NCBI RefSeq assembly: GCF_001870675.1
Contig: NZ_MEHT01000007.1
Coordinates: forward strand, 1 to 64,000
Reading direction: 5' to 3'
DNA: 64,000 nt
Origin: Roseinatronobacter thiooxidans
GTDB taxonomy: Bacteria; Pseudomonadota; Alphaproteobacteria; Rhodobacterales; Rhodobacteraceae
Shown here piece after piece: positions 1 through 64,000 of the stretch; positions within the stretch are counted from its first letter, which is position 1, and every line of letters starts with the position of its first letter. A program made the translations under genes and the position numbers. Below the pieces are notes generated by a model that did not search any database, was not told the DNA's origin, and worked only from the letters and a program-made list of their open reading frames with translations.

Positions 1-76
1 CGTTGATCCCGCCGCCAATGACCAGAAGGTCATGGGTCGGTGTGTCAGCAGGGCCTTCCTTGATGGATTGCGACAT
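1..76 (-). CDS. glpD: Glycerol-3-phosphate dehydrogenase, N-terminal fragment (runs off the window)
   Basis: Only the first 25 codons are inside the window. They end in the dinucleotide-binding start HDLLVIGGGIN, typical of the FAD-dependent aerobic glycerol-3-phosphate dehydrogenase GlpD, which oxidises glycerol-3-phosphate at the membrane. The ATG at 76 has a strong GGAGG-type ribosome binding site about 8 bases upstream. The upstream region carries TTTTCG-type boxes that suit a DeoR-family GlpR repressor. Another FAD oxidoreductase with the same N-terminal motif cannot be excluded from so short a piece. Confidence 0.72.
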   Translation of the reverse strand, partial: MSQSIKEGPADTPTHDLLVIGGGIN

Positions 77-121
77 ACGCCCTCCTCCAGCGCAAGCGTA
101 ACAACAGGCGCACACTATCCT

Positions 122-190
122 TGCGAAAATAATTCATGCAAGTAGTTTTCGTTTTTTACGATTATATTTTCGCTATCAGTGAAACGAAAA
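122..190. promoter_or_regulatory. Candidate GlpR (DeoR-family) operator cluster upstream of glpD
   Basis: Four copies of a TTTTCG(T/C) box lie in 70 bases of AT-rich DNA: reverse at 130-122, forward at 146-155 and 167-174, and reverse at 190-182. DeoR-type GlpR repressors in proteobacteria bind repeated TTTCG-like half sites before glycerol genes. The position 46-114 bases upstream of the glpD start suits an operator/promoter. This is an assignment by pattern and context. Confidence 0.45.
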
Positions 191-567
191 AATAAAAGCG
201 CTTTGTTGTACTTTTGTTCCGAAGCTTTTGATCGCATCATGGCAAATACTCGAAAACCGAACATCACCACAGCAGCAATGCAGGCCAAGTGCCCCCACCC
301 TGCCAGCACGCCCGAATCACTACCCCCGCAGATCAAGACGGCCTGTGTTTGCGCGCTCTGCATTCAACCAACCTAAGCGCGCCTCTTATGCGACGAAACA
401 ATCTGGTTTCTGTGCCCCCAAAGACCGATGCCAACATGGCAGCCTGCACCGGCAAGAGCCTGCAGTTGCAACAAAACGCGCGCCTGCGTCATGAGAATAC
501 TCTCAACCAAAAACCTTGCGCAAACCAAAGCAGCGATGTTTACTCTTTAGGAACTTGGTGGGGCACC
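191..567. other. Intergenic stretch without a recognised gene
   Basis: Between the TTTTCG boxes and the GT2 start I see no convincing gene. A reading frame on the plus strand runs through this stretch into the glycosyltransferase, but its translation is unlike any transferase N-terminus, and the family motif starts only at the ATG at 568. The stretch probably holds the promoter for the rightward glycan genes. Confidence 0.5.
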
Positions 568-1578
568 ATGCAGACAATTTCAGTCATTATCCCTTTTTAC
601 CAATGCGAAACCGGCGTCCTTGCCCGGACACTCCTTTCTATAGAGGCTCAGGTCATCCCGACAGGCTGGCGCTTGCAGGCTGTGCTGGTCGATGACGGCT
701 CGCCCTTGCCCGCCCGCAATGAAATCAAAGGAGTTGATCTGACCGCGCCGCGGTTTCTAAAGGTCGTGGAACAAGCCAACAAGGGCGTTGGGGCCGCACG
801 GAACCACGGCCTTGACATCGCAATTCCGGAAAGTGCAGCCATCGCGTTTCTGGATTCCGACGACATCTGGCCTGCGGGCCATATCGCGCGCGCCATCGCG
901 GCACTAGAGGCCGGATTCGACTTTTATTTCACCGATAACCGGCGCGACAAATCCCACGAGTCCCACATCCGTTCGCGCTACAGCGCGCGCACCGCGCAGC
1001 TTATCGACCAAACGGGTCAGACATCCGGTCTGGTCGAGTTACCCCAAGACAAAATCGTGGGCTTTTGCTTGCGCGAATTTCCCTGCCAAGCGTCAACGAT
1101 TGTTTACCGCGCAAGCGTAGCCCCGCTGCTGCGCTTCCCGACCCATCTCAAATATTCGGGCGAGGATGTGTTGTTTATGACAGAATTGCTGGCGCGCTCC
1201 ACTCGGGTAGGGTTCGACCATGATGGCATGGTCGAATGCGGCGATGGCGTGAATATCTACTTCAAAAACCTTGCATGGGATGCACCCCGCTTCCTCAATA
1301 TCAAGGTTGACCAGATGCTGACCTATCGGGCTTTGGCGAAAGCAGATTTCCTAAACACCAGCAACAAAGCCCTAAGCCAGAATTTGTTGGAGATCGCAAC
1401 CAGCCAACTGAGTTTCCATGTAATACGGACCCTTGTGAAAAACCCGAAGAAAGCGGTTGGGCAACTCTGGCGGCTGTTCACAACCGATATCGGGGCGGGT
1501 GCAAAGGTGCTTGTCGCAACTCCCAAGACAATTTTTGCAAAACTGCTGGGGCGCGCGGTTCCAGTCGAAGTTGACTGA
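568..1578 (+). CDS. Family 2 glycosyltransferase
   Basis: 336 residues. This is a GT-A fold inverting transferase that would add a sugar to a surface glycan on the cytoplasmic side. The N-terminus ISVIIPFYQC, the VDDGS motif (residues 41-45) and the metal-binding FLDSDD (94-99) are classical GT2 elements. No membrane segment is obvious. The ATG at 568 was chosen because the transferase fold begins there and a GGAACTTGG stretch precedes it. An upstream extension in the same frame has no family resemblance. The flippase gene follows after 7 bases, so the two form a transcription unit. Donor and acceptor sugars cannot be read from the sequence. Confidence 0.85.
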   Translation: MQTISVIIPFYQCETGVLARTLLSIEAQVIPTGWRLQAVLVDDGSPLPARNEIKGVDLTAPRFLKVVEQANKGVGAARNHGLDIAIPESAAIAFLDSDDIWPAGHIARAIAALEAGFDFYFTDNRRDKSHESHIRSRYSARTAQLIDQTGQTSGLVELPQDKIVGFCLREFPCQASTIVYRASVAPLLRFPTHLKYSGEDVLFMTELLARSTRVGFDHDGMVECGDGVNIYFKNLAWDAPRFLNIKVDQMLTYRALAKADFLNTSNKALSQNLLEIATSQLSFHVIRTLVKNPKKAVGQLWRLFTTDIGAGAKVLVATPKTIFAKLLGRAVPVEVD

Positions 1579-1585
1579 CCGGCCC

Positions 1586-3007
1586 ATGTCACCCGTAAAA
1601 AAGCTGGTCACAGGCACAGCGCTTATCTCATCCGTCAATGCGCTGCGACTGGCGGTTCAGTTGGTCTCGCTGCCCCTTCTGGCGCGGTTACTGAACCCCG
1701 AAGATTACGGCGTTGTGGCAATGGCGATGCCGATCTTGCTGTTTGTCATGCTCTTTGCCGATAGCGGCCTTGGCGTCTCGCTTGTGCGCGAAAAAACTGC
1801 CGATATGACGGCGTGGCACTCTTGCTTCTGGCTGACTGCGGGCTTGGGTGCAGGACTGTCCTTGGCACTTGCGGCACTTGCGCCAAGCTTTGCGCATTGG
1901 ATGGCCGAGCCGACCCTTGCCGCAGTCATGGCGAGCCTTGCATCCGTGATCATGCTGCAATCTCTGACGCTTGTTCCCGGCGCGGCCATGCAGCAGCAAG
2001 CCATGTTCAGCCGCATTGCGATAGCGGAAATCATTGCCATTTTGTTAAGTGTGGGCGTTGCGATTGCAGCGGCACTGAATGGTCTGGGGGTTTGGGCGCT
2101 CGTCTGGCAGCAAATCGTCATGTACGCTGTGCGGCTTGTCCTGACTGCACTCCTTGGCCCCTACAGACCCCGCCTTGTATTTGCATGGCAGGCCGCGCGG
2201 GGGCATGTGGTGTTCGGCTGGACTTTGCTTGCGGCCAATGCCATCGGCTTTGGGGGCCGTTCGGTGGAAAGCATTATGATCGGCAAATTCAGGGGCGCGG
2301 CAGACCTTGGCATATATGGCATGGCCTTCCAGTTTGCGCGCCTGCCCTGGATGATCGTGACAGGCCCGCTACAATTTGTTCTATACCCATTGGTAGCAGG
2401 TGCGCATAGCGACATTGCGAAACTGCGCGCGCAAGCCTTGCTGGCCAGTAAGGTTCTGGCAACCTTGCTGCTGGCGCCCATGGCGCTGATCGGGGCGGCG
2501 GGCGTGCCGATTTTCGATCTGCTGCTGTCCGAAAAATGGCGCGACGCGGCCTATATTTTCGCCCTCATCATTCCGGCAATGGCGGTCCAACCTGTGACAG
2601 GGGTTCTGGGGACATTTATTCTGGCAATCGGGCGCCCTGAAATCCAGCTTCGCCTGACACTGCAATCCACGATCCTGTGGATGGCCTGCCTGTCCAGCGC
2701 CGTTTGGTTTGACCTGACCACTGTGGCCATTGCCTATACGGTTTCCACCCTTGCTTTTTCGGTCTGGAGTCTGAAGGTCATGCTGCCCTTGCTGGGATGC
2801 AGCTTGAAGGATTACGCCAAGGCCGTGGGGGGCCAAGCCATTCTGGCCATTGTGATGGCAGGAACTTATTGGGCAATCACCCAAATCTGGGCCTTGGGTG
2901 ATGTATTTGCCATCTTGCTGGCTGTGGTGCTGGCATGCGGCTGTGTGGGCATCTCGTTGCTGCTGGCGCGCCGCGATCTGACAGAAAGCCTCAGGGCACT
3001 CCGATAG
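1586..3007 (+). CDS. Oligosaccharide flippase, Wzx/MATE-like
   Basis: 473 residues, very hydrophobic, with about 12-14 predicted membrane segments. The N-terminal pattern ALISSVNALRLAVQLVSLPL and the LLNPEDYGVVAMA stretch are typical of PST/Wzx flippases, which move lipid-linked repeat units across the inner membrane. The ATG at 1586 follows the transferase stop by 7 bases. A longer frame would overlap the transferase and lacks the family N-terminus. It points to a Wzx-type assembly route for the glycan made by the neighbouring transferases, but no Wzy polymerase is visible in the window. Confidence 0.85.
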   Translation: MSPVKKLVTGTALISSVNALRLAVQLVSLPLLARLLNPEDYGVVAMAMPILLFVMLFADSGLGVSLVREKTADMTAWHSCFWLTAGLGAGLSLALAALAPSFAHWMAEPTLAAVMASLASVIMLQSLTLVPGAAMQQQAMFSRIAIAEIIAILLSVGVAIAAALNGLGVWALVWQQIVMYAVRLVLTALLGPYRPRLVFAWQAARGHVVFGWTLLAANAIGFGGRSVESIMIGKFRGAADLGIYGMAFQFARLPWMIVTGPLQFVLYPLVAGAHSDIAKLRAQALLASKVLATLLLAPMALIGAAGVPIFDLLLSEKWRDAAYIFALIIPAMAVQPVTGVLGTFILAIGRPEIQLRLTLQSTILWMACLSSAVWFDLTTVAIAYTVSTLAFSVWSLKVMLPLLGCSLKDYAKAVGGQAILAIVMAGTYWAITQIWALGDVFAILLAVVLACGCVGISLLLARRDLTESLRALR

Positions 3008-3060
3008 GCTGCGGGTGTGCTGGCACGCGCCATGCAGTCGCCATTTGCGGGCTGAAACTT

Positions 3061-4185
3061 TCAGCTGCGAACAGCTGCAAGGGTTTTCTGCGGGCATATG
3101 CTTTGCGCAAGTTCTTCAAGCTTCGTTTCGCGCGCAAGATGGTCTGCAGTGGGGCGCAACTCGAACGTGGCCAGAATCTGCCGCCATCTATGCGCCCAGT
3201 CATGGCGGCGCAAGGATTGAGAGATGTTTTGCGCCCTGACGCGCGCAATACGCGCGGGGTCATCGTCCAAACTGGCGATCACGCGCGCAGCGTTGTGTTC
3301 AAGAGGGATGACAGCATCCGGCCAATCGAATGCGGCGCGGTATTCGGGGCAATCCGGTGCAGACCCAAGCACAACCGCCCCCCCTGCCATTCCTTCAAAA
3401 TAACGCGTCGTCAAAACCTGTGCAGTGCCCGCATGCTGATTTCGGGCGTTTTTATGTGCAGGGTCCCAGACAAGATAGTAGCGACTGCGCCGGATAAGGT
3501 CGGCGTTGAAGCGCCGCACATCTTCCCAACCGGCGCCAACAGTCTGATTTTTCCATACATCATAGTGGTAAAACAGCCCTTTTTCCTGTGCCAGCGCCAA
3601 CAGCTCGGCGTGAATTGTTGGATTGTTGCGCCCTATGCAGCATAGATCCACAACGCGGCGGGGATGATCGGGCACTGGCGTCATGCGCAAAACATCCGTC
3701 GCTGTCGAGAGCTGGCTGATCGGGGCAGAGGTGTAGCGCGCAAGTTCAGGAATGCTGGACCCGTTCAGCACAAACACATGGTCGAACTGATCTAGCTTGG
3801 CAAGCGTCTGGGCTTCTCTTGCAAAAGTGTCGGGCCACGCCTCTAGCAAAAAGACCGCAGCCTTGCGAGCGCGGTCGCGCCAGAACCGGATTTGGGGCAG
3901 CTCCTTTAACTGATGAAGAAACTGACATGTATAGACAGCCAGATCATAGTCACGGTCTAAGGTGACTTTCGGCATCCTTGCGACATACATGTCCAGTTTG
4001 TGGCGAAATCGCGCGTCCATCCGATCTCGGAATGGCAGCCTTTTACTTGGGTCGAAAAAACGGTCGCTGGGTGCGACAATGTCAGTATTTTCAATCTGCG
4101 AAATCACATCGGTGAATTCCCACAAAACCCCGCTCCATGCGCGCGGGTCCATGTTGAAGGTTCCCATCAATAGACATTGGCGCAT
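3061..4185 (-). CDS. Glycosyltransferase, CgeB/group-1-like
   Basis: 374 residues, transcribed towards the flippase gene. The C-terminal half looks like the Glyco_trans_1_2 (CgeB-like) fold: VDLCCIGRNN at about residue 185, then a GTAQVLTTRYFEGMAGGAVV stretch that marks the donor-binding site, then SAPDCPEYR. The N-terminal half has no clear metal motif, as expected for a GT-B enzyme. The ATG at 4185 gives the sensible N-terminus MRQCLLMGTFNMDPRAWSG. It probably decorates the glycan made by the flanking genes. The substrate is unknown. It stands alone on its strand, with promoter space at 4186-4318 shared with the divergent sugar operon. Confidence 0.75.
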   Translation of the reverse strand: MRQCLLMGTFNMDPRAWSGVLWEFTDVISQIENTDIVAPSDRFFDPSKRLPFRDRMDARFRHKLDMYVARMPKVTLDRDYDLAVYTCQFLHQLKELPQIRFWRDRARKAAVFLLEAWPDTFAREAQTLAKLDQFDHVFVLNGSSIPELARYTSAPISQLSTATDVLRMTPVPDHPRRVVDLCCIGRNNPTIHAELLALAQEKGLFYHYDVWKNQTVGAGWEDVRRFNADLIRRSRYYLVWDPAHKNARNQHAGTAQVLTTRYFEGMAGGAVVLGSAPDCPEYRAAFDWPDAVIPLEHNAARVIASLDDDPARIARVRAQNISQSLRRHDWAHRWRQILATFELRPTADHLARETKLEELAQSICPQKTLAAVRS

Positions 4186-4318
4186 GTCCTATCCCCCTGA
4201 TTTTCCGGTCTAACAGCCCGCACCAGAATTTGTTCCCCCTTCGGCGAATTATTGCCGAAATGGCGGGAACATTCCTGTTGGTACACAGTTTAGCGTCCAG
4301 TTTATCAGGAGCAGGTGA

Positions 4319-5371
4319 ATGAAAATTTTGGTGACTGGATCAGATGGTTACATCGGCGCGCTTGCAGCACCCCACCTGATGGGGGCCGGGCATGAGGTGG
4401 TGGGGCTGGACACGGGGTTTTACAGGCAAGGCTGGCTGTTCGAGACACAAGCGCCACGCCCCGCCACTTTGACCATGGATATACGCGATGTGACAGCGCG
4501 GGATCTGGAGGGGTTTGACGCGGTTGTGCATATGGCAGAACTGTCCAATGACCCGCTGGCACAGCAATCGCCTGACCTGACCCGCGAGATCAACCATCGG
4601 GGATCTATCCGTCTTGCACAAGCCGCGCGGCAGGCCGGTGTGCGCAGGTTCGTCTATATGTCCTCATGTTCGGTCTACGGGGTCGCGGATGGCAACACAA
4701 TCCTGAACGAACACAGTCCGGTAAACCCCCAGACCGCCTATGCCGCGTGCAAGGTCGATGTGGAACGTGACCTGACCAAAATGATGGGGCCGGATTTCAC
4801 ACCCTGTTTCCTGCGCAATGCCACAGTCTTTGGTGCCAGCCCAAGGCAGCGCTTTGATCTGGTGTTGAATGACCTGTGCGGCCTTGCATGGACCACCGGC
4901 AAGATAACACTGCTGTCCAATGGCAGCCCGTGGCGGCCGCTGGTTCATGTGCAAGATATCTGTCAGGCGGTGCGCCTTGCACTGGAAGCGCCTGCCGAAC
5001 AGATCGCGGGTGTGGCGATAAATGTCGGCTCGGATGACCAGTGCTACCGTGTGATCGACATTGCGCAAATCGTGGCCGCCACCTTTGCGGGATGCGAAAT
5101 CGAAGTGGGGCCGCCCAGCGCGGATAACCGCTCTTATCGGGTCAGTTTCGCGCGTATTACCAAGGTATTGCCCGATTTCCGCTGCCAATGGAACGCCGAG
5201 CGCGGCGCATTGCAGATGAAGCACCTGTTTGAAAGGATCGGGATGGAGGCCGCCGATTTTCATGCCCCCGCCTATACGCGCCAGAGGATGGTCGCCAAAC
5301 TGCGGCAAAATGGCCTGCTGGATGACCGCTTGCGCTGGACAGACGCCATCTCTGGCGCGGTTGCGGCATGA
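4319..5371 (+). CDS. Extended SDR sugar-nucleotide epimerase/dehydratase
   Basis: 350 residues. Rossmann motif GSDGYIG (residues 7-13), MSSCSVYG and the catalytic pair Y141/K145 in YAACK mark an extended short-chain dehydrogenase acting on a nucleotide sugar. The start at 4319 has AGGAGCAGGTG just upstream. The stop overlaps the next start (ATGA), so it begins a tightly coupled four-gene operon with a COG4091-like oxidoreductase, a glucose-1-phosphate cytidylyltransferase and an RfbC-type epimerase. It could be the 4-reductase/epimerase or a divergent dehydratase of the CDP-sugar pathway. It lacks the GHTGFKG start I would expect of a standard CDP-glucose 4,6-dehydratase. Confidence 0.82.
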   Translation: MKILVTGSDGYIGALAAPHLMGAGHEVVGLDTGFYRQGWLFETQAPRPATLTMDIRDVTARDLEGFDAVVHMAELSNDPLAQQSPDLTREINHRGSIRLAQAARQAGVRRFVYMSSCSVYGVADGNTILNEHSPVNPQTAYAACKVDVERDLTKMMGPDFTPCFLRNATVFGASPRQRFDLVLNDLCGLAWTTGKITLLSNGSPWRPLVHVQDICQAVRLALEAPAEQIAGVAINVGSDDQCYRVIDIAQIVAATFAGCEIEVGPPSADNRSYRVSFARITKVLPDFRCQWNAERGALQMKHLFERIGMEAADFHAPAYTRQRMVAKLRQNGLLDDRLRWTDAISGAVAA

Positions 5372-6708
5372 TCATCCTCGACACGGCCCTTGCGCGGCGT
5401 GCAGCGCAAGGGCGGCCAATCCGCGTGGGCATGGTGGGCGCGGGGTTCATGGGCGCAGGGATCGCGCTGCAAATCGCGCAGGCGGTCAAAGGGATGGAGC
5501 TATGCGCCATCGCCGCGCGCCGCACCGATCAGGCGCGCGCGGTCTTCGAGGGCAGCCGCAAGGGCGAACCCGTCCGGCATGCAGACCGCACAGACGAAAT
5601 TTCCCGCGCGATCCGCGACGGCGTGCCGGTTGTCACCCAAGACCCCGCAGCACTGGCCGCTGCCCAAGGGCTGGATGCGATCATCGAGGTGACAGGCGCG
5701 ATGGATTACGCCTTGCGCGGTGTGGAAACGGCAATCGACACGGGCAAGCATGTGGTGCTGATGAATGCCGAACTCGATGGCACCATCGGCCCGCTTCTGG
5801 CAGCGCGCGCACGCGCAGCCGGTGTGGTCTATACCAATGCCGATGGCGACCAGCCCGGCGTTCAGATGAACCTGATCCGATTTGTGCAAGGGATCGGCGT
5901 CAAGCCTGTGCTGGCGGGCAATATCAAAGGCTTGCAAGACACAGACCGCACCCCCGACACCCAGCGCGGTTTTGCGCAAAAATGGGGGCAGAACGTGGCG
6001 ATGGTCACATCCTTTGCCGATGGCACCAAAATCGCGTTCGAACAGGCGATTGTCGCCAATGGTACAGGCATGCGCGTGGCGCGGCGCGGCATGATCGGCC
6101 CCGACCCCACCCATAAAGACCCGACAGCCCCGCTGCGCCCGCTTGAAGACTATGTCGAGATGCTGGCCCCCCATATCGACCCCGATGGGCCGGGCATCGT
6201 GGATTTCGTGGTGGGCGCGCGGCCCGGCCCGGGTGTCTTTGTGCTGGGCACACATAACGACCCGCGCCAACAGCATTATCTGGCGTTGTACAAACTGGGG
6301 ACAGGGCCGTTCTATCTGTTCTACACCCCTTATCACCTGTGCCATTTCGAGGTGCCAATGACGGTTGCACGCGCGGTCCTGTTCAAGGATGCGGCACTTG
6401 CGCCGATTTCGGGGCCGCAGGTCGGCGTCATCGCCACCGCCAAGCGCGATCTGCAACAGGGCGAACAGATCGACGGGATCGGCGGCTTCATGACCTATGG
6501 GCAGGCCGAGAATTCCGATGTCATTGCCCGCGCGCGGTTGTTGCCAATGGGTCTGGCCGAAGGCGCTGTCCTGCGGCGCGCGATTGGCAAGGGCGAAGTG
6601 CTGCATTTTGCAGATGTGGATCTGCCGCAAGGCTCGCGCGTGGCACAGCTTTATACCGAAATGGAACGCATGTTTGGCCTTGTTCCGCAACCAGAGGGAG
6701 CATTTTGA
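5368..6708 (+). CDS. NAD(P)-dependent oxidoreductase with C-terminal SAF domain (COG4091-like)
   Basis: 446 residues. The N-terminal Rossmann fold has VGAGFMGAG (residues 23-31), followed by a homoserine-dehydrogenase-like region with EVTGAMDYALRG and VLMNAELDGTIGPLL. The C-terminal 80 residues (ATAKRDLQQGEQIDGIGG onward) form a SAF domain. Such proteins are annotated as predicted homoserine dehydrogenases, but some sit in sugar-nucleotide operons next to RfbF-type cytidylyltransferases, as here. It overlaps both neighbours by 4 bases and 1 base. A role as a sugar-nucleotide oxidoreductase is inferred from context only. Confidence 0.75.
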   Translation: MIILDTALARRAAQGRPIRVGMVGAGFMGAGIALQIAQAVKGMELCAIAARRTDQARAVFEGSRKGEPVRHADRTDEISRAIRDGVPVVTQDPAALAAAQGLDAIIEVTGAMDYALRGVETAIDTGKHVVLMNAELDGTIGPLLAARARAAGVVYTNADGDQPGVQMNLIRFVQGIGVKPVLAGNIKGLQDTDRTPDTQRGFAQKWGQNVAMVTSFADGTKIAFEQAIVANGTGMRVARRGMIGPDPTHKDPTAPLRPLEDYVEMLAPHIDPDGPGIVDFVVGARPGPGVFVLGTHNDPRQQHYLALYKLGTGPFYLFYTPYHLCHFEVPMTVARAVLFKDAALAPISGPQVGVIATAKRDLQQGEQIDGIGGFMTYGQAENSDVIARARLLPMGLAEGAVLRRAIGKGEVLHFADVDLPQGSRVAQLYTEMERMFGLVPQPEGAF

Positions 6709-7520
6709 TGAAAGTTGTTATATTTGCAGGCGGGCTTGGCACCAGATTGTCAGAAGAAACCGGACGTCGGCCAAAGCCCATGGTCGAGATTGGCGGCAAG
6801 CCGATCCTGCACCACATCATGTCGGTTTTTGCAGGCCATGGCCTGACCGATTTCGTGGTTCTGGGCGGCTACAAGGTAGAAGTGATCAAGGATTATTTCC
6901 TGAATTACCACCAGCGTTCAGGCAATTTCACAGTCGATCTGGCCACAGGCCATGTCACTTGGGCCGATCCCCGCGCCGAGCCGTGGCGCGTAACTGTGGT
7001 CGATACCGGACTTGACACAATGACCGGCGGTCGCTTGAAACGAGCGCGCCATCTGATTGGAAACGAGACATTCTGCCTGACCTATGGCGACGGGCTGGCC
7101 GATGTCGATATCGGCGCGCTGGTCGCGCATCACCGCGCTGTCGGGGCCACAGCAACTGTGACAGCGGTCCAGCCCCCCGGGCGCTTTGGTGTGTTGTCCA
7201 CTGGGGGCGGCGCGCTTGTCGAAGGGTTCCGCGAAAAAGCCGCCGCGGATGTCGGGCTGATCAATGGCGGCTATTTCATCTGCGAGCCGGGTGTTTTTGA
7301 TCTGATCGACAATGATGACACTGTCTGGGAACAAGACCCCATGGCGCGGTTGGTGGCCGACCGCCAGCTTGCCATCTACCAGCATCACGGCTTCTGGCAA
7401 AGCATGGACACATTGCGCGACAAGGATGTTTTGGAGAAAGCCCATGCCGAAGGGGCGCCATGGCTTCGGCCCCGCGCGGTAAGCCCGCTGCAACGGCTGG
7501 GCGGGAGTGTCGTTTCGTGA
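6708..7520 (+). CDS. rfbF: Glucose-1-phosphate cytidylyltransferase
   Basis: 270 residues. It makes CDP-glucose from CTP and glucose-1-phosphate, the first step of CDP-hexose pathways. The nucleotidyltransferase signature GGLGTRLSEET (residues 8-18) and RPKPMVEIGGKPI are diagnostic for RfbF/DdhA. The LTYGDGLADVDI stretch carries the metal-binding Asp. The ATG at 6708 overlaps the previous TGA (TGATG) and has GAGGGAG upstream. It shows that the operon product is a CDP-sugar, not a dTDP-sugar, although the next gene resembles an RmlC-type epimerase. Confidence 0.93.
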   Translation: MKVVIFAGGLGTRLSEETGRRPKPMVEIGGKPILHHIMSVFAGHGLTDFVVLGGYKVEVIKDYFLNYHQRSGNFTVDLATGHVTWADPRAEPWRVTVVDTGLDTMTGGRLKRARHLIGNETFCLTYGDGLADVDIGALVAHHRAVGATATVTAVQPPGRFGVLSTGGGALVEGFREKAAADVGLINGGYFICEPGVFDLIDNDDTVWEQDPMARLVADRQLAIYQHHGFWQSMDTLRDKDVLEKAHAEGAPWLRPRAVSPLQRLGGSVVS

Positions 7521-8041
7521 TCTTCCACAAGACGATTTTCGAAGGCGCGAGTCTGATCGACATCGAGCGCCACACAGATGCGCGCGGCGGGTTTGGGCGC
7601 ACATTTTGCGCCGAAGAGTTCAGGGCGCAGGGCCTGCCCGACAGCTTCGTGCAGCAAAACCTGTCAGTGTCCACCCGTCGCGGCACTTTGCGGGGCATGC
7701 ACTACCAGGTTGCACCGCATGGCGAAGCCAAGCTGGTGCGCTGCATCCGTGGCGCGATTGTGGATGTGATCCTTGATCTGCGGCGCGGGTCTCCGACATT
7801 CATGAAATGGGCGCATTTCACACTGACGGCTGATAATCTTAAACAGCTTTTGGTGCCCAGCGGCTTTGCGCACGGGTTCCAGACCTTGGAAGATGATACC
7901 GAGGTCAGCTATCTTGTCAGCCACCCCTACACCCCCGCAGCCGAACGCGGTGTGCGCTGGAACGACCCCGCCGCCGCTATTGAATGGCCACTTGACCCCA
8001 CAGAAATGTCGGACAAGGACCGGAACTGGCCAGACCTGTGA
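7517..8041 (+). CDS. rfbC: dTDP-4-dehydrorhamnose 3,5-epimerase family (RfbC/RmlC-like)
   Basis: 174 residues, a cupin epimerase. RGTLRGMHYQ with the catalytic His62, and the later SGFAHGFQTL, match the RmlC family, which epimerises C3/C5 of 4-keto sugars. The start is a GTG at 7517 overlapping the previous stop (GTGA), giving the N-terminus VIFHKTIFEGASLIDIERH. The gene ends the four-gene operon. Because the operon encodes a CDP-glucose-forming enzyme and no RmlA/RmlB, the substrate is more likely a CDP-4-keto-6-deoxyhexose than dTDP-4-dehydrorhamnose. The gene name is by homology only. Confidence 0.85.
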   Translation: MIFHKTIFEGASLIDIERHTDARGGFGRTFCAEEFRAQGLPDSFVQQNLSVSTRRGTLRGMHYQVAPHGEAKLVRCIRGAIVDVILDLRRGSPTFMKWAHFTLTADNLKQLLVPSGFAHGFQTLEDDTEVSYLVSHPYTPAAERGVRWNDPAAAIEWPLDPTEMSDKDRNWPDL

Positions 8042-8111
8042 CCGGAAGGCGCGGATAGTCCCGGTTCAGGCAAGCGCAGCGGCCGGCATAGGGCCAACAG
8101 CGCATCAGTCA

Positions 8112-8128
8112 TGCCCCGAACAGGGGCA
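8112..8128. other. Short hairpin after rfbC
   Basis: TGCCCC, a 5-base loop, then GGGGCA forms a perfect 6-bp stem about 70 bases after the rfbC stop. There is no T-run, so termination is uncertain. The rest of 8042-8261 holds nothing I recognise. Confidence 0.3.
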
Positions 8129-8261
8129 ATGCCGAGATTGGTAAATATTTCCTGTGCCGGACACACTGAAATCGAAACAATCGGCAATACTTCTTTCTTT
8201 TGTCCCTTATCCCGCAAATTTTCGCCGCATTTGGAATGCAGTTAAGACCTTATAGAACGGA

Positions 8262-8288
8262 GCGGCCAGACCACTTTGCTTTGGCCGC
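8262..8288 (+). promoter_or_regulatory. Inverted repeat before the Alg44-like gene
   Basis: GCGGCCA (8262-8268) and TGGCCGC (8282-8288) form a 7-bp perfect inverted repeat with a 13-base loop, ending 26 bases before the ATG at 8315. It could be an operator or a leader hairpin controlling the polysaccharide synthase operon. Confidence 0.35.
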
Positions 8289-8314
8289 GATAGCAAATCG
8301 GGGCTTTTCGCGCG

Positions 8315-9907
8315 ATGATCGACCACACACATATGGAAGGGCATGCCCCCCAATCGGGCAATGCATCGATCCCGCGCTACCCCCCTGCATCGGGTGACTG
8401 CCGATCACCTCTGCACAGCCCGACAGCCCCCGCGCCTGTTTCTGTCTGCGAACCCATGACCGTTCTGTGGCAGGGAATCGAATATCCGGTGGCGCAGTGG
8501 GACACCCATGGCTTTACCCTCCAACGCGCGATCCCCAGTGTCGTCTCGCCGGGGAATGGGCGTGTCGTTGATGTGCAGCTGATGCTGGGCGAAGGCGAAA
8601 CGCGCATACAGATGCAGGTTCAGGCGCGCGCCGAAACCGGCGATTCTGCCAAATTGCGGTATCAATTCATTGATCTTGGGCGCGCACAGTCGGAATTGCT
8701 GCATCGCGTGGTGGATTATGCCCTCACCAAGCAGGAACTCAGCCTGACCCAACTTTTAAATGATTCGCGCGAAACACGGGTTGCACGGCAGGAAACCACA
8801 CAGAAAACACTGGCATTTCGCACTTGGTTTCAGATCTCGCTGGCCTGCATGGCGCTGGCGGGTGCCGCCTATATGGCTTTGGGGTCGGTCACGCAGGTGA
8901 AATCGCGCTATGCTGCGGTGTCTGTCGCGGCGGCGAATGTCTCTGTTCCCGCATCGGGGATGGTTTCGCAGATCGATGTGACACAGGGCCAGCATGTGCA
9001 GACCGGCCAGACATTGGCATATCTGCGCGCCGCTGATCACGACGACAGGCAGATGGCCCTGTCCGATCACATCCGCGCCCTTGAGGCAGAACAGGCAGAG
9101 CTTGGCGCGCGCCGGACGGCGCTGCAAACGCGCGACACGAATGCCGCCCATCTGCGCAGCAGTGAACGCGCGCGGCTGGAAGAGGCTGTCGCGCGCGCAG
9201 ATCGTCGCTTGGCGCTGGAACGCGCACAGCTTGCCAGCCTGCATGCGGCAGGTGGCCTGCCAACTTTGGCCCGCCAGCAGGACAAGGCGCGCCAGCAGGC
9301 GCTGGCTTTAAGCGCCGAGGCGGATCTCGCAGCAGCCAAAGGCGCGTTGCAGGCCCTGCGCGAAGCAGAGGCGCTGGGTCTTGTTGGCCCACAGGGCCTG
9401 ACCGCCAGTGCCGAAACGCTTGAAGCCCTTGATCTGCGGCTCTCACATCTGTCCAGAGAAATCGCGCTCGCCTATGGCCGCAATGACGCGCTGTATGCAG
9501 GCACGCCCGTCACTGCGCCCTGTGACTGCGTCGTGGCGCAGATCAATCGGGTGACAGGCGAATGGGCCGAACCCGCGCAGCCTATGTTTGTTCTGGCCCA
9601 ATCCGGCGCGACAGCAGTGCATGCGCTGATCATGGCCGATACCGCGCAGCGCATCAGCCACGGGGACCGCGCGCAAATCCGTCTGGCCGATGGCCAACAG
9701 GTCACAGGCAAGGTCGCCCGCCTGAATTATGACAACAATTGGGCTGGCTTTGCAGGGCTTCAGAATTCGGTCTTCGCAGCCGAACGCTATGCCAGAGTTG
9801 AAATTATCCCCGACCACCCGCTGGATGCGCGCATCGGCATGACCGCGCATACAGTGATCAAGACCCAGACCCCGCTTGGCAGGGTGCTGGGCCAGCTGGG
9901 CCTGTAA
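8315..9907 (+). CDS. Alg44-like membrane fusion protein (PilZ-like region plus HlyD domain)
   Basis: 530 residues. Order: a PilZ-like region (about 45-150), one membrane segment (about 171-192), a biotinyl-lipoyl-like hairpin (203-240), a long coiled coil (about 245-345) and the second HlyD half with YAGTPVTAPCDCVVAQINRV. This is the layout of alginate protein Alg44, the c-di-GMP-binding partner of the synthase Alg8. The c-di-GMP signature is poor here: no RxxxR precedes the domain, and the NxSxxG-type motif is reduced to WDTHGF. It overlaps no neighbour but sits 2 bases before the synthase gene. The start at 8315 lacks a good Shine-Dalgarno site, and the ATG at 8333 is an alternative. Confidence 0.75.
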   Translation: MIDHTHMEGHAPQSGNASIPRYPPASGDCRSPLHSPTAPAPVSVCEPMTVLWQGIEYPVAQWDTHGFTLQRAIPSVVSPGNGRVVDVQLMLGEGETRIQMQVQARAETGDSAKLRYQFIDLGRAQSELLHRVVDYALTKQELSLTQLLNDSRETRVARQETTQKTLAFRTWFQISLACMALAGAAYMALGSVTQVKSRYAAVSVAAANVSVPASGMVSQIDVTQGQHVQTGQTLAYLRAADHDDRQMALSDHIRALEAEQAELGARRTALQTRDTNAAHLRSSERARLEEAVARADRRLALERAQLASLHAAGGLPTLARQQDKARQQALALSAEADLAAAKGALQALREAEALGLVGPQGLTASAETLEALDLRLSHLSREIALAYGRNDALYAGTPVTAPCDCVVAQINRVTGEWAEPAQPMFVLAQSGATAVHALIMADTAQRISHGDRAQIRLADGQQVTGKVARLNYDNNWAGFAGLQNSVFAAERYARVEIIPDHPLDARIGMTAHTVIKTQTPLGRVLGQLGL

Positions 9908-9909
9908 TC

Positions 9910-11469
9910 ATGTCAGACACATCTCCTCATCTGCGACATTCCTCTGTGCTATCGGTCTGGCTGACAGCCGCGCTGTGGCTGGCGTTCATGGTGTTTCTGC
10001 TCAGCCTTGTGCCGATGCGCGCGCTCAGCCCGGCCGATACAGCCTTCATTGCAGCGCTGGGGGTTGTAGGGCTATGGCGCTGGTCATGGGGCGGGTTTCA
10101 CATGCTGCGCGCCTATGCCTTCACGCGGCATGTCTTTCCAATGATCCGCGCGCGCGCACAAGCAGATGCCGCAGTGCAGCGCCGCCATGTTGCGGTGGTG
10201 ATCCTTAGCTGGAAAATGGGCGATGCCATGAATGCGGCAGTCTATGCCAATCTGTTCCGCGACATTCTGGACAATGGCGGTGGGGGCACAGTGGTCGCGG
10301 CGGTTTCGTCAGATCAGGACGAGGCGCTAATCGCGCATGTCCACCGCCGGACCGATCCAAGCGGCATGATCCGTCTGGCCTTTACCCGTCAGGACGGGAC
10401 AGGCAAGCGCGCGGCCATGGCAGATGCTTTGGCGCGGCTGCGCGACTTGGGGGTGCCGCCCGATTGCCCCGGCATCCTGATGGATGGGGACACGCTGGTT
10501 CAACCCGGACTGATACGCCGCACAGCCCCCATTTTGCTGCATCAACCCAATGTGGGCGCGCTGACGGTGGACAACACCCCGCTGGTTGCTGGCAGGATGG
10601 TCGACCGTGAATGGTACCGGCTGCGGATGGCCCAACGCCATGTCTACATGTCATCCATGGCCATGTCGGGCAAGGTTCTGGTGCTGACAGGGCGGTGGTC
10701 AATGTTTCGGACGCAAATCCTGATGCATCCGAATTTCGCCGCCAACCTGCTTGAAGATGTGCTTCACCATCCAAGGCTGGGCCGGATCGTCATGCTGACA
10801 GGGGACGACAAATCCACATGGCGCTGGGTGATCGAGGCGGGCTGGAACATTACCTATGTCCCCGACGAGGTGATCTACTGCCTTGAATCCCTGCCCGGCA
10901 AAGGCTTCGTGGCCGATACAGTCGGGCTACAGAAGCGCTGGTTCGGCAATATGGTGCGCGGTGGGGCCAAAGCCTTGCGCTTAGGCCCGAAAACCCTTGG
11001 CCTGTTTACATGGCTGGCATTGCTGGACCAGAAAGCCTCGATGTGGACACCATTGATGGGAATTGTCTTTTTCGGGGTCGCGGCCTTGGTGCATGACCCT
11101 GTCTTCATCGTCATATTTCTGCTTTGGATTTCATGCACACGCACCGTGCATTCCGCGCTGACAGGTCTGATCGCCAAACGCTGGCACCCGATCTTTCCGG
11201 CGCTGACCTATTACGGGCAGATCGTGGGCGCAGGGATCAAGATTTTTGTAAACCACAACCCCAATGTCCAGAAATGGACACGGCAGAATACCGGCGGCGC
11301 GGCTGTGGACCGCGCAGCGCTTGTGCGCGGCGACAGCAAGCTGATGCTGGCGGCCTCGATTATTGCATTTGCGGCAGGGATCATTGTGCTGACCAATGTC
11401 ACAACCCGATCTGACAGGTTCGATTTTGCCGCCGACACGGCCGCCGCCGAGTTGATTTATGGACGCTAA
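9910..11469 (+). CDS. Alg8-like processive glycosyltransferase (polysaccharide synthase)
   Basis: 519 residues. Membrane segments flank a GT2 catalytic domain. Two are N-terminal (about 13-36 and 43-58), with several at the C-terminal end (about 365-445 and 475-495). The metal motif MDGDT (191-195), TGDD (297-300) and QKRW (341-344) give the DxD/TED/QxxRW pattern of processive synthases. The QKRWFGNM and LLDQKASMWTPL stretches resemble Alg8, which polymerises mannuronate. With an Alg44-like partner 2 bases upstream and a UDP-glucose dehydrogenase downstream, the likely product is a uronic-acid polymer. No alginate epimerase, acetylase or lyase is present, so calling it alginate is not justified. 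A BgsA-type beta-glucan synthase is the main alternative. Confidence 0.78.
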   Translation: MSDTSPHLRHSSVLSVWLTAALWLAFMVFLLSLVPMRALSPADTAFIAALGVVGLWRWSWGGFHMLRAYAFTRHVFPMIRARAQADAAVQRRHVAVVILSWKMGDAMNAAVYANLFRDILDNGGGGTVVAAVSSDQDEALIAHVHRRTDPSGMIRLAFTRQDGTGKRAAMADALARLRDLGVPPDCPGILMDGDTLVQPGLIRRTAPILLHQPNVGALTVDNTPLVAGRMVDREWYRLRMAQRHVYMSSMAMSGKVLVLTGRWSMFRTQILMHPNFAANLLEDVLHHPRLGRIVMLTGDDKSTWRWVIEAGWNITYVPDEVIYCLESLPGKGFVADTVGLQKRWFGNMVRGGAKALRLGPKTLGLFTWLALLDQKASMWTPLMGIVFFGVAALVHDPVFIVIFLLWISCTRTVHSALTGLIAKRWHPIFPALTYYGQIVGAGIKIFVNHNPNVQKWTRQNTGGAAVDRAALVRGDSKLMLAASIIAFAAGIIVLTNVTTRSDRFDFAADTAAAELIYGR

Positions 11470-11503
11470 ACCGATGATAGCCCAGAACCGAAAGGGTTTT
11501 CCC

Positions 11504-12442
11504 ATGGCACTCAAGCACGCTTTGCAAGCCGTTGCACTTATCGTGTTGGCAGGCTGCACACCACAGACCAGTGGGTTCACCCCTCACACCGCCACGGGTG
11601 GTGCGATGCGTCCCCTCGCCCCTGACATGGCGATTGCAGTGACATCAGCCAATATCCACCAGTTCGCAGCGCAGGACCGCAACGCCTATCTGGTCGGGCG
11701 CGGCGATGTGCTGCAAATTCATGCCATCGATGCCGCCGAACTGACCACACCTGCCGGATATCTGGTGGAAGCCGATGGCGCGATTCAGGTGCCGTTTCTG
11801 GGCCGCGTTCCGGCCGCAGAGCGCAGCACAGCCGCAATCCGCGCCGACCTTGCAGACCGGCTGCGCGCCTACCTGCCCAATCCGCAAGTGGACCTGCGCG
11901 TGGCGGAATATAACGCCCGCCAGATCACAGTTATCGGTGATGTGATGCGCCCCAACCGGCAAACCCTGACATCGCGGCCCCTGACCGTGATCGATGCCAT
12001 CAATGCCGCTGGCGGCTTTTCCCAGGGTGCCAATATGCGCAGGGTTGCGATTGTGCGGGGCGGGCAGGACTTCGGGATCGACATGGACGCCTTTCTGACA
12101 CGCGGTGCCACATTGCCACTTCTGCGCGACGGTGACATTTTGCAGGTGGGCCGCAGTGCGGCACGCGATTTGCCGCCCCTGAATTCTGATGCAACCCAAG
12201 GCGTGACGCTGCACCGCGCGCAAAATGATATGCGCCGCTTCGAGCTGGATGGACGCCCGGTCACGCTGCTTCAGTTCCTGACCAGCACAGATTCCGGTGG
12301 CGGCGAGGTGCAGGTCATTCGCACTATCGCCGCAGGCCAGCAGGCGTTGCACTTTAGCGCTGCCGATGCCGCATCCCCAACTGTTGCCGGACGTTTCATG
12401 CTGCAAGATGGTGACAGGGTCTTTCCCCTGATGCCGCGATAA
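11504..12442 (+). CDS. Polysaccharide export lipoprotein, Wza/OPX family
   Basis: 312 residues. A short signal peptide ends in a lipobox, VLAGC, with the lipidated Cys18. A Poly_export domain follows (YLVGRGDVLQIHAIDAAEL at about 65, then FLGRVPAAERSTAAIRADL), and then SLBB-like repeats containing VIGDVMRPNRQTL and INAAGGFSQGANMRRVAIV. Such proteins form the outer-membrane exit channel. The ATG at 11504 gives the clean lipoprotein N-terminus; an in-frame upstream extension from 11459 does not. It follows the synthase by 34 bases. No Wzc-type kinase is present, so this OPX protein probably works with the Alg44-like periplasmic adaptor. Confidence 0.87.
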   Translation: MALKHALQAVALIVLAGCTPQTSGFTPHTATGGAMRPLAPDMAIAVTSANIHQFAAQDRNAYLVGRGDVLQIHAIDAAELTTPAGYLVEADGAIQVPFLGRVPAAERSTAAIRADLADRLRAYLPNPQVDLRVAEYNARQITVIGDVMRPNRQTLTSRPLTVIDAINAAGGFSQGANMRRVAIVRGGQDFGIDMDAFLTRGATLPLLRDGDILQVGRSAARDLPPLNSDATQGVTLHRAQNDMRRFELDGRPVTLLQFLTSTDSGGGEVQVIRTIAAGQQALHFSAADAASPTVAGRFMLQDGDRVFPLMPR

Positions 12443-12496
12443 GGCCAGATAAATTCTATATTTTATGACTTTAGACGAACCGAAAAGGAATACACC

Positions 12497-13663
12497 ATGA
12501 AATTCGCAATCGCAGGTTTGGGATATGTCGGTCTGGCCAACGCCATTTTGCTGGCACGCCAGCATACCGTTGTTGCAGTCGATATCTCTGCCGAGCGTGT
12601 TGCCAATGTCAATGCGGGGCGCACACCGATCGAGGATTCACTGTGCCAGGATTACCTGTCGGCAGGGGGCCTGGACCTGCAAGCGACAACCGATCCGGTC
12701 GCAGCCTATGAACAGGCAGACTATGTTTTCATTGCGACACCCACCAATTACAACGACCAGACCCATACCTTTGACACCAGCAGCATCGAGGCTGTCATCG
12801 CACAGGTTCTTGCTGTCAATGACCATGCGCTGATGGTCATCAAATCCACCGTGCCGGTGGGCTATACCGAACGCATGCGCAAGGAATTCAACTGTGACCG
12901 CATCGTGTTCTCGCCGGAATTCCTGCGCGAGGGGCTGGCGCTGCATGACAACCTGTACCCGTCGCGCATTATCGTGGGCGAGGTCAGCCAGCGTGGCGCG
13001 GCGCTTGCCCAGATCCTGCGCAATGCCGCGCTGGTCGAGGATACACCCGTGCTGCTGGCAAATCCGACAGAAGCAGAGGCGATAAAGCTGTTTGCAAACA
13101 CCTATCTTGCCACCCGTGTTGCCCTGTTTAACGAAGCCGATACGCTGGCCATGCAGATCGGGTTGGACGCAAGAGAGGTCATTGAAGGGCTATGTCTGGA
13201 CCCGCGTATCGGGCAAAGCTACAACAATCCGTCTTTCGGATATGGGGGGTATTGCCTGCCCAAGGACAGCAAGCAACTGCGCGCAAATTTCGCAGATGTG
13301 CCGCAGGCATTGATCACCGCAACCATCGAGTCAAATGACGCACGCAAACGGACAATCGCCGATGCCATCATCGCAAAGCGTCCGCGTCGTGTGGGGATCT
13401 ACCGTCTGGTGATGAAACAAGGCTCGGACAATTTCCGCCAAAGTGCTATGCTGGACATCATTTCCATGTTGTCGCAAGAAGGGCTTGAACTGGTGGTTCA
13501 TGAACCCGCCTATGAGGGGGCCGCATATATGGGCCATCCGCTGGTGCAGGATTTCACCGAATTCGCCCAAGGCTGTGACGTGATTGTTGCAAACCGAATG
13601 ACAGAAGAATTGCAGGCCCATACTGCAAAAGTCTTTACCCGCGATCTGTTCGCCGCCGACTAA
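12497..13663 (+). CDS. ugd: UDP-glucose 6-dehydrogenase
   Basis: 388 residues. It oxidises UDP-glucose to UDP-glucuronate with two NAD+. It has GLGYVG (7-12), Asp29 for the NAD ribose, T118 in STVP, E141 and E145 in EFLREG, K197 and N201 in IKLFANTYLA, the nucleophile C253 in GGYCLPKD, and D257. All catalytic positions of the Streptococcus pyogenes/E. coli Ugd type are intact. AAAGGAA lies just upstream of the ATG at 12497. A hairpin with a T-run follows the stop. It supplies the uronic acid precursor for the adjoining synthase. A closely similar but catalytically degenerate copy lies 170 bases downstream. Confidence 0.94.
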   Translation: MKFAIAGLGYVGLANAILLARQHTVVAVDISAERVANVNAGRTPIEDSLCQDYLSAGGLDLQATTDPVAAYEQADYVFIATPTNYNDQTHTFDTSSIEAVIAQVLAVNDHALMVIKSTVPVGYTERMRKEFNCDRIVFSPEFLREGLALHDNLYPSRIIVGEVSQRGAALAQILRNAALVEDTPVLLANPTEAEAIKLFANTYLATRVALFNEADTLAMQIGLDAREVIEGLCLDPRIGQSYNNPSFGYGGYCLPKDSKQLRANFADVPQALITATIESNDARKRTIADAIIAKRPRRVGIYRLVMKQGSDNFRQSAMLDIISMLSQEGLELVVHEPAYEGAAYMGHPLVQDFTEFAQGCDVIVANRMTEELQAHTAKVFTRDLFAAD

Positions 13664-13690
13664 ACCTTTGAACTGCATGCAAGGTTTTTT
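13663..13690 (+). terminator. Rho-independent terminator after ugd
   Basis: AACCTT (13663-13668), a 12-base loop containing GCATGC, and AAGGTT (13681-13686) form the stem, followed by TTTT. It overlaps the last base of the ugd stop codon. It separates ugd from its degenerate paralogue, which would then need its own promoter. Confidence 0.6.
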
Positions 13691-13833
13691 GGGGGGGCGG
13701 TTTTTATGTCGTCTTTCCAATACATCCCCATCAATCCTCTGATGTCAGGTCAAGAACACCAAATTGGCATATTCAGACCATTTTTAACCACGATAGTTTC
13801 CAAATCAGATTTCGGATTGAAAGGGTTTTGCAG

Positions 13834-14970
13834 ATGAAAATCGCAATTATCGGGCTGGGATGCGTGGCAATGGCAGATGCGCTGGCACTGGCGCGCACGC
13901 ATGAGGTCGTGATGACAGGCCCCCTGCCCGACCGCGTCGATGACATCAATCGCGGCATCTATGGGTTGAATGACCCCGAACTTGCACCTTATCTGGCACA
14001 ATACCCCCTGAACCTGCGCGCTGTTCTGGACACCCGCGCAGCACTTGCGAATGCCGATATGGTCTTTGTGGCCGCACCGCTTTCAACACAGCCCGAAACC
14101 GGCGATGTCAGGCTTGTCGAACTCGACAGCCGGATAGAATTCGCCGCCCGCTATGTTGCGCATGCCCCGATTGTTGTGCGCTCGGCGGTGCCCATCGGAT
14201 ATTGCGAAGAAAAACGCGCGCAGTTGAAGGGCGCAAAAATCGTCTATGCCCCGGAATTCAGCCGTGACGGGCATATGCTTCGCGATATTCTATATCCCAA
14301 TGCGCTTATTGTCGGGGATCGGCATGCCTTGGGCAAACGGGTGCTGGATGTGCTGAAAACGGCAGCCCTATGCGCCGACATCCCGACCCGCCAGATGGGC
14401 CTGACCGAAGCCGAACTGACGCGCCACCTGTCCACCTTGTTTCAGGCAACGCGCGTGACCTGTTTCAACGAACTGGACAGCTATGCAATGCAGCACGGGC
14501 TGAATGCGCGCCAGATCATTGACGGGGTCAGCCTTGACCCGCGCATCGGTGCATATGCCAATAACCCCTGCTTCGGCTATGATCGCCAGACCCTTCCCCA
14601 CGGCGCAAACATGCTGGCCGCGTATCTGGACCAAGCGCGCACGCCGCTGCTGGCAAATCTGGGCAAGGCGGGCTGTGCGCGTGTCGCATTCCTGACCGGC
14701 CAGATCATCCAGCAAGCGCCTGCGGCTGTGGGGTTCTACATGCCCGATGCAAGCGCCCCGTTGTCCGCCTCGATCGCGCAACTGAAACTCCGGCTGGAGG
14801 ATTCTGGCATTCGGACATGCCTGCATGATGGCGATCCGGCCACACTGGGACAGTTCAAGGCCGAGTGCGAGATAGTGATTTCACAGCGCGCGCGCGCCGA
14901 GCTGGCCGATATTCAAGACAAAGTATTCACCCGCGACCATTTTGCCCGCCCCGAAGAAATAGCAGGCTAA
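13834..14970 (+). CDS. Catalytically degenerate UDP-glucose dehydrogenase paralogue
   Basis: 378 residues, aligned with the upstream Ugd without a gap through the first 260 residues. Catalytic positions are replaced: T118A, E145D, K197R, N201T, nucleophile C253T, K256H and D257G. Only E141 remains. The NAD site is altered too: GLGYVG becomes GLGCVA, and D29 becomes G29. Structural elements persist (YPNALIVGD, SLDPRIGAYANNP, KVFTRDHF). The frame is fully open and GC-rich at third positions, so this is a maintained gene, not an obvious pseudogene. The start is the ATG at 13834, since AAAGGG lies about 10 bases upstream. A regulatory or scaffold role beside Ugd, or an altered reaction, is speculative. 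Confidence 0.85.
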   Translation: MKIAIIGLGCVAMADALALARTHEVVMTGPLPDRVDDINRGIYGLNDPELAPYLAQYPLNLRAVLDTRAALANADMVFVAAPLSTQPETGDVRLVELDSRIEFAARYVAHAPIVVRSAVPIGYCEEKRAQLKGAKIVYAPEFSRDGHMLRDILYPNALIVGDRHALGKRVLDVLKTAALCADIPTRQMGLTEAELTRHLSTLFQATRVTCFNELDSYAMQHGLNARQIIDGVSLDPRIGAYANNPCFGYDRQTLPHGANMLAAYLDQARTPLLANLGKAGCARVAFLTGQIIQQAPAAVGFYMPDASAPLSASIAQLKLRLEDSGIRTCLHDGDPATLGQFKAECEIVISQRARAELADIQDKVFTRDHFARPEEIAG

Positions 14971-15017
14971 GCGGAATGGCAGGGGCGCGCGCGACTGGGC
15001 TCCAAAGGCGCGCAGCG

Positions 15018-16382
15018 TCAGAAACGCGACCTGATTTGCACCGAGATATTGGCCTCATTCCGCTTATGGATCTCGATATTGGATTCTGTGTTGGACAGTT
15101 CCAGCCTCAGAACGGGTGCGAACCCCATGTAATCGACTGTCTCGAACATTGCAGACAGCCCCAAGGTGGCGGTTTGGTCGCGCCGCCCGTCGGGCTGAAA
15201 TGCGCCTGCGGGAAAGCGGCGTTCTTCCAGATCCAGCGCAGTGTCCAGCCGCATGCCCAAGACCGGTTGTGCCAGCGCATAGCCCAGGCCTGCGCGCGTT
15301 GCGGTGTTGCGGATATGGATTGATTGGGCCTGTGTATGTTCCGCACCAAGATGCACCACCAGCCGGTCGCCCCCTGCAAGCGCATGGCGCAGCTCTGCGG
15401 CAACCCCTGTGCGGGTGGCATTGCGCCGCGATGCGTCGCGGCGCCATTGGTGCTGGCCAGTCGCGCTGAGTTTCAGCACTGTGCTGGGGCGCAGCACACG
15501 CGTCTGTGCCACAGTCAGCCGCACATGATCGCCAAGGGGGCGGCCTGCGTACCAGCTTCGCCCGAAGGCGGCCCCTATTTCATAGCGGCTTTGGCCTTCG
15601 GATGGCGCGCGTACATGCATCAGACCCAGTTCAAAGCGCTGAAAGGCATAATCTCCCGCCCGCGCCTCGGGGGCCTGCGCGCGCGCGGATGACGACAGGC
15701 GGTAGCTGCGCGTTGCAAGGCCAAGGGTCAGGCTGGTTTCATGGCGGGCGGCCTGATCTAGCCGATAGCGCAGGGCAAGGTCGGTGCTGAATTCCAGCCC
15801 CGACAAGGCGCGACTGTCACCCGAAACCCGAAAAGGCAGACCAAGCAGGGTGATCACATCTGTTGACGTGCCGTTATTGATATTCGATGACTGACGCAGC
15901 CCCAGATTGAATGCAATGTCGAGCGGGTTGATCCGCCGCACCTGCTGAAAATTGCGCGCGGCCAGTTCGCGCGCGCCATCATCGGGGGCGACTTGTGCCG
16001 CGCGGCGCAACCAGAATTGTGCCCGCCCATAGGCTTTGCGCTGTAAGTCCGATCGACCGGCAAGCATTGCCCCTTCAAATCGGGTCTGGTCGGATTCTCC
16101 CATGCGGTGACCGGCGCGCGCGAAAGCGCGCGCCTGTGTATATTGGCCTTGGGCTTGCAAGGCTGCGGCCATCAAGACCTGCGCCTCGCCATCTTGGGGG
16201 GCGGCGCGCAACAAAGCCGCAGCAATGGCTTCGGCAGGGGCGGCGCGCCCCTCGGCCAGAAAACTGCGCCCCAACAGCAGCGCCTGCGCCCGGCTAAGTT
16301 CCTGCGTGTCGGACGCCGCATTGCCATGACTTGCCCCGAACAGGGACAGCGCCATGCACAGGCAAACCGCAATCAGGCGCAT
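15018..16382 (-). CDS. Surface lipoprotein assembly modifier (Slam/DUF560-like) outer-membrane protein
   Basis: 454 residues. Signal peptide (cleavage near residue 23), a TPR-rich periplasmic part (about 30-150), the SSNINNGT motif (165-172) that typically opens the Slam barrel, then alternating beta-barrel strands ending in a terminal Phe (SVQIRSRF), as needed for BAM insertion. Slam proteins move particular lipoproteins to the outer face of the outer membrane. The gene directly upstream on the same strand (15 bases away) encodes a lipoprotein with a TbpB-like barrel, the usual client type. Convergent with the degenerate ugd. General outer-membrane porins are the alternative, but the TPR plus SNINN layout argues against that. 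Confidence 0.78.
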   Translation of the reverse strand: MRLIAVCLCMALSLFGASHGNAASDTQELSRAQALLLGRSFLAEGRAAPAEAIAAALLRAAPQDGEAQVLMAAALQAQGQYTQARAFARAGHRMGESDQTRFEGAMLAGRSDLQRKAYGRAQFWLRRAAQVAPDDGARELAARNFQQVRRINPLDIAFNLGLRQSSNINNGTSTDVITLLGLPFRVSGDSRALSGLEFSTDLALRYRLDQAARHETSLTLGLATRSYRLSSSARAQAPEARAGDYAFQRFELGLMHVRAPSEGQSRYEIGAAFGRSWYAGRPLGDHVRLTVAQTRVLRPSTVLKLSATGQHQWRRDASRRNATRTGVAAELRHALAGGDRLVVHLGAEHTQAQSIHIRNTATRAGLGYALAQPVLGMRLDTALDLEERRFPAGAFQPDGRRDQTATLGLSAMFETVDYMGFAPVLRLELSNTESNIEIHKRNEANISVQIRSRF

Positions 16383-16397
16383 AGTGACCTACACAAA

Positions 16398-17354
16398 TCA
16401 GTCAGTCGCACGGGCGATAAATGCACCGCGTTCAAGCGACACGGGCGAACCTTCTTGGATCACCACAATTCCGGCCGATGCCGCAGCGTTGTTGCCAGCG
16501 ATCATGCCATCATAAAGCCCGACCGGCTGTCCGCCAACTGCTGCGATACCAGAGAAATTGCCATTTTCATCGATTCCCGTAAACTGCAGCACAATGTCTT
16601 GATAAGTGATTTCTTCGGCGATCTGGCGGGTTTCAGTGGTGGTCTGACCCGGCCGACCTATGACAGGCACTTCAACCTCCACCTCGCGCGTGGTGGTGCC
16701 GTCCATATTGCGCCGGTTTGTGATCACGCCTTCGATCCCTGCACTTTGCCGGTCAGTGAAGAAATCAAGATCAAGCTGCACCCGCCCCTCGACCCGATGC
16801 AGGAACGAATTGGACATATCGTCTCCGTTATTGGTCCCCACATTGCGCACACCGGCGTAATCACCAACATGGCGGACTTCTCTATTGGTGGGCAGGGTTG
16901 GCGCTGCACCACGCGCCAAGACAGTCCCCCCAAATTCATTATCCAACCGGAACGGTGTGCCCACAACACCTGCCGCAAGGTTATTGTCGGAATCTACACG
17001 CACCAATGCCAGATAGTTCCGCGCACCCCCTTCATTTTCAAACGCGGCAAAGCCCCGAACATCGCGCTTGGGCGCACGTTTGAATGTCCCAGCCAAATCA
17101 AACGGGTCGCCCAGAATTGTCAGAGTTTCTGTCGCAGAATCGTAAGTTATCGACGTAACCTCGTTCTGCCCCGCAAAAGCATCCCCGCCAGCGGTTTCAT
17201 TGTAACGCTGCGTTTCAGTTGGAATGGCTGCGACTTCTCCCGAATTAGCAAAACGATCGGGCGATGAAACAAAGCTACTGATGCCTGTCGACTCTCCTGA
17301 ACCGCAAGACATAAGCGCGACACAAGACGCAACAACAGCCGTTGTCTTCTTCAT
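16398..17354 (-). CDS. Lipoprotein with TbpB-like barrel, probable Slam client
   Basis: 318 residues. Signal peptide with lipobox LMSC (Cys17), a low-complexity Ser/Gly linker, then a beta-rich region. The C-terminal half (GDYAGVRNVG, VQLDLDFFTDRQSAGIEGVI, GNFSGIAAVGGQPVGLYDGM) fits the eight-stranded barrel of TbpB/factor-H-binding lipoproteins. The start at 17354 was chosen because AAAGGC lies 8 bases upstream and the Lys-Lys signal peptide begins there. It lies 15 bases before the Slam-like gene, so both are expressed together. The ligand is unknown; there is no transferrin receptor TbpA gene nearby. Confidence 0.72.
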   Translation of the reverse strand: MKKTTAVVASCVALMSCGSGESTGISSFVSSPDRFANSGEVAAIPTETQRYNETAGGDAFAGQNEVTSITYDSATETLTILGDPFDLAGTFKRAPKRDVRGFAAFENEGGARNYLALVRVDSDNNLAAGVVGTPFRLDNEFGGTVLARGAAPTLPTNREVRHVGDYAGVRNVGTNNGDDMSNSFLHRVEGRVQLDLDFFTDRQSAGIEGVITNRRNMDGTTTREVEVEVPVIGRPGQTTTETRQIAEEITYQDIVLQFTGIDENGNFSGIAAVGGQPVGLYDGMIAGNNAAASAGIVVIQEGSPVSLERGAFIARATD

Positions 17355-17635
17355 TTTAAAATGCCTTTCGGTGATCATAAGTTTATTTAATGAAAAAATT
17401 AGCGTAATCCTCTTTTCCTAGCTAGAGATGCGCGAAGGATTTCAATGTTTTGAGGTATTTGCGCAACATTTATCGCCTTTCGTTATTCGCAACGCCGCTT
17501 TCCCTGGTTTCCGAATCCAACCCAGTTCCGAAATATTTCGTTTCACAAGATAATCGTGCAGGGGCCTAGGCCGCACACTGTCGTACCCAAGCACCCTTAC
17601 AAAATTTACTTATTATAATCGGATGCTTAAAGCCA

Positions 17636-18187
17636 TCACAACGCAGCGGCCGCCCGTGCAGCCTGATCATAAACTCCGGACAAGGCGCGCAACTGGGCGG
17701 CCATCTGGCTTAGGGCATCGGGGGCGTGGCCCGATTGCAGCGCGGCGCGCACCACCAGCGCTTCGCGGATTTCCCCATAACGCGCGCATAGCTCCGTGCC
17801 CTTCGCGGTGATGGTGATGGCTTTTTCCTTGCCTTTGCGACCAGAGGTTACCAATCCATATCCAACCAGCTTGCGAATGGCATAATTGGCAAGATGCGTG
17901 TCCTCGATATTCAAAACAAGACAGATATCGGCCAGCGTCTTGGGGCGGTCGCGGTGGTTGACCAGATGCACGACCAGCACCTCTAACGGTGACAAGCCCG
18001 GCAATCCGGCGGCGGTCATGCAGCGCACCATCCAGCGATGAAACGCGTTATTTGCCATTGTCAGTGCAAATTCCACCTCTGACAGCGCAGGCAGCGACGA
18101 ATTCGCCAGATGCGCCGAACTGACAACCGGGCCGATATCGGGCGTTTCGGGGGGCAAGGGGGCTGTAGCATCGGCGTCAGGGGGCAT
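17636..18187 (-). CDS. MarR-like winged-helix transcriptional regulator
   Basis: 183 residues. A helical N-terminal part is followed by a winged helix: LSPLEVLVVHLVNHRDRPKT leads into the recognition region LADICLVLNIEDTHLANYAI, then the wing YGLVTSGRKGKEKAITIT. This fits predicted MarR-type regulators. The ATG at 18187 has GAGGCAG 9 bases upstream. An upstream extension in the same frame is Cys/His-rich and unlike the family. It is divergent from pxpBCA across 154 bases, so it may control 5-oxoproline catabolism and its own expression. The effector is not apparent. Confidence 0.75.
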   Translation of the reverse strand: MPPDADATAPLPPETPDIGPVVSSAHLANSSLPALSEVEFALTMANNAFHRWMVRCMTAAGLPGLSPLEVLVVHLVNHRDRPKTLADICLVLNIEDTHLANYAIRKLVGYGLVTSGRKGKEKAITITAKGTELCARYGEIREALVVRAALQSGHAPDALSQMAAQLRALSGVYDQAARAAAAL

Positions 18188-18341
18188 AAGGCTGCCTCTA
18201 TATGCTGGAACAGGGTGGCGGTGGCTGCGGACTTGAACACCACAACATTGACATTTTATCGACAATTTGTAAATATTATTTCCAAGCACCGCTGAAAGAC
18301 CGCGCGATTTACAGACATGACGGCAAAGAATTGGAGCATCG
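18188..18341. promoter_or_regulatory. Divergent promoter region, regulator/pxpBCA
   Basis: 154 bases separate the MarR-like gene from pxpB. An AT-rich patch at about 18246-18285 contains an imperfect ATTG/CAAT dyad (ATTGAC, 8 bases, GACAAT), a possible binding site for the regulator. No precise promoter can be set. Confidence 0.35.
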
Positions 18342-19091
18342 ATGCCCGTTACCCCCGAAACACCAAAATGGCCGGTAATTCAGGGCATCGGCGTCGATGG
18401 TTTTCTGATAACCTTCAATGATAGCCTGACCGAAGCCGCCAACCGCGCGGCCCTTGCCTTTCGTGCGGCACTCGATGGTGCGGGGCTGTGCGGCGTGGAA
18501 GAAACATCGACGTCGCTGGCCTCTGTCTATCTGCGCTTTGACCTGCGCGCGGTGGATCATGAGACCCTTCGCGCCGCCCTTGCTGCACTGCTGCAACAGG
18601 CCGATTGGTACGCAGCCCCCCTGCCAACGGGACGCAAGCTGTGGCGCGTGCCCGCAGTTTTTGGCACCGCGCTTGCGCCACAGCTGAAGGAAGCGGCCAG
18701 CCTTGCGGGGCTGTCACCCGATCAGGCCATAGCAGAGTTTTGCGCGCATCCCTTGCGGGTGCAGGCCATAGGCTTTGCCCCCGGTCAGCCCTATCTGGGC
18801 CAATTGCCGCCGCAATGGGATATCCCCCGCCAGACGGGCCTGACCCCGCGCGTGCCCGAAGGGGCCTTGGCCGTCGCCATCCGCCAGATGGTGCTGTTTT
18901 CCGTCAGCACCCCCACCGGCTGGCGCCATGTGGGCCAGACCGCCTTGCGCCTGTTCCAGCCAGACCAGCCGGACCCTTTCATCCTGCGTCCGGGCGACGA
19001 GGTGCAGCTTGTCCCTGTCACCCGCGCAGAGTTTGAGAATATTCGCCAGTCAGATGCTTTGGGCGGCGCAACATCACAGGCGGTCGCATGA
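18342..19091 (+). CDS. pxpB: 5-oxoprolinase subunit PxpB
   Basis: 249 residues of the KipI/PxpB family. With PxpC and PxpA it forms the ATP-dependent bacterial 5-oxoprolinase that opens 5-oxoproline (pyroglutamate) to glutamate. The C-terminal cyclophilin-like domain is clear: GFAPGQPYLGQLP, then TGLTPRVPEGALAVA and TPTGWRHVGQTALRLF. The ATG at 18342 is preceded by TTGGAGCATCG. It overlaps pxpC by 4 bases (ATGA), opening a pxpB-pxpC-pxpA operon. Confidence 0.92.
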   Translation: MPVTPETPKWPVIQGIGVDGFLITFNDSLTEAANRAALAFRAALDGAGLCGVEETSTSLASVYLRFDLRAVDHETLRAALAALLQQADWYAAPLPTGRKLWRVPAVFGTALAPQLKEAASLAGLSPDQAIAEFCAHPLRVQAIGFAPGQPYLGQLPPQWDIPRQTGLTPRVPEGALAVAIRQMVLFSVSTPTGWRHVGQTALRLFQPDQPDPFILRPGDEVQLVPVTRAEFENIRQSDALGGATSQAVA

Positions 19092-20110
19092 TCCGGGAAA
19101 TTGTCGTGCACCGCGCAGGCCCCGGCGTCACGATCCAAGATATGGGGCGTGCGGGCTGGCTGGCACAGGGCCTGTCGCGCGGGGGGGCTGCGGACCGGCT
19201 TGCACTGGCCGAAGGGGCTACGCTGCTGAACCAGCCTGACGATCTGGCCGCGATAGAGATTGCAGGCAGCTTTCTTGGCCTTGAGGCAAGCACCCCCACA
19301 AGAATTGCCCTGACCGGCGCCCCCATGCGCGCGCTGTGCAATGGTGATCCGCTGGCGTGGCAGTCCAGCCATGCCCTGCAAGCGGGCGCACGATTGGAGC
19401 TGTCGGGCAGTGCGGGCGGCTACAGCTATGTGCATTTTGGTGGCGGGATCGCGGCGGATGTCATTTTGGGCGCACGCTCTGCCCATCTGGCGGCGGGTCT
19501 GGGCCAGATGCTGGAAGCGCAAGACAAGTTGGCGCTTGGCGCAGATAGCGGCGGGCGGGTCGGCATGACCTTCACCCCCCTGCCCCGTTTCGATGGCGGC
19601 ACGCTGCGACTGGTCGAGACGCCACAGACCAGACTGTTTTCACAGGCCGAACGCACCCGCTTCACGCAAACCCCCTTTCGCAAGGATGCACGCGCGAACC
19701 GGATGGGCCAGCGGCTTGTCGCAGAAGGCGCGGGTTTCGGCACAGATGGCGGGTTAAGCATTCTGTCCGAAACCATCGTCGCGGGAGATGTGCAGATCAC
19801 TGGCGACGGGGCGCCCTTTGTGCTGTTGTCCGAATGCCAGACAACGGGCGGCTACCCGCGCATCGGCACGGTTCTGCCCTGCGATCTGCCGCGTCTGGTG
19901 CAAGCCCCCGCGAATGCCAGTTTGCGTTTCACCTTTGTTCCCCTGCCCGAGGCCGCAGCACTGGAACGCCTTGAAGCCGCGCGGCGTGACGCCTTGCGCA
20001 GCAAATTGCGCCCGCTGATCCGCAACCCGCATGACATGCCAGACCTGCTGGCCTATCAACTTGTCAGCGGGATGACGCGCGGCGATGAACTGGAAGGACC
20101 AAGCACATGA
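19088..20110 (+). CDS. pxpC: 5-oxoprolinase subunit PxpC (KipA/biotin-dependent carboxyltransferase family)
   Basis: 340 residues. The N-terminus VHRAGPGVTIQDMGRAGWL and the following LSRGGAADRLALAEGATLLN are diagnostic of PxpC/KipA. YVHFGGGIAADVILGARSAH and SECQTTGGYPRIGTVLPCDL are further family signatures. It shares ATGA overlaps with pxpB and pxpA, so the three subunits are translated together. Cytoplasmic. Urea amidolyase-like carboxyltransferases share the fold but do not occur in this gene order. Confidence 0.92.
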   Translation: MIREIVVHRAGPGVTIQDMGRAGWLAQGLSRGGAADRLALAEGATLLNQPDDLAAIEIAGSFLGLEASTPTRIALTGAPMRALCNGDPLAWQSSHALQAGARLELSGSAGGYSYVHFGGGIAADVILGARSAHLAAGLGQMLEAQDKLALGADSGGRVGMTFTPLPRFDGGTLRLVETPQTRLFSQAERTRFTQTPFRKDARANRMGQRLVAEGAGFGTDGGLSILSETIVAGDVQITGDGAPFVLLSECQTTGGYPRIGTVLPCDLPRLVQAPANASLRFTFVPLPEAAALERLEAARRDALRSKLRPLIRNPHDMPDLLAYQLVSGMTRGDELEGPST

Positions 20111-20883
20111 CACGACAGATCGACCTGAATGCCGATATGGGCGAAAGCTTCGGGCCATGGCCGATGGGGGCGGATGCGGCCCTTCTGAAAATCATCACCT
20201 CGGCCAATATCGCCTGCGGCTTTCATGCAGGCGATCCCGATGTGATGGCGCAAGCCATGGCGCAAGCGGTTGAGAATGGTGTGGGCATTGGCGCGCATCC
20301 GGGCCTGCCCGACCTGCAAGGCTTCGGGCGGCGGCGCATGCAGATTGCCCCCACGGAGGCACGCAATCTGGTAGCCTATCAACTGGGGGCCGCGCAGGCG
20401 ATGGCGCGCGCGGCGGGGGGGCAGGTGCGGCACCTGAAACTGCATGGCGCGCTGGCGAATATGGCGGCCGAGGATGAAGCCCTTGCGCGCGCCTGCTATG
20501 AGGGGGCGCTGGCTGTTGACCCTGACATCATCCTTGTAGTGATCACAGGCACGAAGCAAGACACCGCCGCGCGCGGCTTGGGCGCGCGTATGGCAAACGA
20601 GATCTTCGCCGACCGTGCCTATAGCGAAGACGGATTGCTGATGGACCGACGCTTGCCCGGCGCTGTGATCCATAACGCGGACGCAGTCTGCGCCCGCATT
20701 CTTGCCATGCTCGAGGCCCGCGCACTTATCACCGCGCAGGGCACCCATCTGCCGGTACAGATCGACACCATCTGCCTGCATGGCGACACGCAAGAGACGG
20801 TAAAACTCGCATATTCCTTGCGCATGGCACTTGAGAGCGCAGGAATGACGCTGTGCCAGTTCAAGGGCGCGCGCCCCGCATAG
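20107..20883 (+). CDS. pxpA: 5-oxoprolinase subunit PxpA (LamB/YcsF family)
   Basis: 258 residues, full length. The start IDLNADMGESFGPW and the following TSANIACGFHAGDP, IGAHPGLPDLQGFGRR, KLHGALANM and DTICLHGD are the metal/substrate motifs of the LamB/YcsF family. It is the last gene of the operon. A long hairpin about 50 bases after the stop probably ends transcription. Confidence 0.93.
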   Translation: MTRQIDLNADMGESFGPWPMGADAALLKIITSANIACGFHAGDPDVMAQAMAQAVENGVGIGAHPGLPDLQGFGRRRMQIAPTEARNLVAYQLGAAQAMARAAGGQVRHLKLHGALANMAAEDEALARACYEGALAVDPDIILVVITGTKQDTAARGLGARMANEIFADRAYSEDGLLMDRRLPGAVIHNADAVCARILAMLEARALITAQGTHLPVQIDTICLHGDTQETVKLAYSLRMALESAGMTLCQFKGARPA

Positions 20884-20932
20884 CGGCGGCATGACAGGGA
20901 CTTGCTGTTACCGCCAAACCGCGATTGAATCA

Positions 20933-20982
20933 CCAAAAGCCTTGCCCGGTCTGCCGGTTTTGCGGGCAATGCGGGCTTTTGG
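20933..20982. terminator. Long two-stem hairpin between convergent pxpA and TauE-like gene
   Basis: An outer stem CCAAAAGC/GCTTTTGG (20933-20940 with 20975-20982) encloses a second stem TTGCCCG/CGGGCAA (20942-20948 with 20963-20969). Lying between two convergent genes, it probably works as a bidirectional terminator, although no long T-run follows. Confidence 0.5.
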
Positions 20983-21024
20983 CGCGCAAATGACAGCGCC
21001 GTGGCAGCCCCCTACCCTGCCTTG

Positions 21025-21804
21025 TTACAACCAGAAGCCCGAGACACCATCCCAGACCAGTTTTCCCCCGACCAGCGTCAGGGTGATATACATGAAGGGG
21101 TAGAAAACCTGCGCATTTATCCGTTGAATGACCTTGGCCCCCAGCACTGTCGAAACTGCGGCCAAAGGCAACATAACCGCTGCCGAAAGCAGTGTTTTCG
21201 TGTCGAAATGCCCAAGTGCTGCATAGGGTGCCACTTTGACAAGGTTCACCACCGCAAAGAAAATCACGCTTGTGCCCGTGAAAAGGCGCGGATCAAGCCG
21301 CAAGGGCAAAGCATAAACCTGAAAGGGCGGCCCCCCCGCATGGGCCACAAAACTGGTAAACCCGGCGAATGCCCCCCAAAAAGAGCCGCTCACCCACCGC
21401 TGCCCGCGCGGCAATGCGCCTGCGCGCATCACGGTCATCCGCATGACAAACCCAAGGGCCAGCAATCCGACAATCAGACGTACAAACGCCTCTGAGGTGA
21501 TTGCCGCAGTCAATGCTCCTACCGCTATGCCCACAAACGCCGCGGGCAACAAATGCCACAGCGTTGCGCGATCGAACCAGCCGCGCCATGTCCAGACACT
21601 TATTGCATCCATCATCAGCAAGATCGGCAGCAAAAGGGCAGCGGCCTGCATGGGGGGCATGACCAGTGCAAGAATAGGAACCCCCATCAATGCGAAAGCC
21701 CCGCCAAGCCCGCCTTTGGACAAGCCGACAAGAAACACGGCAAGGATGGCCACAAGAAGTGTCTGTGTATCTTGAAAAAATGTGAAGCTGGCGATCAATT
21801 GCAT
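21025..21804 (-). CDS. TauE/SafE-family anion permease
   Basis: 259 residues, about eight membrane segments. The family motif VGLSKGGLGGAFALMGVPIL near the N-terminus and the second-half counterpart FAGFTSFVAHAGGPPFQVYA mark the two TauE repeats. Members export sulfite, sulfoacetate or related organosulfur anions, but the substrate here is not indicated. The start at 21804 places the first membrane segment normally. An ATG at 21843 in the same frame is possible, and neither has a strong ribosome binding site. It stands alone, convergent with pxpA. Confidence 0.85.
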   Translation of the reverse strand: MQLIASFTFFQDTQTLLVAILAVFLVGLSKGGLGGAFALMGVPILALVMPPMQAAALLLPILLMMDAISVWTWRGWFDRATLWHLLPAAFVGIAVGALTAAITSEAFVRLIVGLLALGFVMRMTVMRAGALPRGQRWVSGSFWGAFAGFTSFVAHAGGPPFQVYALPLRLDPRLFTGTSVIFFAVVNLVKVAPYAALGHFDTKTLLSAAVMLPLAAVSTVLGAKVIQRINAQVFYPFMYITLTLVGGKLVWDGVSGFWL

Positions 21805-22198
21805 GAACGGAACTCTGGTTTGTTGAACGCAAGTATAGGCCATCTTCCCGCTCGGGCCTGTGCGTCAGCACATGGCGACCCGGCGTCAAACTCTGTCAAT
21901 TCTGCGGCGAACGCATAAAAGACCTGCGCCGCCGGTTCAGGTGTTACGCCCAAGATCAGCAGGCACCCAAACCGGGTAAGCGTGCTTGCTATACCTGCGT
22001 GCGATGTGGAACGCAAAAGGGTTTACGCGCCCTCAGTTTCCCGCGTGACCTAATGCGCCCCTTGGCAAAACCGGCAGCCTATGGTTTCGGCAATATGGCA
22101 ACACTTCCGCAACCCGCGCCAGCGATGCCCACCTTATCTGCTTTCACAAGGTCACCAGACGCAGTAGGCAGGCCAATCGTTGAATTCTGGGAAAAAAC
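21805..22198. other. Intergenic region with no recognised feature
   Basis: About 390 bases between the divergent TauE-like and YaeQ genes. I find no tRNA, no good small gene and no striking repeat. It must hold both promoters. Confidence 0.5.
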
Positions 22199-22744
22199 AT
22201 GGCGCAAAATGCCACCATTTATAAAGTGGAACTGTCCGTGTCTGACATGGATCGTCACTATTATGAAACCCATAAACTGACCGTTGCCAAACACCCGTCC
22301 GAGACGGATGAACGGCTGATGGTGCGCATTGTGGCTTTCGCACTTAATGCGCATGAACATCTGGAAATGACAAAAGGCCTTTCATCGGATGACGAGCCGG
22401 ACATCTGGCAAAAAAGCCTAAGCGGCGAGCTGGATGTCTGGGTGTCTTTAGGGCTTCCCAGTGAAAAGGTCATGCGTCAATCCTGCGGCAAAGCCGACAA
22501 GGTGCTGGTCTACCCCTATGGCGGCAGAACCGCCGAGATGTGGTGGGACAAGATCAAAAACAGCACCAGCCGCTTTGATAATCTTGAAGTGATGAATTTT
22601 TCCGAAGCAGACACCGGCGCATTGGCATCGCTGGCCAGCCGCGCGATGCGACTTCAGATCAATATTCAGGATGGCGATGTCATGGTCAGTGTCGGCGATA
22701 GCATCGTGAACATTACGCCGCAAAAATGGAAAAGCATGGCGTAA
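22199..22744 (+). CDS. yaeQ: YaeQ family protein
   Basis: 181 residues, the usual family length. Motifs include IYKVELSVSDMDRHYYETHK at the N-terminus, then ETDERLMVRIVAFALNA, KSLSGELDVWVSLGLP and the DKVLVYPYGG stretch. YaeQ has a PD-(D/E)XK nuclease-like fold, and its biochemical role is not established; E. coli YaeQ was linked to suppression of rfaH defects. The ATG at 22199 is the only sensible start. It stands alone and is convergent with the TadE-like genes. Confidence 0.9.
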   Translation: MAQNATIYKVELSVSDMDRHYYETHKLTVAKHPSETDERLMVRIVAFALNAHEHLEMTKGLSSDDEPDIWQKSLSGELDVWVSLGLPSEKVMRQSCGKADKVLVYPYGGRTAEMWWDKIKNSTSRFDNLEVMNFSEADTGALASLASRAMRLQINIQDGDVMVSVGDSIVNITPQKWKSMA

Positions 22745-22867
22745 GTCACCTGTGCCTGCCTGTCGGCACCACACGCCGGATGATCTGCACATAATCCGCC
22801 ACAATTTCGTCACGGCGGCAGCAGTTGAAACTGCCTTCACCGCGACAGCGGTTTCACTGGTGCCCCC

Positions 22868-23521
22868 TCACATCTCGCAAGATTCCACCACGAAATCGCA
22901 CCACCCCGCCGGAGGAGGTGGCGCATTGGGGTCGTCATAGACGATGCCGGGGGCAAAGCGTGGGCGCGTCACAGCAAGTTCGTCAAAAACCCGTTCTGTC
23001 AGCCCCACATCAAACAGGGGTACATGGCGCAGCCAGCCTTCTGTCAACAACACAGTTTCACCAGCGGCAACAGAAGGGATTTGGGGCGCATATACTGCAT
23101 TCAAGTCATCATCGCGCAAAAGGCCACGATCGCCTGCATGGCTGGCATTGCTCCAGACAACACGGAGCTGATCGTTTTCACTATCCCACGCGACAAGGCT
23201 TACCCGCATCTGGATAATGCTTTGGCTTTCATTCATGCGCTGCATGAAGCCAAAAATCCCGTCAATATATTCCGGCGTGACAACAGTACCCCCCGCCCGA
23301 GACAGCAGATCACTTGCAGTAAAGACAGATTTTTGCAGATTGGTTTGCTGCCGGAAAGCATCTGTATAGGTGACGGATGCTACAAGCGCCCAAAGGATCA
23401 CAGGCAAAATAAGAACCGTCTCGGTGCTGACAGCCCCTTGCTGGTACGTTCGGAAAGCATGTACCGCGCGTAAGACCCTGCGCCATACAACTGCGAAGCG
23501 GGGGAAAGACGGGCTGATCAT
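22868..23521 (-). CDS. TadE/G-like pilus assembly protein (pseudopilin-like), third of three
   Basis: 217 residues. The segment GAVSTETVLILPVILWALVA (about 29-48) is a TadE-type N-terminal membrane helix with the conserved Glu35. The rest is a Cys-poor extracytoplasmic domain ending in the Pro-rich DDPNAPPPPAGWCDF. The ATG at 23521 overlaps the upstream stop (ATGA). Last of a three-gene set with another TadE-like protein and a vWA-domain TadG-like protein. These are minor components of Flp/Tad pili, but no tadA/B/C, rcpA or flp gene is in the window, so the main locus must be elsewhere. Confidence 0.72.
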   Translation of the reverse strand: MISPSFPRFAVVWRRVLRAVHAFRTYQQGAVSTETVLILPVILWALVASVTYTDAFRQQTNLQKSVFTASDLLSRAGGTVVTPEYIDGIFGFMQRMNESQSIIQMRVSLVAWDSENDQLRVVWSNASHAGDRGLLRDDDLNAVYAPQIPSVAAGETVLLTEGWLRHVPLFDVGLTERVFDELAVTRPRFAPGIVYDDPNAPPPPAGWCDFVVESCEM

Positions 23522-24057
23522 TCGTTCACAAACCCTGAAACACTGCGCAACGCGAACATTCCCGACGTATCGAGAGGCAGTCTCAGGCCCCATGCCGTTG
23601 TCGGAAAGATCGGGCGCGCAAGATAGCACGCACGCAGATACATAATGTTCTGCCCCCCGCCCAAGCTGAAGGTTGTGACTGGATTCACCGCTTCGGCCAG
23701 ATCGATGCATGCCGTCTCCTGCACAGGGAATTGCCATGTGTCCGTATCGATGACCCGCAATTCCAGCAGCAACCGCGCGTCACAACTTGGCATTGCGATC
23801 GCCCGAGAGCAGATATGACTGCGGAATTGATCATGGGTTGTCCCATCCGGCAGCGCGCCCAGCCGCACATCCCGCACCGCAATATCCACAGCGCGATCCA
23901 ATCCAACCCGTTGCAGATTGATCCATCCCGCCTCTGCCCCCATCATAAGAATGGAGATCACGACAGGAAACAGGATCGCAAACTCGACAGTGGCGCTGCC
24001 TTGGGTGCGCGCGCCAAAGCGGGCAATGCGGCGCGAGACGGTGACGCGGCGCTTCAT
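23518..24057 (-). CDS. TadE-family pseudopilin-like protein
   Basis: 179 residues. After a basic N-terminus comes GSATVEFAILFPVVISILMM (20-39), the TadE helix with Glu25 after the processing-site-like Gly. Four or more Cys residues follow in the exported domain, suggesting disulfides. ATGA overlaps at both ends (24054-24057 and 23518-23521) show that the three genes are translationally coupled. Function inferred: minor pseudopilin of Tad pili. Confidence 0.8.
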   Translation of the reverse strand: MKRRVTVSRRIARFGARTQGSATVEFAILFPVVISILMMGAEAGWINLQRVGLDRAVDIAVRDVRLGALPDGTTHDQFRSHICSRAIAMPSCDARLLLELRVIDTDTWQFPVQETACIDLAEAVNPVTTFSLGGGQNIMYLRACYLARPIFPTTAWGLRLPLDTSGMFALRSVSGFVNE

Positions 24058-25493
24058 TGGATCAACCTCAGCGACTGGATTGATGTTGCAATGGCGCGAA
24101 AGGCCGTATCAAGATCAAGGCCTTGGGCATTGAAGAACAGCGCAGGACTGCTGGCGCAATTGCGCATCTCGGTCTGGCCCGCGCTGTTTGTTTCAAACGC
24201 GATTGTATAGACAATCACACCATTGTCTTTTGCCAGATTGCACGCTGAATAGAAATCAAGGCGGTTTTCGTTCAGGGTGCTGACGTGCCTGCGCCATGAA
24301 TCGCCCAGCGCGTCAAGATGGGTGGTATTCAGAATCTCTTGTTCGGCTTCTGTGGGATAGACGCCATCTCGCCCGAAGACATTGTTTCCACGGCGCGGTC
24401 GAAACTGGTCTGTGATGTTGCCATCGGTCATAAGCACCACAACCTTCAGGGTGTCAGGGTCGTCCCATGCGGCGGGCCTGTCCTTGTGCACGCTGGGAAC
24501 AGCATTTTGCTGGGCAAGTGTAGCGGTCAGCCACTGGCTGCTTGGGTCAAGCAACGAAATCCCCCATCGCATGCCATAATGCGTGCCAGTGCCGTCATGC
24601 AGACGCAAATTGGTCAGGAAATTGTGCAGCTCTGCTTCATTGCTGGAATGATACAGAATTGAATTTGCCTCATTCGGGCACCACCCCCAATCCAGCCATG
24701 CCCAATCTGTCGCCCAATTCATGAAATGCGGGGCTTGGGGCATGGACCCGACATCGGGCAACGACGTGTTTTGAAACACACTCCGAGGAAGATCGGGACA
24801 ATGTGAATATGCGTGCCACGCCGTTCCGCCCAGAAGCGAGAACACCTCTTGCCCCGGATTCACAGTGCCTGCGTAGGGGATAATGGAAATCGTGGTCACA
24901 TCGGGTGCATCTTCATTCAGCACGGCTGACACAAATTGCTGCGCCGAACTGCGCAAGCGGGTGATGCGGGGCATCCCACCGGAATCCAGCCAGCGCATGG
25001 AACCCGAGATATCCAGCACCAGCGAAATCTCGATATTGGTGACCTCTTCGCGCGCCGCGCTGCCCTCGGAGCTTGTCAACTCGTCCACACCAACCCAGCG
25101 CATGAACAATGTGTTTACCGAAGGCTGCGTGGTCACGCGAACGGTTGCGGAATTCATCGCGTCTTCTGTGACCTCTACCGCGACCAGATAATCTGACAGA
25201 CCCGCGACATCGAAATATTCCTGAACCAGCGCCGCGCGATCACCGCTTTCGCGCAAAGTTGCCGCAGCGATAGTTGCGCGGTCGGCTGTTGATTGCACCC
25301 TGATGCGATTACTCTCATAACGCATGAAATCCACAACAATGCCCGACACCAGAAGGATTGCCACAAATACAAACAACCCAAAAATGATCATGGCTCCGCT
25401 CTCGTGGCGGGCAAAGCGCGCGGGATGACGCGTTATTTTGTTTGAAGTCAATATATTGAGAAATCTGTGGCGCTGAAATTTCGTGTGAAACAT
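24054..25493 (-). CDS. TadG-like protein with vWA domain
   Basis: 479 residues. A Tad-type N-terminal helix, ESGAMIIFGLFVFVAILLVS (31-50), is followed by a von Willebrand A domain with the MIDAS motif DISGSM (161-166) and a second metal-site stretch, VVLMTDGN. Such TadG proteins anchor Tad pili or act in the envelope. The start at 25493 was preferred over an ATG-less upstream extension because GAAGGA lies 8 bases before it. The coding strand and overlaps show it is first of the three-gene operon. The upstream 425 bases hold the promoter. Confidence 0.82.
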   Translation of the reverse strand: MFHTKFQRHRFLNILTSNKITRHPARFARHESGAMIIFGLFVFVAILLVSGIVVDFMRYESNRIRVQSTADRATIAAATLRESGDRAALVQEYFDVAGLSDYLVAVEVTEDAMNSATVRVTTQPSVNTLFMRWVGVDELTSSEGSAAREEVTNIEISLVLDISGSMRWLDSGGMPRITRLRSSAQQFVSAVLNEDAPDVTTISIIPYAGTVNPGQEVFSLLGGTAWHAYSHCPDLPRSVFQNTSLPDVGSMPQAPHFMNWATDWAWLDWGWCPNEANSILYHSSNEAELHNFLTNLRLHDGTGTHYGMRWGISLLDPSSQWLTATLAQQNAVPSVHKDRPAAWDDPDTLKVVVLMTDGNITDQFRPRRGNNVFGRDGVYPTEAEQEILNTTHLDALGDSWRRHVSTLNENRLDFYSACNLAKDNGVIVYTIAFETNSAGQTEMRNCASSPALFFNAQGLDLDTAFRAIATSIQSLRLIQ

Positions 25494-25918
25494 TGCATAA
25501 TCCTTCAACAGAAATTGCCATGTGCAGGGCACAGAAACCTTTGTTAAAGGCAGATGAACCAAAGTTATGACGCTCTTGCGGCAGGATCATGGCATTTTTC
25601 TGTTTCTATTTTGGCTGTCACGCCCCAATCCGCAATTTTTCCGCAGGGCTTGTGGGACCAGTCCCATAAGAAATGGCCCCCAAACACCCGCCCGAAGTCT
25701 AAGTCATGGCGGAAATATGCGGGGTATTCATCACATCAGCACTGCGATCTGAACAGGGCAGATGCACGGCCCAAGAAACAGGACCATGCCGCGCTGATAT
25801 GTTGATTGGGATTGCAGGGGGTGCCAAAGTACTTGGCATCAGCCGATGCTGCGACGCTACGCAATTTCAGGAAGTGTTGACTGACTTTTCCGGTTCGAAA
25901 TTGCGCGCAAAACAAAAG
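25494..25918. other. Intergenic region with a perfect 14-base palindrome-like element
   Basis: About 425 bases between the Tad-like operon and acpS. I recognise no gene. TGGGAC-CA-GTCCCA at 25653-25666 is a perfect hairpin or operator-like dyad about 160 bases upstream of the vWA gene. In related genomes acpS is normally followed by lepB and rnc, so this is a point where the usual gene order is broken. Confidence 0.45.
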
Positions 25919-26335
25919 TTACAGCGGGCCATTGCGCGGTTTCGCGCGCGCCTCGATCACCACAAAGGCCTGCGCCCATGGGGCGTCATCGGTCAGGCTG
26001 ACATGAATCACTGCCTCATGCCCGTCCGGGGTCATCGCGGCCAGCCGCTCTGCCGCCCAGCCAGACACATGCATCACGGGCTGCCCGCCCTGCCGGTTCG
26101 TCACCCACATGTCGCGCCATGAAATGCCCATCGCCAGCCCTGTGCCCAGCGCCTTGGAGCATGCCTCTTTCGCGGCCCAGCGTTTGGCATAGGTGGCCAC
26201 GTCATCGCCACGCCGCGCCGCGCGCACGCGTTCTTCTTCGGTAAACACGCGGTTCCGGAACCTGTCGCCGAATCTGGCCAATGTCTTGGCGATCCGGTCA
26301 ATATTGGCAAGATCGGTTCCAATGCCAAGGATCAT
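25919..26335 (-). CDS. acpS: Holo-[acyl-carrier-protein] synthase
   Basis: 138 residues. It transfers 4'-phosphopantetheine from CoA to acyl carrier protein. [14 protein letters not shown] with the Mg-binding Asp8, RVFTEEE and [16 protein letters not shown] with E57 are the AcpS motifs. It follows pdxJ after 6 bases in the rpoZ-rsh-DUF2062-pdxJ-acpS set typical of Rhodobacterales. The expected next genes (lepB, rnc, era) are absent here. Confidence 0.95.
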
Positions 26336-26341
26336 GTCCCG

Positions 26342-27100
26342 TTACATCCGCGCAAGGTTCATCTGGCGCCGCATTTCGCGGATCACCGCGTCCAGCCCGA
26401 CAAACACCGCCTCGCCAATCAGGAAATGGCCGATATTCAGTTCGACCAGTTCAGGGATGGCCGCAATCGGGCCTACGTTTTCATAGTTCAACCCGTGGCC
26501 TGCATGCACTTCCAGCCCCAGATCGCGCGCCAATGCGGAACACAGGATCAACCGGCGCAGCTCTGCATCGCTCGCGGCCCCATCGCCTTCGGCGAAATAG
26601 TCGCAATAGGCACCGACATGCAGCTCTATCACCTGCGCCCCCACGCGGGCCGCTGCCTCGACCTGCGCCTCGTCCGGGGCGATGAACAGCGACACCCGCG
26701 CGCCCGCGTCGCGCAGCGGTGCAATGAATTCGCGCAGGCGGGGTTCATCGCCCGCCACATCCAGCCCGCCTTCGGTTGTGCGTTCTTCGCGCCGCTCTGG
26801 CACAATGCACACAGCATGGGGTTTATGCGCCAAGGCAATGCGCTGCATTTCATCCGTTGCGGCCAGCTCCAGATTGATGGGCAGCGTGACCGCATCCATA
26901 ACTGCGGCAAGATCAGCATCACGAATATGCCGCCGGTCTTCGCGCAAATGCAGCGTAATCCCATCTGCGCCGGCTTGCTGCGCCAGCTTCGCGGCGCGCA
27001 CAGGGTCAGGGTCGCGCCCCCCGCGCGCATTGCGCAAAGTCGCCACATGGTCGATATTCACGCCCAAGCGCAAGGCGGTTTCAGGGTTTGTCAGGGACAT
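26342..27100 (-). CDS. pdxJ: Pyridoxine 5'-phosphate synthase
   Basis: 252 residues. It condenses 1-deoxyxylulose-5-phosphate with 3-amino-2-oxopropyl phosphate in vitamin B6 synthesis. [17 protein letters not shown], the [14 protein letters not shown] stretch, [13 protein letters not shown] and [13 protein letters not shown] are diagnostic. I set the start at 27100 because GAGG precedes that ATG by 6 bases. An ATG two codons upstream is also possible. TIM barrel, cytoplasmic. Confidence 0.95.
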
Positions 27101-27174
27101 TTTCATCCTCGCTGTGTTCTGTCAACACATACGCCACTTCTTCCAAAACTCAATATCCCAAGCTGGGGTCTGCG

Positions 27175-27804
27175 TCATTTCTTCGCGTCGCTTTTGCGTG
27201 CCTGTTCAAATCGTTCCTGAAGTTTCTTCAACCTGCGGCTGCGATAGGCGCGGATCAGTGGCAGCGACAGGAAATAGGCGATCACCCCGCAGACCGTGCC
27301 AATAATCGACCCGCCCAGCATATACGGCACGAACACTTCCCAGCCGAACTTCTCCAACTTTTCCCAGATCAGCACCTCTGGCGTAAACATGGCCAGCAAA
27401 TTGCGCCCCATTTCACCCCAGATCGCGCCAAAAGCCTGCATCACCTCTGACGCTTTGGCCGACTTTTCGCGCCCCAGAATAAAATTTCCCAATTCCAGCG
27501 CACTGACCACAATAATGGGAAATGTGAAAGGGTTGCCAAAAAATGTAGCCAGCAGGGACGCCAGAATATTGCCCCGCAACGCCCATGCCAAAGATGCGGC
27601 GGCGATAAAATGCAATCCGAATAGCGGCAGGCAACTGACGGCCACACCTGCGGCAATGCCTTTTGCAATCCGTTCGGGGCTGTCGGGCAGGCGCCGCAAC
27701 CTGTGCATGACGTAATTCGCAGACCGGCCCCAGCCGCCGCCGGGAATAAAGAAATTCACCAGCGCTTGGCGAAAATTCCTTGGGCTGCGACGTTTGAACA
27801 CCAA
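27175..27804 (-). CDS. DUF2062 membrane protein
   Basis: 209 residues. The DUF2062 region has IAKGIAAGVAVSCLPLFGLH, then FGNPFTFPIIVVSALELGNF, and later membrane segments. The N-terminus is basic (MVFKRRSPRNFRQAL) and the C-terminus is Lys/Arg-rich. The family has no assigned biochemical function. It lies between rsh and pdxJ, as is common in Rhodobacterales, and 40 bases after rsh. Confidence 0.85.
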   Translation of the reverse strand: MVFKRRSPRNFRQALVNFFIPGGGWGRSANYVMHRLRRLPDSPERIAKGIAAGVAVSCLPLFGLHFIAAASLAWALRGNILASLLATFFGNPFTFPIIVVSALELGNFILGREKSAKASEVMQAFGAIWGEMGRNLLAMFTPEVLIWEKLEKFGWEVFVPYMLGGSIIGTVCGVIAYFLSLPLIRAYRSRRLKKLQERFEQARKSDAKK

Positions 27805-27843
27805 GGCAACTGCCCTTCCTGAGCTACGACCCGACCGCCACAG

Positions 27844-29961
27844 TCAAGGCCGCAAAGACGGATCTCTTGCACGAACGATCTGCGCGACCGCCGTTTCGGC
27901 TTCGAGGGCCGTTAACACCTGATGCAGATGCGAGATGCCGCGCAACTCCAACTCTACCAACAAACGGTAGAAATCAGGCTTTCGATCCACGAACCGTAGA
28001 TCAGAGATATTGGCCTTATGCTCTCCAATCAAGCTACAGACGCGCCCAAGAACGCCTGCATCGTTGGAAATCGTCAAATCCAGCGACACACCATAGACAG
28101 CGGGGTGTGTGCCATCCAGCCAGTGCAGGTCGATCCAGCGTTCGGGCTGGCTTTCATAATCGGCCAATGCCTCGCAATCCATGGAATGCGCGACCACGCC
28201 TTTGCCACGATAGGTGATCCCGATAATCCGCTCTCCGGGCAAGGGCTGGCAGCAGGGGGCGCGCCGGAAAGACTGGTCCGCTTCCAGCCCGACAACAGGG
28301 CGCGCGGCATCGACTTCCGGCTCTAGCAAGGTGGTTTCGGGATACAGCGCATTGACCACGCGGCGCGCGCTGATCTCGGCAGAGCCGACACGCGCGCGCA
28401 ATTCGGGCGCATTCGGCACGCTTAGCAGTTTGGCCGCTGTCGTCAGTGCCTTGGCGCTCAACTCGCGCCCTGCCCCTTCAAAGGCCAGCCGCAACAACTC
28501 GTTGCCCAGCCGGATAAAGCGTTCACGATCCTCGTTGCGCAGTGACCGGCGAATCGCTGATTTCGCCCGCCCCGTGACCACAATATCAATCCAGCTGGAT
28601 TGCGGGCGCTGGCCTTCGGCTGTGATAATCTCGACCGACTGGCCATTGCGCAGCCGCGTCCAAAGCGGCACGCGCAACCCGTCCACCTTGGCCGAAACAC
28701 ACCCATCCCCGATGCGCGTATGGATCGCATAGGCGAAATCCAAGGGCGTTGCCCCGCGCGGCAGCTGGATCACATCGCCCTTGGGGCTGAAGCAAAAGAC
28801 CTGATCCGAATACATCTCCAACTTCACATGTTCGAGAAAGGCGTCGTGATCCTCTTCATTCTCGAACCCTTCGGTCAGGGTGCTGATCCATTTCGCGGGG
28901 TCTACCGCAAACGGGTTTTCACTGCGCTGGCCGTCGCGGTAGGCCCAATGCGCGGCAACGCCCGCTTCGGCCACTTCGTGCATTTCACGGGTGCGGATCT
29001 GGATTTCGACACGCTTGCCATCGCGCCCCGACACGGTTGTGTGGATCGAGCGGTAGCCATTCGATTTGGGCTGGCTGATATAATCCTTGAACCGCCCCGG
29101 CACGGCTGTCCAGCGTCGGTGCACCGCCCCCAGAACGCGGTAACAATCGTCAAATTCCGCCGTGATAATGCGAAACCCGTAAATGTCGGACAGGCGCGAA
29201 AAGGCCAGGTCTTTTTCCTGCATCTTGCGCCAGACGGAATAGGGCTTTTTCGCGCGGCCATACACATCGGCCACAACATCCGCGCGCTCCAGCTCGGCGC
29301 GGATATCGGCGCTGATGCGGTGCACCACATCGCCCGCTTCGCGCTGCAAGGTGATGAAGCGGCGCAAAATGGAATTGCGGGCCTCGGGGTTCAACACCCG
29401 AAAGGCCAGATCCTCCAGTTCTTCGCGCATCCATTGCATGCCCATGCGCCCTGCAAGGGGGGCATAGATATCCATCGTCTCGCGGGCTTTCTGGGCCTGT
29501 TTTTCTGGCCGCATGGACCGGATCGTGCGCATGTTATGCAGCCGGTCTGCCAGCTTCACCAGAATCACACGCAAGTCGCGCGACATGGCGATCAATAATT
29601 TGCGGATATTTTCGGCCTGTTTCGCCTCGGACGAAGACAGTTGCAGATTGGTCAGCTTGGTCACACCATCGACAAGTTCGGAAATCTCGGCGCCAAACAG
29701 GCGGCTGACTTCTGTATAGGTCGATTTGGTGTCTTCAATTGTGTCATGCAGCAGCGCGGTGATGATTGTTGCATCATCAAGGCGCATTTCTGTCAGCAAG
29801 GCCGCCACAGCAACCGGATGGGTGAAATACGGCTCTCCCGAGTGGCGAAACTGACCTTCATGCATCGCCTCGCCATAGGCCCATGCTTCGCGGATCAGCT
29901 TTTCGTCACTACGCGGATTATAATTGCGCACAAGCGCGATCAGATCGTCTTGCGTGATCAC
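27844..29961 (-). CDS. rsh: Bifunctional (p)ppGpp synthetase/hydrolase (RelA/SpoT homologue)
   Basis: 705 residues, the usual Rsh length. HD hydrolase domain with HPVAVAALL and ALLHDTIEDT (HD at 72-73), synthetase domain with GYRSIHTTVSG and EIQIRTREMHE, TGS domain (FSPKGDVIQLPRGATPLDFA) and C-terminal ACT (NDAGVLGRVCSLIGEHKANI). Both catalytic centres look intact, as expected for the single Rsh of alphaproteobacteria. It controls the stringent response. It follows rpoZ by 68 bases, the conserved order. Confidence 0.96.
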   Translation of the reverse strand: MITQDDLIALVRNYNPRSDEKLIREAWAYGEAMHEGQFRHSGEPYFTHPVAVAALLTEMRLDDATIITALLHDTIEDTKSTYTEVSRLFGAEISELVDGVTKLTNLQLSSSEAKQAENIRKLLIAMSRDLRVILVKLADRLHNMRTIRSMRPEKQAQKARETMDIYAPLAGRMGMQWMREELEDLAFRVLNPEARNSILRRFITLQREAGDVVHRISADIRAELERADVVADVYGRAKKPYSVWRKMQEKDLAFSRLSDIYGFRIITAEFDDCYRVLGAVHRRWTAVPGRFKDYISQPKSNGYRSIHTTVSGRDGKRVEIQIRTREMHEVAEAGVAAHWAYRDGQRSENPFAVDPAKWISTLTEGFENEEDHDAFLEHVKLEMYSDQVFCFSPKGDVIQLPRGATPLDFAYAIHTRIGDGCVSAKVDGLRVPLWTRLRNGQSVEIITAEGQRPQSSWIDIVVTGRAKSAIRRSLRNEDRERFIRLGNELLRLAFEGAGRELSAKALTTAAKLLSVPNAPELRARVGSAEISARRVVNALYPETTLLEPEVDAARPVVGLEADQSFRRAPCCQPLPGERIIGITYRGKGVVAHSMDCEALADYESQPERWIDLHWLDGTHPAVYGVSLDLTISNDAGVLGRVCSLIGEHKANISDLRFVDRKPDFYRLLVELELRGISHLHQVLTALEAETAVAQIVRARDPSLRP

Positions 29962-30029
29962 GCCTGCGGCCCTTCCCTGCCTGTCACACTGGCCCCTGCC
30001 CCATTCCGGCGCATAGGGCCAAGCGTGAC

Positions 30030-30389
30030 TTAGCCTGCTTGTCCCTGTGCTTCCATCAGCGCGCGCAGCATCTGCTCTTCGCTCATGCCGTCCTGTTCGG
30101 GGGCATCGCGCTCTGCGCCGCCCATAAGCAGGGCCATATCGTCATCTTCCGGCATATCGACTTCGATCTGCGTTTGCAGACTTTCGATCATGCGTTCGCG
30201 CAGATGGTCGGCAGATTGGGTTTCCTCGGCAATTTCACGCAGGGCAACAACAGGGTTTTTGTCATTGTCACGGTCAACCGTGATCGGCGCGCCTGCCGCG
30301 ATTTCACGGGCACGATGCGAGGCAAGCGCCACCAACTCGAAACGGTTGGGAACTTTGTCAACGCAATCTTCCACTGTTACGCGGGCCAT
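30030..30389 (-). CDS. rpoZ: RNA polymerase omega subunit
   Basis: 119 residues. [20 protein letters not shown] and [20 protein letters not shown] are the omega signature. The acidic C-terminal tail after residue 75 ([15 protein letters not shown]) is longer than in E. coli but usual in Rhodobacteraceae. The ATG at 30389 is chosen over an upstream frame extension because family members start with MARVTVEDC. Upstream of rsh, as is typical. Confidence 0.95.
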
Positions 30390-30487
30390 GATGTCTCTCC
30401 AGTCTGCCGGATGTGTCGGGTCAAAGCGGATCATTACTGCGCCTGACGGGAGTTGACAAGCGCTAGCAACCGCAAAGCGATGTGAAT

Positions 30488-31078
30488 TTACTGTGAAATC
30501 GGCCTTATTTCCGCCAAATCCGCAGGATCAAGCGCTGCATGCAGTTCGGCCACGGTTTTCCTCAACACAGGATGGCACCAGTCAGGGGCAATATCCATCA
30601 GCGGAACCAGCACGAAAGCACGTTCATGCAGGCGCGGATGCGGCAAAATCAACTCGTCGGGCGCAAGCCGCATCTGCTCTGCCAACTCCAGCCCCGCCCA
30701 TTGTCGGTAACGCTTCAGATCGGGGCAAATCTGCGCCCCCACGGCCAGCAGATCCAGATCCAGAATGCGCGGCCCCCAGCGCTGCGCCCGGACGCGCCCC
30801 GCACGCCTCTCGATATCATGCAGGGTTTGCAGGATGGCTGGCGCGGGCAGATCGGTCACGCAAAGTAACGCCGCATTCACAAAATCGGGACCGGCCCCCG
30901 CAGGGAAGCATGGGGTCCGAAACACCCTGCTTTTTGCTGCAACTTCAACCCCTGATTGTGAAATTTCGCAAATCGCGGCCTCGACCTCATCCAAGGGACT
31001 ATCCTTTTGCCCCATGAGGTTGCCCCCAATAGCAACCAGCACCTGATTGCATTTCCCCTGTGTATCCTTATGTCTCAT
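30488..31078 (-). CDS. folK: 2-amino-4-hydroxy-6-hydroxymethyldihydropteridine pyrophosphokinase
   Basis: 196 residues. Folate pathway kinase. [18 protein letters not shown] at the start, then [20 protein letters not shown], the metal/pterin motif [12 protein letters not shown] and [16 protein letters not shown] are all present. The ATG at 31078 gives an 11-residue lead before the domain. No strong ribosome binding site is visible, so the start is uncertain by a few codons. It is divergent from the NYN gene across about 100 bases. Confidence 0.92.
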
Positions 31079-31182
31079 GACATGCTGTGACGCATAATAA
31101 CACCCGCTCGCATTCTTTGCGTTATATGTTCGACTTTTATGCGTCATTACCCGAAACACACTCAATTGTAAGGTAAAATTGG

Positions 31183-31758
31183 ATGTTCTACAAAGATGAG
31201 CGTCTTGCGCTTTTTATTGATGGTGCGAACCTATACGCGGCCGGCAAGGCACTGGGGTTCGACATTGATTACAAGCTTTTGCGTCAGGAATTCATGCGGC
31301 GCGGCAAGCTTTTGCGGGCTTTCTACTACACGGCCCTTTTGGAGAATGAAGAATATTCCCCGATCAGGCCATTGGTGGATTGGTTGCATTATAACGGTTA
31401 CAACATGGTAACCAAGACGGCCAAGGAATACACCGACTCGATGGGCCGTCGCAAAGTCAAAGGCAACATGGATATAGAGCTTGCTGTAGATGCAATGGAA
31501 CTTGCACCAAGGCTGGACCATGCTGTGTTGTTTTCCGGCGATGGCGATTTCCGCCCCTTGGTCGAAAGCCTGCAACGTCAGGGCGTGCGCGTCTCTGTCG
31601 TCTCGACAATCCGCAGCCAGCCGCCCATGATCTCGGACGATCTGCGCAGACAGGCCGACAATTTCATCGAACTTGATGAATTGCGCGATGTGATTGGTCG
31701 CCCCCCGCGCGAACCACGGTTCGAACGAGAGCCTGACGCGGAAATGTCCACCAACTGA
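31183..31758 (+). CDS. NYN-domain protein (LabA/DUF88 family)
   Basis: 191 residues. The NYN ribonuclease-like fold is marked by LALFIDGANLYAA (Asp13), KGNMDIELAVDAM and LFSGDGDFRPLVESL, which supply the acidic metal-binding residues. A charged C-terminal tail follows residue 170. Members are predicted RNases; LabA proteins were linked to circadian output in cyanobacteria, and others to RNA processing. It stands alone between folK and the mcd gene, followed by a strong hairpin. Confidence 0.88.
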   Translation: MFYKDERLALFIDGANLYAAGKALGFDIDYKLLRQEFMRRGKLLRAFYYTALLENEEYSPIRPLVDWLHYNGYNMVTKTAKEYTDSMGRRKVKGNMDIELAVDAMELAPRLDHAVLFSGDGDFRPLVESLQRQGVRVSVVSTIRSQPPMISDDLRRQADNFIELDELRDVIGRPPREPRFEREPDAEMSTN

Positions 31759-31779
31759 CGCGGACCTTCCACACTTACA

Positions 31780-31813
31780 CGCCAGCTGCGATGCATCTTG
31801 CATCCGGCTGGCG
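31780..31813 (+). terminator. Hairpin after the NYN gene
   Basis: CGCCAGC (31780-31786) pairs with GCTGGCG (31807-31813), and inside it GATGCA pairs with TGCATC, giving a 34-base near-perfect hairpin 21 bases after the stop. It lacks a T-run, so it may be a Rho-dependent or RNA-stabilising element. The rest of 31814-32046 shows nothing recognisable apart from promoter space for the next gene. Confidence 0.5.
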
Positions 31814-32046
31814 TTGTGCATTCTGGGACGCCGTCTATCGGCAGGATGACAGTTGAAATCATATGCTGTATTCTACATTCTTGAGACATGACGAAGACCG
31901 CCAGAGCTGTCCGCACGCCCGGTTGGCCTGCGACATAAATGCAAAGATTGGCATTAAGTAAAGTATTTTTGTTGCTCTGCACCAAATAAGACCCTATGTA
32001 ATGCTGCGACCGCATAATAGAGAAAACGATCAGATTGGAATCACCG

Positions 32047-33708
32047 ATGCCGCATGATGGACAAGCCCTGCACTCGCCTCTTCTCACAGACCTTCTGGAT
32101 GTGACACGCGCCGCATTGCCCCCCGTTGAAGCGGTATTGAATGACGCATTGGACGCAATGCGCGTGCGCATCGCACCGGCGGGCAAAATTGACGCAACCC
32201 TGCTGGAAACCGACCAATACGCCGCCCACGGCTTGGCATGGCTGGCAACCTATGTCGAAAGCCTGCGCCAGATGCAGGGCTGGGCAGAGCGGTTGAAGGA
32301 TGAAGGCCGCTTTGGCGAGATGGAGCAGTTGATCCTGCAAATCGGGTTTGGCGAATACCTCAACCAGATCGCAGGCGGGATTGCGATGAACCAGGGCGAA
32401 GTCGCGCGTCTGGCAGATCTTGGCGTCACTGCCGATCTGGATACAGGCGCCGCAGGCCAGTTGCGCCGCGATGGCAATACAGACGCCGCGCGCATGGCGC
32501 TGGTGGCCTGCATGCGCACCAACCATGGCCGCGCAACCTTTGGCGCGACCGGGCTGGACGAAGAGTTGGAAATGATCCGCGACCAGTTCCGCCGCTATTC
32601 GGACGAACAGATCGCGCCGCACGCGCATGACTGGCACCTGAAGGATGAACTCATCCCGATGGACGTGATCGAGCAATTGTCCGAAATGGGCGTTTTCGGT
32701 CTGACCATTCCAGAAGAATTTGGCGGGCTGGGCATGCCCAAGGCCGCGATGGTCGTCGTCTCTGAGGAATTGTCGCGCGGCTATATCGGCGTGGGCAGCC
32801 TTGGCACCCGCACCGAGATTGCGGCAGAACTGATCATCTGTGGCGGCACCGATGCGCAGAAAGAACATTGGCTGCCCAAGCTGGCCTCGGGCGAGATCCT
32901 GCCAACAGCCGTGTTCACCGAACCCAATACCGGCTCGGACCTTGGCGCATTGCGCACTCGCGCAGTGAAAGTAGGCGAGGATTGGGAGATTACGGGCAAC
33001 AAAACATGGATCACCCATGCCGCCCGCACCCATGTCATGACTGTGCTGGCCCGCACCATTCCCGACACCACAGATTATCGCGGCCTGTCCATGTTCCTGG
33101 CCGAAAAGGAACCGGGCACAGATGAACATCCCTTCCCCACCCCCGGCATGACCGGCGGCGAGATCGAGGTGCTGGGCTACCGTGGCATGAAGGAATACGA
33201 GCTGGGCTTCGACGCCTTCAAGGTCAAGGGCGAGAACCTGCTGGGCGGGGTCGAGGGGCAAGGCTTCAAGCAATTGATGCAAACCTTCGAATCGGCCCGC
33301 ATCCAGACCGCCGCGCGCGCCATTGGTGTGGCGCAGAACGCGCTGGAAGTGTCGATGCAATATGCCGAAGACCGCAAGCAATTCGGCAAATCGCTGATAG
33401 AATTCCCCCGCGTTGCCGCCAAACTGGCGATGATGGCGGTAGAAATCATGATCGCGCGCCAACTGACCTATTTCAGCGCCCGCGAAAAAGATGCCGAGCG
33501 CCGCTGTGATCTGGAAGCAGGCATGGCCAAACTGCTGGGCGCGCGCGTGGCTTGGGCTGCGGCAGATAACGGGCTGCAAATTCACGGCGGCAACGGCTTT
33601 GCGCTGGAATACCAGATTAGCCGTATCTTGTGCGATGCACGCATCCTGAATATCTTTGAAGGGGCTGGCGAAATTCAGGCACAGGTGATTGCGCGGCGCC
33701 TGCTATAA
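32047..33708 (+). CDS. mcd: Methylsuccinyl-CoA dehydrogenase-type acyl-CoA dehydrogenase
   Basis: 553 residues, longer than usual acyl-CoA dehydrogenases (about 380) by an N-terminal extension of about 165 residues. That extension is the hallmark of (2S)-methylsuccinyl-CoA dehydrogenase in the ethylmalonyl-CoA pathway. The catalytic part has PEEFGGLGMPK, TEPNTGSDLGALRTRA, GNKTWITHAA, EDRKQFGKSL and QIHGGNGFALEYQISRI, with a FAD-site layout. It would convert methylsuccinyl-CoA to mesaconyl-CoA during growth on acetate or C1 compounds. The start is the ATG at 32047 after GGAATCACC. Assignment to Mcd is from length and memory of the family. Other long dehydrogenases remain possible. Confidence 0.78.
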   Translation: MPHDGQALHSPLLTDLLDVTRAALPPVEAVLNDALDAMRVRIAPAGKIDATLLETDQYAAHGLAWLATYVESLRQMQGWAERLKDEGRFGEMEQLILQIGFGEYLNQIAGGIAMNQGEVARLADLGVTADLDTGAAGQLRRDGNTDAARMALVACMRTNHGRATFGATGLDEELEMIRDQFRRYSDEQIAPHAHDWHLKDELIPMDVIEQLSEMGVFGLTIPEEFGGLGMPKAAMVVVSEELSRGYIGVGSLGTRTEIAAELIICGGTDAQKEHWLPKLASGEILPTAVFTEPNTGSDLGALRTRAVKVGEDWEITGNKTWITHAARTHVMTVLARTIPDTTDYRGLSMFLAEKEPGTDEHPFPTPGMTGGEIEVLGYRGMKEYELGFDAFKVKGENLLGGVEGQGFKQLMQTFESARIQTAARAIGVAQNALEVSMQYAEDRKQFGKSLIEFPRVAAKLAMMAVEIMIARQLTYFSAREKDAERRCDLEAGMAKLLGARVAWAAADNGLQIHGGNGFALEYQISRILCDARILNIFEGAGEIQAQVIARRLL

Positions 33709-33734
33709 GGCCGCCGGAATTGCCAGTCTGACCG

Positions 33735-33772
33735 AGGGCGCGCGGAGGGAGGAGCCGCGCGCCCTATTTATT
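33735..33772. terminator. Strong bidirectional terminator
   Basis: AGGGCGCGCGG (33735-33745) pairs perfectly with CCGCGCGCCCT (33755-33765) over 11 bp with a 9-base loop, followed by ATTTATT. It sits between the convergent mcd and photolyase-like genes and suits termination of both. Confidence 0.75.
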
Positions 33773-33776
33773 GGCC

Positions 33777-34994
33777 CTACAGCAACTGCCGCTGGTGGAT
33801 GATCTGGGGGATTAGCTTCTTCACCGTGAAGAACCCCGCCGTGGCATGGGGCCAGATTGCGCGATCCCAAGGGCGCTGCCATTCACATAAAGTTATCCCC
33901 GCCGCGTCCAGCGCCGGTGTGGCCTCTCTCAGCCAGTCACGCAGCGGCCCTTCGGGGATATAAGGCGTGATAATCTGCCGCGCGCCAGCCTTACCCGCCC
34001 ACCGCGCCAGATCGGCAGGCACGCCCGCACGCAACGCCTCTGCCTGCAAGCCTGTGCGGCGGGCCGCGTCTTGCAAAGCGCCCGCTTCAAACGCCGCCAC
34101 ATCATCCGAAACAGCGCTGACAGAGCGCAGATGCGACGCGGCAAGCGTAGCGGTCGCGCGAATATCATAAGACGCCAGATCAAAATCCTCGACGCGGCAA
34201 TCTTCTTCGGTGATCAGCAACGCAGAGGGGCGCGCAGGGTCAGGCGCGCGCGGCGGCCGCAAGGGGGTGACCGATGGCAGCCCGTCAGGTTCGGACCCTT
34301 CCAGCCCTTGCACCACCTCAGTCAGGTCGCTCTCGCGCGGGGCAAACCGCTGGCCGGTGAATTTGGCAATGTTCCAGCCCTGCGCCGCATAGGGTTTGCC
34401 CCGCGTATGCAGCCCCGCCACCCAACGCCAGCCCAATGTGTTGGACGCCGGGTCCCCATCCAGCAAATGCCGATAGAAGAAATCCGCCCCCAACCGCCAC
34501 GGCAGGCCCAGCGTGAAAACCCAGATCGAGGCGAACCACATCCGCGCATGGTTGTGCAAATACCCCGTCTCGACCAGCTCTCGCGCCCATGCGTCGAAAC
34601 ATTCCAGCCCGCTTTGGCCTGCTTCAGCATCCGCCACAGCACGGCGCAAGGCGCGGTCACGCTCCAACATTTCCAGATCGCGCAACACGCCGTCACGGTA
34701 GCTGGCCCAGATGACGGGCCTGCGTTCCAGCCACCCCTTGAAATAGCCGCGCCACACCACTTCCTGAATGAATTTCTCGGCCTGCTCTGGCCCATGTGTG
34801 GCAAGGGCGGCTGCGACCACATCTTCCTCCAGCACCAGCCGCCGCCGCAGATAGGGCGACAGGCCAGACACATCGCGGTGCTTGTCCGGCCCGTAGTCGT
34901 AATTCCGCCCCGCTGCATAGTGCCGCCCCATACGCGGCACAAATGCCGCCAGGCGAGCCTCACCCTCGGCCCGCGTTGCTGCCTGATATCGCAT
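33777..34994 (-). CDS. Photolyase/cryptochrome-like protein with FAD domain first
   Basis: 405 residues. The FAD-binding core of the photolyase family starts at residue 1 (GEARLAAFVPRMGRHYAAGR, then SGLSPYLRRRL, then TGYLHNHARMWFAS and DGDPASNTLGWRW). The usual N-terminal antenna domain is missing there. Residues about 265-405 look like that domain moved to the end: a helix GALQDAARRTGL, a strand GARQIITPYIPEGP, then GITLCEW and AGFFTVKKLIP, the place of the FTPF-type end of the antenna domain. So a circularly permuted photolyase is likely. Candidate -35/-10 elements TTGAAG and CTATCT (15-base spacer, 35026-35052) are upstream. Function as a repair enzyme or sensor is open. Confidence 0.72.
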   Translation of the reverse strand: MRYQAATRAEGEARLAAFVPRMGRHYAAGRNYDYGPDKHRDVSGLSPYLRRRLVLEEDVVAAALATHGPEQAEKFIQEVVWRGYFKGWLERRPVIWASYRDGVLRDLEMLERDRALRRAVADAEAGQSGLECFDAWARELVETGYLHNHARMWFASIWVFTLGLPWRLGADFFYRHLLDGDPASNTLGWRWVAGLHTRGKPYAAQGWNIAKFTGQRFAPRESDLTEVVQGLEGSEPDGLPSVTPLRPPRAPDPARPSALLITEEDCRVEDFDLASYDIRATATLAASHLRSVSAVSDDVAAFEAGALQDAARRTGLQAEALRAGVPADLARWAGKAGARQIITPYIPEGPLRDWLREATPALDAAGITLCEWQRPWDRAIWPHATAGFFTVKKLIPQIIHQRQLL

Positions 34995-35063
34995 AATCCC
35001 GCCTCTGACTTGCTGCTTATGCGCCAGATAGCCTGCCGCGCGCGCGCTTCAATTCGCCGCGCG

Positions 35064-36122
35064 CTACTCTGGCGTTTTGGCGAAATCGAAATCATCCAAG
35101 CGCGCGCCACGCCGCGTGATCTTGTCGGCAGAGATGCGGATATCCGACAAATCGCCCTGCACTTGGGCAAAATGCCCCTCAAGTTTCGCCACACGCGCAC
35201 CCAGCCGCGTGGCATCTTCCACCAGCAACTGCACTTCGCGCCGCACCGCGCGAGCCTCGCTGCGCAAGCGGGTATCTTTCAACACCGCGCGCAATGTCAC
35301 CAATGTTGCCATGCAGGTCGAGGGCGAGACGATCCAGACCCGCGCGGCAAAACTTTCGCGCAGCACATCGGCCATATTGGCATGCAACTCTGCATAAACC
35401 GCTTCCGAGGGCAGGAACATCAGCGCGCCTTCGGCCGTTTCACCGGGCAGGATGTAGCGGTCCGCAATCGCGCGGATATGCCCGCGCATGGCGCGCGACA
35501 GGGCGCGCCGTGCCTCAGCGCGCTGCGCGTCATCGGTGGCGCGCGTCAGCGCCTGCCACCCTTCCAGCGGAAACTTGGCATCCAGCGCCAAGGGCTGTTC
35601 CAGATGGATCAGCGCATCGGCCCGCCGCCCGTTCGAAAGGGTTGCTTGCAGGCTATAGGCATCGGGCGGCAGGGCATCGGCCAAAAGCGCCTCCAGCTGC
35701 ACCTCGCCAAAGGCACCGCGCGCCTGTTTGTTCGACAGGATATCTTGCAGGCTAAGGACGTTCCCGGACAGCGCCTCGATCTTGGCCTGTGCCGCGTCGA
35801 TCACTTGCAGCCGTTCGCGCAAGGCCCCCATGCTGCTGGCGGTCACCTGCGCATTGCCCGCCAGCGTGTCGCCCATATACCGCCCCATATCGGCAAGGCG
35901 AGCTTCGACCAGCCCGATCACCTGCGTCTGGCTTTGGGCCACATGCCCCAGCCCGCCTGCAAGCTGCTGCTGGCTTTCGCCCAAGCTGGTCAACCGCGCA
36001 TCCAGCACTGCCAAGCGCCCCGAAAGCGGCCCCAGCACCCGTGCCAGCCGCCACAGCACCACAAGCGCCACTGCCCCCAGCGCAAGCGCGATCACCACAG
36101 GGTCCGTCCAGGACAGGCTCAT
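35064..36122 (-). CDS. rmuC: RmuC family DNA recombination protein
   Basis: 352 residues. An N-terminal membrane segment (about 9-25) is followed by a coiled-coil region and the RmuC domain with LSNKQARGAFGEVQLEALL, ADALIHLEQPLALDAKFPLE and LMFLPSEAVYAELHANM. RmuC is a predicted nuclease-like protein limiting inversions at short repeats. Its ATG at 36122 overlaps the mutL stop, so the two DNA-maintenance genes are coupled. Confidence 0.9.
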   Translation of the reverse strand: MSLSWTDPVVIALALGAVALVVLWRLARVLGPLSGRLAVLDARLTSLGESQQQLAGGLGHVAQSQTQVIGLVEARLADMGRYMGDTLAGNAQVTASSMGALRERLQVIDAAQAKIEALSGNVLSLQDILSNKQARGAFGEVQLEALLADALPPDAYSLQATLSNGRRADALIHLEQPLALDAKFPLEGWQALTRATDDAQRAEARRALSRAMRGHIRAIADRYILPGETAEGALMFLPSEAVYAELHANMADVLRESFAARVWIVSPSTCMATLVTLRAVLKDTRLRSEARAVRREVQLLVEDATRLGARVAKLEGHFAQVQGDLSDIRISADKITRRGARLDDFDFAKTPE

Positions 36123-37948
36123 CTGCGGCCAAACAGCTTTTCAATGTCATCAAGGCCCAGTTCCACATAGGTGGGCCGCCCGTGGTTGCATTGGCCAGAT
36201 AGGGGCGTGGCCTCCATCTCGCGCAAAAGCGCGTTCATTTCTTCCACCCGCATCACACGGCCAGACCGGACAGAGCCGTGACAGGCCATGCGCGACAAGA
36301 CCGCATCTATGCGCGCTTCCAGAGTCTGGCTTTGCCCCAGATCGGCCAGCTCATCCAGAATGTCGCGCAACAGGCCGCCCGCGTCGAGTTGGCCCAGAAT
36401 GGCGGGCACTTCGCGGATAATGACGCAGCTGCCGCCAAATGCCTCGACCACCAGCCCAAGTGCGGCCAGATCGGGCGCAAGCTCCATCAGTTGCGAAGTC
36501 TCATGGGGTGACAGCGCGACAATCTCGGGGATCAGCAGCGCCTGCGCGGCCACGCCATTTTCTGCGCGCTGGCGCTTTAGCCGCTCATAGACCAGCCGCT
36601 CATGTGCTGCGTGCTGGTCGACAATCACCATCCCGCGCGTGGTTTGGGCGATGATGTAATTCTCATGCACCTGCGCGCGCGCGGCCCCCAAAGGGGCGTC
36701 CTGCAGGCCATCAACTGGGACTTCATGACGCGCCGACACACCCTGCGGCTCTGGCCAAAGCGCGGGCGCCTCGGCAAAGCCTTGCGGGGCTTGCAACTGA
36801 TAGGCGCTCCGCACCGCCCCACTGGACGGGCGGTCCATCTGGTAGCGCTGTGGCGCGGCTTGCGGCTGCATCGCGCCCAGCATTGCGCCGCCCACTGTGC
36901 TGGAGGCCCGATGCCCCGCCCCCGCCAGCGCATGGCGCAAGGCACTGATCAGCAACCCGCGCGCAAGGCCGGGGTCACGAAAGCGCACCTCGGATTTGGC
37001 GGGGTGGACGTTCACATCCACCAGTTCGGGGTCACAATTCAGGAACAGCGCCACAACAGGGTGCCGGTCGCGCGACAAAACATCGGCATAGGCGGCGCGC
37101 AAGGCCCCCAGCAGCATCTTGTCGCGCACAGGCCGGCCATTGACGAACAGGTATTGCGCCACCGCCGCCCCACGCGAATAGGTGGGCAGCGCGGCAAGCC
37201 CTGTCAGGTGGAACCCCTCGCGCTCTGCATCGATGCGCAGGGCGTTGTCGGTGAATTCGCGCCCCAGAATCGTCGCCATCCGTTCTTCCAGCGCATCAAA
37301 CAGCGCGCCTTGGGCGGCGTCTGCGCGGAAAATCTGGCGCGTCTCATCATTCGACACATCGCTTAGGGTAAAGCTGACATAGGGTTCTGCCATTGCCAGA
37401 CGTTTCACCACATCGGCAATCGCCTGCGCCTCGGCGCGGTCCGAGCGCATGAATTTCAGCCGCGCAGGCGTGGCGTGGAACAGATCGCGCAGCGTGACTG
37501 TGGTGCCATATTGCGCCGCTTCGGGCCGGACACTGCCGATCCGCCCGCCATCGACCGACAGCGTTGCCCCCTCTTCGCCCGCAGCGCGGGTGGTCAGGGT
37601 CAGCCGCCCCACAGCGCCCAAAGAGGGCAGCGCCTCGCCCCGAAACCCGAAAGAGCGGATATTCAGCAGATCACTGCCATCAATTTTAGAAGTGGCATGC
37701 CGCGACAGCGCCAGCGGCAAATCCTGCGGCCCCATTCCATGCCCGTCATCGCGTACGCGGATCAGGGTTTTGCCGCCATCGGCATAAGCCACATCAACAC
37801 GGGTTGCGCCCGCATCCAGCGCGTTTTCAACCAGTTCTTTCACCGCAGATGCAGGCCGTTCCACCACTTCGCCAGCGGCAATGCGGTTGACAGCGGCCTC
37901 ATCCAGCTGGCGAATTTCCGGGCGTATATTGCGATCTGGTGCGTTCAT
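36119..37948 (-). CDS. mutL: DNA mismatch repair protein MutL
   Basis: 609 residues. GHKL ATPase with VERPASAVKELVENALDAGA, DDGHGM and GFRGEAL (101-107). The C-terminal part carries the endonuclease metal motif DQHAAHERLVYE (444-455) and a late GQCNHGRPTYVEL, so it is probably an active nicking MutL, as in bacteria without MutH. The ATG at 37948 gives the family start. The extra upstream in-frame residues look noncoding. Followed at once by rmuC. Confidence 0.95.
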   Translation of the reverse strand: MNAPDRNIRPEIRQLDEAAVNRIAAGEVVERPASAVKELVENALDAGATRVDVAYADGGKTLIRVRDDGHGMGPQDLPLALSRHATSKIDGSDLLNIRSFGFRGEALPSLGAVGRLTLTTRAAGEEGATLSVDGGRIGSVRPEAAQYGTTVTLRDLFHATPARLKFMRSDRAEAQAIADVVKRLAMAEPYVSFTLSDVSNDETRQIFRADAAQGALFDALEERMATILGREFTDNALRIDAEREGFHLTGLAALPTYSRGAAVAQYLFVNGRPVRDKMLLGALRAAYADVLSRDRHPVVALFLNCDPELVDVNVHPAKSEVRFRDPGLARGLLISALRHALAGAGHRASSTVGGAMLGAMQPQAAPQRYQMDRPSSGAVRSAYQLQAPQGFAEAPALWPEPQGVSARHEVPVDGLQDAPLGAARAQVHENYIIAQTTRGMVIVDQHAAHERLVYERLKRQRAENGVAAQALLIPEIVALSPHETSQLMELAPDLAALGLVVEAFGGSCVIIREVPAILGQLDAGGLLRDILDELADLGQSQTLEARIDAVLSRMACHGSVRSGRVMRVEEMNALLREMEATPLSGQCNHGRPTYVELGLDDIEKLFGRR

Positions 37949-37988
37949 ACTACAGGATATAGCATGACCACTTGCCACCTGCCAAGCC

Positions 37989-39284
37989 TCAGTTCAGGCC
38001 CACAGGTTGCCCCACGATCACGAAAAACAGCGCATCAGGGTCATACAGGCGCGATGCGACATCATTCACCTCTTCCAGCGTCAGGGCGGCAATCATGTCA
38101 TTGCGCTGATTGACATAATCAATGTCAAACCCCTGATACTGCATCGATGCCATGATCGACGCGATCGAGGAATTACCGTCAAAGCGCAGCGGATATGCGC
38201 CTGTCAGATAGGTCTGGATACGCTCCAACTCCTCTTGCGTCACGCCATCGCTGGCCATACGCGCCCATTCTTCGCGCAACAGCTCTATCACAATTTCAAC
38301 ATTGGCGTTGTCAGTGGACAATCTGCCCTGATAGCTTTCACCCAGCGCACCAGACGACAGAAACGCACCAATACCGTAAGTAAGCCCACGTTCTTCGCGC
38401 AAATTGCGCATCAGCCTTGTGCCGAAGCGGCCACCGCCGAATACTTCATTTACAACAAAAGCAGTCAAAAACTCCGGATCATCGCGCGCGATCCCTGCAT
38501 GGCCGAATGCGACAACCGATTGCGGACCGTCAAAGGGAATGATCTCTAACCCCGCCTCGGCCAGAAACTCGGCGCGCTCTGGCATGTGCCAGCCGGTATC
38601 GGGCACCCCCTCAAACAGGCGGTCCAGCAAAACCCCCAGATCCTCGGCAGAAATGTCGCCCGCCGCCCCGATAAACACATTGTCACGCGCAATCGCGCCC
38701 TGATGCGCCGCTACAAGGGCGTCGCGGTCCAGCGCGGCTATCGTTTCCGGCGTGCCGTTGCTTTCGCGCCCATAGGGGTGGTCCTGAAACGCCGCACGGG
38801 CAAAAGCACGAGAGGCGATGGTGTTCGGCTCTAGCACATCGCGGCGCAGTTGCGCCAAAAGCTGCCCGCGCGTGCGCGCGATTGCGTCTTCATCAAAGCG
38901 CGGCTCGGTCAGGGCAAGGCGCAAATGGTCGATCACGGCTTCGGCATCTTCGGTCAGGAACCGCACCGAAACAGACACCGAATCGCGCCCCGCATCAAAG
39001 CGGATGCGGGTGGCCAGTTCTTCACTGCGGGCCGCGAAAGCCTGCGCATCCATGTCGCCCGCCCCTTCGGAAAGCAGCGCGGTCATCATATTCACCACAC
39101 CGGCCTGCGCGTCATCTTCCAGTGTCGCGCCGCCCGCAAAGATCAGATCCAGCGAGACAAACGGGATCGAGCGTTCTTCGACCAGCCACGCAGTCAGCCC
39201 CGATGGCGATGTAACCGGCGTAATGTCCACCTCTGCGCGCAGCGGAAAGGCAACGAGGATGAACAGGGCAATCAGACGTTTCAT
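37989..39284 (-). CDS. M16 peptidase homologue without zinc motif
   Basis: 431 residues with a signal peptide (MKRLIALFILVAFPLRAEV). The M16 fold is evident, with the R/Y motif region GLTYGIGAFLSSGALGESYQ, but the HxxEH zinc site is missing (VVNMMTALLSEG occupies its place). It overlaps the start of the active partner gene by 4 bases. Such tandem pairs form a catalytic and a non-catalytic subunit, as in mitochondrial processing peptidase. Periplasmic. Substrate unknown. Confidence 0.88.
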   Translation of the reverse strand: MKRLIALFILVAFPLRAEVDITPVTSPSGLTAWLVEERSIPFVSLDLIFAGGATLEDDAQAGVVNMMTALLSEGAGDMDAQAFAARSEELATRIRFDAGRDSVSVSVRFLTEDAEAVIDHLRLALTEPRFDEDAIARTRGQLLAQLRRDVLEPNTIASRAFARAAFQDHPYGRESNGTPETIAALDRDALVAAHQGAIARDNVFIGAAGDISAEDLGVLLDRLFEGVPDTGWHMPERAEFLAEAGLEIIPFDGPQSVVAFGHAGIARDDPEFLTAFVVNEVFGGGRFGTRLMRNLREERGLTYGIGAFLSSGALGESYQGRLSTDNANVEIVIELLREEWARMASDGVTQEELERIQTYLTGAYPLRFDGNSSIASIMASMQYQGFDIDYVNQRNDMIAALTLEEVNDVASRLYDPDALFFVIVGQPVGLN

Positions 39285-40627
39285 TGGCTCAACTCCGAAG
39301 TCGCGGGCAAGGTCAGGTAACCAGTTACAGCATTGCGGCGGTCCAGCAGCATCTGGCCTGCGGCGATCACGTCTTCAGGCGTGACAGCTTCCAGCGCGTC
39401 GATCCAACCCTCGACATCGTCAACACTCAAGCCGATGCTAAGCCCCACGCCGAACTGACGCGCGCGCGATTGCGCGTCATCCAACCCGTAAATTTCAGAG
39501 GCCCGAAGCTGGCGGCGCACGCGCTCGAACTGGTCCAGATCGACGCCGTCTTCCAGAAATTCGGCCACAACGCGGTCAAGGGCGGCTTCGCCGTCTTCCA
39601 GCGACACACCGTCCACAGGCGCAATCCCAAGCGAGAACATGCCATAATCGCGCGCCATGCCGTTGTAGCTGGCCCAAGCCGACAGGGCGACGCCTTCTTC
39701 AAAATTCAAACGCCGTTCCAGCACCGATGTGGTGGAACTGCCGCCCAGCAGCGCCGCCAGCATTTGCAGCGCGGCGGCTTCCGACTGGTCGCCACTGCGG
39801 CGCACTGGGGCCAGATAAATGCGGCTGACATAGGGCGTGCCCACCCGCGCATCCTCGAACACGATGCGGCGTTCCGCCAGATGCGGCGGCTCAGAGGGGC
39901 GCTCACGCATTGCCGCATTGGGATTTTGGGGGATCGGGCCATAATGCTGTTCTGCCAGCGCCAGCGCTTGGGCGGTGTCGACATCGCCTGCGATCACCAG
40001 AATAGCGTTATTGGGGCCATAATGCTGGCTGTAGAATTCCATCGCATCCGCGCCGGTCAGCCCTTCCATCTCGTGCCGCCAGCCGATGATCGGGGTGCCG
40101 TAGGGGTGCGCTTTATAAAGTGCGGCCAGCAACGCCTCGTTGAATTGCCCGCCCACGCGGCTTTCCAGAACCTGCCCGCGTTCTTCCAAAATTACACCGC
40201 GTTCCGGCAGCCAGTCCGCTTCGGTGAAGGACAGGTTTTGCATCCTGTCCGCTTCCATTTCCATCATCAGGTCCAGCCGGTCAGAGGCAACGCGCTGGAA
40301 AAAGCCAGTGTAATCCCAAGACACGAAGGCGTTGTCGCTGCCGCCATTGGCTTCGACCACGGCAGAAAATTCGCCCGCGTCGCGCGTGTCGGTGCCCTTG
40401 AACATCAGGTGTTCAAGGAAATGCGCAATGCCGGATTTCAAAGGCGGCTCGTCCGCAGCCCCTGCCCGATACCAGACCATATGCACCACAACAGGCGCGC
40501 GGCGATCCTCGATCACGACCACCTCCAACCCGTTATCCAGTTGGGCATGGGTCACAGTGTCGCCGTAAGCGGGGTGAAGCAGACCAAGCGTCAGCAGGGC
40601 GGCAAATGCCAGATGGCGCGCAAACAT
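39281..40627 (-). CDS. M16 zinc metallopeptidase (insulinase family)
   Basis: 448 residues with a signal peptide. The inverted zinc motif HFLEH (69-73) in GIAHFLEHLMFKGT and the downstream Glu in VEANGGSDNAFVSWDYT make it catalytically competent. The ATG at 40627 has GGAGG 7 bases upstream. An upstream in-frame extension has no signal peptide. Forms a probable heterodimer with the downstream zinc-less homologue, with which it shares an ATGA overlap. Confidence 0.92.
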   Translation of the reverse strand: MFARHLAFAALLTLGLLHPAYGDTVTHAQLDNGLEVVVIEDRRAPVVVHMVWYRAGAADEPPLKSGIAHFLEHLMFKGTDTRDAGEFSAVVEANGGSDNAFVSWDYTGFFQRVASDRLDLMMEMEADRMQNLSFTEADWLPERGVILEERGQVLESRVGGQFNEALLAALYKAHPYGTPIIGWRHEMEGLTGADAMEFYSQHYGPNNAILVIAGDVDTAQALALAEQHYGPIPQNPNAAMRERPSEPPHLAERRIVFEDARVGTPYVSRIYLAPVRRSGDQSEAAALQMLAALLGGSSTTSVLERRLNFEEGVALSAWASYNGMARDYGMFSLGIAPVDGVSLEDGEAALDRVVAEFLEDGVDLDQFERVRRQLRASEIYGLDDAQSRARQFGVGLSIGLSVDDVEGWIDALEAVTPEDVIAAGQMLLDRRNAVTGYLTLPATSELSQ

Positions 40628-40745
40628 GAAAATCCTCCAAGACCCGTATTGCGGGCAAGCTACTGTCTTTGGGGAAGGTTTCAAGCCCGCCCACGCAAGC
40701 GTGACGACCAATGCTGTGCCGGAAATGCCCCGGCACAGCAAATCA

Positions 40746-41192
40746 TTACTCGACAGTGACCGTAATCATCTCGGATATGATGGGCGGATCATGCGGCACA
40801 TGGAACTGATCGCCCATCACCAGCACAAAAGTATGCGTGCCAGCAGGCAGTTCCAGCGTTGTTTCGGTCTGCCCGCCCCCGAAATGCAGATGCGTATCCG
40901 AGAAGGGCACATCGGCGTTGAAATCAATATCTGCGGGGTCGGTATTTATCAGCATATGATGGTGGCCAGTATCGGGCCAATCCACGCCTGCAGGCGCAAT
41001 CCCGATCCCGCGCGCCCCAAAACGGAAGGTCACGGGGTTCGAGACAGTCTCGCCATCGGCAGGGGTTATGAAATACACAGACGCCCCTTCGGGTGCGGGG
41101 TTTCGTTCAATATGATCGTGCGTATGGCTGTCCGAGAACGCGGCAGATGCCGCAAAAACCAGCCCACAGGCGTACAAGATTGGATTTTTCAT
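40746..41192 (-). CDS. DUF4399 secreted protein
   Basis: 148 residues. A signal peptide (MKNPILYACGLVFAASAAFS) leads to a His-rich segment DSHTHDHIERN, then the family core VYFITPADGETVSNPVTFRF, GHHHMLINTD, FSDTHLHFGGGQTETTLEL and LVMGDQFHVPHDPP. The many His residues suggest metal binding, but this is inference; the family has no assigned role. It stands before the M16 pair. Confidence 0.88.
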   Translation of the reverse strand: MKNPILYACGLVFAASAAFSDSHTHDHIERNPAPEGASVYFITPADGETVSNPVTFRFGARGIGIAPAGVDWPDTGHHHMLINTDPADIDFNADVPFSDTHLHFGGGQTETTLELPAGTHTFVLVMGDQFHVPHDPPIISEMITVTVE

Positions 41193-41282
41193 TCAGTCTT
41201 CCTCCCTATTCGGCACGATGCCGAGGTAAAGAGGATAACCCAAACTACATCAAATCAAGATTCAAAACCGCGCGAACCGGGA

Positions 41283-41807
41283 TTAATCTGCCCGTGGCGG
41301 GGCCGAAGGCGTGCGCGCGCCCGCGCGCCGCCAGCGTTCCAATTCGGCGTATTTGTCCAGCCACATGAACTCATAGGCATTATGATAGACATTGACCGAG
41401 AACAGACGCTCCAGCAGACGCCCCTGATTGCGGCGGCGGATGTCCAGATCTTCGGCAGCAAGCTGCTCGCGGATACCGTCTGCGCGGCCAAAGCGGCTGG
41501 CATGGTTCACAATGCCCCCATCGACCGTGCCGCGCGCAACGGCTGCGGCAGGGTTCCCACCCAGCGCGCGCGCGATATCGGCGCGAGGCTGCGGGTCTAC
41601 CCTATTGGCCCCTGCGGGATTGGGCACCGGCAATTCGCTAAGATTTGCAGGCATTTCCAGCGGACGCGTTGGCACGATGCTGAATTCATCCGGCCCGCGT
41701 TCCTGCGAGGCGGCATGCATCAGAATGGGGTTTTCACTGTCTGAACATGCGCTGACCGACAGCACAGCCATGCCCAACGCCGCGAAGATGACCTGTCTGA
41801 CCGCCAT
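41283..41807 (-). CDS. DUF3035 lipoprotein
   Basis: 174 residues. A signal peptide with lipobox-like SVSAC (Cys21), then the family core with PDEFSIVPTRPLEMPANLSE and LPVPNPAGANRVDP. The C-terminal half is rich in Arg. The ATG at 41807 has a G-rich ribosome binding site; further upstream the frame is not coding-like. The usual neighbour of lspA in Rhodobacterales. No known biochemical role; probably an envelope protein. Confidence 0.85.
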   Translation of the reverse strand: MAVRQVIFAALGMAVLSVSACSDSENPILMHAASQERGPDEFSIVPTRPLEMPANLSELPVPNPAGANRVDPQPRADIARALGGNPAAAVARGTVDGGIVNHASRFGRADGIREQLAAEDLDIRRRNQGRLLERLFSVNVYHNAYEFMWLDKYAELERWRRAGARTPSAPPRAD

Positions 41808-41893
41808 CAAGACCCCCATTCCTACGTAATCAACGCTCTGCTCATAGCGCACTCTCGGCTTTGCGTCACGCCCTCGATGACGGAAACGCAATT

Positions 41894-42376
41894 TCACTTC
41901 TGTTGCCGCTGCGTCGTATCCCGCCCCGAGAACACAATCAGCACGAAAGCACCGGCAAAAATTGCCACATCGGCAATGTTGAAAGAATACGGATTTCTCA
42001 GCCCGCAACAAGACATGTTGATGAAATCCGCCACACCACCCCAGCGCAAACGGTCGATCACATTGCCCAGCGCGCCCCCGATCAACAAACCCGCACCGAT
42101 CTGCAAGCCCCGCGTCGGCCCTTCGCGCTTGACCCAGACCCAGACAAACGCGCTGATGGCCAGCGCAATCGCCACCAGCACATAGCGCATCACATCGCTA
42201 TCCGACCCGAACAGCCCGAAATTGATGCCGGTATTCCACGCCATTGCAAAATTCAGGTAGGGGTCAAACACCGGAATGAACAGGCGTTGATCCAGCGCCA
42301 GACGGTCAATCACCCACCATTTGATGGCCTGATCGGCGATAAGTGTCAGTCCCAGAACCCCGATGGCAACGCGCAT
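41894..42376 (-). CDS. lspA: Lipoprotein signal peptidase
   Basis: 160 residues, four membrane segments. It cleaves prolipoproteins ahead of the lipidated Cys. The catalytic Asp regions are visible: GALGNVIDRLRWGGVADFI and SFNIADVAIFAG. AWNTGINFGLF is the conserved start of the periplasmic loop. It serves the many lipoproteins around it, including the DUF3035 gene just downstream. It lies 17 bases after purH in the usual Rhodobacterales order. Confidence 0.95.
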   Translation of the reverse strand: MRVAIGVLGLTLIADQAIKWWVIDRLALDQRLFIPVFDPYLNFAMAWNTGINFGLFGSDSDVMRYVLVAIALAISAFVWVWVKREGPTRGLQIGAGLLIGGALGNVIDRLRWGGVADFINMSCCGLRNPYSFNIADVAIFAGAFVLIVFSGRDTTQRQQK

Positions 42377-42393
42377 TGCGCAATGCTCCTGTT

Positions 42394-43998
42394 TTAGTGG
42401 CGGAAATGGCGCTGGCCGGTAAAGACCATGGCCAGACCAGCGGCATCTGCGGCGGCGATCACCTCGTCATCGCGGACTGAACCGCCGGGCTGGATGATTG
42501 CGCGCGCGCCTGCCTCGGCTGCGGCCAGCAAACCATCCGCGAAGGGAAAGAACGCGTCCGACGCCACGACCGAACCTTGCGTCAGGGCGGCATCAAGCCC
42601 CAGCACCCCGGCCATGTCCTGCGCTTTGCGCGCAGCGATTCGGGTGGAATCAACCCGGCTCATCTGGCCCGCGCCCACACCGACTGTGGCCTGATCTTTC
42701 ACATAGATGATGGCATTGGATTTGACATGTTTGGCCACTTTCCACGCAAACAGCAGATCGGCCAGTTCGGCATCGGTTGGCGCGCGCTTGGTCACGACTT
42801 TCAGATCCTCGGCGCGGATCATGCCATTATCGCGGTCCTGCACCAGAAACCCGCCGGATACCTGCTTGAACGCCAGCCCGCCAAGGCCGGGATTGGCCAG
42901 CCCCTTGGTGGTCAGCAGGCGCAGGTTCTTCTTGGTGGCAAAATGCGCGATAGCATCCTGATCGGCGGCAGGTGCGATGACCACTTCGGTGAAGATGCCG
43001 GTAATCGCCTGCGCTGTTTCCAGATCCAGCTTCATATTCAGCGCGATGATCCCCCCAAAGGCAGAGGTACGGTCGCAATCATAAGCGCGGGCATAGGCTT
43101 CGGCCAGCGATGCCCCGCGCGCAACCCCGCAGGGGTTTGCATGTTTGATAATGGCGCAGGCTGGGCCATCTGCGGGCAGGAATTCGGACACCAGCTCGAA
43201 CGCGGCATCTGTGTCGTTAATGTTGTTGTAACTCAACTCCTTGCCCTGATGCTGCGTAGCCGTTGCCACCCCCGGACGGGTTGAGCCGTCACGGTAGAAC
43301 GCCGCCGTCTGGTGCGGGTTCTCGCCATAGCGCAGCGTTTGTGCAAGCGTGCCCGCAAAAGCGCGGCGGCGCGGTGTGGGCTGGCCAATGGCCTCGGCCA
43401 TCCATGTGCTGACAGCAGTGTCATAAGCGGCGGTATGGGCATAGGCGCGTTGCGCCAGCACCTGCCGGAAGGACAGGCGTGTGTGGCCGTTTTCCGCATC
43501 CAGTTCGGACAGCAGCGGGATATAGTCATCCGGGTCGGTCACAACTGTGACAAAGGCATGATTCTTGGCCGCCGCGCGCAGCATGGCAGGGCCACCAATG
43601 TCGATATTCTCGACCGCTTCGGCATAGTCACCCCCGCGCGCCACGGTTTCCTCAAACGGATACAGGTTGACCACCAGCAGATCGATCGGGCGGATACCAT
43701 GCGCGGTCATGGACCCCATATGCGCCTCGTCATTGCGCAGCGCCAAAAGGCCGCCATGCACGGCAGGGTGCAATGTCTTGACGCGGCCATCCATCATTTC
43801 GGGAAAGCCTGTCACATCGGCCACATCCTGCACCGCCAGCCCTGCTTCGCGCAGCGCGCGCGCTGTGCCCCCGGTCGAGATCAACTCGACCTTGCGCGCG
43901 GCAAGGGCTTTGGCCAGATCAATCAGGCCGGTCTTGTCGGACACGGAAATCAACGCGCGCTTAACAGGGGCAAGGTTCACAGAGGCCGTATCAGTCAT
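42394..43998 (-). CDS. purH: Bifunctional AICAR formyltransferase/IMP cyclohydrolase
   Basis: 534 residues. The last two steps of IMP synthesis. MGS/IMP cyclohydrolase domain first ([39 protein letters not shown]), then the formyltransferase domain with [22 protein letters not shown] and [11 protein letters not shown]. The ATG at 43998 has AAGGA 6 bases upstream. An in-frame ATG at 44022 overlaps the stop of the heparinase-like gene and is the alternative. Confidence 0.95.
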
Positions 43999-44021
43999 GT
44001 CGCATCCTTGGTTCGCATTCA

Positions 44022-45767
44022 TTATAGGTCAGGCACCACAAACGGGTCGTCCTGTAAGGTGTCGCGCAGCGCAAGCGGGGTTTCTTGCGCTTTGGACAGA
44101 CTCCAGTTGATCTGGCTGGTATAGCTTGCAGCGCGCAAGGACAACACGATCTGTCGGCTGGGCCGCGGTTTCAGGCGACCTTTCTCCAGATAGACCGAAG
44201 GGGTCAGCGCCAGATGCAGCCCGCCCGCGCGAAACACCCACAACTCGCCCGAGCGCAGCAGAATCGACACTGCCGTTCCATTCATGTCAAGCGAGGGTTC
44301 GGCATCGGGGTGCAGATGAAAGCGCAGCGCAAAGGGCACACCTGCGCCGCCCGTACGCGCCAGAACTTCATCAAAGCGCGCCATGCTGCGGCGCGAGGTT
44401 GCAATCAGACTATCCTCGCCCGTCAGGACGCGCCCATCGCTGGACAGGTCCAGATAGCGCAGATGCTCTAACCCGTGGCTGGTCAGATAGCCGTCATGGC
44501 TTAGACGCACGGCGCGCGAATAGGGGGTGTGGCGAAACTCTGCACCAACATGGCGCGGGCCATCCGCCAGATCCAGCCGCGCCTGATGCTGCGTGGCAAA
44601 CCTTGACGAGGAATACCCCTCGAAGGCCAGTGTTGTATGCGAGGCAGTGGCGCGGCTGGCGCGGTGCCATTCCGCGCCAAATTCCGACCCGTCGCCAAAC
44701 GATACAATCAGCGGGCGGCGATTCGATGTCATCTCGAATGCAAGGGTCGAGGCATGCGCCCGCGCAGGGGCCGCTTTCAGCGGCGGGTGCGCCGCGTCAA
44801 TGATCACGCTGCTGCGCCCTGCCGAAAGCCGCGCAAACCCCATCGCCATATCCGCTTTTGACAGGGTCTGTGCGGGATTGATTTCATCATGCAGCGCCAA
44901 AGCTGCGGCCAATGCCCCCTCTGGCCCGCGCCCGCCGCCGTGAAACCGCACCAAGCCACCATCGGCGTGGCGCATCACCCGCAAGGCCCCTGCCAGACGG
45001 TCCAGCAGCCCCACGAATTGCGCACTTAGCGCATGGCCCTGATCCGCCTTCGCCCGTGCGGCCCAGACCAGCAATTCAAAGACATGCAGCAATTCTTCGG
45101 GGTTGCGGGTCGCGATGCCGCCATCCTCGGCGATCTGGGCGCGCGCCGCATGCAAGACCGCAGCACTGGCCGGGGCCACCCTGTGTGACAACCCCTCAAG
45201 CGAGAGCGTGGCATATAACAACCCCACCTGCGCCTCGATGCGCGGCAAACCCGCCCCTGCCCGCCCCGCGCGGCGTTCCAGATAGGCGGCATGCTGCGCC
45301 AATGCACGCAGGAATTGCGCCTGATCGGGTGCCTTCAACCCCTGCATCAGAAAAACCGCATGCGCGATCCAGCGAATCACGCGCCGCCCCGCCAAACCCG
45401 GCGACCAGCCCGGGCCAGCGCCTTGGCCAAACCGCGCGATCCAGTCCAGCACGCCTGCTTGCGCAAGCGCGCGTGCCTCGCGGTCCCCGACAGCGGCCAG
45501 ATGATCCAGCCAGTCGAAACTGTGCAGCGCATCCCTCGCAATCGCAGTTTGGGCGGCAAAGGGCACCGCGCCACGCGATTCGATCAATTCCCCCGCCATC
45601 AGGAAATTTCCGGCCAGCATCTGCTTGCCGCGCGCATATTGCCCGACCATGCGCGGCTCCGGGTCGCAGACAAGCGCAGACACCTGCACCCGCCGGGCCA
45701 GCCAGCGCAACAGCATCCGGTCCATAAACCGTATCCGAGAGGTGCCAGTCGCGCCTTTGTCGCTCAC
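44022..45767 (-). CDS. Heparinase II/III family protein
   Basis: 581 residues. An alpha-toroid first half ([20 protein letters not shown], then [20 protein letters not shown]) and a beta-sandwich second half ([36 protein letters not shown]) make up the heparinase II/III fold, a polysaccharide lyase family. No signal peptide is clear, so a catabolic extracellular role is not assured. A cell-wall or glycan-turnover role is possible. It has conserved placement between rsmB and purH. The start is uncertain: GTG at 45767 has AAAGGTG upstream, with GTG at 45785 and ATG at 45725 as options. Confidence 0.82.
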
Positions 45768-45885
45768 AATCGCAGCACCTTTCACTGATTACACTGATGT
45801 TAAAGTGTCTGTCCAAATTCGCCTTTGGATGTACAAACATCTGCCCAATCCGGCAAGCCTGACACGCGATCTTGTGGCGACCTAA

Positions 45886-45981
45886 AGCAATTTCAGAAAA
45901 AAATTGCTAGAGTTTTCAGGTTTGAAGTTTCGGCAAACAAAAAGTTAAACCGTTTCGGTCTTTCAAGGAAAAACCGAAACG
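45886..45981. other. Two inverted repeats before rsmB's end
   Basis: AGCAATTT/AAATTGCT (45886-45893 with 45901-45908) and CGTTTCGGT/ACCGAAACG (45951-45959 with 45973-45981) are perfect stems of 8 and 9 bp in an AT-rich gap between the rsmB stop and the heparinase-like start. They could terminate rsmB transcription or mark the promoter of the next gene. Confidence 0.5.
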
Positions 45982-45992
45982 CCCGCGCGGCG

Positions 45993-47267
45993 TTATTGCC
46001 TGTGCTGCAACAGGGCGATGAAAAACCCGTCCAGCCCGCCAAACTCGGCCCAGTAATCGGGCCTTGTGCGCACACACCCGTCCGGCAGGCGCCACGCATC
46101 AGGCAGGCCCGGCAGATCGGGGGGCACAACCTGCACAGAATGGCGCGCAAGCGCAGCGGCGATCTGGTCAGACCCCTCGCTTGGCAGCAGCGAACAGGTG
46201 CAATACACCACCCGCCCGCCAGAACGCAGCACCCCTTGCGCGGGATCAAGCACACGGTCCAGCAAGGCCGCCTGCAAGGCTTGCAGCGCTTTCACATCCT
46301 CTTTCATGCGGATCAGCGGCAGTTCAGGGTGCCGCCGCAACGTGCCTGTTGCCGAACAGGGCGCATCCAGCAAGATCGCGTCAAAGGGGGTATCGGGCCG
46401 CCACTCCAGCGCATCCGCAATCACCGTTTCGGCCTGTAGCCCTGTGCGCAACAGGTTTTCGCGCAACCGCACCATACGCGCATCCGATATATCCAGCGCG
46501 GTGACCTGCGCGCCCTGTGCGGCCAGTTGCATCGTCTTGCCGCCCGGGGCTGCACACAGGTCCAGCACCCGCAAGCCCGTCACATCGCCCAACACACGCA
46601 CAGGCAGGGCGGCGGCGGCGTCCTGCACCCACCACTGGCCTGCATCATATCCCGGCAATGCCGAAATCTGCCCCGGATCGCGCAGCCGCAGGCTGCCTGT
46701 CGGCAAGGCAACACCGTCCAAACCTTCGGGGCGGGGGCCGCGCAAGGTCAGGTCCAGTGGCGCGGGCAGCAGATGCGCCGCCTCGATCGCGGCGGTGACC
46801 TTTGCCCCATATGCATTTTGCAACGCCCCGCGCAGCCAGCCCGGCAGGCGCGGCACAGGGGCAGCGGCCCAGTCCAACCCCTCGCCCAGCTGGCGCAGCA
46901 CCGCATTGACCAAGCCATCCAAGCGCGGCTGGCCCGCGCGGCGGGTCAGATCGACCGCATCATTTATGACACCATGCGCAGGTGCGCCCAGAACATGCAT
47001 CTCGATAACCGCCATGCGCAGCACCCACATCGCCGCCTCGGGCGGGGCCTTGCGCAGGGCGCGGCGCAGGTGATGATCCGCGCGGCCCGCATGGCGGAAA
47101 GTCTCACTCGCAAGGCGCTGCGCGCGCGCGCGGGCCTCTGGGGGCAATGCGGCAAAACTGTCCGGCGCGCGGGCGATCACCTCGCCTAAACTGCGCCGCC
47201 CGCCCAGAACGGCGGCGATCAGGTCTTGTGCCGCCGCACGCGGCGCGAGAGAGAATGTATCAGCCAT
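45993..47267 (-). CDS. rsmB: 16S rRNA m5C967 methyltransferase RsmB-like (NusB domain plus NOL1/NOP2/Sun domain)
   Basis: 424 residues. An N-terminal NusB-like domain (about 1-140) precedes a methyltransferase with SAM motif DLCAAPGGKT, motif IV LDAPCSATGTLRRHP with the releasing Cys, and motif VI YCTCSLLPSEG with the catalytic Cys. The ATG at 47267 starts MADTFSLAPRAAAQD. Divergent from the SDHAF4-like gene with 72 bases between them. The exact rRNA target is by homology. Confidence 0.92.
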   Translation of the reverse strand: MADTFSLAPRAAAQDLIAAVLGGRRSLGEVIARAPDSFAALPPEARARAQRLASETFRHAGRADHHLRRALRKAPPEAAMWVLRMAVIEMHVLGAPAHGVINDAVDLTRRAGQPRLDGLVNAVLRQLGEGLDWAAAPVPRLPGWLRGALQNAYGAKVTAAIEAAHLLPAPLDLTLRGPRPEGLDGVALPTGSLRLRDPGQISALPGYDAGQWWVQDAAAALPVRVLGDVTGLRVLDLCAAPGGKTMQLAAQGAQVTALDISDARMVRLRENLLRTGLQAETVIADALEWRPDTPFDAILLDAPCSATGTLRRHPELPLIRMKEDVKALQALQAALLDRVLDPAQGVLRSGGRVVYCTCSLLPSEGSDQIAAALARHSVQVVPPDLPGLPDAWRLPDGCVRTRPDYWAEFGGLDGFFIALLQHRQ

Positions 47268-47339
47268 GAGCAGCGTTTCTTGTCCTTTGAGGCCCGCGCG
47301 GTATATCAGGGCAAAAGCTTGTTGCAAGGAAAACACCCA

Positions 47340-47561
47340 ATGACCGACGAGAGTGCGACACCAGACGACAGCGCCGCAATCCCAGAGGACCAGCGCCGCG
47401 CCGCCCTGCCCGCCGCCGCCCAACGCGCACTGGCCGAAGCCGATGCCCGCCGCGCGGCACAAGCCGAAGACCAGCACCCCGTCGAATTGGGCGGACGCAA
47501 AGGGCCAGAGCCAGTGCGCTATGGCGATTGGGAGAAAAAGGGCATCGCCATCGATTTCTGA
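47340..47561 (+). CDS. DUF1674 protein, SDHAF4-like
   Basis: 73 residues. The C-terminal core GGRKGPEPVRYGDWEKKGIA, ending IDF, is diagnostic for DUF1674, the bacterial relatives of SDHAF4, which helps flavinate and assemble succinate dehydrogenase. The N-terminus is Ala/Glu-rich and disordered. The ATG at 47340 is preceded by CAAGGAAAA. It is divergent from rsmB. Confidence 0.88.
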   Translation: MTDESATPDDSAAIPEDQRRAALPAAAQRALAEADARRAAQAEDQHPVELGGRKGPEPVRYGDWEKKGIAIDF

Positions 47562-47620
47562 TAGGCACCATACCTGACGGCGCATGCCTTGGCCCTAAGC
47601 CCCTGACTGACGCTCAGGGG

Positions 47621-48060
47621 GCATCCACCTGCCCCAAAGGCCTCAACCCAACAAGGGCGGCAACGCGCCCTGCCACACTTGTGAGGCACCTCAGCCCGCT
47701 CAAGACCGCAGACAGGGGCCACCACCAATCAATCTGGCCGCCGTTGGCAAGCAAACCTGCCCCGAAGGCAACAAGGTGCGGCAACGGCCCGCGCCTCATC
47801 CTTCACACACCTCAGCCCGCTCAAGACAGCAGACCCGCGCCCCGCGACAGCAGACAGGGGCTACCACCAATCAATCTGCTCACCGCGCGCAAGCAAACCT
47901 GCCCCAAAGGCCCCAATATAGCAGGTTAAACCAACGCGCCCCACGTCACCTATCACGCATGCCGGCCCGCTCAAGACAGCAGTCCCGCACCCCGCAACAG
48001 CAGACAGCGGCCACCACCTATCAATCTGGTCACCGCGAGCCAGCAAACCTGCCCGCTTCG
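47621..48060. repeat. Imperfect long tandem repeat, three units plus partial copies
   Basis: Three diverged copies follow one another. Anchors: CCCGCTCAAGAC at 47695, 47816 and 47966 (period about 121 then 150). ACCACC(A/T)ATCAATCTG follows in each (about 47721, 47862, 48013), then AGCAAACCTGCCC (about 47749, 47891, 48042), with an extra partial ACCTGCCCCAAAGG at 47627. Unit 1 lacks about 25 bases found in units 2 and 3, where GACAGCAG occurs twice. On the minus strand two copies could encode a similar peptide (GAGLLARG and QIDWW), but stops interrupt them. I know no named family for it. Confidence 0.75.
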
Positions 48061-48088
48061 CCCGCCTTGCCCCCTCTGCCCCAGATCA

Positions 48089-48366
48089 TCAGCGCATCCG
48101 GCCATGTCTTAGCGTTGCAGTGGTCTGTGCCAGCACGGCCCAACCGCCCTGATCGCGTGACACGGCCAAAAGCTGCCATGACCGCACGCCCCAGCATCTG
48201 CGGCACTGCGGCGGGGAAATCGTCCAACGGGGGCAAGTTGCACCCACCGCCCCCTTGCGCATGCACCCAGCGCGATAGACTGTTGGCGTCGTCCAGAAAC
48301 GCCACCGACCCTTGCCGCAACACATCACACAGCGCAAACCACGCGCCATGCCCGCGCAACCGGTCA
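48089..48366 (-). pseudogene. Possible decayed or frameshifted gene after rpoH
   Basis: Just after the rpoH stop a GTG overlaps it (GTGA at 48367-48364), which is typical of coupling. A frame reads to 48089 and ends in the protein-like VSRDQGGWAVLAQTTATLRH. In the middle, another frame reads better (LRQGSVAFLDDANSLSRW and NLPPLDDFPAAVPQ) but has no start. The pattern suggests a gene with at least one frameshift, or a real but unusual small gene. I do not recognise the product. Confidence 0.35.
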
Positions 48367-49263
48367 CCCCGCCAGCGGCACCACAATACCCTTTTCGCGC
48401 GCAAGGGTTCGCATGCGCCCTTGCAACTTCTCGAACGCGCGCACTTCAATCTGCCGGATACGCTCGCGGCTGACATCATAGCGCTGCGACAGGTCTTCCA
48501 GCGTCACGGGGTCTTCGCTCAGGCGGCGCTGCGTCAGCACATCACGCTCGCGCTCGTTCAGCACCTCCATCGCATCCATCAGCAACTCTCGGCGCAATTC
48601 CAACTCGTCGCGTTCGGCATAATCTGTTGCCTGATCGGCGCCTTCATCTTCCAGCCAGTCTTGCCAGCTTGACGCGCCCTCTTCGCTGCCGATTGTCGCA
48701 TTCAACGACGAATCGCCCCCCGAAAGGCGGCGGTTCATCGCAACGACTTCATCCTCGGTCACATTCAGTTCTCGTGCGATCCGCGCAACATTTTCGGGGC
48801 GCAAATCCCCTTCTTCCAACGCGCCAATCTTGGATTTGGCCTTGCGCAGGTTGAAAAACAGCTTCTTCTGCGCGCTGGTCGTGCCCAATTTAACCAGCGA
48901 CCATGACCGCAAAACATATTCCTGAATGGACGCCCTGATCCACCACATCGCATAGGTCGCAAGGCGAAAGCCCTTGTCCGGGTCAAACCGTTTAACGGCC
49001 TGCATCAGGCCGACATTTGCCTCGGAAATCACCTCGGCCTGCGGCAGCCCGTAGCCCCGATACCCCATTGCGATTTTCGCGGCCAGCCGCAGATGGCTGG
49101 TGACCAGCTGATGCGCGGCCTCTGTATCCTGATGATCCACCCAGCGCTTGGCCAGCATGAATTCCTGCTCAGGCTCCAGCATCGGAAAGCGGCGGATTTC
49201 CTGCATGTAGCGGTTCAGGCCCTGTTCGGGGCTTGGGGCGGGGAGATTGGTATAACTGCTCAT
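48364..49263 (-). CDS. rpoH: Heat-shock sigma factor RpoH (sigma-32)
   Basis: 299 residues. Region 2 (LRLAAKIAMGYRGYGLPQAE, GFRLATYAMWWIRASIQEYV), the RpoH box region QKKLFFNLRKAK and region 4 (RDVLTQRRLSEDPVTLEDLS, then YDVSRERIRQIEVRAFEKLQ) are complete. It directs RNA polymerase to heat-shock promoters. Its neighbourhood with rluD matches the classical RpoH copy of Rhodobacter. The ATG at 49263 is preceded by CAAGGATGG. The AT-rich CCTTATATAA at about 49333-49342, read on this strand, may belong to its promoter. Confidence 0.95.
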   Translation of the reverse strand: MSSYTNLPAPSPEQGLNRYMQEIRRFPMLEPEQEFMLAKRWVDHQDTEAAHQLVTSHLRLAAKIAMGYRGYGLPQAEVISEANVGLMQAVKRFDPDKGFRLATYAMWWIRASIQEYVLRSWSLVKLGTTSAQKKLFFNLRKAKSKIGALEEGDLRPENVARIARELNVTEDEVVAMNRRLSGGDSSLNATIGSEEGASSWQDWLEDEGADQATDYAERDELELRRELLMDAMEVLNERERDVLTQRRLSEDPVTLEDLSQRYDVSRERIRQIEVRAFEKLQGRMRTLAREKGIVVPLAG

Positions 49264-49376
49264 CAAACCATCCTTGAAAACTGCACCTGCCGGACCTGCC
49301 TTGACCTATCACATCCGGATAGCACGCAAAAGTTTATATAAGGTATACGCAGCCCGCAGGGTTTCCGACGCAATGA

Positions 49377-50432
49377 TCACTCGGTTGTGTTCGCGCGTGA
49401 GTGGCGCAAGGCGGCCAGCAGCCCATCCATATCGGCGGGCAGAGGGGCCGAAAAGTCCAGATTTTCGCCACTGACAGGGTGCACAAACCCCAATGTCGCA
49501 GCATGTAGCGCCTGACGGGTGAAGCCTGCACAGGCCGCCACCCCCTCGGCCCCCAGCGCGCGATCCGACAATTTGCGCCGCCCGCCATAGACAGGGTCGC
49601 CCACCAGCCCATGGCCCGCATGGGCCAGATGCACACGGATCTGATGCGTGCGCCCTGTCTCCAGCCAGCATTCCAGCAGGGCCAGCGCGGGCGGGGCGCC
49701 GAAATTCTCCAGCACGCGCGCGCGCGTCACCGCATGGCGGCCATTCGACCAGACCACCGCCTGTTTCTGCCGGTCAGTCTTGCTGCGCGCAAGCTGGCTG
49801 GTCACTTTCAGAATATTGCCTGCCTCGAAACTGACCCCGCGCAAGCCGCGCAGGCGCGGGTCGGCGGCATCCGGCACGCCATTCACCACAGCCAGATAAC
49901 GCCGCATCACGGTGTGGCGCTCGAATTGCGCAGCCAACCCCTGATGCGCGCGGTCGGATTTCGCCACCACCAGCAGGCCAGATGTCTCTTTGTCAATCCG
50001 GTGCACAATTCCGGGCCGCTTCTCGCCGCCAATTCCGGACAGGCTGTCGCCGCAATGATGCAGCAGCGCATTGACAAGGGTCTGATCGGGGCTGCCGGGG
50101 GCGGGGTGGACAACCATGCCTGCGGGCTTGTTCAGCACGATCAATTCGTCATCTTCCCAGATGATATCCAGCGCGATTTCCTGCGCGCGGGTCTCCACCT
50201 CCACGGGCTGGCTGATGCGCAGGCGCAGCACATCGCCCTCGGCCACTTTCATGCGCACATTGTCCAGCACCTCGCCCGCGCGGGTGACAGCGCCATCCTC
50301 GATCAGCTTCACCACGCGCGAACGTGACAGGCCCTGCCCCTCTGGCACATCGCGCGCCAAGGCTTTATCAAGCCGTGCGGGGGGCTGCGGCCCAACCCTG
50401 ACCTCGATCTCTGTGAAAGGCCCTTCAGCCAT
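49377..50432 (-). CDS. rluD: Ribosomal large subunit pseudouridine synthase RluD-like
   Basis: 351 residues. An S4 RNA-binding region (LDKALARDVPEGQGLSRSRV) precedes the catalytic domain with HRIDKETSGLLVVAKS, where Asp is the nucleophile, then VVNGVPDAADPRLRGLRG and LETGRTHQIRVHLAHAGH. It modifies 23S rRNA helix 69 uridines in the RluD family. The ATG at 50432 has AGGGGG 7 bases upstream and shares its CATG with the divergent gene at 50431. Confidence 0.92.
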   Translation of the reverse strand: MAEGPFTEIEVRVGPQPPARLDKALARDVPEGQGLSRSRVVKLIEDGAVTRAGEVLDNVRMKVAEGDVLRLRISQPVEVETRAQEIALDIIWEDDELIVLNKPAGMVVHPAPGSPDQTLVNALLHHCGDSLSGIGGEKRPGIVHRIDKETSGLLVVAKSDRAHQGLAAQFERHTVMRRYLAVVNGVPDAADPRLRGLRGVSFEAGNILKVTSQLARSKTDRQKQAVVWSNGRHAVTRARVLENFGAPPALALLECWLETGRTHQIRVHLAHAGHGLVGDPVYGGRRKLSDRALGAEGVAACAGFTRQALHAATLGFVHPVSGENLDFSAPLPADMDGLLAALRHSRANTTE

Positions 50433-50748
50433 GGCACTGCCCCCTGATATGCCACCCCCCGCCCCGCCCCCGCCCGATGTGCGGCTTATCAAAGGGCTGG
50501 TAGTGGTGCTGACAAGCGTAATGATTCTGGGCGTCATAGTCATCATCGGGCTGCTTGTCACCCGCCTTGGCATGGCACCCGCCCCTCTGGCGCTGCCTGA
50601 CAGCATCACCCTGCCTGCGGGCGCGGCCCCTCAGGCCATCACCCTTGCGCGCGACTGGGTGCTGGTGCTGACGCAGGATGATCAGGTTCTTCTGTTTGAC
50701 AGAAACTCTGGCGCGCTGCGTCACCAGATGGCCTTGCCGCAGGACTAA
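50431..50748 (+). CDS. DUF6476-like small membrane protein
   Basis: 105 residues. A Pro-rich N-terminus (MPPPAPPPPDVRL) is followed by one membrane segment, LIKGLVVVLTSVMILGVIVI. The periplasmic tail (LALPDSITLPAGAAPQAITL, then DWVLVLTQDDQVLLFDRNSG) resembles a single beta-propeller blade. The family is known in Rhodobacteraceae but has no assigned role. Starting at the ATG at 50431, it overlaps the divergent rluD start by 2 bases. GAAAGG lies 10 bases upstream. The ATG at 50449 is an alternative. Confidence 0.8.
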   Translation: MALPPDMPPPAPPPPDVRLIKGLVVVLTSVMILGVIVIIGLLVTRLGMAPAPLALPDSITLPAGAAPQAITLARDWVLVLTQDDQVLLFDRNSGALRHQMALPQD

Positions 50749-50878
50749 ACCGCACCCTTTTTCCTCATTTTCTTGCTCCAAATACTCAAATCCCGCAACC
50801 GGCCACGCGCGCAACAGATGATTGCCAGCCCGACGCCGCCAAGCTACCCTTCCCCACACCAAAGAGGGAGAAGACATT

Positions 50879-51718
50879 ATGCGCCGCACCATCACCCAAA
50901 CCATCGGAGAGGCCGAGGTCAGCATCATCACCGATGGGGCTGTGACCTTCACGCCCGATCTGTTTCCGCATACAGCGCCTGAAACAATCACAGCGCTGCT
51001 CAGTGACGCGGGCGCGGCCGAGATCGAGACGAATTTCAACGCCGTCCTGATCCGCCATTCTGGCCGCGTGATTCTAGCCGATGCAGGGCCGCGCGATCTG
51101 TTCGGGCCAGGCTGCGGGTTTCTTGGCGAAGGGCTGGCAGAACTGGGTGTCGCGCCCGATCAGGTGGATACGCTGGTTGCCACCCATCTGCACCCCGATC
51201 ATGTCGCGGGCATGATCACGCCTGATGGCGCGGCGGTCTTTACCAATGCCACCCTGTTTGTCACCGATGCCGAGCGCGCCTTCTGGTCCGACGATACCAA
51301 TTTCAGCGGCGCGCTGTCGGGCGCGGCCGATTGGGCGAAGCTGGCACAATCCGTTCTGGCCGCCTATGGCGACCGGCTGGAAACGCTGGCCGACGGGCAA
51401 GAGGCTGTGGCGGGCCTGTCAGGCATGGCCCTGCCGGGCCACACACCGGGCCATTTCGGCTGGCGGCTGGACAGTGGCGGGCACAGCCTTGTGCATGTGG
51501 GCGACATTGTCCATGCGCCCGCGCTGCAAGTGCCCAACCCCGAAATCGGGATCAGCTTTGACATCGACATGGATCAGGCCCGCAGCACCCGCAAACGTCT
51601 GCTGGACCAGCTGGCCAGTGACGCCACAGTTTTTACCGGCGGGCATTTCCTGCAACCGGCATTCAACAAGGTGGAACGCGCGAAAGACGGCTACCGCTTG
51701 GCACCGGGGCGGGGCTAA
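50879..51718 (+). CDS. MBL-fold metallo-hydrolase
   Basis: 279 residues. The metallo-beta-lactamase signature THLHPDHVAGM with the HxHxDH motif, the GHTPGHFGWRL His, the HVGDIVHAPAL Asp and a late His in FTGGHFLQPAF are complete, so two metals can be bound. AGGGAGAA precedes the ATG at 50879. The reaction cannot be told; relatives include quorum-quenching and thiolester hydrolases. It stands alone, convergent with selO. Confidence 0.9.
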   Translation: MRRTITQTIGEAEVSIITDGAVTFTPDLFPHTAPETITALLSDAGAAEIETNFNAVLIRHSGRVILADAGPRDLFGPGCGFLGEGLAELGVAPDQVDTLVATHLHPDHVAGMITPDGAAVFTNATLFVTDAERAFWSDDTNFSGALSGAADWAKLAQSVLAAYGDRLETLADGQEAVAGLSGMALPGHTPGHFGWRLDSGGHSLVHVGDIVHAPALQVPNPEIGISFDIDMDQARSTRKRLLDQLASDATVFTGGHFLQPAFNKVERAKDGYRLAPGRG

Positions 51719-51755
51719 GCCCCCCCTATAAGCCCCCGCCCTGCAAACCTGCGCG

Positions 51756-53210
51756 CTATGTCCCGCAATAGGTGACGATTGCGGCGGCATCTGCGGGGGC
51801 GGGGCGGGCGAAATGCTCCATCCCTGCAACCGCGCGGTAGGGGTTTTGCACACGTTCCAGCAAAGCATGGAACGGGGCCATGTCACCGCGCGCGCTGGCT
51901 GCCTCCAACGCCTCTTCGACCAGATGGTTGCGCGGAATATAGACCGGATTGCGCGCCTCCAGCGCGTCGGCGGCCGCATCAGGATCGGCAAGTGCCGAAC
52001 GGTAGCGCGACAGCCACGCCTCCAGCCCAGAGGCGTCTTTGAACAGCGCAGACACAGGGCCCGCATCGCCGCGCAAGGCCGATGGCAGGGCGCGAAAGAA
52101 GCTGGTGAAATCCACATCCTGCCCTTGCCACAGGGTGTGCATATCCTCAATCAGGGCTGCATCCACCTGCGCCAGCCCCAGCTTATGGGCAAAGACCGCC
52201 AGCCATTCCTGCTGGTAGGTTTCGCGTGCCGCCTCGATCACGGGGCTTGCAAGGGCAATCGCGCGCTCTTCATGTGGATCAATCAGCCCCAAAAGCGCCT
52301 CGGCCAGCCGTGCAAGGTTCCACAGCATGATCGTGGGCTGGTTGCCATAGGCATAGCGCCCCATCTGGTCGATTGAACTGAACACAACCGCAGGGTCATA
52401 CCTGTCCATGAAGGCGCAAGGGCCGTAATCAATCGTCTCGCCCGAGATGGTGGAATTGTCGGTGTTCATCACACCGTGAATGAACCCAAGCCCCATCCAT
52501 TGCGCCACCAGCTTTGCCTGTCTCTGGCCCACGCGTTCCAGAAACCGCAGGGCTGCATCTTCCACGCCGGTCAGGTCGGGGTCATGGCGCGCTATGGCAT
52601 ATTCCAGCAGCAGGCTAAGCTTGTCCTTTTCGCCGCGCGCGGCGAAATACTGGAACGTGCCCACCCGTATATGGCTAGAGGCAATCCGCGCCAGCACGGC
52701 ACCCGGTTCCATCCCGAACTGGCGCAGCACGCGGTCGCCTGTGGTGCAGGCCGCAAGGGTGCGCGTTGTCGGCACACCCAGCGCCGCCATCGCCTCGGAT
52801 ATCAGATACTCGCGCAACACCGGCCCCAGAACGGCGCGGCCATCGCCCCCGCGCGCAAACGGCGTGCGGCCAGAGCCTTTCAGGTGCAAATCCCAGCGTG
52901 CGCCATGTGGGTCCACCACCTCGCCCAACAAAATTGCGCGCCCATCGCCAAGCTGCGCCGAAAACCCGCCAAACTGATGGCCGGCATAGGCTTGCGCAAG
53001 GGGCCGCGCAGTGTCGGGCAAGGCATGGCCGGACAGCATGCCAACCCCCTCGGGGCTGCGCAGCGCGTCAGGGTCCAGCCCCAGCGCTGTGGCAAGCGTT
53101 TCATTCAGCACCAGAACTTGCGGGTCGGGCCATTCCTGACCCTGCCAAGGCAGATAAAGCCCTGTCAATTCCTGCGCATAACTGTTGTCAAAGCTGATCG
53201 AGAGGGACAT
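51756..53210 (-). CDS. selO: Protein adenylyltransferase SelO (YdiU/UPF0061)
   Basis: 484 residues. A pseudokinase-fold enzyme that transfers AMP to protein hydroxyls. The family core YAGHQFGGFSAQLGDGRAIL, LKGSGRTPFARGGDGRAVLG, VLREYLISEAMAALGVPTTR and HGVMNTDNSTISGETIDYGP is intact. The C-terminus ends TYCGT, with a Cys third from the end, where eukaryotic SelO has selenocysteine. The ATG at 53210 gives MSLSISFDNSYAQEL. Adjacent to msrB, so the pair may act in redox stress. Confidence 0.95.
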   Translation of the reverse strand: MSLSISFDNSYAQELTGLYLPWQGQEWPDPQVLVLNETLATALGLDPDALRSPEGVGMLSGHALPDTARPLAQAYAGHQFGGFSAQLGDGRAILLGEVVDPHGARWDLHLKGSGRTPFARGGDGRAVLGPVLREYLISEAMAALGVPTTRTLAACTTGDRVLRQFGMEPGAVLARIASSHIRVGTFQYFAARGEKDKLSLLLEYAIARHDPDLTGVEDAALRFLERVGQRQAKLVAQWMGLGFIHGVMNTDNSTISGETIDYGPCAFMDRYDPAVVFSSIDQMGRYAYGNQPTIMLWNLARLAEALLGLIDPHEERAIALASPVIEAARETYQQEWLAVFAHKLGLAQVDAALIEDMHTLWQGQDVDFTSFFRALPSALRGDAGPVSALFKDASGLEAWLSRYRSALADPDAAADALEARNPVYIPRNHLVEEALEAASARGDMAPFHALLERVQNPYRAVAGMEHFARPAPADAAAIVTYCGT

Positions 53211-53269
53211 CGCACACTCCGGCTGTCAACTGCGCGTTACAGATAACAGGTATTCGGCGGGTTACCAGC

Positions 53270-53713
53270 CTAACTGTCAAGCTGATCCATAAGGTCAGCG
53301 TATCCTTCCGCCTCCATGTCTTCCAGCGGAATGAACCGCAGGGCGGCAGAGTTGATGCAATAGCGCAAGCCCCCCCTGTCGGACGGCCCATCCGGGAAGA
53401 CATGGCCCAGATGGCTGTCGCCATACGCAGAGCGCACCTCGGTGCGGATCATGCCATGGCTGCTGTCGCGCAATTCGACCACATGTTGCGTCACCAGCGG
53501 TTTGGTGAAACTGGGCCAGCCGCAGCCTGATTCGAATTTGTCGGATGACGCGAAAAGCGGCTCTCCCGAGACGATATCGACATAAATACCAGCACGCGTG
53601 TTGCTGTTATATTCCCCTGTTCCGGGCCGTTCGGTGCCGTTTTGCTGTGTCACATAATATTGCTCTGGTGTCAGCTGCTCGACGATTTCGGGGCGGCGTT
53701 CATAGCGCGGCAT
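53270..53713 (-). CDS. msrB: Peptide-methionine (R)-S-oxide reductase
   Basis: 147 residues. It reduces methionine-R-sulfoxide. [28 protein letters not shown] and the catalytic [13 protein letters not shown] are the MsrB motifs. The two CxxC zinc pairs of other MsrB forms are missing, so it is the zinc-free type. The ATG at 53713 gives the family start [20 protein letters not shown]. It lies 59 bases upstream of selO on the same strand. Confidence 0.95.
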
Positions 53714-53856
53714 GGTAACCTCATATGCTGGCGTCTGCTTAGGGATGTAGCCAGCGCAAAGGTGAAGGCAACCCCGATGGCTTCGCTCTGGATTTCCGCG
53801 CAAGGCTGGTGCATAAGGGCCAAAATTCGCCGCGCCCTGACAAGAAGAGGTGGCCC

Positions 53857-54231
53857 ATGAAATTCCTGCTGCGCCTGCTGACATGGTGGAACTTCTCCAC
53901 CCTGAATACAGCCTTCTTCACATGGCGCCATGGCGAGAAAGTGGGCGAGGATGCGCAAGGCAATATCTTCTACCGCTCCAAAGACGACAAGAAGCGCTGG
54001 GTCATCTTCAATGGCGAATCCGAGGCAAGTCGCGTCTCGCCCGATTGGCATGGCTGGCTGCACCACACATGGGACGAGCCACCAACCGACCGCCCGATGG
54101 TCCATAAAGCTTGGGAAAAGCCGCATCAGGAGAACCTGACCGGCACCGCCTTGGCCTATGCGCCGCAAGGTTCTATCCGCCGCGCGGCCCCTGCCCCGCG
54201 CAAGGATTACGAGGCGTGGACACCTGAATGA
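53857..54231 (+). CDS. NADH:ubiquinone oxidoreductase accessory subunit NDUFA12-like
   Basis: 124 residues, the usual bacterial length. [20 protein letters not shown], then [39 protein letters not shown] and a C-terminal Pro-rich tail are NDUFA12 signatures. It is an accessory subunit found in alphaproteobacterial and mitochondrial complex I. AAGAGGTGG precedes the ATG at 53857. Followed by a tiny frame and DUF2155, the usual order. Confidence 0.92.
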
Positions 54232-54302
54232 ACATTGGCCAAGCCATACGCCCGCCGCTGCGCCTGACGCAGATGGTGCAACGCCGCAACGGGCGCGGAT
54301 AG
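54228..54302 (+). CDS. Possible 24-residue leader ORF between NDUFA12 and DUF2155 genes
   Basis: An ATG overlaps the NDUFA12 stop (ATGA) and opens a 24-codon frame ([13 protein letters not shown], then an Arg-rich end) that stops 2 bases before the DUF2155 start. It would fit coupled translation, but it is short and basic, with no known family. It may only be a spacer. Confidence 0.3.
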
Positions 54303-54304
54303 CC

Positions 54305-54694
54305 ATGCGTGCGGGTGTGTTCACGATCTGCGCCTGTATCGGGCTGGCCACGGCTGCGCTTGCGCAGGAGTCAGAGCCGCCAACCCCTTCTGACCGAATC
54401 GGATCTGGCAATGGTGCAGTGTTGCGCGGGCTGGACCGTGTGGCGGGCACCAGCACAGATATTACGCTGGAAACAGGCAGCAGCGCGCGGATCGGGCATC
54501 TGGTGGTGATGCTGGAAGAATGCCGCTACCCTGTCGAAAACCCTGCGGGCGAAGCCTTTGCATGGATCGACGTGTTTGACAGCCGCGCGGACGAAATCAT
54601 CTTTTCAGGCTGGATGATCGCCTCCAGCCCTGCGCTGAATGCGCTGGACCATCGCCGCTATGATGTCTGGGTGTTGCGCTGCACCACCTCATAG
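54305..54694 (+). CDS. DUF2155 secreted protein
   Basis: 129 residues. A signal peptide (MRAGVFTICACIGLATAALA) leads to the family core AVLRGLDRVAGTSTDITLET, then LVVMLEECRYPVENPAGEAF, and IFSGWMIASSPALNALDHRR, ending in a C-terminal YDVWVLRC. Periplasmic; no known biochemical role. Its last 37 bases overlap the 3' end of the convergent aat gene. Confidence 0.88.
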   Translation: MRAGVFTICACIGLATAALAQESEPPTPSDRIGSGNGAVLRGLDRVAGTSTDITLETGSSARIGHLVVMLEECRYPVENPAGEAFAWIDVFDSRADEIIFSGWMIASSPALNALDHRRYDVWVLRCTTS

Positions 54695-55296
54695 GCGCTG
54701 GGCAGGGCCGCGCGGTCAAAGGCGGCATCGGCCTGCAAGGCTTGCGCCAGTCGGGCGCGGTAGGCCACGCGCGAAATCTCGACCCCGCCCAGACTGGCCA
54801 GATGCTCTGTCGGGTATTGCGTGTCAAACAGCGTAAACCCGCAGTTGCGCAGATGCGTGACCAGATAGGCCAGCGCGATTTTTGACGCATCCTTGCGCCG
54901 CGAAAACATGCTTTCGCCGCAAAACACCCCGCCAAGCGCCAGACCATAGACCCCGCCGACCAAATCTTCACCATCCCATACCTCGATGGAATGGGCGTGG
55001 CCCTGACGGTGCAGCGTGGTGAAAAGCCGCGCAATCTCAGCGTTGATCCAGGTCGTCTCACGCTCGGCGCAGCCAATCAGCACCTCTTCAAATGCCTGAT
55101 CCAGACTAAGCCGGAAGGGTTCGGCGCGAATCCGGCGGCGCAGGCTGCGCGACAGGCGGAATCCGTCCAGCGGCAACACCCCGCGCGCGACCGGATCGAA
55201 CCAGTACAGGCGCGGGTCATAGCGGCTTTCAGCCATGGGAAACACCCCCAGCCGATAGGCTTGCAACAGCGTCTCAGGGGTCAGTTCCAACCGCAT
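54658..55296 (-). CDS. aat: Leucyl/phenylalanyl-tRNA--protein transferase
   Basis: 212 residues. It adds Leu or Phe from tRNA to proteins with N-terminal Lys or Arg for ClpAP degradation (N-degron route). LGVFPMAESRYDPRLYWFDP, GVLPLDGFRLSRSLRRRIR, GLALGGVFCGESMFSRRKDA, then FDTQYPTEHLASLGGVEISR are the family motifs. The 3' end overlaps DUF2155 by 37 bases. NusB follows on the same strand after 17 bases. Confidence 0.95.
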   Translation of the reverse strand: MRLELTPETLLQAYRLGVFPMAESRYDPRLYWFDPVARGVLPLDGFRLSRSLRRRIRAEPFRLSLDQAFEEVLIGCAERETTWINAEIARLFTTLHRQGHAHSIEVWDGEDLVGGVYGLALGGVFCGESMFSRRKDASKIALAYLVTHLRNCGFTLFDTQYPTEHLASLGGVEISRVAYRARLAQALQADAAFDRAALPSAYEVVQRNTQTS

Positions 55297-55313
55297 CGCC
55301 CGCGCGCCCCGGC

Positions 55314-55802
55314 CTAGAATTCGTCAGCGCTGGCCTCTCGGGCCATATGGTCCAACACCGCATTGACGAAGTTGGTTTCGCGGTCTTCCGGCGAAAAGGC
55401 TTTGGCAAGATCGACATATTGCGAAATGACCACACGCGCGGGTGTGTCCATGCCCAGCAATTCCGCACCGGCCGCGCGGAACAGGGCGCGCAGGGTCGGG
55501 TCGATCCGGCTGATGGGCCATTTGGCCACCAAGGCGCGGTCGGTCATCTGGTCAATCGCGGCCTGCCGGTCCACTGCCAGCTCTATCAGGCGGCGGAAAT
55601 GGTTAAGATCGGCCTCGGCCCAGGTTTCGGTTTCGGTCTCGGCCCCGATGCGATGCGCTTCAAACTGGCGGGTAATCTCGCCAATCGGCACATCAGAGGC
55701 TTCCATCTGGAACAGCGCCTGCACCGCATAAAACCGCGCCGCAATCTTGCGCGCGCGCCGTTCTTCCTGCGTGGGCCGGCGTTTCGGAATGCTCTCGCTC
55801 AT
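55314..55802 (-). CDS. nusB: Transcription antitermination factor NusB
   Basis: 162 residues. ARKIAARFYAVQALFQME at the start, then WPISRIDPTLRALFRAAGAE, ARVVISQYVDLAKAFSPE and ETNFVNAVLDHMAREA are NusB motifs. It binds boxA RNA and assists rRNA antitermination. Its ATG overlaps the ribH stop (ATGA), forming the ribBX-ribH-nusB order. Confidence 0.95.
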   Translation of the reverse strand: MSESIPKRRPTQEERRARKIAARFYAVQALFQMEASDVPIGEITRQFEAHRIGAETETETWAEADLNHFRRLIELAVDRQAAIDQMTDRALVAKWPISRIDPTLRALFRAAGAELLGMDTPARVVISQYVDLAKAFSPEDRETNFVNAVLDHMAREASADEF

Positions 55803-56347
55803 GCCACTGGCCCTTTCGTATCGCCTGCGATCTGGAATTCCTCGCGCTCTGGCAAGAACCCGACAGACCGCCGCGCCCCGCCCCAGCGCTGCGCCAAGGC
55901 GATCAGATGCAAGGCCGCCGCTGCCGCCCCGCCGCCTTTGTTCTGGCCTGCCACCTCGGCGCGCACTTCGGCCTGCGCGCGGGTCTCGACAGTCAGAATA
56001 CCGTTGCCAATGCACGCTCCCTGCAAGCCCAGCAGCGCAATCGCGCGCGAGCTGTCATTGCACACAGTGTCGTAATGCGTTGTCTCGCCGCGGATCACGC
56101 AGCCCAGCGCCACGAACCCGTCAAAATTCGACATGCGATAGGCCTGCCCGATGGCAGTGGGCACTTCCAGCGCGCCGGGCACCTCGACCAGCTCACAGCT
56201 GCCGCCAACCTTCTCGATCTCGGCGGTTGCGCCTGCGACCAGTGCATCCGCGATATCCTTGTAATAGGGCGCGACCACGATCAGCAGTTTGGGGGCCTTG
56301 TCGAATTCCGGCAGGGGCAGGGTGTAATGTGTTTCATGTCCGGCCAT
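55799..56347 (-). CDS. ribH: 6,7-dimethyl-8-ribityllumazine synthase
   Basis: 182 residues. LLIVVAPYYKDIADAL, VEVPGALEVPTAIGQAY, the GCVIRGETTHYDTVCNDSSR loop (substrate site) and NGILTVETRAQA are lumazine synthase motifs. It makes the riboflavin precursor. AAAGGTG precedes the ATG at 56347, and the ribBX stop is 2 bases before it. Confidence 0.96.
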   Translation of the reverse strand: MAGHETHYTLPLPEFDKAPKLLIVVAPYYKDIADALVAGATAEIEKVGGSCELVEVPGALEVPTAIGQAYRMSNFDGFVALGCVIRGETTHYDTVCNDSSRAIALLGLQGACIGNGILTVETRAQAEVRAEVAGQNKGGGAAAAALHLIALAQRWGGARRSVGFLPEREEFQIAGDTKGPVA

Positions 56348-56348
56348 A

Positions 56349-57479
56349 TCAGGCACCTTTCGCGGATGGAATTTTGCGGGTGCCGGTAATGGACAGCCCG
56401 TAGCCATCCAGCCCCACCACTTTGGGCGTGGCGGAATTGGTCAGCAAAACCAACTCATGCAGGCCCAGCGATGACAGGATCTGCGCGCCCAGCCCGTATT
56501 GGCGCAGCACTTGCGGCGCGCTGCCATCCACAGGGGTCATCTTCATTTCCGTGTCACGCAGCAAGACCACAACGCCGCGCCCTTCCTCGCCGATCAGGCG
56601 CATGGCATCGCTGAACTCATCCGCGCGTGCGCCGCCCCCTGTGCCCACCATGTCCAGCAACGGATCGAATGCATGCATGCGCACCAAAACCGGCTCTGGC
56701 GTGGTGATATCGCCCTTGATCAGCGCGACATGCTCGGCCCCTTGGGTGGTGTCGGAATAGACCCGCATCAGCCATGCGCCGCCAAAGGCCGATGTGATCT
56801 GCTGCTCGTTCATGACGCGCACAAGATTGTCATGCCGCCGCCGATAGGCGATCAGGTCCGAGATGGTGCCGATCTTCAGCCCGTGTTTTTGCGCAAACGC
56901 CACCAGATCCGGCAAGCGCGCCATCGACCCGTCTTCCTTCATGATCTCGCAGATCACGCCGGACGGGTTCAGCCCAGCAAGGCGCGAGATATCAACCGCC
57001 GCCTCGGTATGGCCCGCACGCACCAGCACCCCCCCTTCGCGCGCACGCAGCGGAAAGACATGGCCGGGCGTGGCGATATCGGCGGCGCCTTTGCCTGCAT
57101 CAATCGCCACAGCGACTGTGCGCGCGCGGTCATGGGCCGAAATGCCCGTAGACACCCCTTCGCGCGCCTCGATCGAGACAGTGAAGGCGGTTTCATGGCG
57201 CGACGAATTGCTTGACGCCATCAAGGGCAGGCCCAGCTCGTCAATTCGTGCGCCCGGCAAGGTCAGGCAGATCAGCCCCTTGCCATGGGTTGCCATGAAA
57301 TTGATCGCTTCAGGCGTGGCCATCTGCGCGGGAATAACAAGATCGCCCTCATTCTCGCGGTCTTCATGATCGACAAGAATGAAGATACGGCCATTGCGGG
57401 CCTCTTCGATAATCTCCTCGGTCGAGGAAATGGCGTCTTTCCAGCTTTGCTCGACATCACCGGGCTGTTCATAATTCAT
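56349..57479 (-). CDS. ribB: 3,4-dihydroxy-2-butanone-4-phosphate synthase with degenerate GTP cyclohydrolase II domain (RibBX-type)
   Basis: 376 residues. The N-terminal RibB domain is complete: DHEDRENEGD (37-46), then ATHGKGLICLTL, TVSIEAREGVSTGISAHDRA, and GHTEAAVDISRLAGLNPSGV. The C-terminal half (about 220-376) keeps the RibA fold but has lost the Cys ligands of zinc: where active RibA has SECLTGDVFGSLRCDCG-like sequence, here FDPLLDMVGTGGGARADE has no Cys. So the second domain is probably inactive, as in RibBX hybrids described in proteobacteria. A separate RibA must exist. The start is the ATG at 57479 (MNYEQPGDVEQS). Confidence 0.93.
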   Translation of the reverse strand: MNYEQPGDVEQSWKDAISSTEEIIEEARNGRIFILVDHEDRENEGDLVIPAQMATPEAINFMATHGKGLICLTLPGARIDELGLPLMASSNSSRHETAFTVSIEAREGVSTGISAHDRARTVAVAIDAGKGAADIATPGHVFPLRAREGGVLVRAGHTEAAVDISRLAGLNPSGVICEIMKEDGSMARLPDLVAFAQKHGLKIGTISDLIAYRRRHDNLVRVMNEQQITSAFGGAWLMRVYSDTTQGAEHVALIKGDITTPEPVLVRMHAFDPLLDMVGTGGGARADEFSDAMRLIGEEGRGVVVLLRDTEMKMTPVDGSAPQVLRQYGLGAQILSSLGLHELVLLTNSATPKVVGLDGYGLSITGTRKIPSAKGA

Positions 57480-57642
57480 CGCGGACCGATCCTTTGCTCT
57501 GGGGTTGGCAGATAGCCCAAAGGGCGCGGCGGGAAAAGGGGGCAAACGGGCACATCCCCTGTGCAGCGCACGCTCGGTTAGGCCGGAATGAACACAACTC
57601 CGGCAGAGTCAGGCACATCAGACCCTGCGAGAGGTGTAGCCC

Positions 57643-58242
57643 ATGAAATCTGTCCGCCAGCTTGCCGCCCAGATTGTCGCCCGCGAAGGCGGCTTCGTCA
57701 ATGACCCCGATGATCCCGGCGGGGCCACGAATTTCGGTGTGACCATACACACCCTGCGCCGCCTGCGCCCGGGCCAGCAGGTCAATGTGCACGATGTGCG
57801 CGCGCTGACGCGCGAAGAGGCCATCGAGATTTATATCGAGCATTACTTCACCCGCCCGCGCATTGCGGAATTGCCAGAGCCCCTTTGGGCCAGCGTGTTT
57901 GACATGTATGTCAATGCCGGGGCCAATGCAGTGCGCATATTGCAACGGCTGTTTGTCCAGATGGGTTTGCAGGTGGCCGTCGATGGTGTGATTGGCCCGC
58001 AGACGATTGCAGCCGCGCATCGCGCCTATGAGATGGCACCTGCGCATCTGGTCGATGCGTATGGCATCGCTCGGCGCGACTATTACTACAGCATCGCAGA
58101 CCGCCGCCCCGCCAGCCGCAAATTCGCGCGCAGGCGCGATGGGGGCAAGGGCGGCTGGATCACGCGCGCGGAAGAATTCATCACGCCGCGCTTTCACCTG
58201 AGCGCGGCACAACACCGCGACCGCATACGGGGCTGGGCATGA
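57643..58242 (+). CDS. N-acetylmuramidase (GH108), endolysin of GTA-type lysis cassette
   Basis: 199 residues. REGGFVNDPDDPGGATNFGV with the catalytic Glu15 defines the GH108 N-acetylmuramidase family. A C-terminal peptidoglycan-binding-like part includes VDGVIGPQTIAAAHRAYE. It lacks a signal peptide, so it depends on the holin encoded 4 bases overlapping downstream. Rhodobacter capsulatus has a similar endolysin/holin pair that releases gene transfer agents. No structural phage or GTA gene is nearby. Confidence 0.85.
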   Translation: MKSVRQLAAQIVAREGGFVNDPDDPGGATNFGVTIHTLRRLRPGQQVNVHDVRALTREEAIEIYIEHYFTRPRIAELPEPLWASVFDMYVNAGANAVRILQRLFVQMGLQVAVDGVIGPQTIAAAHRAYEMAPAHLVDAYGIARRDYYYSIADRRPASRKFARRRDGGKGGWITRAEEFITPRFHLSAAQHRDRIRGWA

Positions 58243-58751
58243 TCCGGTCGCTGTTCGGATGGGTGTTTGGCAGCGCGCGCGAGGCGCGCGCGCTGGGCCA
58301 GACTGTCACCTCGGTCGCCGAAGTCTTCCGGCCCAACGCCACCCGCGCGCTGGAACTGGGCCATGATGCCTATAAGGCCGCCCATGCCAGCCATACGGCG
58401 GAATTCCAATATGGGCGCGGCGGGTGGTTTGATTCGGCGGTCAACGGGCTGAACCGCCTGCCCCGCCCGCTGCTGGCCTTGGGCACGCTGGGATTGTTCG
58501 TGTTTGCCATGGCCGACCCCGACGGCTTTGCCCTGCGCATGCACGCGCTTGCAGTGGTGCCAGAGCCGTTATGGTGGTTGCTGGGGGCGGTCGTGGCGTT
58601 CTATTTCGGCGCGCGAGAGGCGCATCACCTACGCGTGACGAAAATCCTGCCTGCCCCATCCGCGACCCAAACCCCCACCCCGCCCGATGTGACAGCTGCT
58701 CCCGCCGCCAACCCCGCTTTGGCAGAGTGGCAGCAGGCAAAGGGGGAATAA
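58239..58751 (+). CDS. Holin (holin_3TMs-like)
   Basis: 170 residues. Two clear membrane segments, LPRPLLALGTLGLFVFAMA (about 74-92) and WWLLGAVVAFYFGAREAHHL (about 108-127), with a possible third N-terminal one, and a charged Pro-rich tail. The N-terminus SLFGWVFGSAREARALGQTV recalls the 3TM holin family. It overlaps the endolysin gene by ATGA, making a two-gene lysis cassette. Confidence 0.75.
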   Translation: MIRSLFGWVFGSAREARALGQTVTSVAEVFRPNATRALELGHDAYKAAHASHTAEFQYGRGGWFDSAVNGLNRLPRPLLALGTLGLFVFAMADPDGFALRMHALAVVPEPLWWLLGAVVAFYFGAREAHHLRVTKILPAPSATQTPTPPDVTAAPAANPALAEWQQAKGE

Positions 58752-58771
58752 TCTCCCACACGCGCGCCGCA

Positions 58772-58831
58772 GTCCCGGCCTTGCGCCGGGACCTCCCCGC
58801 CGGACCAGAGACCCCGGCACAAGGCCGGGGT
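58772..58831. repeat. Pair of inverted REP-like hairpins
   Basis: GTCCCGGCCTTGCGCCGGGAC (58772-58792, first 20 bases shown short of the last) and a second 21-base palindrome at 58811-58831 (ACCCCGGC, 5 bases, GCCGGGGT) are copies of one motif in opposite orientation with 18 bases between. Such CCGGCxxxGCCGG pairs are common extragenic REP-type elements in high-GC proteobacteria. They may end transcription of the holin gene and of the convergent DUF3775 gene. Confidence 0.7.
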
Positions 58832-58876
58832 TAGGTCGCGCGCCGTGAAACGCCTGGCTCTTGCACGCGATGCCAG

Positions 58877-59206
58877 TCAGGAGCCCTGACGCAAGAAATC
58901 CTCTTCCTCGCCGGTCACATCTATACCCAGCGCTTCCAGCCCGCTTTCAAGGTTTTCCGCAAGATGCGGCATACCCAGCAGATAATCTGCCGTCGGGGTT
59001 GTCGCCTCGGATATGGCGGTCGCCACGGCCTCGTCATATTCCTCCGGCTCGAACGCGCCGCGCCCGACCCATGCAACAGCGGTCAGGCTGGCCTGTTCGT
59101 CTTCATTCAGGCCACCGATAAAGGCATGCGCCTCGGAATCGCCTACAGTGCCTTCTCGGGCAAGGTAGATGATATGCACGATCTTGCGCGGGCTGATGGC
59201 GAGCAT
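58877..59206 (-). CDS. DUF3775 protein
   Basis: 109 residues. MLAISPRKIVHIIYLAREG, then EDEQASLTAVAWVGRGAFEP, EYDEAVATAISEATTPTADY and YLLGMPHLAENLESGLEALG fit DUF3775, a small cytoplasmic family. No role is known. The ATG at 59206 has AGGAGG-like sequence just upstream (CAGGAGGTCGCC). It stands between the lysis cassette and the SDR gene and may be its own transcription unit. Confidence 0.85.
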   Translation of the reverse strand: MLAISPRKIVHIIYLAREGTVGDSEAHAFIGGLNEDEQASLTAVAWVGRGAFEPEEYDEAVATAISEATTPTADYLLGMPHLAENLESGLEALGIDVTGEEEDFLRQGS

Positions 59207-59278
59207 GGCGACCTCCTGTATTCCAGAGGGTCAAGTGTCGCTGAAACCGCCCTGCGTTGCAAGTCACATCGCGCCTGC

Positions 59279-60016
59279 TTATTTGGCCCCGAAAATGCGG
59301 TAATACAGCCAGTCGGGCAGGAAATTGCCGCCCCGGAACACCAGCGAGAACAGGCGCGGAAAGGCGCGCTGGAACCTGTCCGAGCGCATCAGCTGCATCA
59401 TCTCTTCTGCCGCCTGCTCCGGCTCCATCAAAAATGGCATGGTGAAGTCGTTCTTATCGGTCAGCCGCGTGCGGATGAAACCGGGATTGGCCAGCTGCAC
59501 ATCCACGCCAGTGCTGCGCAAATCGGCATGCATCGATTCGGCCAGATGCATCAGGCCCGCCTTGCTGGAACTGTAGCCGATGGACCCCGGCAGCCCCCGA
59601 TAGCCCGAAAGCGAGCCGGTGATCACGACATGCCCTGCCCCGCGGTCCACCATGCCCGGCACCACCTGCCCCAGCACCCGCGCGGCCCCTGTCAGGTTGA
59701 CATCGAACATCGCTTCAGCCTGTTCGGCGTTCCAGTCGCGCGCGGAAAAGGGCCAGTAGACACCGGCCAGAAACACCAGCCCGTCAACCGCGCCCGCCTG
59801 TTGTGCGGCGGCGACGACCGAAGCGCGATCAGACACGTCGCAGGGCACAATCCGCGCCTGCCCTTGCAGACTGTCGGCCAATGCCTTCAAGCTGTCTTCG
59901 CTGCGCGCACTCAGCACCAGATTGCATCCTGCTTTTGAGAGTTTTTGCGCCAAAGCGCGGCCCAACCCTTCGGACGCGCCAACGATCCAATATGTCTTGC
60001 CTGACAGCTTTCTCAT
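59279..60016 (-). CDS. SDR-family NAD(P)-dependent oxidoreductase, last gene of the five-gene stress block
   Basis: 245 residues. Cofactor motif VGASEGLGRALAQKL at the N-terminus, and the catalytic YSSSK in GYSSSKAGLMHLAESM, with the Ser upstream in VITGSLSGYRG. The C-terminus (FRGGNFLPDWLYYRIFG) is unusual and may lie on the membrane. Its start overlaps the DUF3833 stop (ATGA). By position it resembles RSP_1087 of the R. sphaeroides RpoE/ChrR regulon. Confidence 0.85.
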   Translation of the reverse strand: MRKLSGKTYWIVGASEGLGRALAQKLSKAGCNLVLSARSEDSLKALADSLQGQARIVPCDVSDRASVVAAAQQAGAVDGLVFLAGVYWPFSARDWNAEQAEAMFDVNLTGAARVLGQVVPGMVDRGAGHVVITGSLSGYRGLPGSIGYSSSKAGLMHLAESMHADLRSTGVDVQLANPGFIRTRLTDKNDFTMPFLMEPEQAAEEMMQLMRSDRFQRAFPRLFSLVFRGGNFLPDWLYYRIFGAK

Positions 60017-60573
60017 GCGTCCAGCTTTCGCATCGTTGCCACCAATTCAGCCACCTTAATGCCGAATTTGCGAAACTGGCTGCGATTCACGATGGTTTTG
60101 TCATCGATCAGATACATCCAGTCGGTCACCTGCAACGCATGCCCCCCCGCACTTTCGGGCAGGCGGATGGTGTAGTTCAGATGCAGCGCGGCCCCTTCCT
60201 GCTGGCCGCCGCCCTTGCCCACCAGATCATCCGCTTCGGCTGTGATGCGCCCGTCATTGCCCAATGTCAGCCGCCATTCGCGGTTTTGCTTGGTGCCGCT
60301 GTCATAAGTGAAATGCTCGGCCAGCACGCCACGATTGCCATCCCAGCGCCCCTCCATATCGGCGGTAAAGCGCGAGGTGACGCGCCCCATCGGCCCATAG
60401 ATCACCCCTTCGCAGCGGATCGGGCCGGACAGGTGCTGGCGGATATCCACACGGGGTTCCAGATTTGCATAATCGGCAGGCTTTTGCGCCTGAAACCCGC
60501 GCAGGCGTTGGCCAAGCGCAAAGAGCGCCGCCATCAGCGCAACGCCTGCAATAAATGTTAAAAACATGCTCAT
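60013..60573 (-). CDS. DUF3833 protein, membrane anchored
   Basis: 186 residues. One N-terminal membrane segment (MFLTFIAGVALMAALFALG) anchors a beta-rich domain with GPIRCEGVIYGPMGRVTSRF, EHFTYDSGTKQNREWRLTLG and VTDWMYLIDDKTIVNRSQFR. The lipocalin-like fold suggests lipid or hydrophobic ligand binding, but this is inference. The start at 60573 has GGAGAG 6 bases upstream. An ATGA overlap with the SDR gene and 2 bases to the MFS gene make it part of one operon. Confidence 0.85.
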   Translation of the reverse strand: MSMFLTFIAGVALMAALFALGQRLRGFQAQKPADYANLEPRVDIRQHLSGPIRCEGVIYGPMGRVTSRFTADMEGRWDGNRGVLAEHFTYDSGTKQNREWRLTLGNDGRITAEADDLVGKGGGQQEGAALHLNYTIRLPESAGGHALQVTDWMYLIDDKTIVNRSQFRKFGIKVAELVATMRKLDA

Positions 60574-60575
60574 GG

Positions 60576-61832
60576 TCAGCTCTCCTTCAAAGGGGTCAGC
60601 GCCAGAAGCGCGATGGCAGCCACCTTCAGAACCGAAGGCAGAGCTGCATAAAGTAGGATCAGGGTGGTCAGGGCGGTGGGGCTGTTTTCGGCCCCGGCCT
60701 CGAACCCGGACATCTGCAAAGCGGGGAACACCATCAGCGCGGCCAAAGCCAGCGTCGCCTTGGTGACAAAGGCCCATAGGCCAAAGCCCTTCGCCGCCTC
60801 GGGCGAGAGTTCGGCCATGCGCCGCGAGAAAATGGCGGGCAACAGCGTCAGATCAGCCCCGATGCCTGCCCCCGAGATCACGCAGATCAGCGCAAACAGC
60901 GCCAGATCGCCCGGCCCAAGCGTGGTGACAAAGGCAAAACTCAGCGCGGCAAGGCCCATGCCGGACAGCAGCGCGGTTTTGGCCCCTGTGCGGCGCGCCA
61001 GCCGCGCCCAGAGCGGCGCGGATGCCGCCGCCGACAGGAACAGCAGGATCAGCAACACCCCCTCCATGCCTTCGGCCTGCAACACGCTTTCGGCGTAGAA
61101 CAAAAACAGCGTCGAGGTGATGGCGACAGGCGTGGCATTCACAAGGGCGATGATCAGCAAACGCCGCGCGGTCTGGTCTGCAAAGACATCGCGCAGGCTT
61201 AGCCCGACATCGGCCAGCGGCACCACGCGCGCACGGGGCCATTCCGCGCGCATGGCGATAATGGCCAGCACTGTGATGCCCACAAAGCCCAGCGCGAACC
61301 CCATAAACGGCGCAGACAGCACCGAGGCCAGCGCGACAGGCGCCGCAGCAGCCAGACAGACCCCCAAAAGCGCGCCGGTTTCGCGCCAGCCCGCCAGATA
61401 GACATGCCCGCCCTGCCCCAACGCCTCGCCGCGCGCGGCACCTGTGGCGTAAAAGCAGATCGTCAGGAAAGAATAGCATGAAAACAGCAGCGTCAGGGCA
61501 ATGGCGAACCACAAAAGCGGCGCGAACAGGGGCGGGATGGCAAACAGCATCAGCATGGCCGCCGCCATGATGCAGGCCGTCAGGGCCACAGCCAGCCCGC
61601 GCATATGGCTCAGCCGCGCGGCCAGCCAGCCAAGGGCCGGGTCTTGCACGAAATCCAGCCCGCGCAGCACGAACAAAACCGTGCCCAGCGCCGCCAATGA
61701 CACTGCATATTCATCGACATAGAAATACGGCGCGTGGATATAGATCGGCAGGCCTGCCATTGCCAGCAACCCGCCAAACAGCGAATAGCCCCACAGGCGC
61801 GGGCGCGGACTGATGACGACCGCATCGGTCAT
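60576..61832 (-). CDS. MFS transporter (glycoside-pentoside-hexuronide type)
   Basis: 418 residues, about 12 membrane segments. LWGYSLFGGLLAMAGLPIYI at the start and VLRGLDFVQDPALGWLAARL are typical of the MFS_2 (GPH) group. The transported substrate is not clear; in lipid- or stress-related loci such transporters may handle lipid precursors. The start is the ATG at 61832, which overlaps the DUF1365 stop by 4 bases. Third gene of the five-gene operon. Confidence 0.85.
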   Translation of the reverse strand: MTDAVVISPRPRLWGYSLFGGLLAMAGLPIYIHAPYFYVDEYAVSLAALGTVLFVLRGLDFVQDPALGWLAARLSHMRGLAVALTACIMAAAMLMLFAIPPLFAPLLWFAIALTLLFSCYSFLTICFYATGAARGEALGQGGHVYLAGWRETGALLGVCLAAAAPVALASVLSAPFMGFALGFVGITVLAIIAMRAEWPRARVVPLADVGLSLRDVFADQTARRLLIIALVNATPVAITSTLFLFYAESVLQAEGMEGVLLILLFLSAAASAPLWARLARRTGAKTALLSGMGLAALSFAFVTTLGPGDLALFALICVISGAGIGADLTLLPAIFSRRMAELSPEAAKGFGLWAFVTKATLALAALMVFPALQMSGFEAGAENSPTALTTLILLYAALPSVLKVAAIALLALTPLKES

Positions 61833-62599
61833 TGGCTGACCTCTTGTGCGGGGGGTTTGGGGCGCGCGGTGAATTTTGCCCCCAGCCACCACAGTTTGAA
61901 CGCCTGCCAATGGATCAGCGCCAGCACACGGCGCGACCCCATCCGCCGCACCATCGCGCCCAGAATGGCACGGTTGCGCAAGGGGCGGCGCGCGCCGGTC
62001 AGCGTGGCGACAAGCCCCGCTCCGGGGGCCTCATTGTCTTGCTTATAGCCGATGCGGATGGACAGTTTCTCGGCGCCGATGTCGAAATTGAACGTGTAAT
62101 CCCCCTCGACCGGCTGGAAGGGCGAGACATAGAAAATCTTTTGCGCGGCCAGCGTATCGCTGCCCTGAATGACCGCGTGATCGGGCTTGACGCATAGGTA
62201 GGAATGGCGGTCGCCATAGGTGTTGTTCACCTCGGCGATGACCACACGCAGCCCGCCTTGCGCGTCATGGCACAGCCAGAAACTGACAGGGTTGAACAGA
62301 TGGCCCAGCACGCGCGGCTGCGTCAGCAGATAGACCGCGCCATCGGTAATCTCCGCCAGCTGATGCGCGGCCAGCACCTCGCGCACCCAGACAGCGCCCC
62401 GCCCTTGGCCGGGCGCGCCGCCATGGTCGCGGTCACTCAGGCTGGCGATGTTGCGCCGGTTGCGTGACAACAGGCGCGGCGGGTGCAGATCGGCTTCGGC
62501 ATCGAATAACACATAATCCACCGCATAGGTGAAGGTGTTGGTGATCGGCCCGCGCCGCCCGTGAAATGTCTGGCCTGCGATATGGTCTATAACACTCAT
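61829..62599 (-). CDS. DUF1365 protein
   Basis: 256 residues. TFHGRRGPITNTFTYAVDYV, then LFDAEADLHPPRLLSRNRRN, VYLLTQPRVLGHLFNPVSFW and AEVNNTYGDRHSYL are the DUF1365 signatures. The family is often next to a flavin amine-oxidase-like protein and a cyclopropane-fatty-acid synthase, and it is thought to act on fatty acids in the membrane. It starts 4 bases inside the FAD oxidoreductase gene (ATGA) and is second of the five-gene operon. Confidence 0.9.
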   Translation of the reverse strand: MSVIDHIAGQTFHGRRGPITNTFTYAVDYVLFDAEADLHPPRLLSRNRRNIASLSDRDHGGAPGQGRGAVWVREVLAAHQLAEITDGAVYLLTQPRVLGHLFNPVSFWLCHDAQGGLRVVIAEVNNTYGDRHSYLCVKPDHAVIQGSDTLAAQKIFYVSPFQPVEGDYTFNFDIGAEKLSIRIGYKQDNEAPGAGLVATLTGARRPLRNRAILGAMVRRMGSRRVLALIHWQAFKLWWLGAKFTARPKPPAQEVSQ

Positions 62600-63894
62600 G
62601 CTGCTGCCAGTTTCTTGGCGCGCTCTTCCATCGCGCGGGCCACATCGACCGCGCTGGCAAAGCCGTCTTCATGAAAGCCATTGCGCATCCATGCGCCGCA
62701 AAACCATGTCCGGTTGGTGCCGTTGAAACCGCGAATGGTGTTCTGCGCCTCCAGCGCGGCCATGTCATAGACAGGGTGCGAGAAAGTGTAGGTGTCGTAA
62801 ATACATTCTTCGCGCACAGGGTGGTTCGCGTTCAGCGTGATGAACATGGGGTCATCCTGCGGGATGGGTTGCAGCGAATTCATCCAGTAACTTAGCGAGA
62901 TGCGCGCGCGGTCTTGTGGCCCGCGTTCGGTATAGACCCAGCTGGACCAGCATTTGCGCCGCTTGGGCATGAAATCGGTGTCGCAATGCAGGATCGCATC
63001 GTTGGGCTGGTAGGTTACTGCGCCCAGCGCCTGCGCCTCGGCGCCTGTGGGGTCGGCCAGCAGGCGCAAGGTCACGTCGGAATGGGTGGCGAAGATCACC
63101 TCGTCAAACTGTTCTTCCTCGGCCCCTTCAACCTTGACCCAGACCCCCATTGGCCCGCGCCGCACCGATTGCACGGGCGTGGCGCTGCGCAGGGTGACGC
63201 CCGCACGTTCCAGATAGGCTTGCAAGCGGCGCACATATTCCACCGATCCGCCCTGCACTGTGTACCATTGGTGCTGCCCCTCATAGCCCAGCAGCGCATG
63301 GTTGCGGAAGAAATCCATCATCGCATGGGCAGGAAAGTCGAGGATTTTCTGCGTAGGCGTGGACCAGATCGCACCGGAGAAGGGCAGCAAATAGCGCTCT
63401 TTGAACCACGCGCCCGTGCCCAGCTTTTGCAACAAGCCGCCAATACTCAGGCTTGGGTCGGCCTGACTGATGGCAAGGCCGTTTTTGTTGAAATGCATGA
63501 TGTCGCGGATCATGCGCCAGTAGCGCGGGTTGGCCAGATTCTTGCGCGTTGCAAATATTTCATCCAGACCCGAGAGCGAATATTCAAACCCGCCCCCGTC
63601 AAAGGACGCACCGAAAGACATGTTCGATTTCGCCACTGGCACATCCAGCTTGTCAAACAATGCGGTCAGATAGGGGTAGTTGGTATAATTGAACACGATA
63701 AAGCCTGTATCCACAGGCTGGTCGCCATGTTTGCCCGCATGAATTGTGCGTGCATGCCCGCCAAAACGGGGTTCAGCCTCGAACAGTGTGACACGGTGTC
63801 GCTGCGACATGAGCCATGCGCTTGCCAGCCCAGAGATACCTCCGCCAACGATTGCAATTCTTTTGGCGGGGGTATCGATCAGTTCAAATGGCAT
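62596..63894 (-). CDS. FAD-dependent amine-oxidase-like oxidoreductase (COG2907), first gene of the stress operon
   Basis: 432 residues. FAD motif IAIVGGGISGLASAWLM (13-29), then FEAEPRFGGHARTIHAG, FIVFNYTNYPYLTALFDKLD and the C-terminal GTNRTWFCGAWMRNGFHEDG. Family members partner with cyclopropane-fatty-acid synthase-like enzymes in membrane lipid modification. AGGAG lies 8 bases before the ATG at 63894. An RpoE-type promoter is positioned about 33 bases upstream. The five genes 63894-59279 overlap or nearly touch, forming one operon. Confidence 0.9.
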   Translation of the reverse strand: MPFELIDTPAKRIAIVGGGISGLASAWLMSQRHRVTLFEAEPRFGGHARTIHAGKHGDQPVDTGFIVFNYTNYPYLTALFDKLDVPVAKSNMSFGASFDGGGFEYSLSGLDEIFATRKNLANPRYWRMIRDIMHFNKNGLAISQADPSLSIGGLLQKLGTGAWFKERYLLPFSGAIWSTPTQKILDFPAHAMMDFFRNHALLGYEGQHQWYTVQGGSVEYVRRLQAYLERAGVTLRSATPVQSVRRGPMGVWVKVEGAEEEQFDEVIFATHSDVTLRLLADPTGAEAQALGAVTYQPNDAILHCDTDFMPKRRKCWSSWVYTERGPQDRARISLSYWMNSLQPIPQDDPMFITLNANHPVREECIYDTYTFSHPVYDMAALEAQNTIRGFNGTNRTWFCGAWMRNGFHEDGFASAVDVARAMEERAKKLAAA

Positions 63895-63927
63895 GCAGCC
63901 ACTCCTTGTTGGTCTTGTGTTGTTGAG

Positions 63928-63955
63928 GTTACGCGCCGCAGGAAAGGGCGGATCA
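63928..63955 (-). promoter_or_regulatory. Candidate RpoE (ECF sigma, ChrR-controlled) promoter
   Basis: Read on the minus strand, TGATCC (63955-63950) and TAAC (63931-63928) are separated by exactly 18 bases. The Rhodobacter RpoE consensus as I remember it is TGATCC-N18-TAAGA, so the -35 fits exactly and the -10 in three or four of five. The -10 lies 33 bases before the start codon at 63894. It matches an operon of the type activated by singlet oxygen. Confidence 0.6.
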
Positions 63956-64000
63956 TTCCGAAAAAGATGTCATTTCCATGTCGATTTTTTTCTGCTGCCA

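Follow-up and report, generated by a model that had tools for sequence, protein, structure and literature searches.

Why a bacterium should carry, directly behind an intact UDP-glucose 6-dehydrogenase (Ugd) gene, a second copy without a working active site is the question raised by this locus of Roseinatronobacter thiooxidans. The window, as we call the whole stretch of 64,000 nucleotides analysed here, holds the intact Ugd and, 170 bases downstream on the same strand, the dead copy (Table 1). An earlier note had described this arrangement and the open second frame, and had listed ten substitutions in the second copy: Y10C, G12A, D29G, T118A, E145D, K197R, N201T, C253T, K256H and D257G. The arrangement, the open frame and all ten substitutions are present in the window.

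Table 1. Features of the locus, with positions in the window
Feature	Position	Strand	Remark
HlyD-type adaptor	8315..9907	+	presumably Alg44-like, by layout
Family-2 glycosyltransferase (Glyco_tranf_2_3)	9910..11469	+	
Wza-like polysaccharide export protein (Poly_export, SLBB)	11459..12442	+	
Intact Ugd (388 aa), PRK15057 type	12497..13663	+	proposed catalytic partner
Loosely conserved upstream element AAATTGGCNNATTNNTGCCATTTT	13760..13786	+	TGGC-N8-GCCA-like core
Dead UGDH paralogue (378 aa)	13834..14970	+	proposed activating/structural subunit
Dead copy residues 205-248, dimer helix and arginine loop	14446..14577	+	fewer changes than in the live partner
R237 codon of the dead copy	14542..14544	+	equivalent to human Arg260 and S. 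pyogenes Arg244
Dead copy residues 249-262, former catalytic loop (positions of C253, K256, D257)	14578..14619	+	degenerate

Residues lost and kept in the second copy

The two proteins of the window share 35% identity (136/386, BLASTP). Their alignment had been described as gapless through residue 260; it is gapless, and over a longer stretch than claimed, the first gap lying not before residue 302 of the dead copy. Beyond the ten substitutions, the window copy carries T83L and S246C, and its K307 diphosphate loop is gone. G12A, D29G, T83L and T118A are fixed in all ten full-length dead copies, none of which has the catalytic residue at position 201, 253, 256 or 257. The UGDH catalytic set (Cys260, Asp264, Lys204, Asn208 and Thr118 in S. 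pyogenes numbering) is thereby broken in every copy, with the cysteine, aspartate, asparagine and threonine absent throughout and the lysine (K197) present in four of ten. E145D occurs in two copies only; neither it nor the loss of K197 is general among the dead copies. At the NAD site, GxGxxG with Asp29 has become GxGxxA with Gly29 in all ten.

Ordinary Ugd was represented by 120 stand-alone sequences (identity at least 40%, actual range 49–61%; C253, K256 and D257 present; tandem loci left out), in which 120 positions are conserved at 97% or more. The dead copies retain 46 of these positions in ten of ten sequences, including P140, E141, E194, N212, D235, P236, R237, G239, N243, N244, P245, F247 and G248; absent from all ten are, among others, G12, D29, T83, T118, N201, C253, K256, D257 and K307. 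By our mapping, P140, E141, E194 and N212 correspond to S. pyogenes Pro140, Glu141, Glu201 and Asn219, to which PMC4794789 assigns structural roles. The dimerisation helix residues F211, N212, L214, D215 and Y217 are likewise kept, as is the DPRIG loop. As far as its residues tell, the dead copy is without the means for chemistry, NAD binding and UDP diphosphate binding, but has kept the fold, the dimer helix and the DPRIG loop.

NF011631 is the top NCBIfam match of the dead copy at 220.8 bits, and the 757-bit cut-off of that model does not tell the two copies apart, since the intact partner, at 489 bits, also falls below it; the Pfam UGDH C-domain gives no match in the dead copy. The AlphaFold model, whose input alignment consisted mostly of ordinary Ugd, has a pLDDT of 87.3 and a pTM of 0.82, with all three domains confident. 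Its best Foldseek matches are the K. pneumoniae UGDH structures 3phl, 3plr, 3pid and 3pjg (TM 0.82–0.87), and the three-domain UGDH fold is found in it. Residues 251–258, within the former catalytic loop, form the sole internal segment of three or more residues with pLDDT below 50. The dead copy thus shares with UDP-glucose 6-dehydrogenases of the PRK15057/NF011631 type (K. pneumoniae 3phl/3pjg, S. pyogenes 1dli) the three-domain fold, the dimer helix and the DPRIG loop, and differs from them by the lost catalytic Cys, Asp, Asn and Thr and by the lost NAD residues.

The earlier note had raised the sensing of a nucleotide sugar as one role. Sensing in the protein's own pocket is unlikely, because neither the UDP-diphosphate lysine nor the catalytic loop nor the NAD residues have been kept. 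Catalysis of a different reaction with other residues, for instance with C246, which is fixed in ten of ten dead copies, is very improbable in our judgement: all ten lack the NAD contacts G12, D29 and T83, and likewise the general base, the UDP-diphosphate lysine and N201, and the old catalytic loop is the poorly modelled segment just mentioned.

Distribution, neighbourhood and selection

Full-length dead copies were found in 5 of 37 genomes of the window genus and in 5 of 18 of the Pararhodobacter genus, a total of ten in two genera of one family; three of the 37 carry a truncated copy. In a family sample of 394 genomes, matches to the dead copy of at least 50% occur in the window genome and G280 only, as do glycosyltransferase matches above 40%; the next-best dead-copy matches reach at most 41%, and residues were inspected in the matches returned as loci (30 loci). 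Samples of the order (390 genomes) and class (385 genomes) contain no further dead copies, the extra matches (five and two) all proving, residue by residue, to be ordinary Ugd. Among 80 loci listed from GTDB genome contigs, Pararhodobacter sp. CCB-MM2 (G280) matches at 50% and the others at no more than 37%. The plasmid collection has 442 matching records, none of which reaches 60% identity, the highest being 38.3% among the 15 matches listed. Within the window genome (3.5 Mb, 50 contigs), a search with the dead copy returned the pair and one relative at 28%; the window Ugd is the sole Ugd of the PRK15057 type matched there. Pieces in G012 that were considered as a dead-copy remnant have the sequence of ordinary Ugd; they lie at a contig end (L223:1-495), with the middle missing and the frame broken.

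A Ugd homologue precedes each of the ten full-length dead copies on the same strand, at a distance of 28–170 bases. The synthase glycosyltransferase, beside which the earlier note had proposed to look for the pair, is present in seven of the ten genomes (partial in G468, where a contig end cuts it). G455, G454 and G461 show no glycosyltransferase match at E values up to 1e-10, so the synthase is not a constant companion of the pair. Because the pair is kept in these three genomes without a synthase match, shaping of the synthase complex, another role that had been suggested, is not favoured as a general one. In G455 (L222:7129-11947) the HlyD-like adaptor, Ugd and the dead copy stand together, and the intervening glycosyltransferase and export gene are absent.

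Within the window genus, the glycosyltransferase is 85–87% identical in the other four cassettes, and it is 70% identical in Pararhodobacter CCB-MM2. At 85% identity or more it occurs in 5 of the 37 window-genus genomes, the same five that hold a full-length dead copy; a sixth, G021, has two relatives at 33%. A PDB sequence search with the glycosyltransferase gave no match. The window cassette appears to resemble alginate-type synthase cassettes (Alg8/Alg44/export protein), in that a family-2 glycosyltransferase, a HlyD-like adaptor, an export protein and a sugar-acid dehydrogenase occur together. It differs from them by the UDP-glucose type of the dehydrogenase, the Wza-like export protein and the extra dead dehydrogenase. 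At 15018-17378 in the window, a gene on the minus strand matches SlipAM (surface lipoprotein assembly modifier) and adjoins one for a 326-residue protein with a lipoprotein-like start and without a Pfam match; the two are possibly a Slam/surface-lipoprotein pair.

The element upstream of the dead copy can be aligned 42–47 bases before the ATG of eight copies of the same genus, truncated ones included. Its pattern, which specifies 20 bases, was derived from these same sites, and individual sites depart from it at 1 to 9 of them. It is a possible promoter or operator of the dead copy's own.

The dN/dS comparison that the earlier note had proposed points to purifying selection on the second copy. 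In a codon model the dead copies have an omega of 0.136 (0.059 at residues 205–248) and the partners one of 0.090 (0.054 at the same residues); these values are rough, synonymous change being near saturation, and they, like the change counts below, were obtained with a single assumed tree imposed on both genes, despite disagreement with the deeper dead-copy order in the Pararhodobacter genus. An omega of this size speaks against a free-running pseudogene. Together with the modelled resemblance to K. pneumoniae UGDH, it agrees with the proposal that selection keeps the fold while the reaction has been removed. Stops or relaxed selection, which would have told against that proposal, were seen in none of the ten full-length copies; the three truncated copies sit in genomes without a match to PRK15057-type Ugd or the synthase. 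A decaying, functionless duplicate is accordingly hardly credible. Truncation in three genomes, in one of which (G032) the copy sits at the locus where a relative, G023, has the whole cassette, speaks for decay; decay is contradicted by omega well below 1, by ten open full-length copies across two genera and by fixed family-specific residues.

The close pairs (window, G003), (G016, G023), (G468, G455) and (G454, G461) are the same in the dead-copy and the partner trees, and all tandem partners form one group with 69% support. Deeper branching is discordant: among the dead copies, the long branch to Ugd attaches at G454/G461 (91% support), and in the partner tree these two group with G280 (68%). 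From these sequences, the Ugd/dead-copy pair appears either to date from the split of the two lineages or earlier, or to have been transferred as a unit.

The crossing arginine and the dimer helix

Among the residues kept by the dead copies, R237 has a particular position in the enzyme. In human UGDH the equivalent Arg260 reaches across the dimer to the glucose of the other subunit, according to PMC3184952. For S. pyogenes, PMC4794789 gives a distance of 3.1 A between Arg244 of subunit b and the 2'' hydroxyl of the glucose in subunit a, and has helix alpha-9 making subunit contacts. The spacing between R237 and the nucleophile is 16 residues, the same as between human Arg260 and Cys276.

R237 is arginine in ten of ten dead copies and in all 120 stand-alone PRK15057-like Ugd. 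The tandem partners have Leu in G033, Asn in G455, Leu in G454 and G461, and Arg in the other six. The arginine is hence gone from four of ten partners, by three independent losses on the partner tree. With sequences taken as independent, Fisher's test gives p=1.8e-5 for 4/10 against 0/120, p=2.4e-4 when the losses are counted as three events (3/9), and p=0.003 for the eight intact partners alone (2/8). In a wider tblastn set (matches starting by residue 30 and ending at 330 or later, one per distinct sequence, 183 in all), 168 sequences have six catalytic residues and carry R (143), K (23), L (1) or N (1) at position 237; the L and the N are the tandem partners. The K237 sequences, 27–32% identical to the window Ugd, are by our reading of the GDP-mannose type. 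A looser non-tandem set of 163 has R in 137 and K in 26. Stand-alone Ugd in pair-bearing genomes retains L214, Y217 and R237 in four of four cases.

In G033 and G455, the partner without R237 is the sole Ugd of the PRK15057 type matched in each genome, and its other catalytic positions are intact. For this reason the R237-less Ugd of both genomes probably works. The window Ugd itself retains R237 and could act as a homodimer.

The same asymmetry is seen along the dimer helix. Y217 is Tyr in 118 of 120 stand-alone Ugd and in ten of ten dead copies, and Leu or Ile in all eight intact partners; L214 is Leu in 119 of 120 and ten of ten, and altered in six of the eight partners. To judge from their place in the helix, both residues would face the dimer partner. 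Over 366 gap-free sites, the dead copies have changed less than the partners at residues 205–248 (42 changes against 68) and more over the remainder (799 against 575). This stretch is the most extreme of 323 windows of its length, and site permutation gives p=0.0003, an optimistic value, as the limits 205–248 were set after the alignment was seen, with the published cis/trans split in mind. Immediately after it, at residues 249–262, the relation is the opposite, with 41 changes in dead copies against 17 in partners (ten pairs), or 38 against 4 in the eight pairs with an intact partner, where the partner has retained its catalytic loop.

The signal is one of clustering in 211–237, not of overall enrichment. 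Across the 120 conserved positions, those lost by a partner and kept by the dead copies number 9, with 8.4 expected (from 22 and 46), which is no enrichment; seven of the nine cluster in 211–237, four of the seven being single losses. The sample consists of ten pairs only, partly related. K357 was considered as a further interface marker and is weakened by Ser in two stand-alone copies. Gaps in the dead copies explain at least part of a low change ratio at 331–388, and gap-free sites were used instead.

A putative heterodimer, both-dead pairs and truncated copies

The most likely explanation of these patterns is that the dead subunit is maintained for the sake of its partner, as a prozyme in bacteria. 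We think it rather probable that intact Ugd and the dead copy form a prozyme-like heterodimer, with the active site of the live subunit completed by the dead one. The dead copy would pair with the adjoining Ugd, and the single active site of this working enzyme would receive its R237 from the dead copy. The R237 that belongs to the live partner would be dispensable, because in the mixed dimer it would point into the dead pocket, and so would be free to be lost. Ugd output might then be adjusted through the supply of the dead subunit. The pattern of R237 retention and loss matches such a heterodimer and is predicted by none of the rival explanations. The mixed oligomer with Ugd that the earlier note had offered as one possibility thus gains indirect support, narrowed to an arginine acting in trans and to the dimer helix.

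An inhibitory subunit, restraining UDP-glucuronate production through inactive mixed dimers, would draw on the same evidence for pairing, and the separate upstream element would permit separate control. It has no need of a crossing arginine, and a partner without R237 would presumably work poorly as a homodimer, so that no good active form would be left; we regard this alternative as quite improbable.

In trypanosomatids, deoxyhypusine synthase and AdoMetDC each have a dead paralogue, the prozyme, as described in PMC3663545. The likeness lies in a dead paralogue of a retained partner, with the heteromer as the presumed active form; on its sequence alone, the dead copy is likewise a catalytically dead paralogue of its partner enzyme. 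The present case differs in being bacterial, in concerning a nucleotide-sugar dehydrogenase encoded by tandem genes, and in the proposed contribution of one crossing arginine. PMC3184952 and PMC4794789 discuss the crossing arginine of UGDH and the half-of-sites behaviour of the enzyme on homo-oligomers. The open-access literature searched (titles and abstract starts among the matches listed) yielded no report of a UGDH pseudoenzyme or of a heterodimer with an inactive paralogue. The dead UGDH subunit is new as a variant, and the principle of activation by a dead paralogue is already known. If the heterodimer is real, it is a natural dimer with one active site, in which the crossing arginine and half-of-sites behaviour can be tested directly; it would also supply a bacterial example of activation by a dead paralogue, and show how UDP-glucuronate for a surface polymer may be kept at a set supply.

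The pairs of G454 and G461 have a dead first copy as well (C253F, N201A, D257V or I, R237L), which retains GxGxxG, D29, T118 and K197. Both pairs (L220:4113-11840 and L221:1432-9192, Pararhodobacter genus) are flanked by a TetR regulator on one side and an AcrA/AcrB-type RND pair on the other, in identical gene order, as judged from domains scanned in L221 alone; an intact Ugd stands apart from the pair in either genome. Both reading frames are under constraint, with an omega between the two genomes of 0.064 (first copy) and 0.088 (second copy). These sequences suggest that the pair can persist without UGDH chemistry, which, like the R237 retained by the window Ugd, tells against the favoured heterodimer. 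A more extended account, to which we give somewhat less than even weight, is an obligate half-dead heterodimer whose dead subunit supplies the arginine discarded by the active one, with one branch having lost catalysis and been taken over by the TetR/RND efflux locus, where it would be a non-catalytic module that perhaps binds NAD.

The both-dead pair beside TetR and RND genes would also suit a dead copy with a task independent of Ugd, in which the altered Rossmann domain (GLGxVA, TGPxPxR, E96, R100, E102) binds another ligand or protein as a sensor or scaffold and the dimer helix serves homodimerisation. There are 24 positions invariant in the ten dead copies yet absent from the eight intact partners, many of them in the N-domain. 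This reading leaves unexplained why R237 and the dimer helix are better retained than in the live partner, and why the partner loses R237; we consider it unlikely, though less so than inhibition.

The truncated copies bear on this reading from both sides. They lie at L037:1403-2155, L038:9316-10155 and L039:8843-9760; their genomes, G006, G032 and G007, gave no match to PRK15057-type Ugd or to the synthase (G032 is 87% complete). Their DNA homology runs from the start codon to near codon 194–240, and that of G007 also has a C-domain piece. In G006, G032 and G007, respectively, 54, 55 and 53 of 56 N-domain invariants are retained, and 8, 6 and 4 of 29 central ones. Relaxed selection was rejected for them, as omega on their branches is no different (0.10 vs 0.12; lnL -6054.19 vs -6054.00). 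An N-domain under unchanged constraint, preceded by the alignable upstream element, favours a sensor or scaffold; loss or replacement of the central domain in three of three copies, all without a matched partner, counts against it. For the favoured heterodimer, these copies fit a dimer part that is needed only alongside the partner. They also suggest that the N-domain has a role of its own, unless the truncations are recent. The G032 copy sits at the locus where G023 has the full cassette, and the cassette has therefore probably been lost there.
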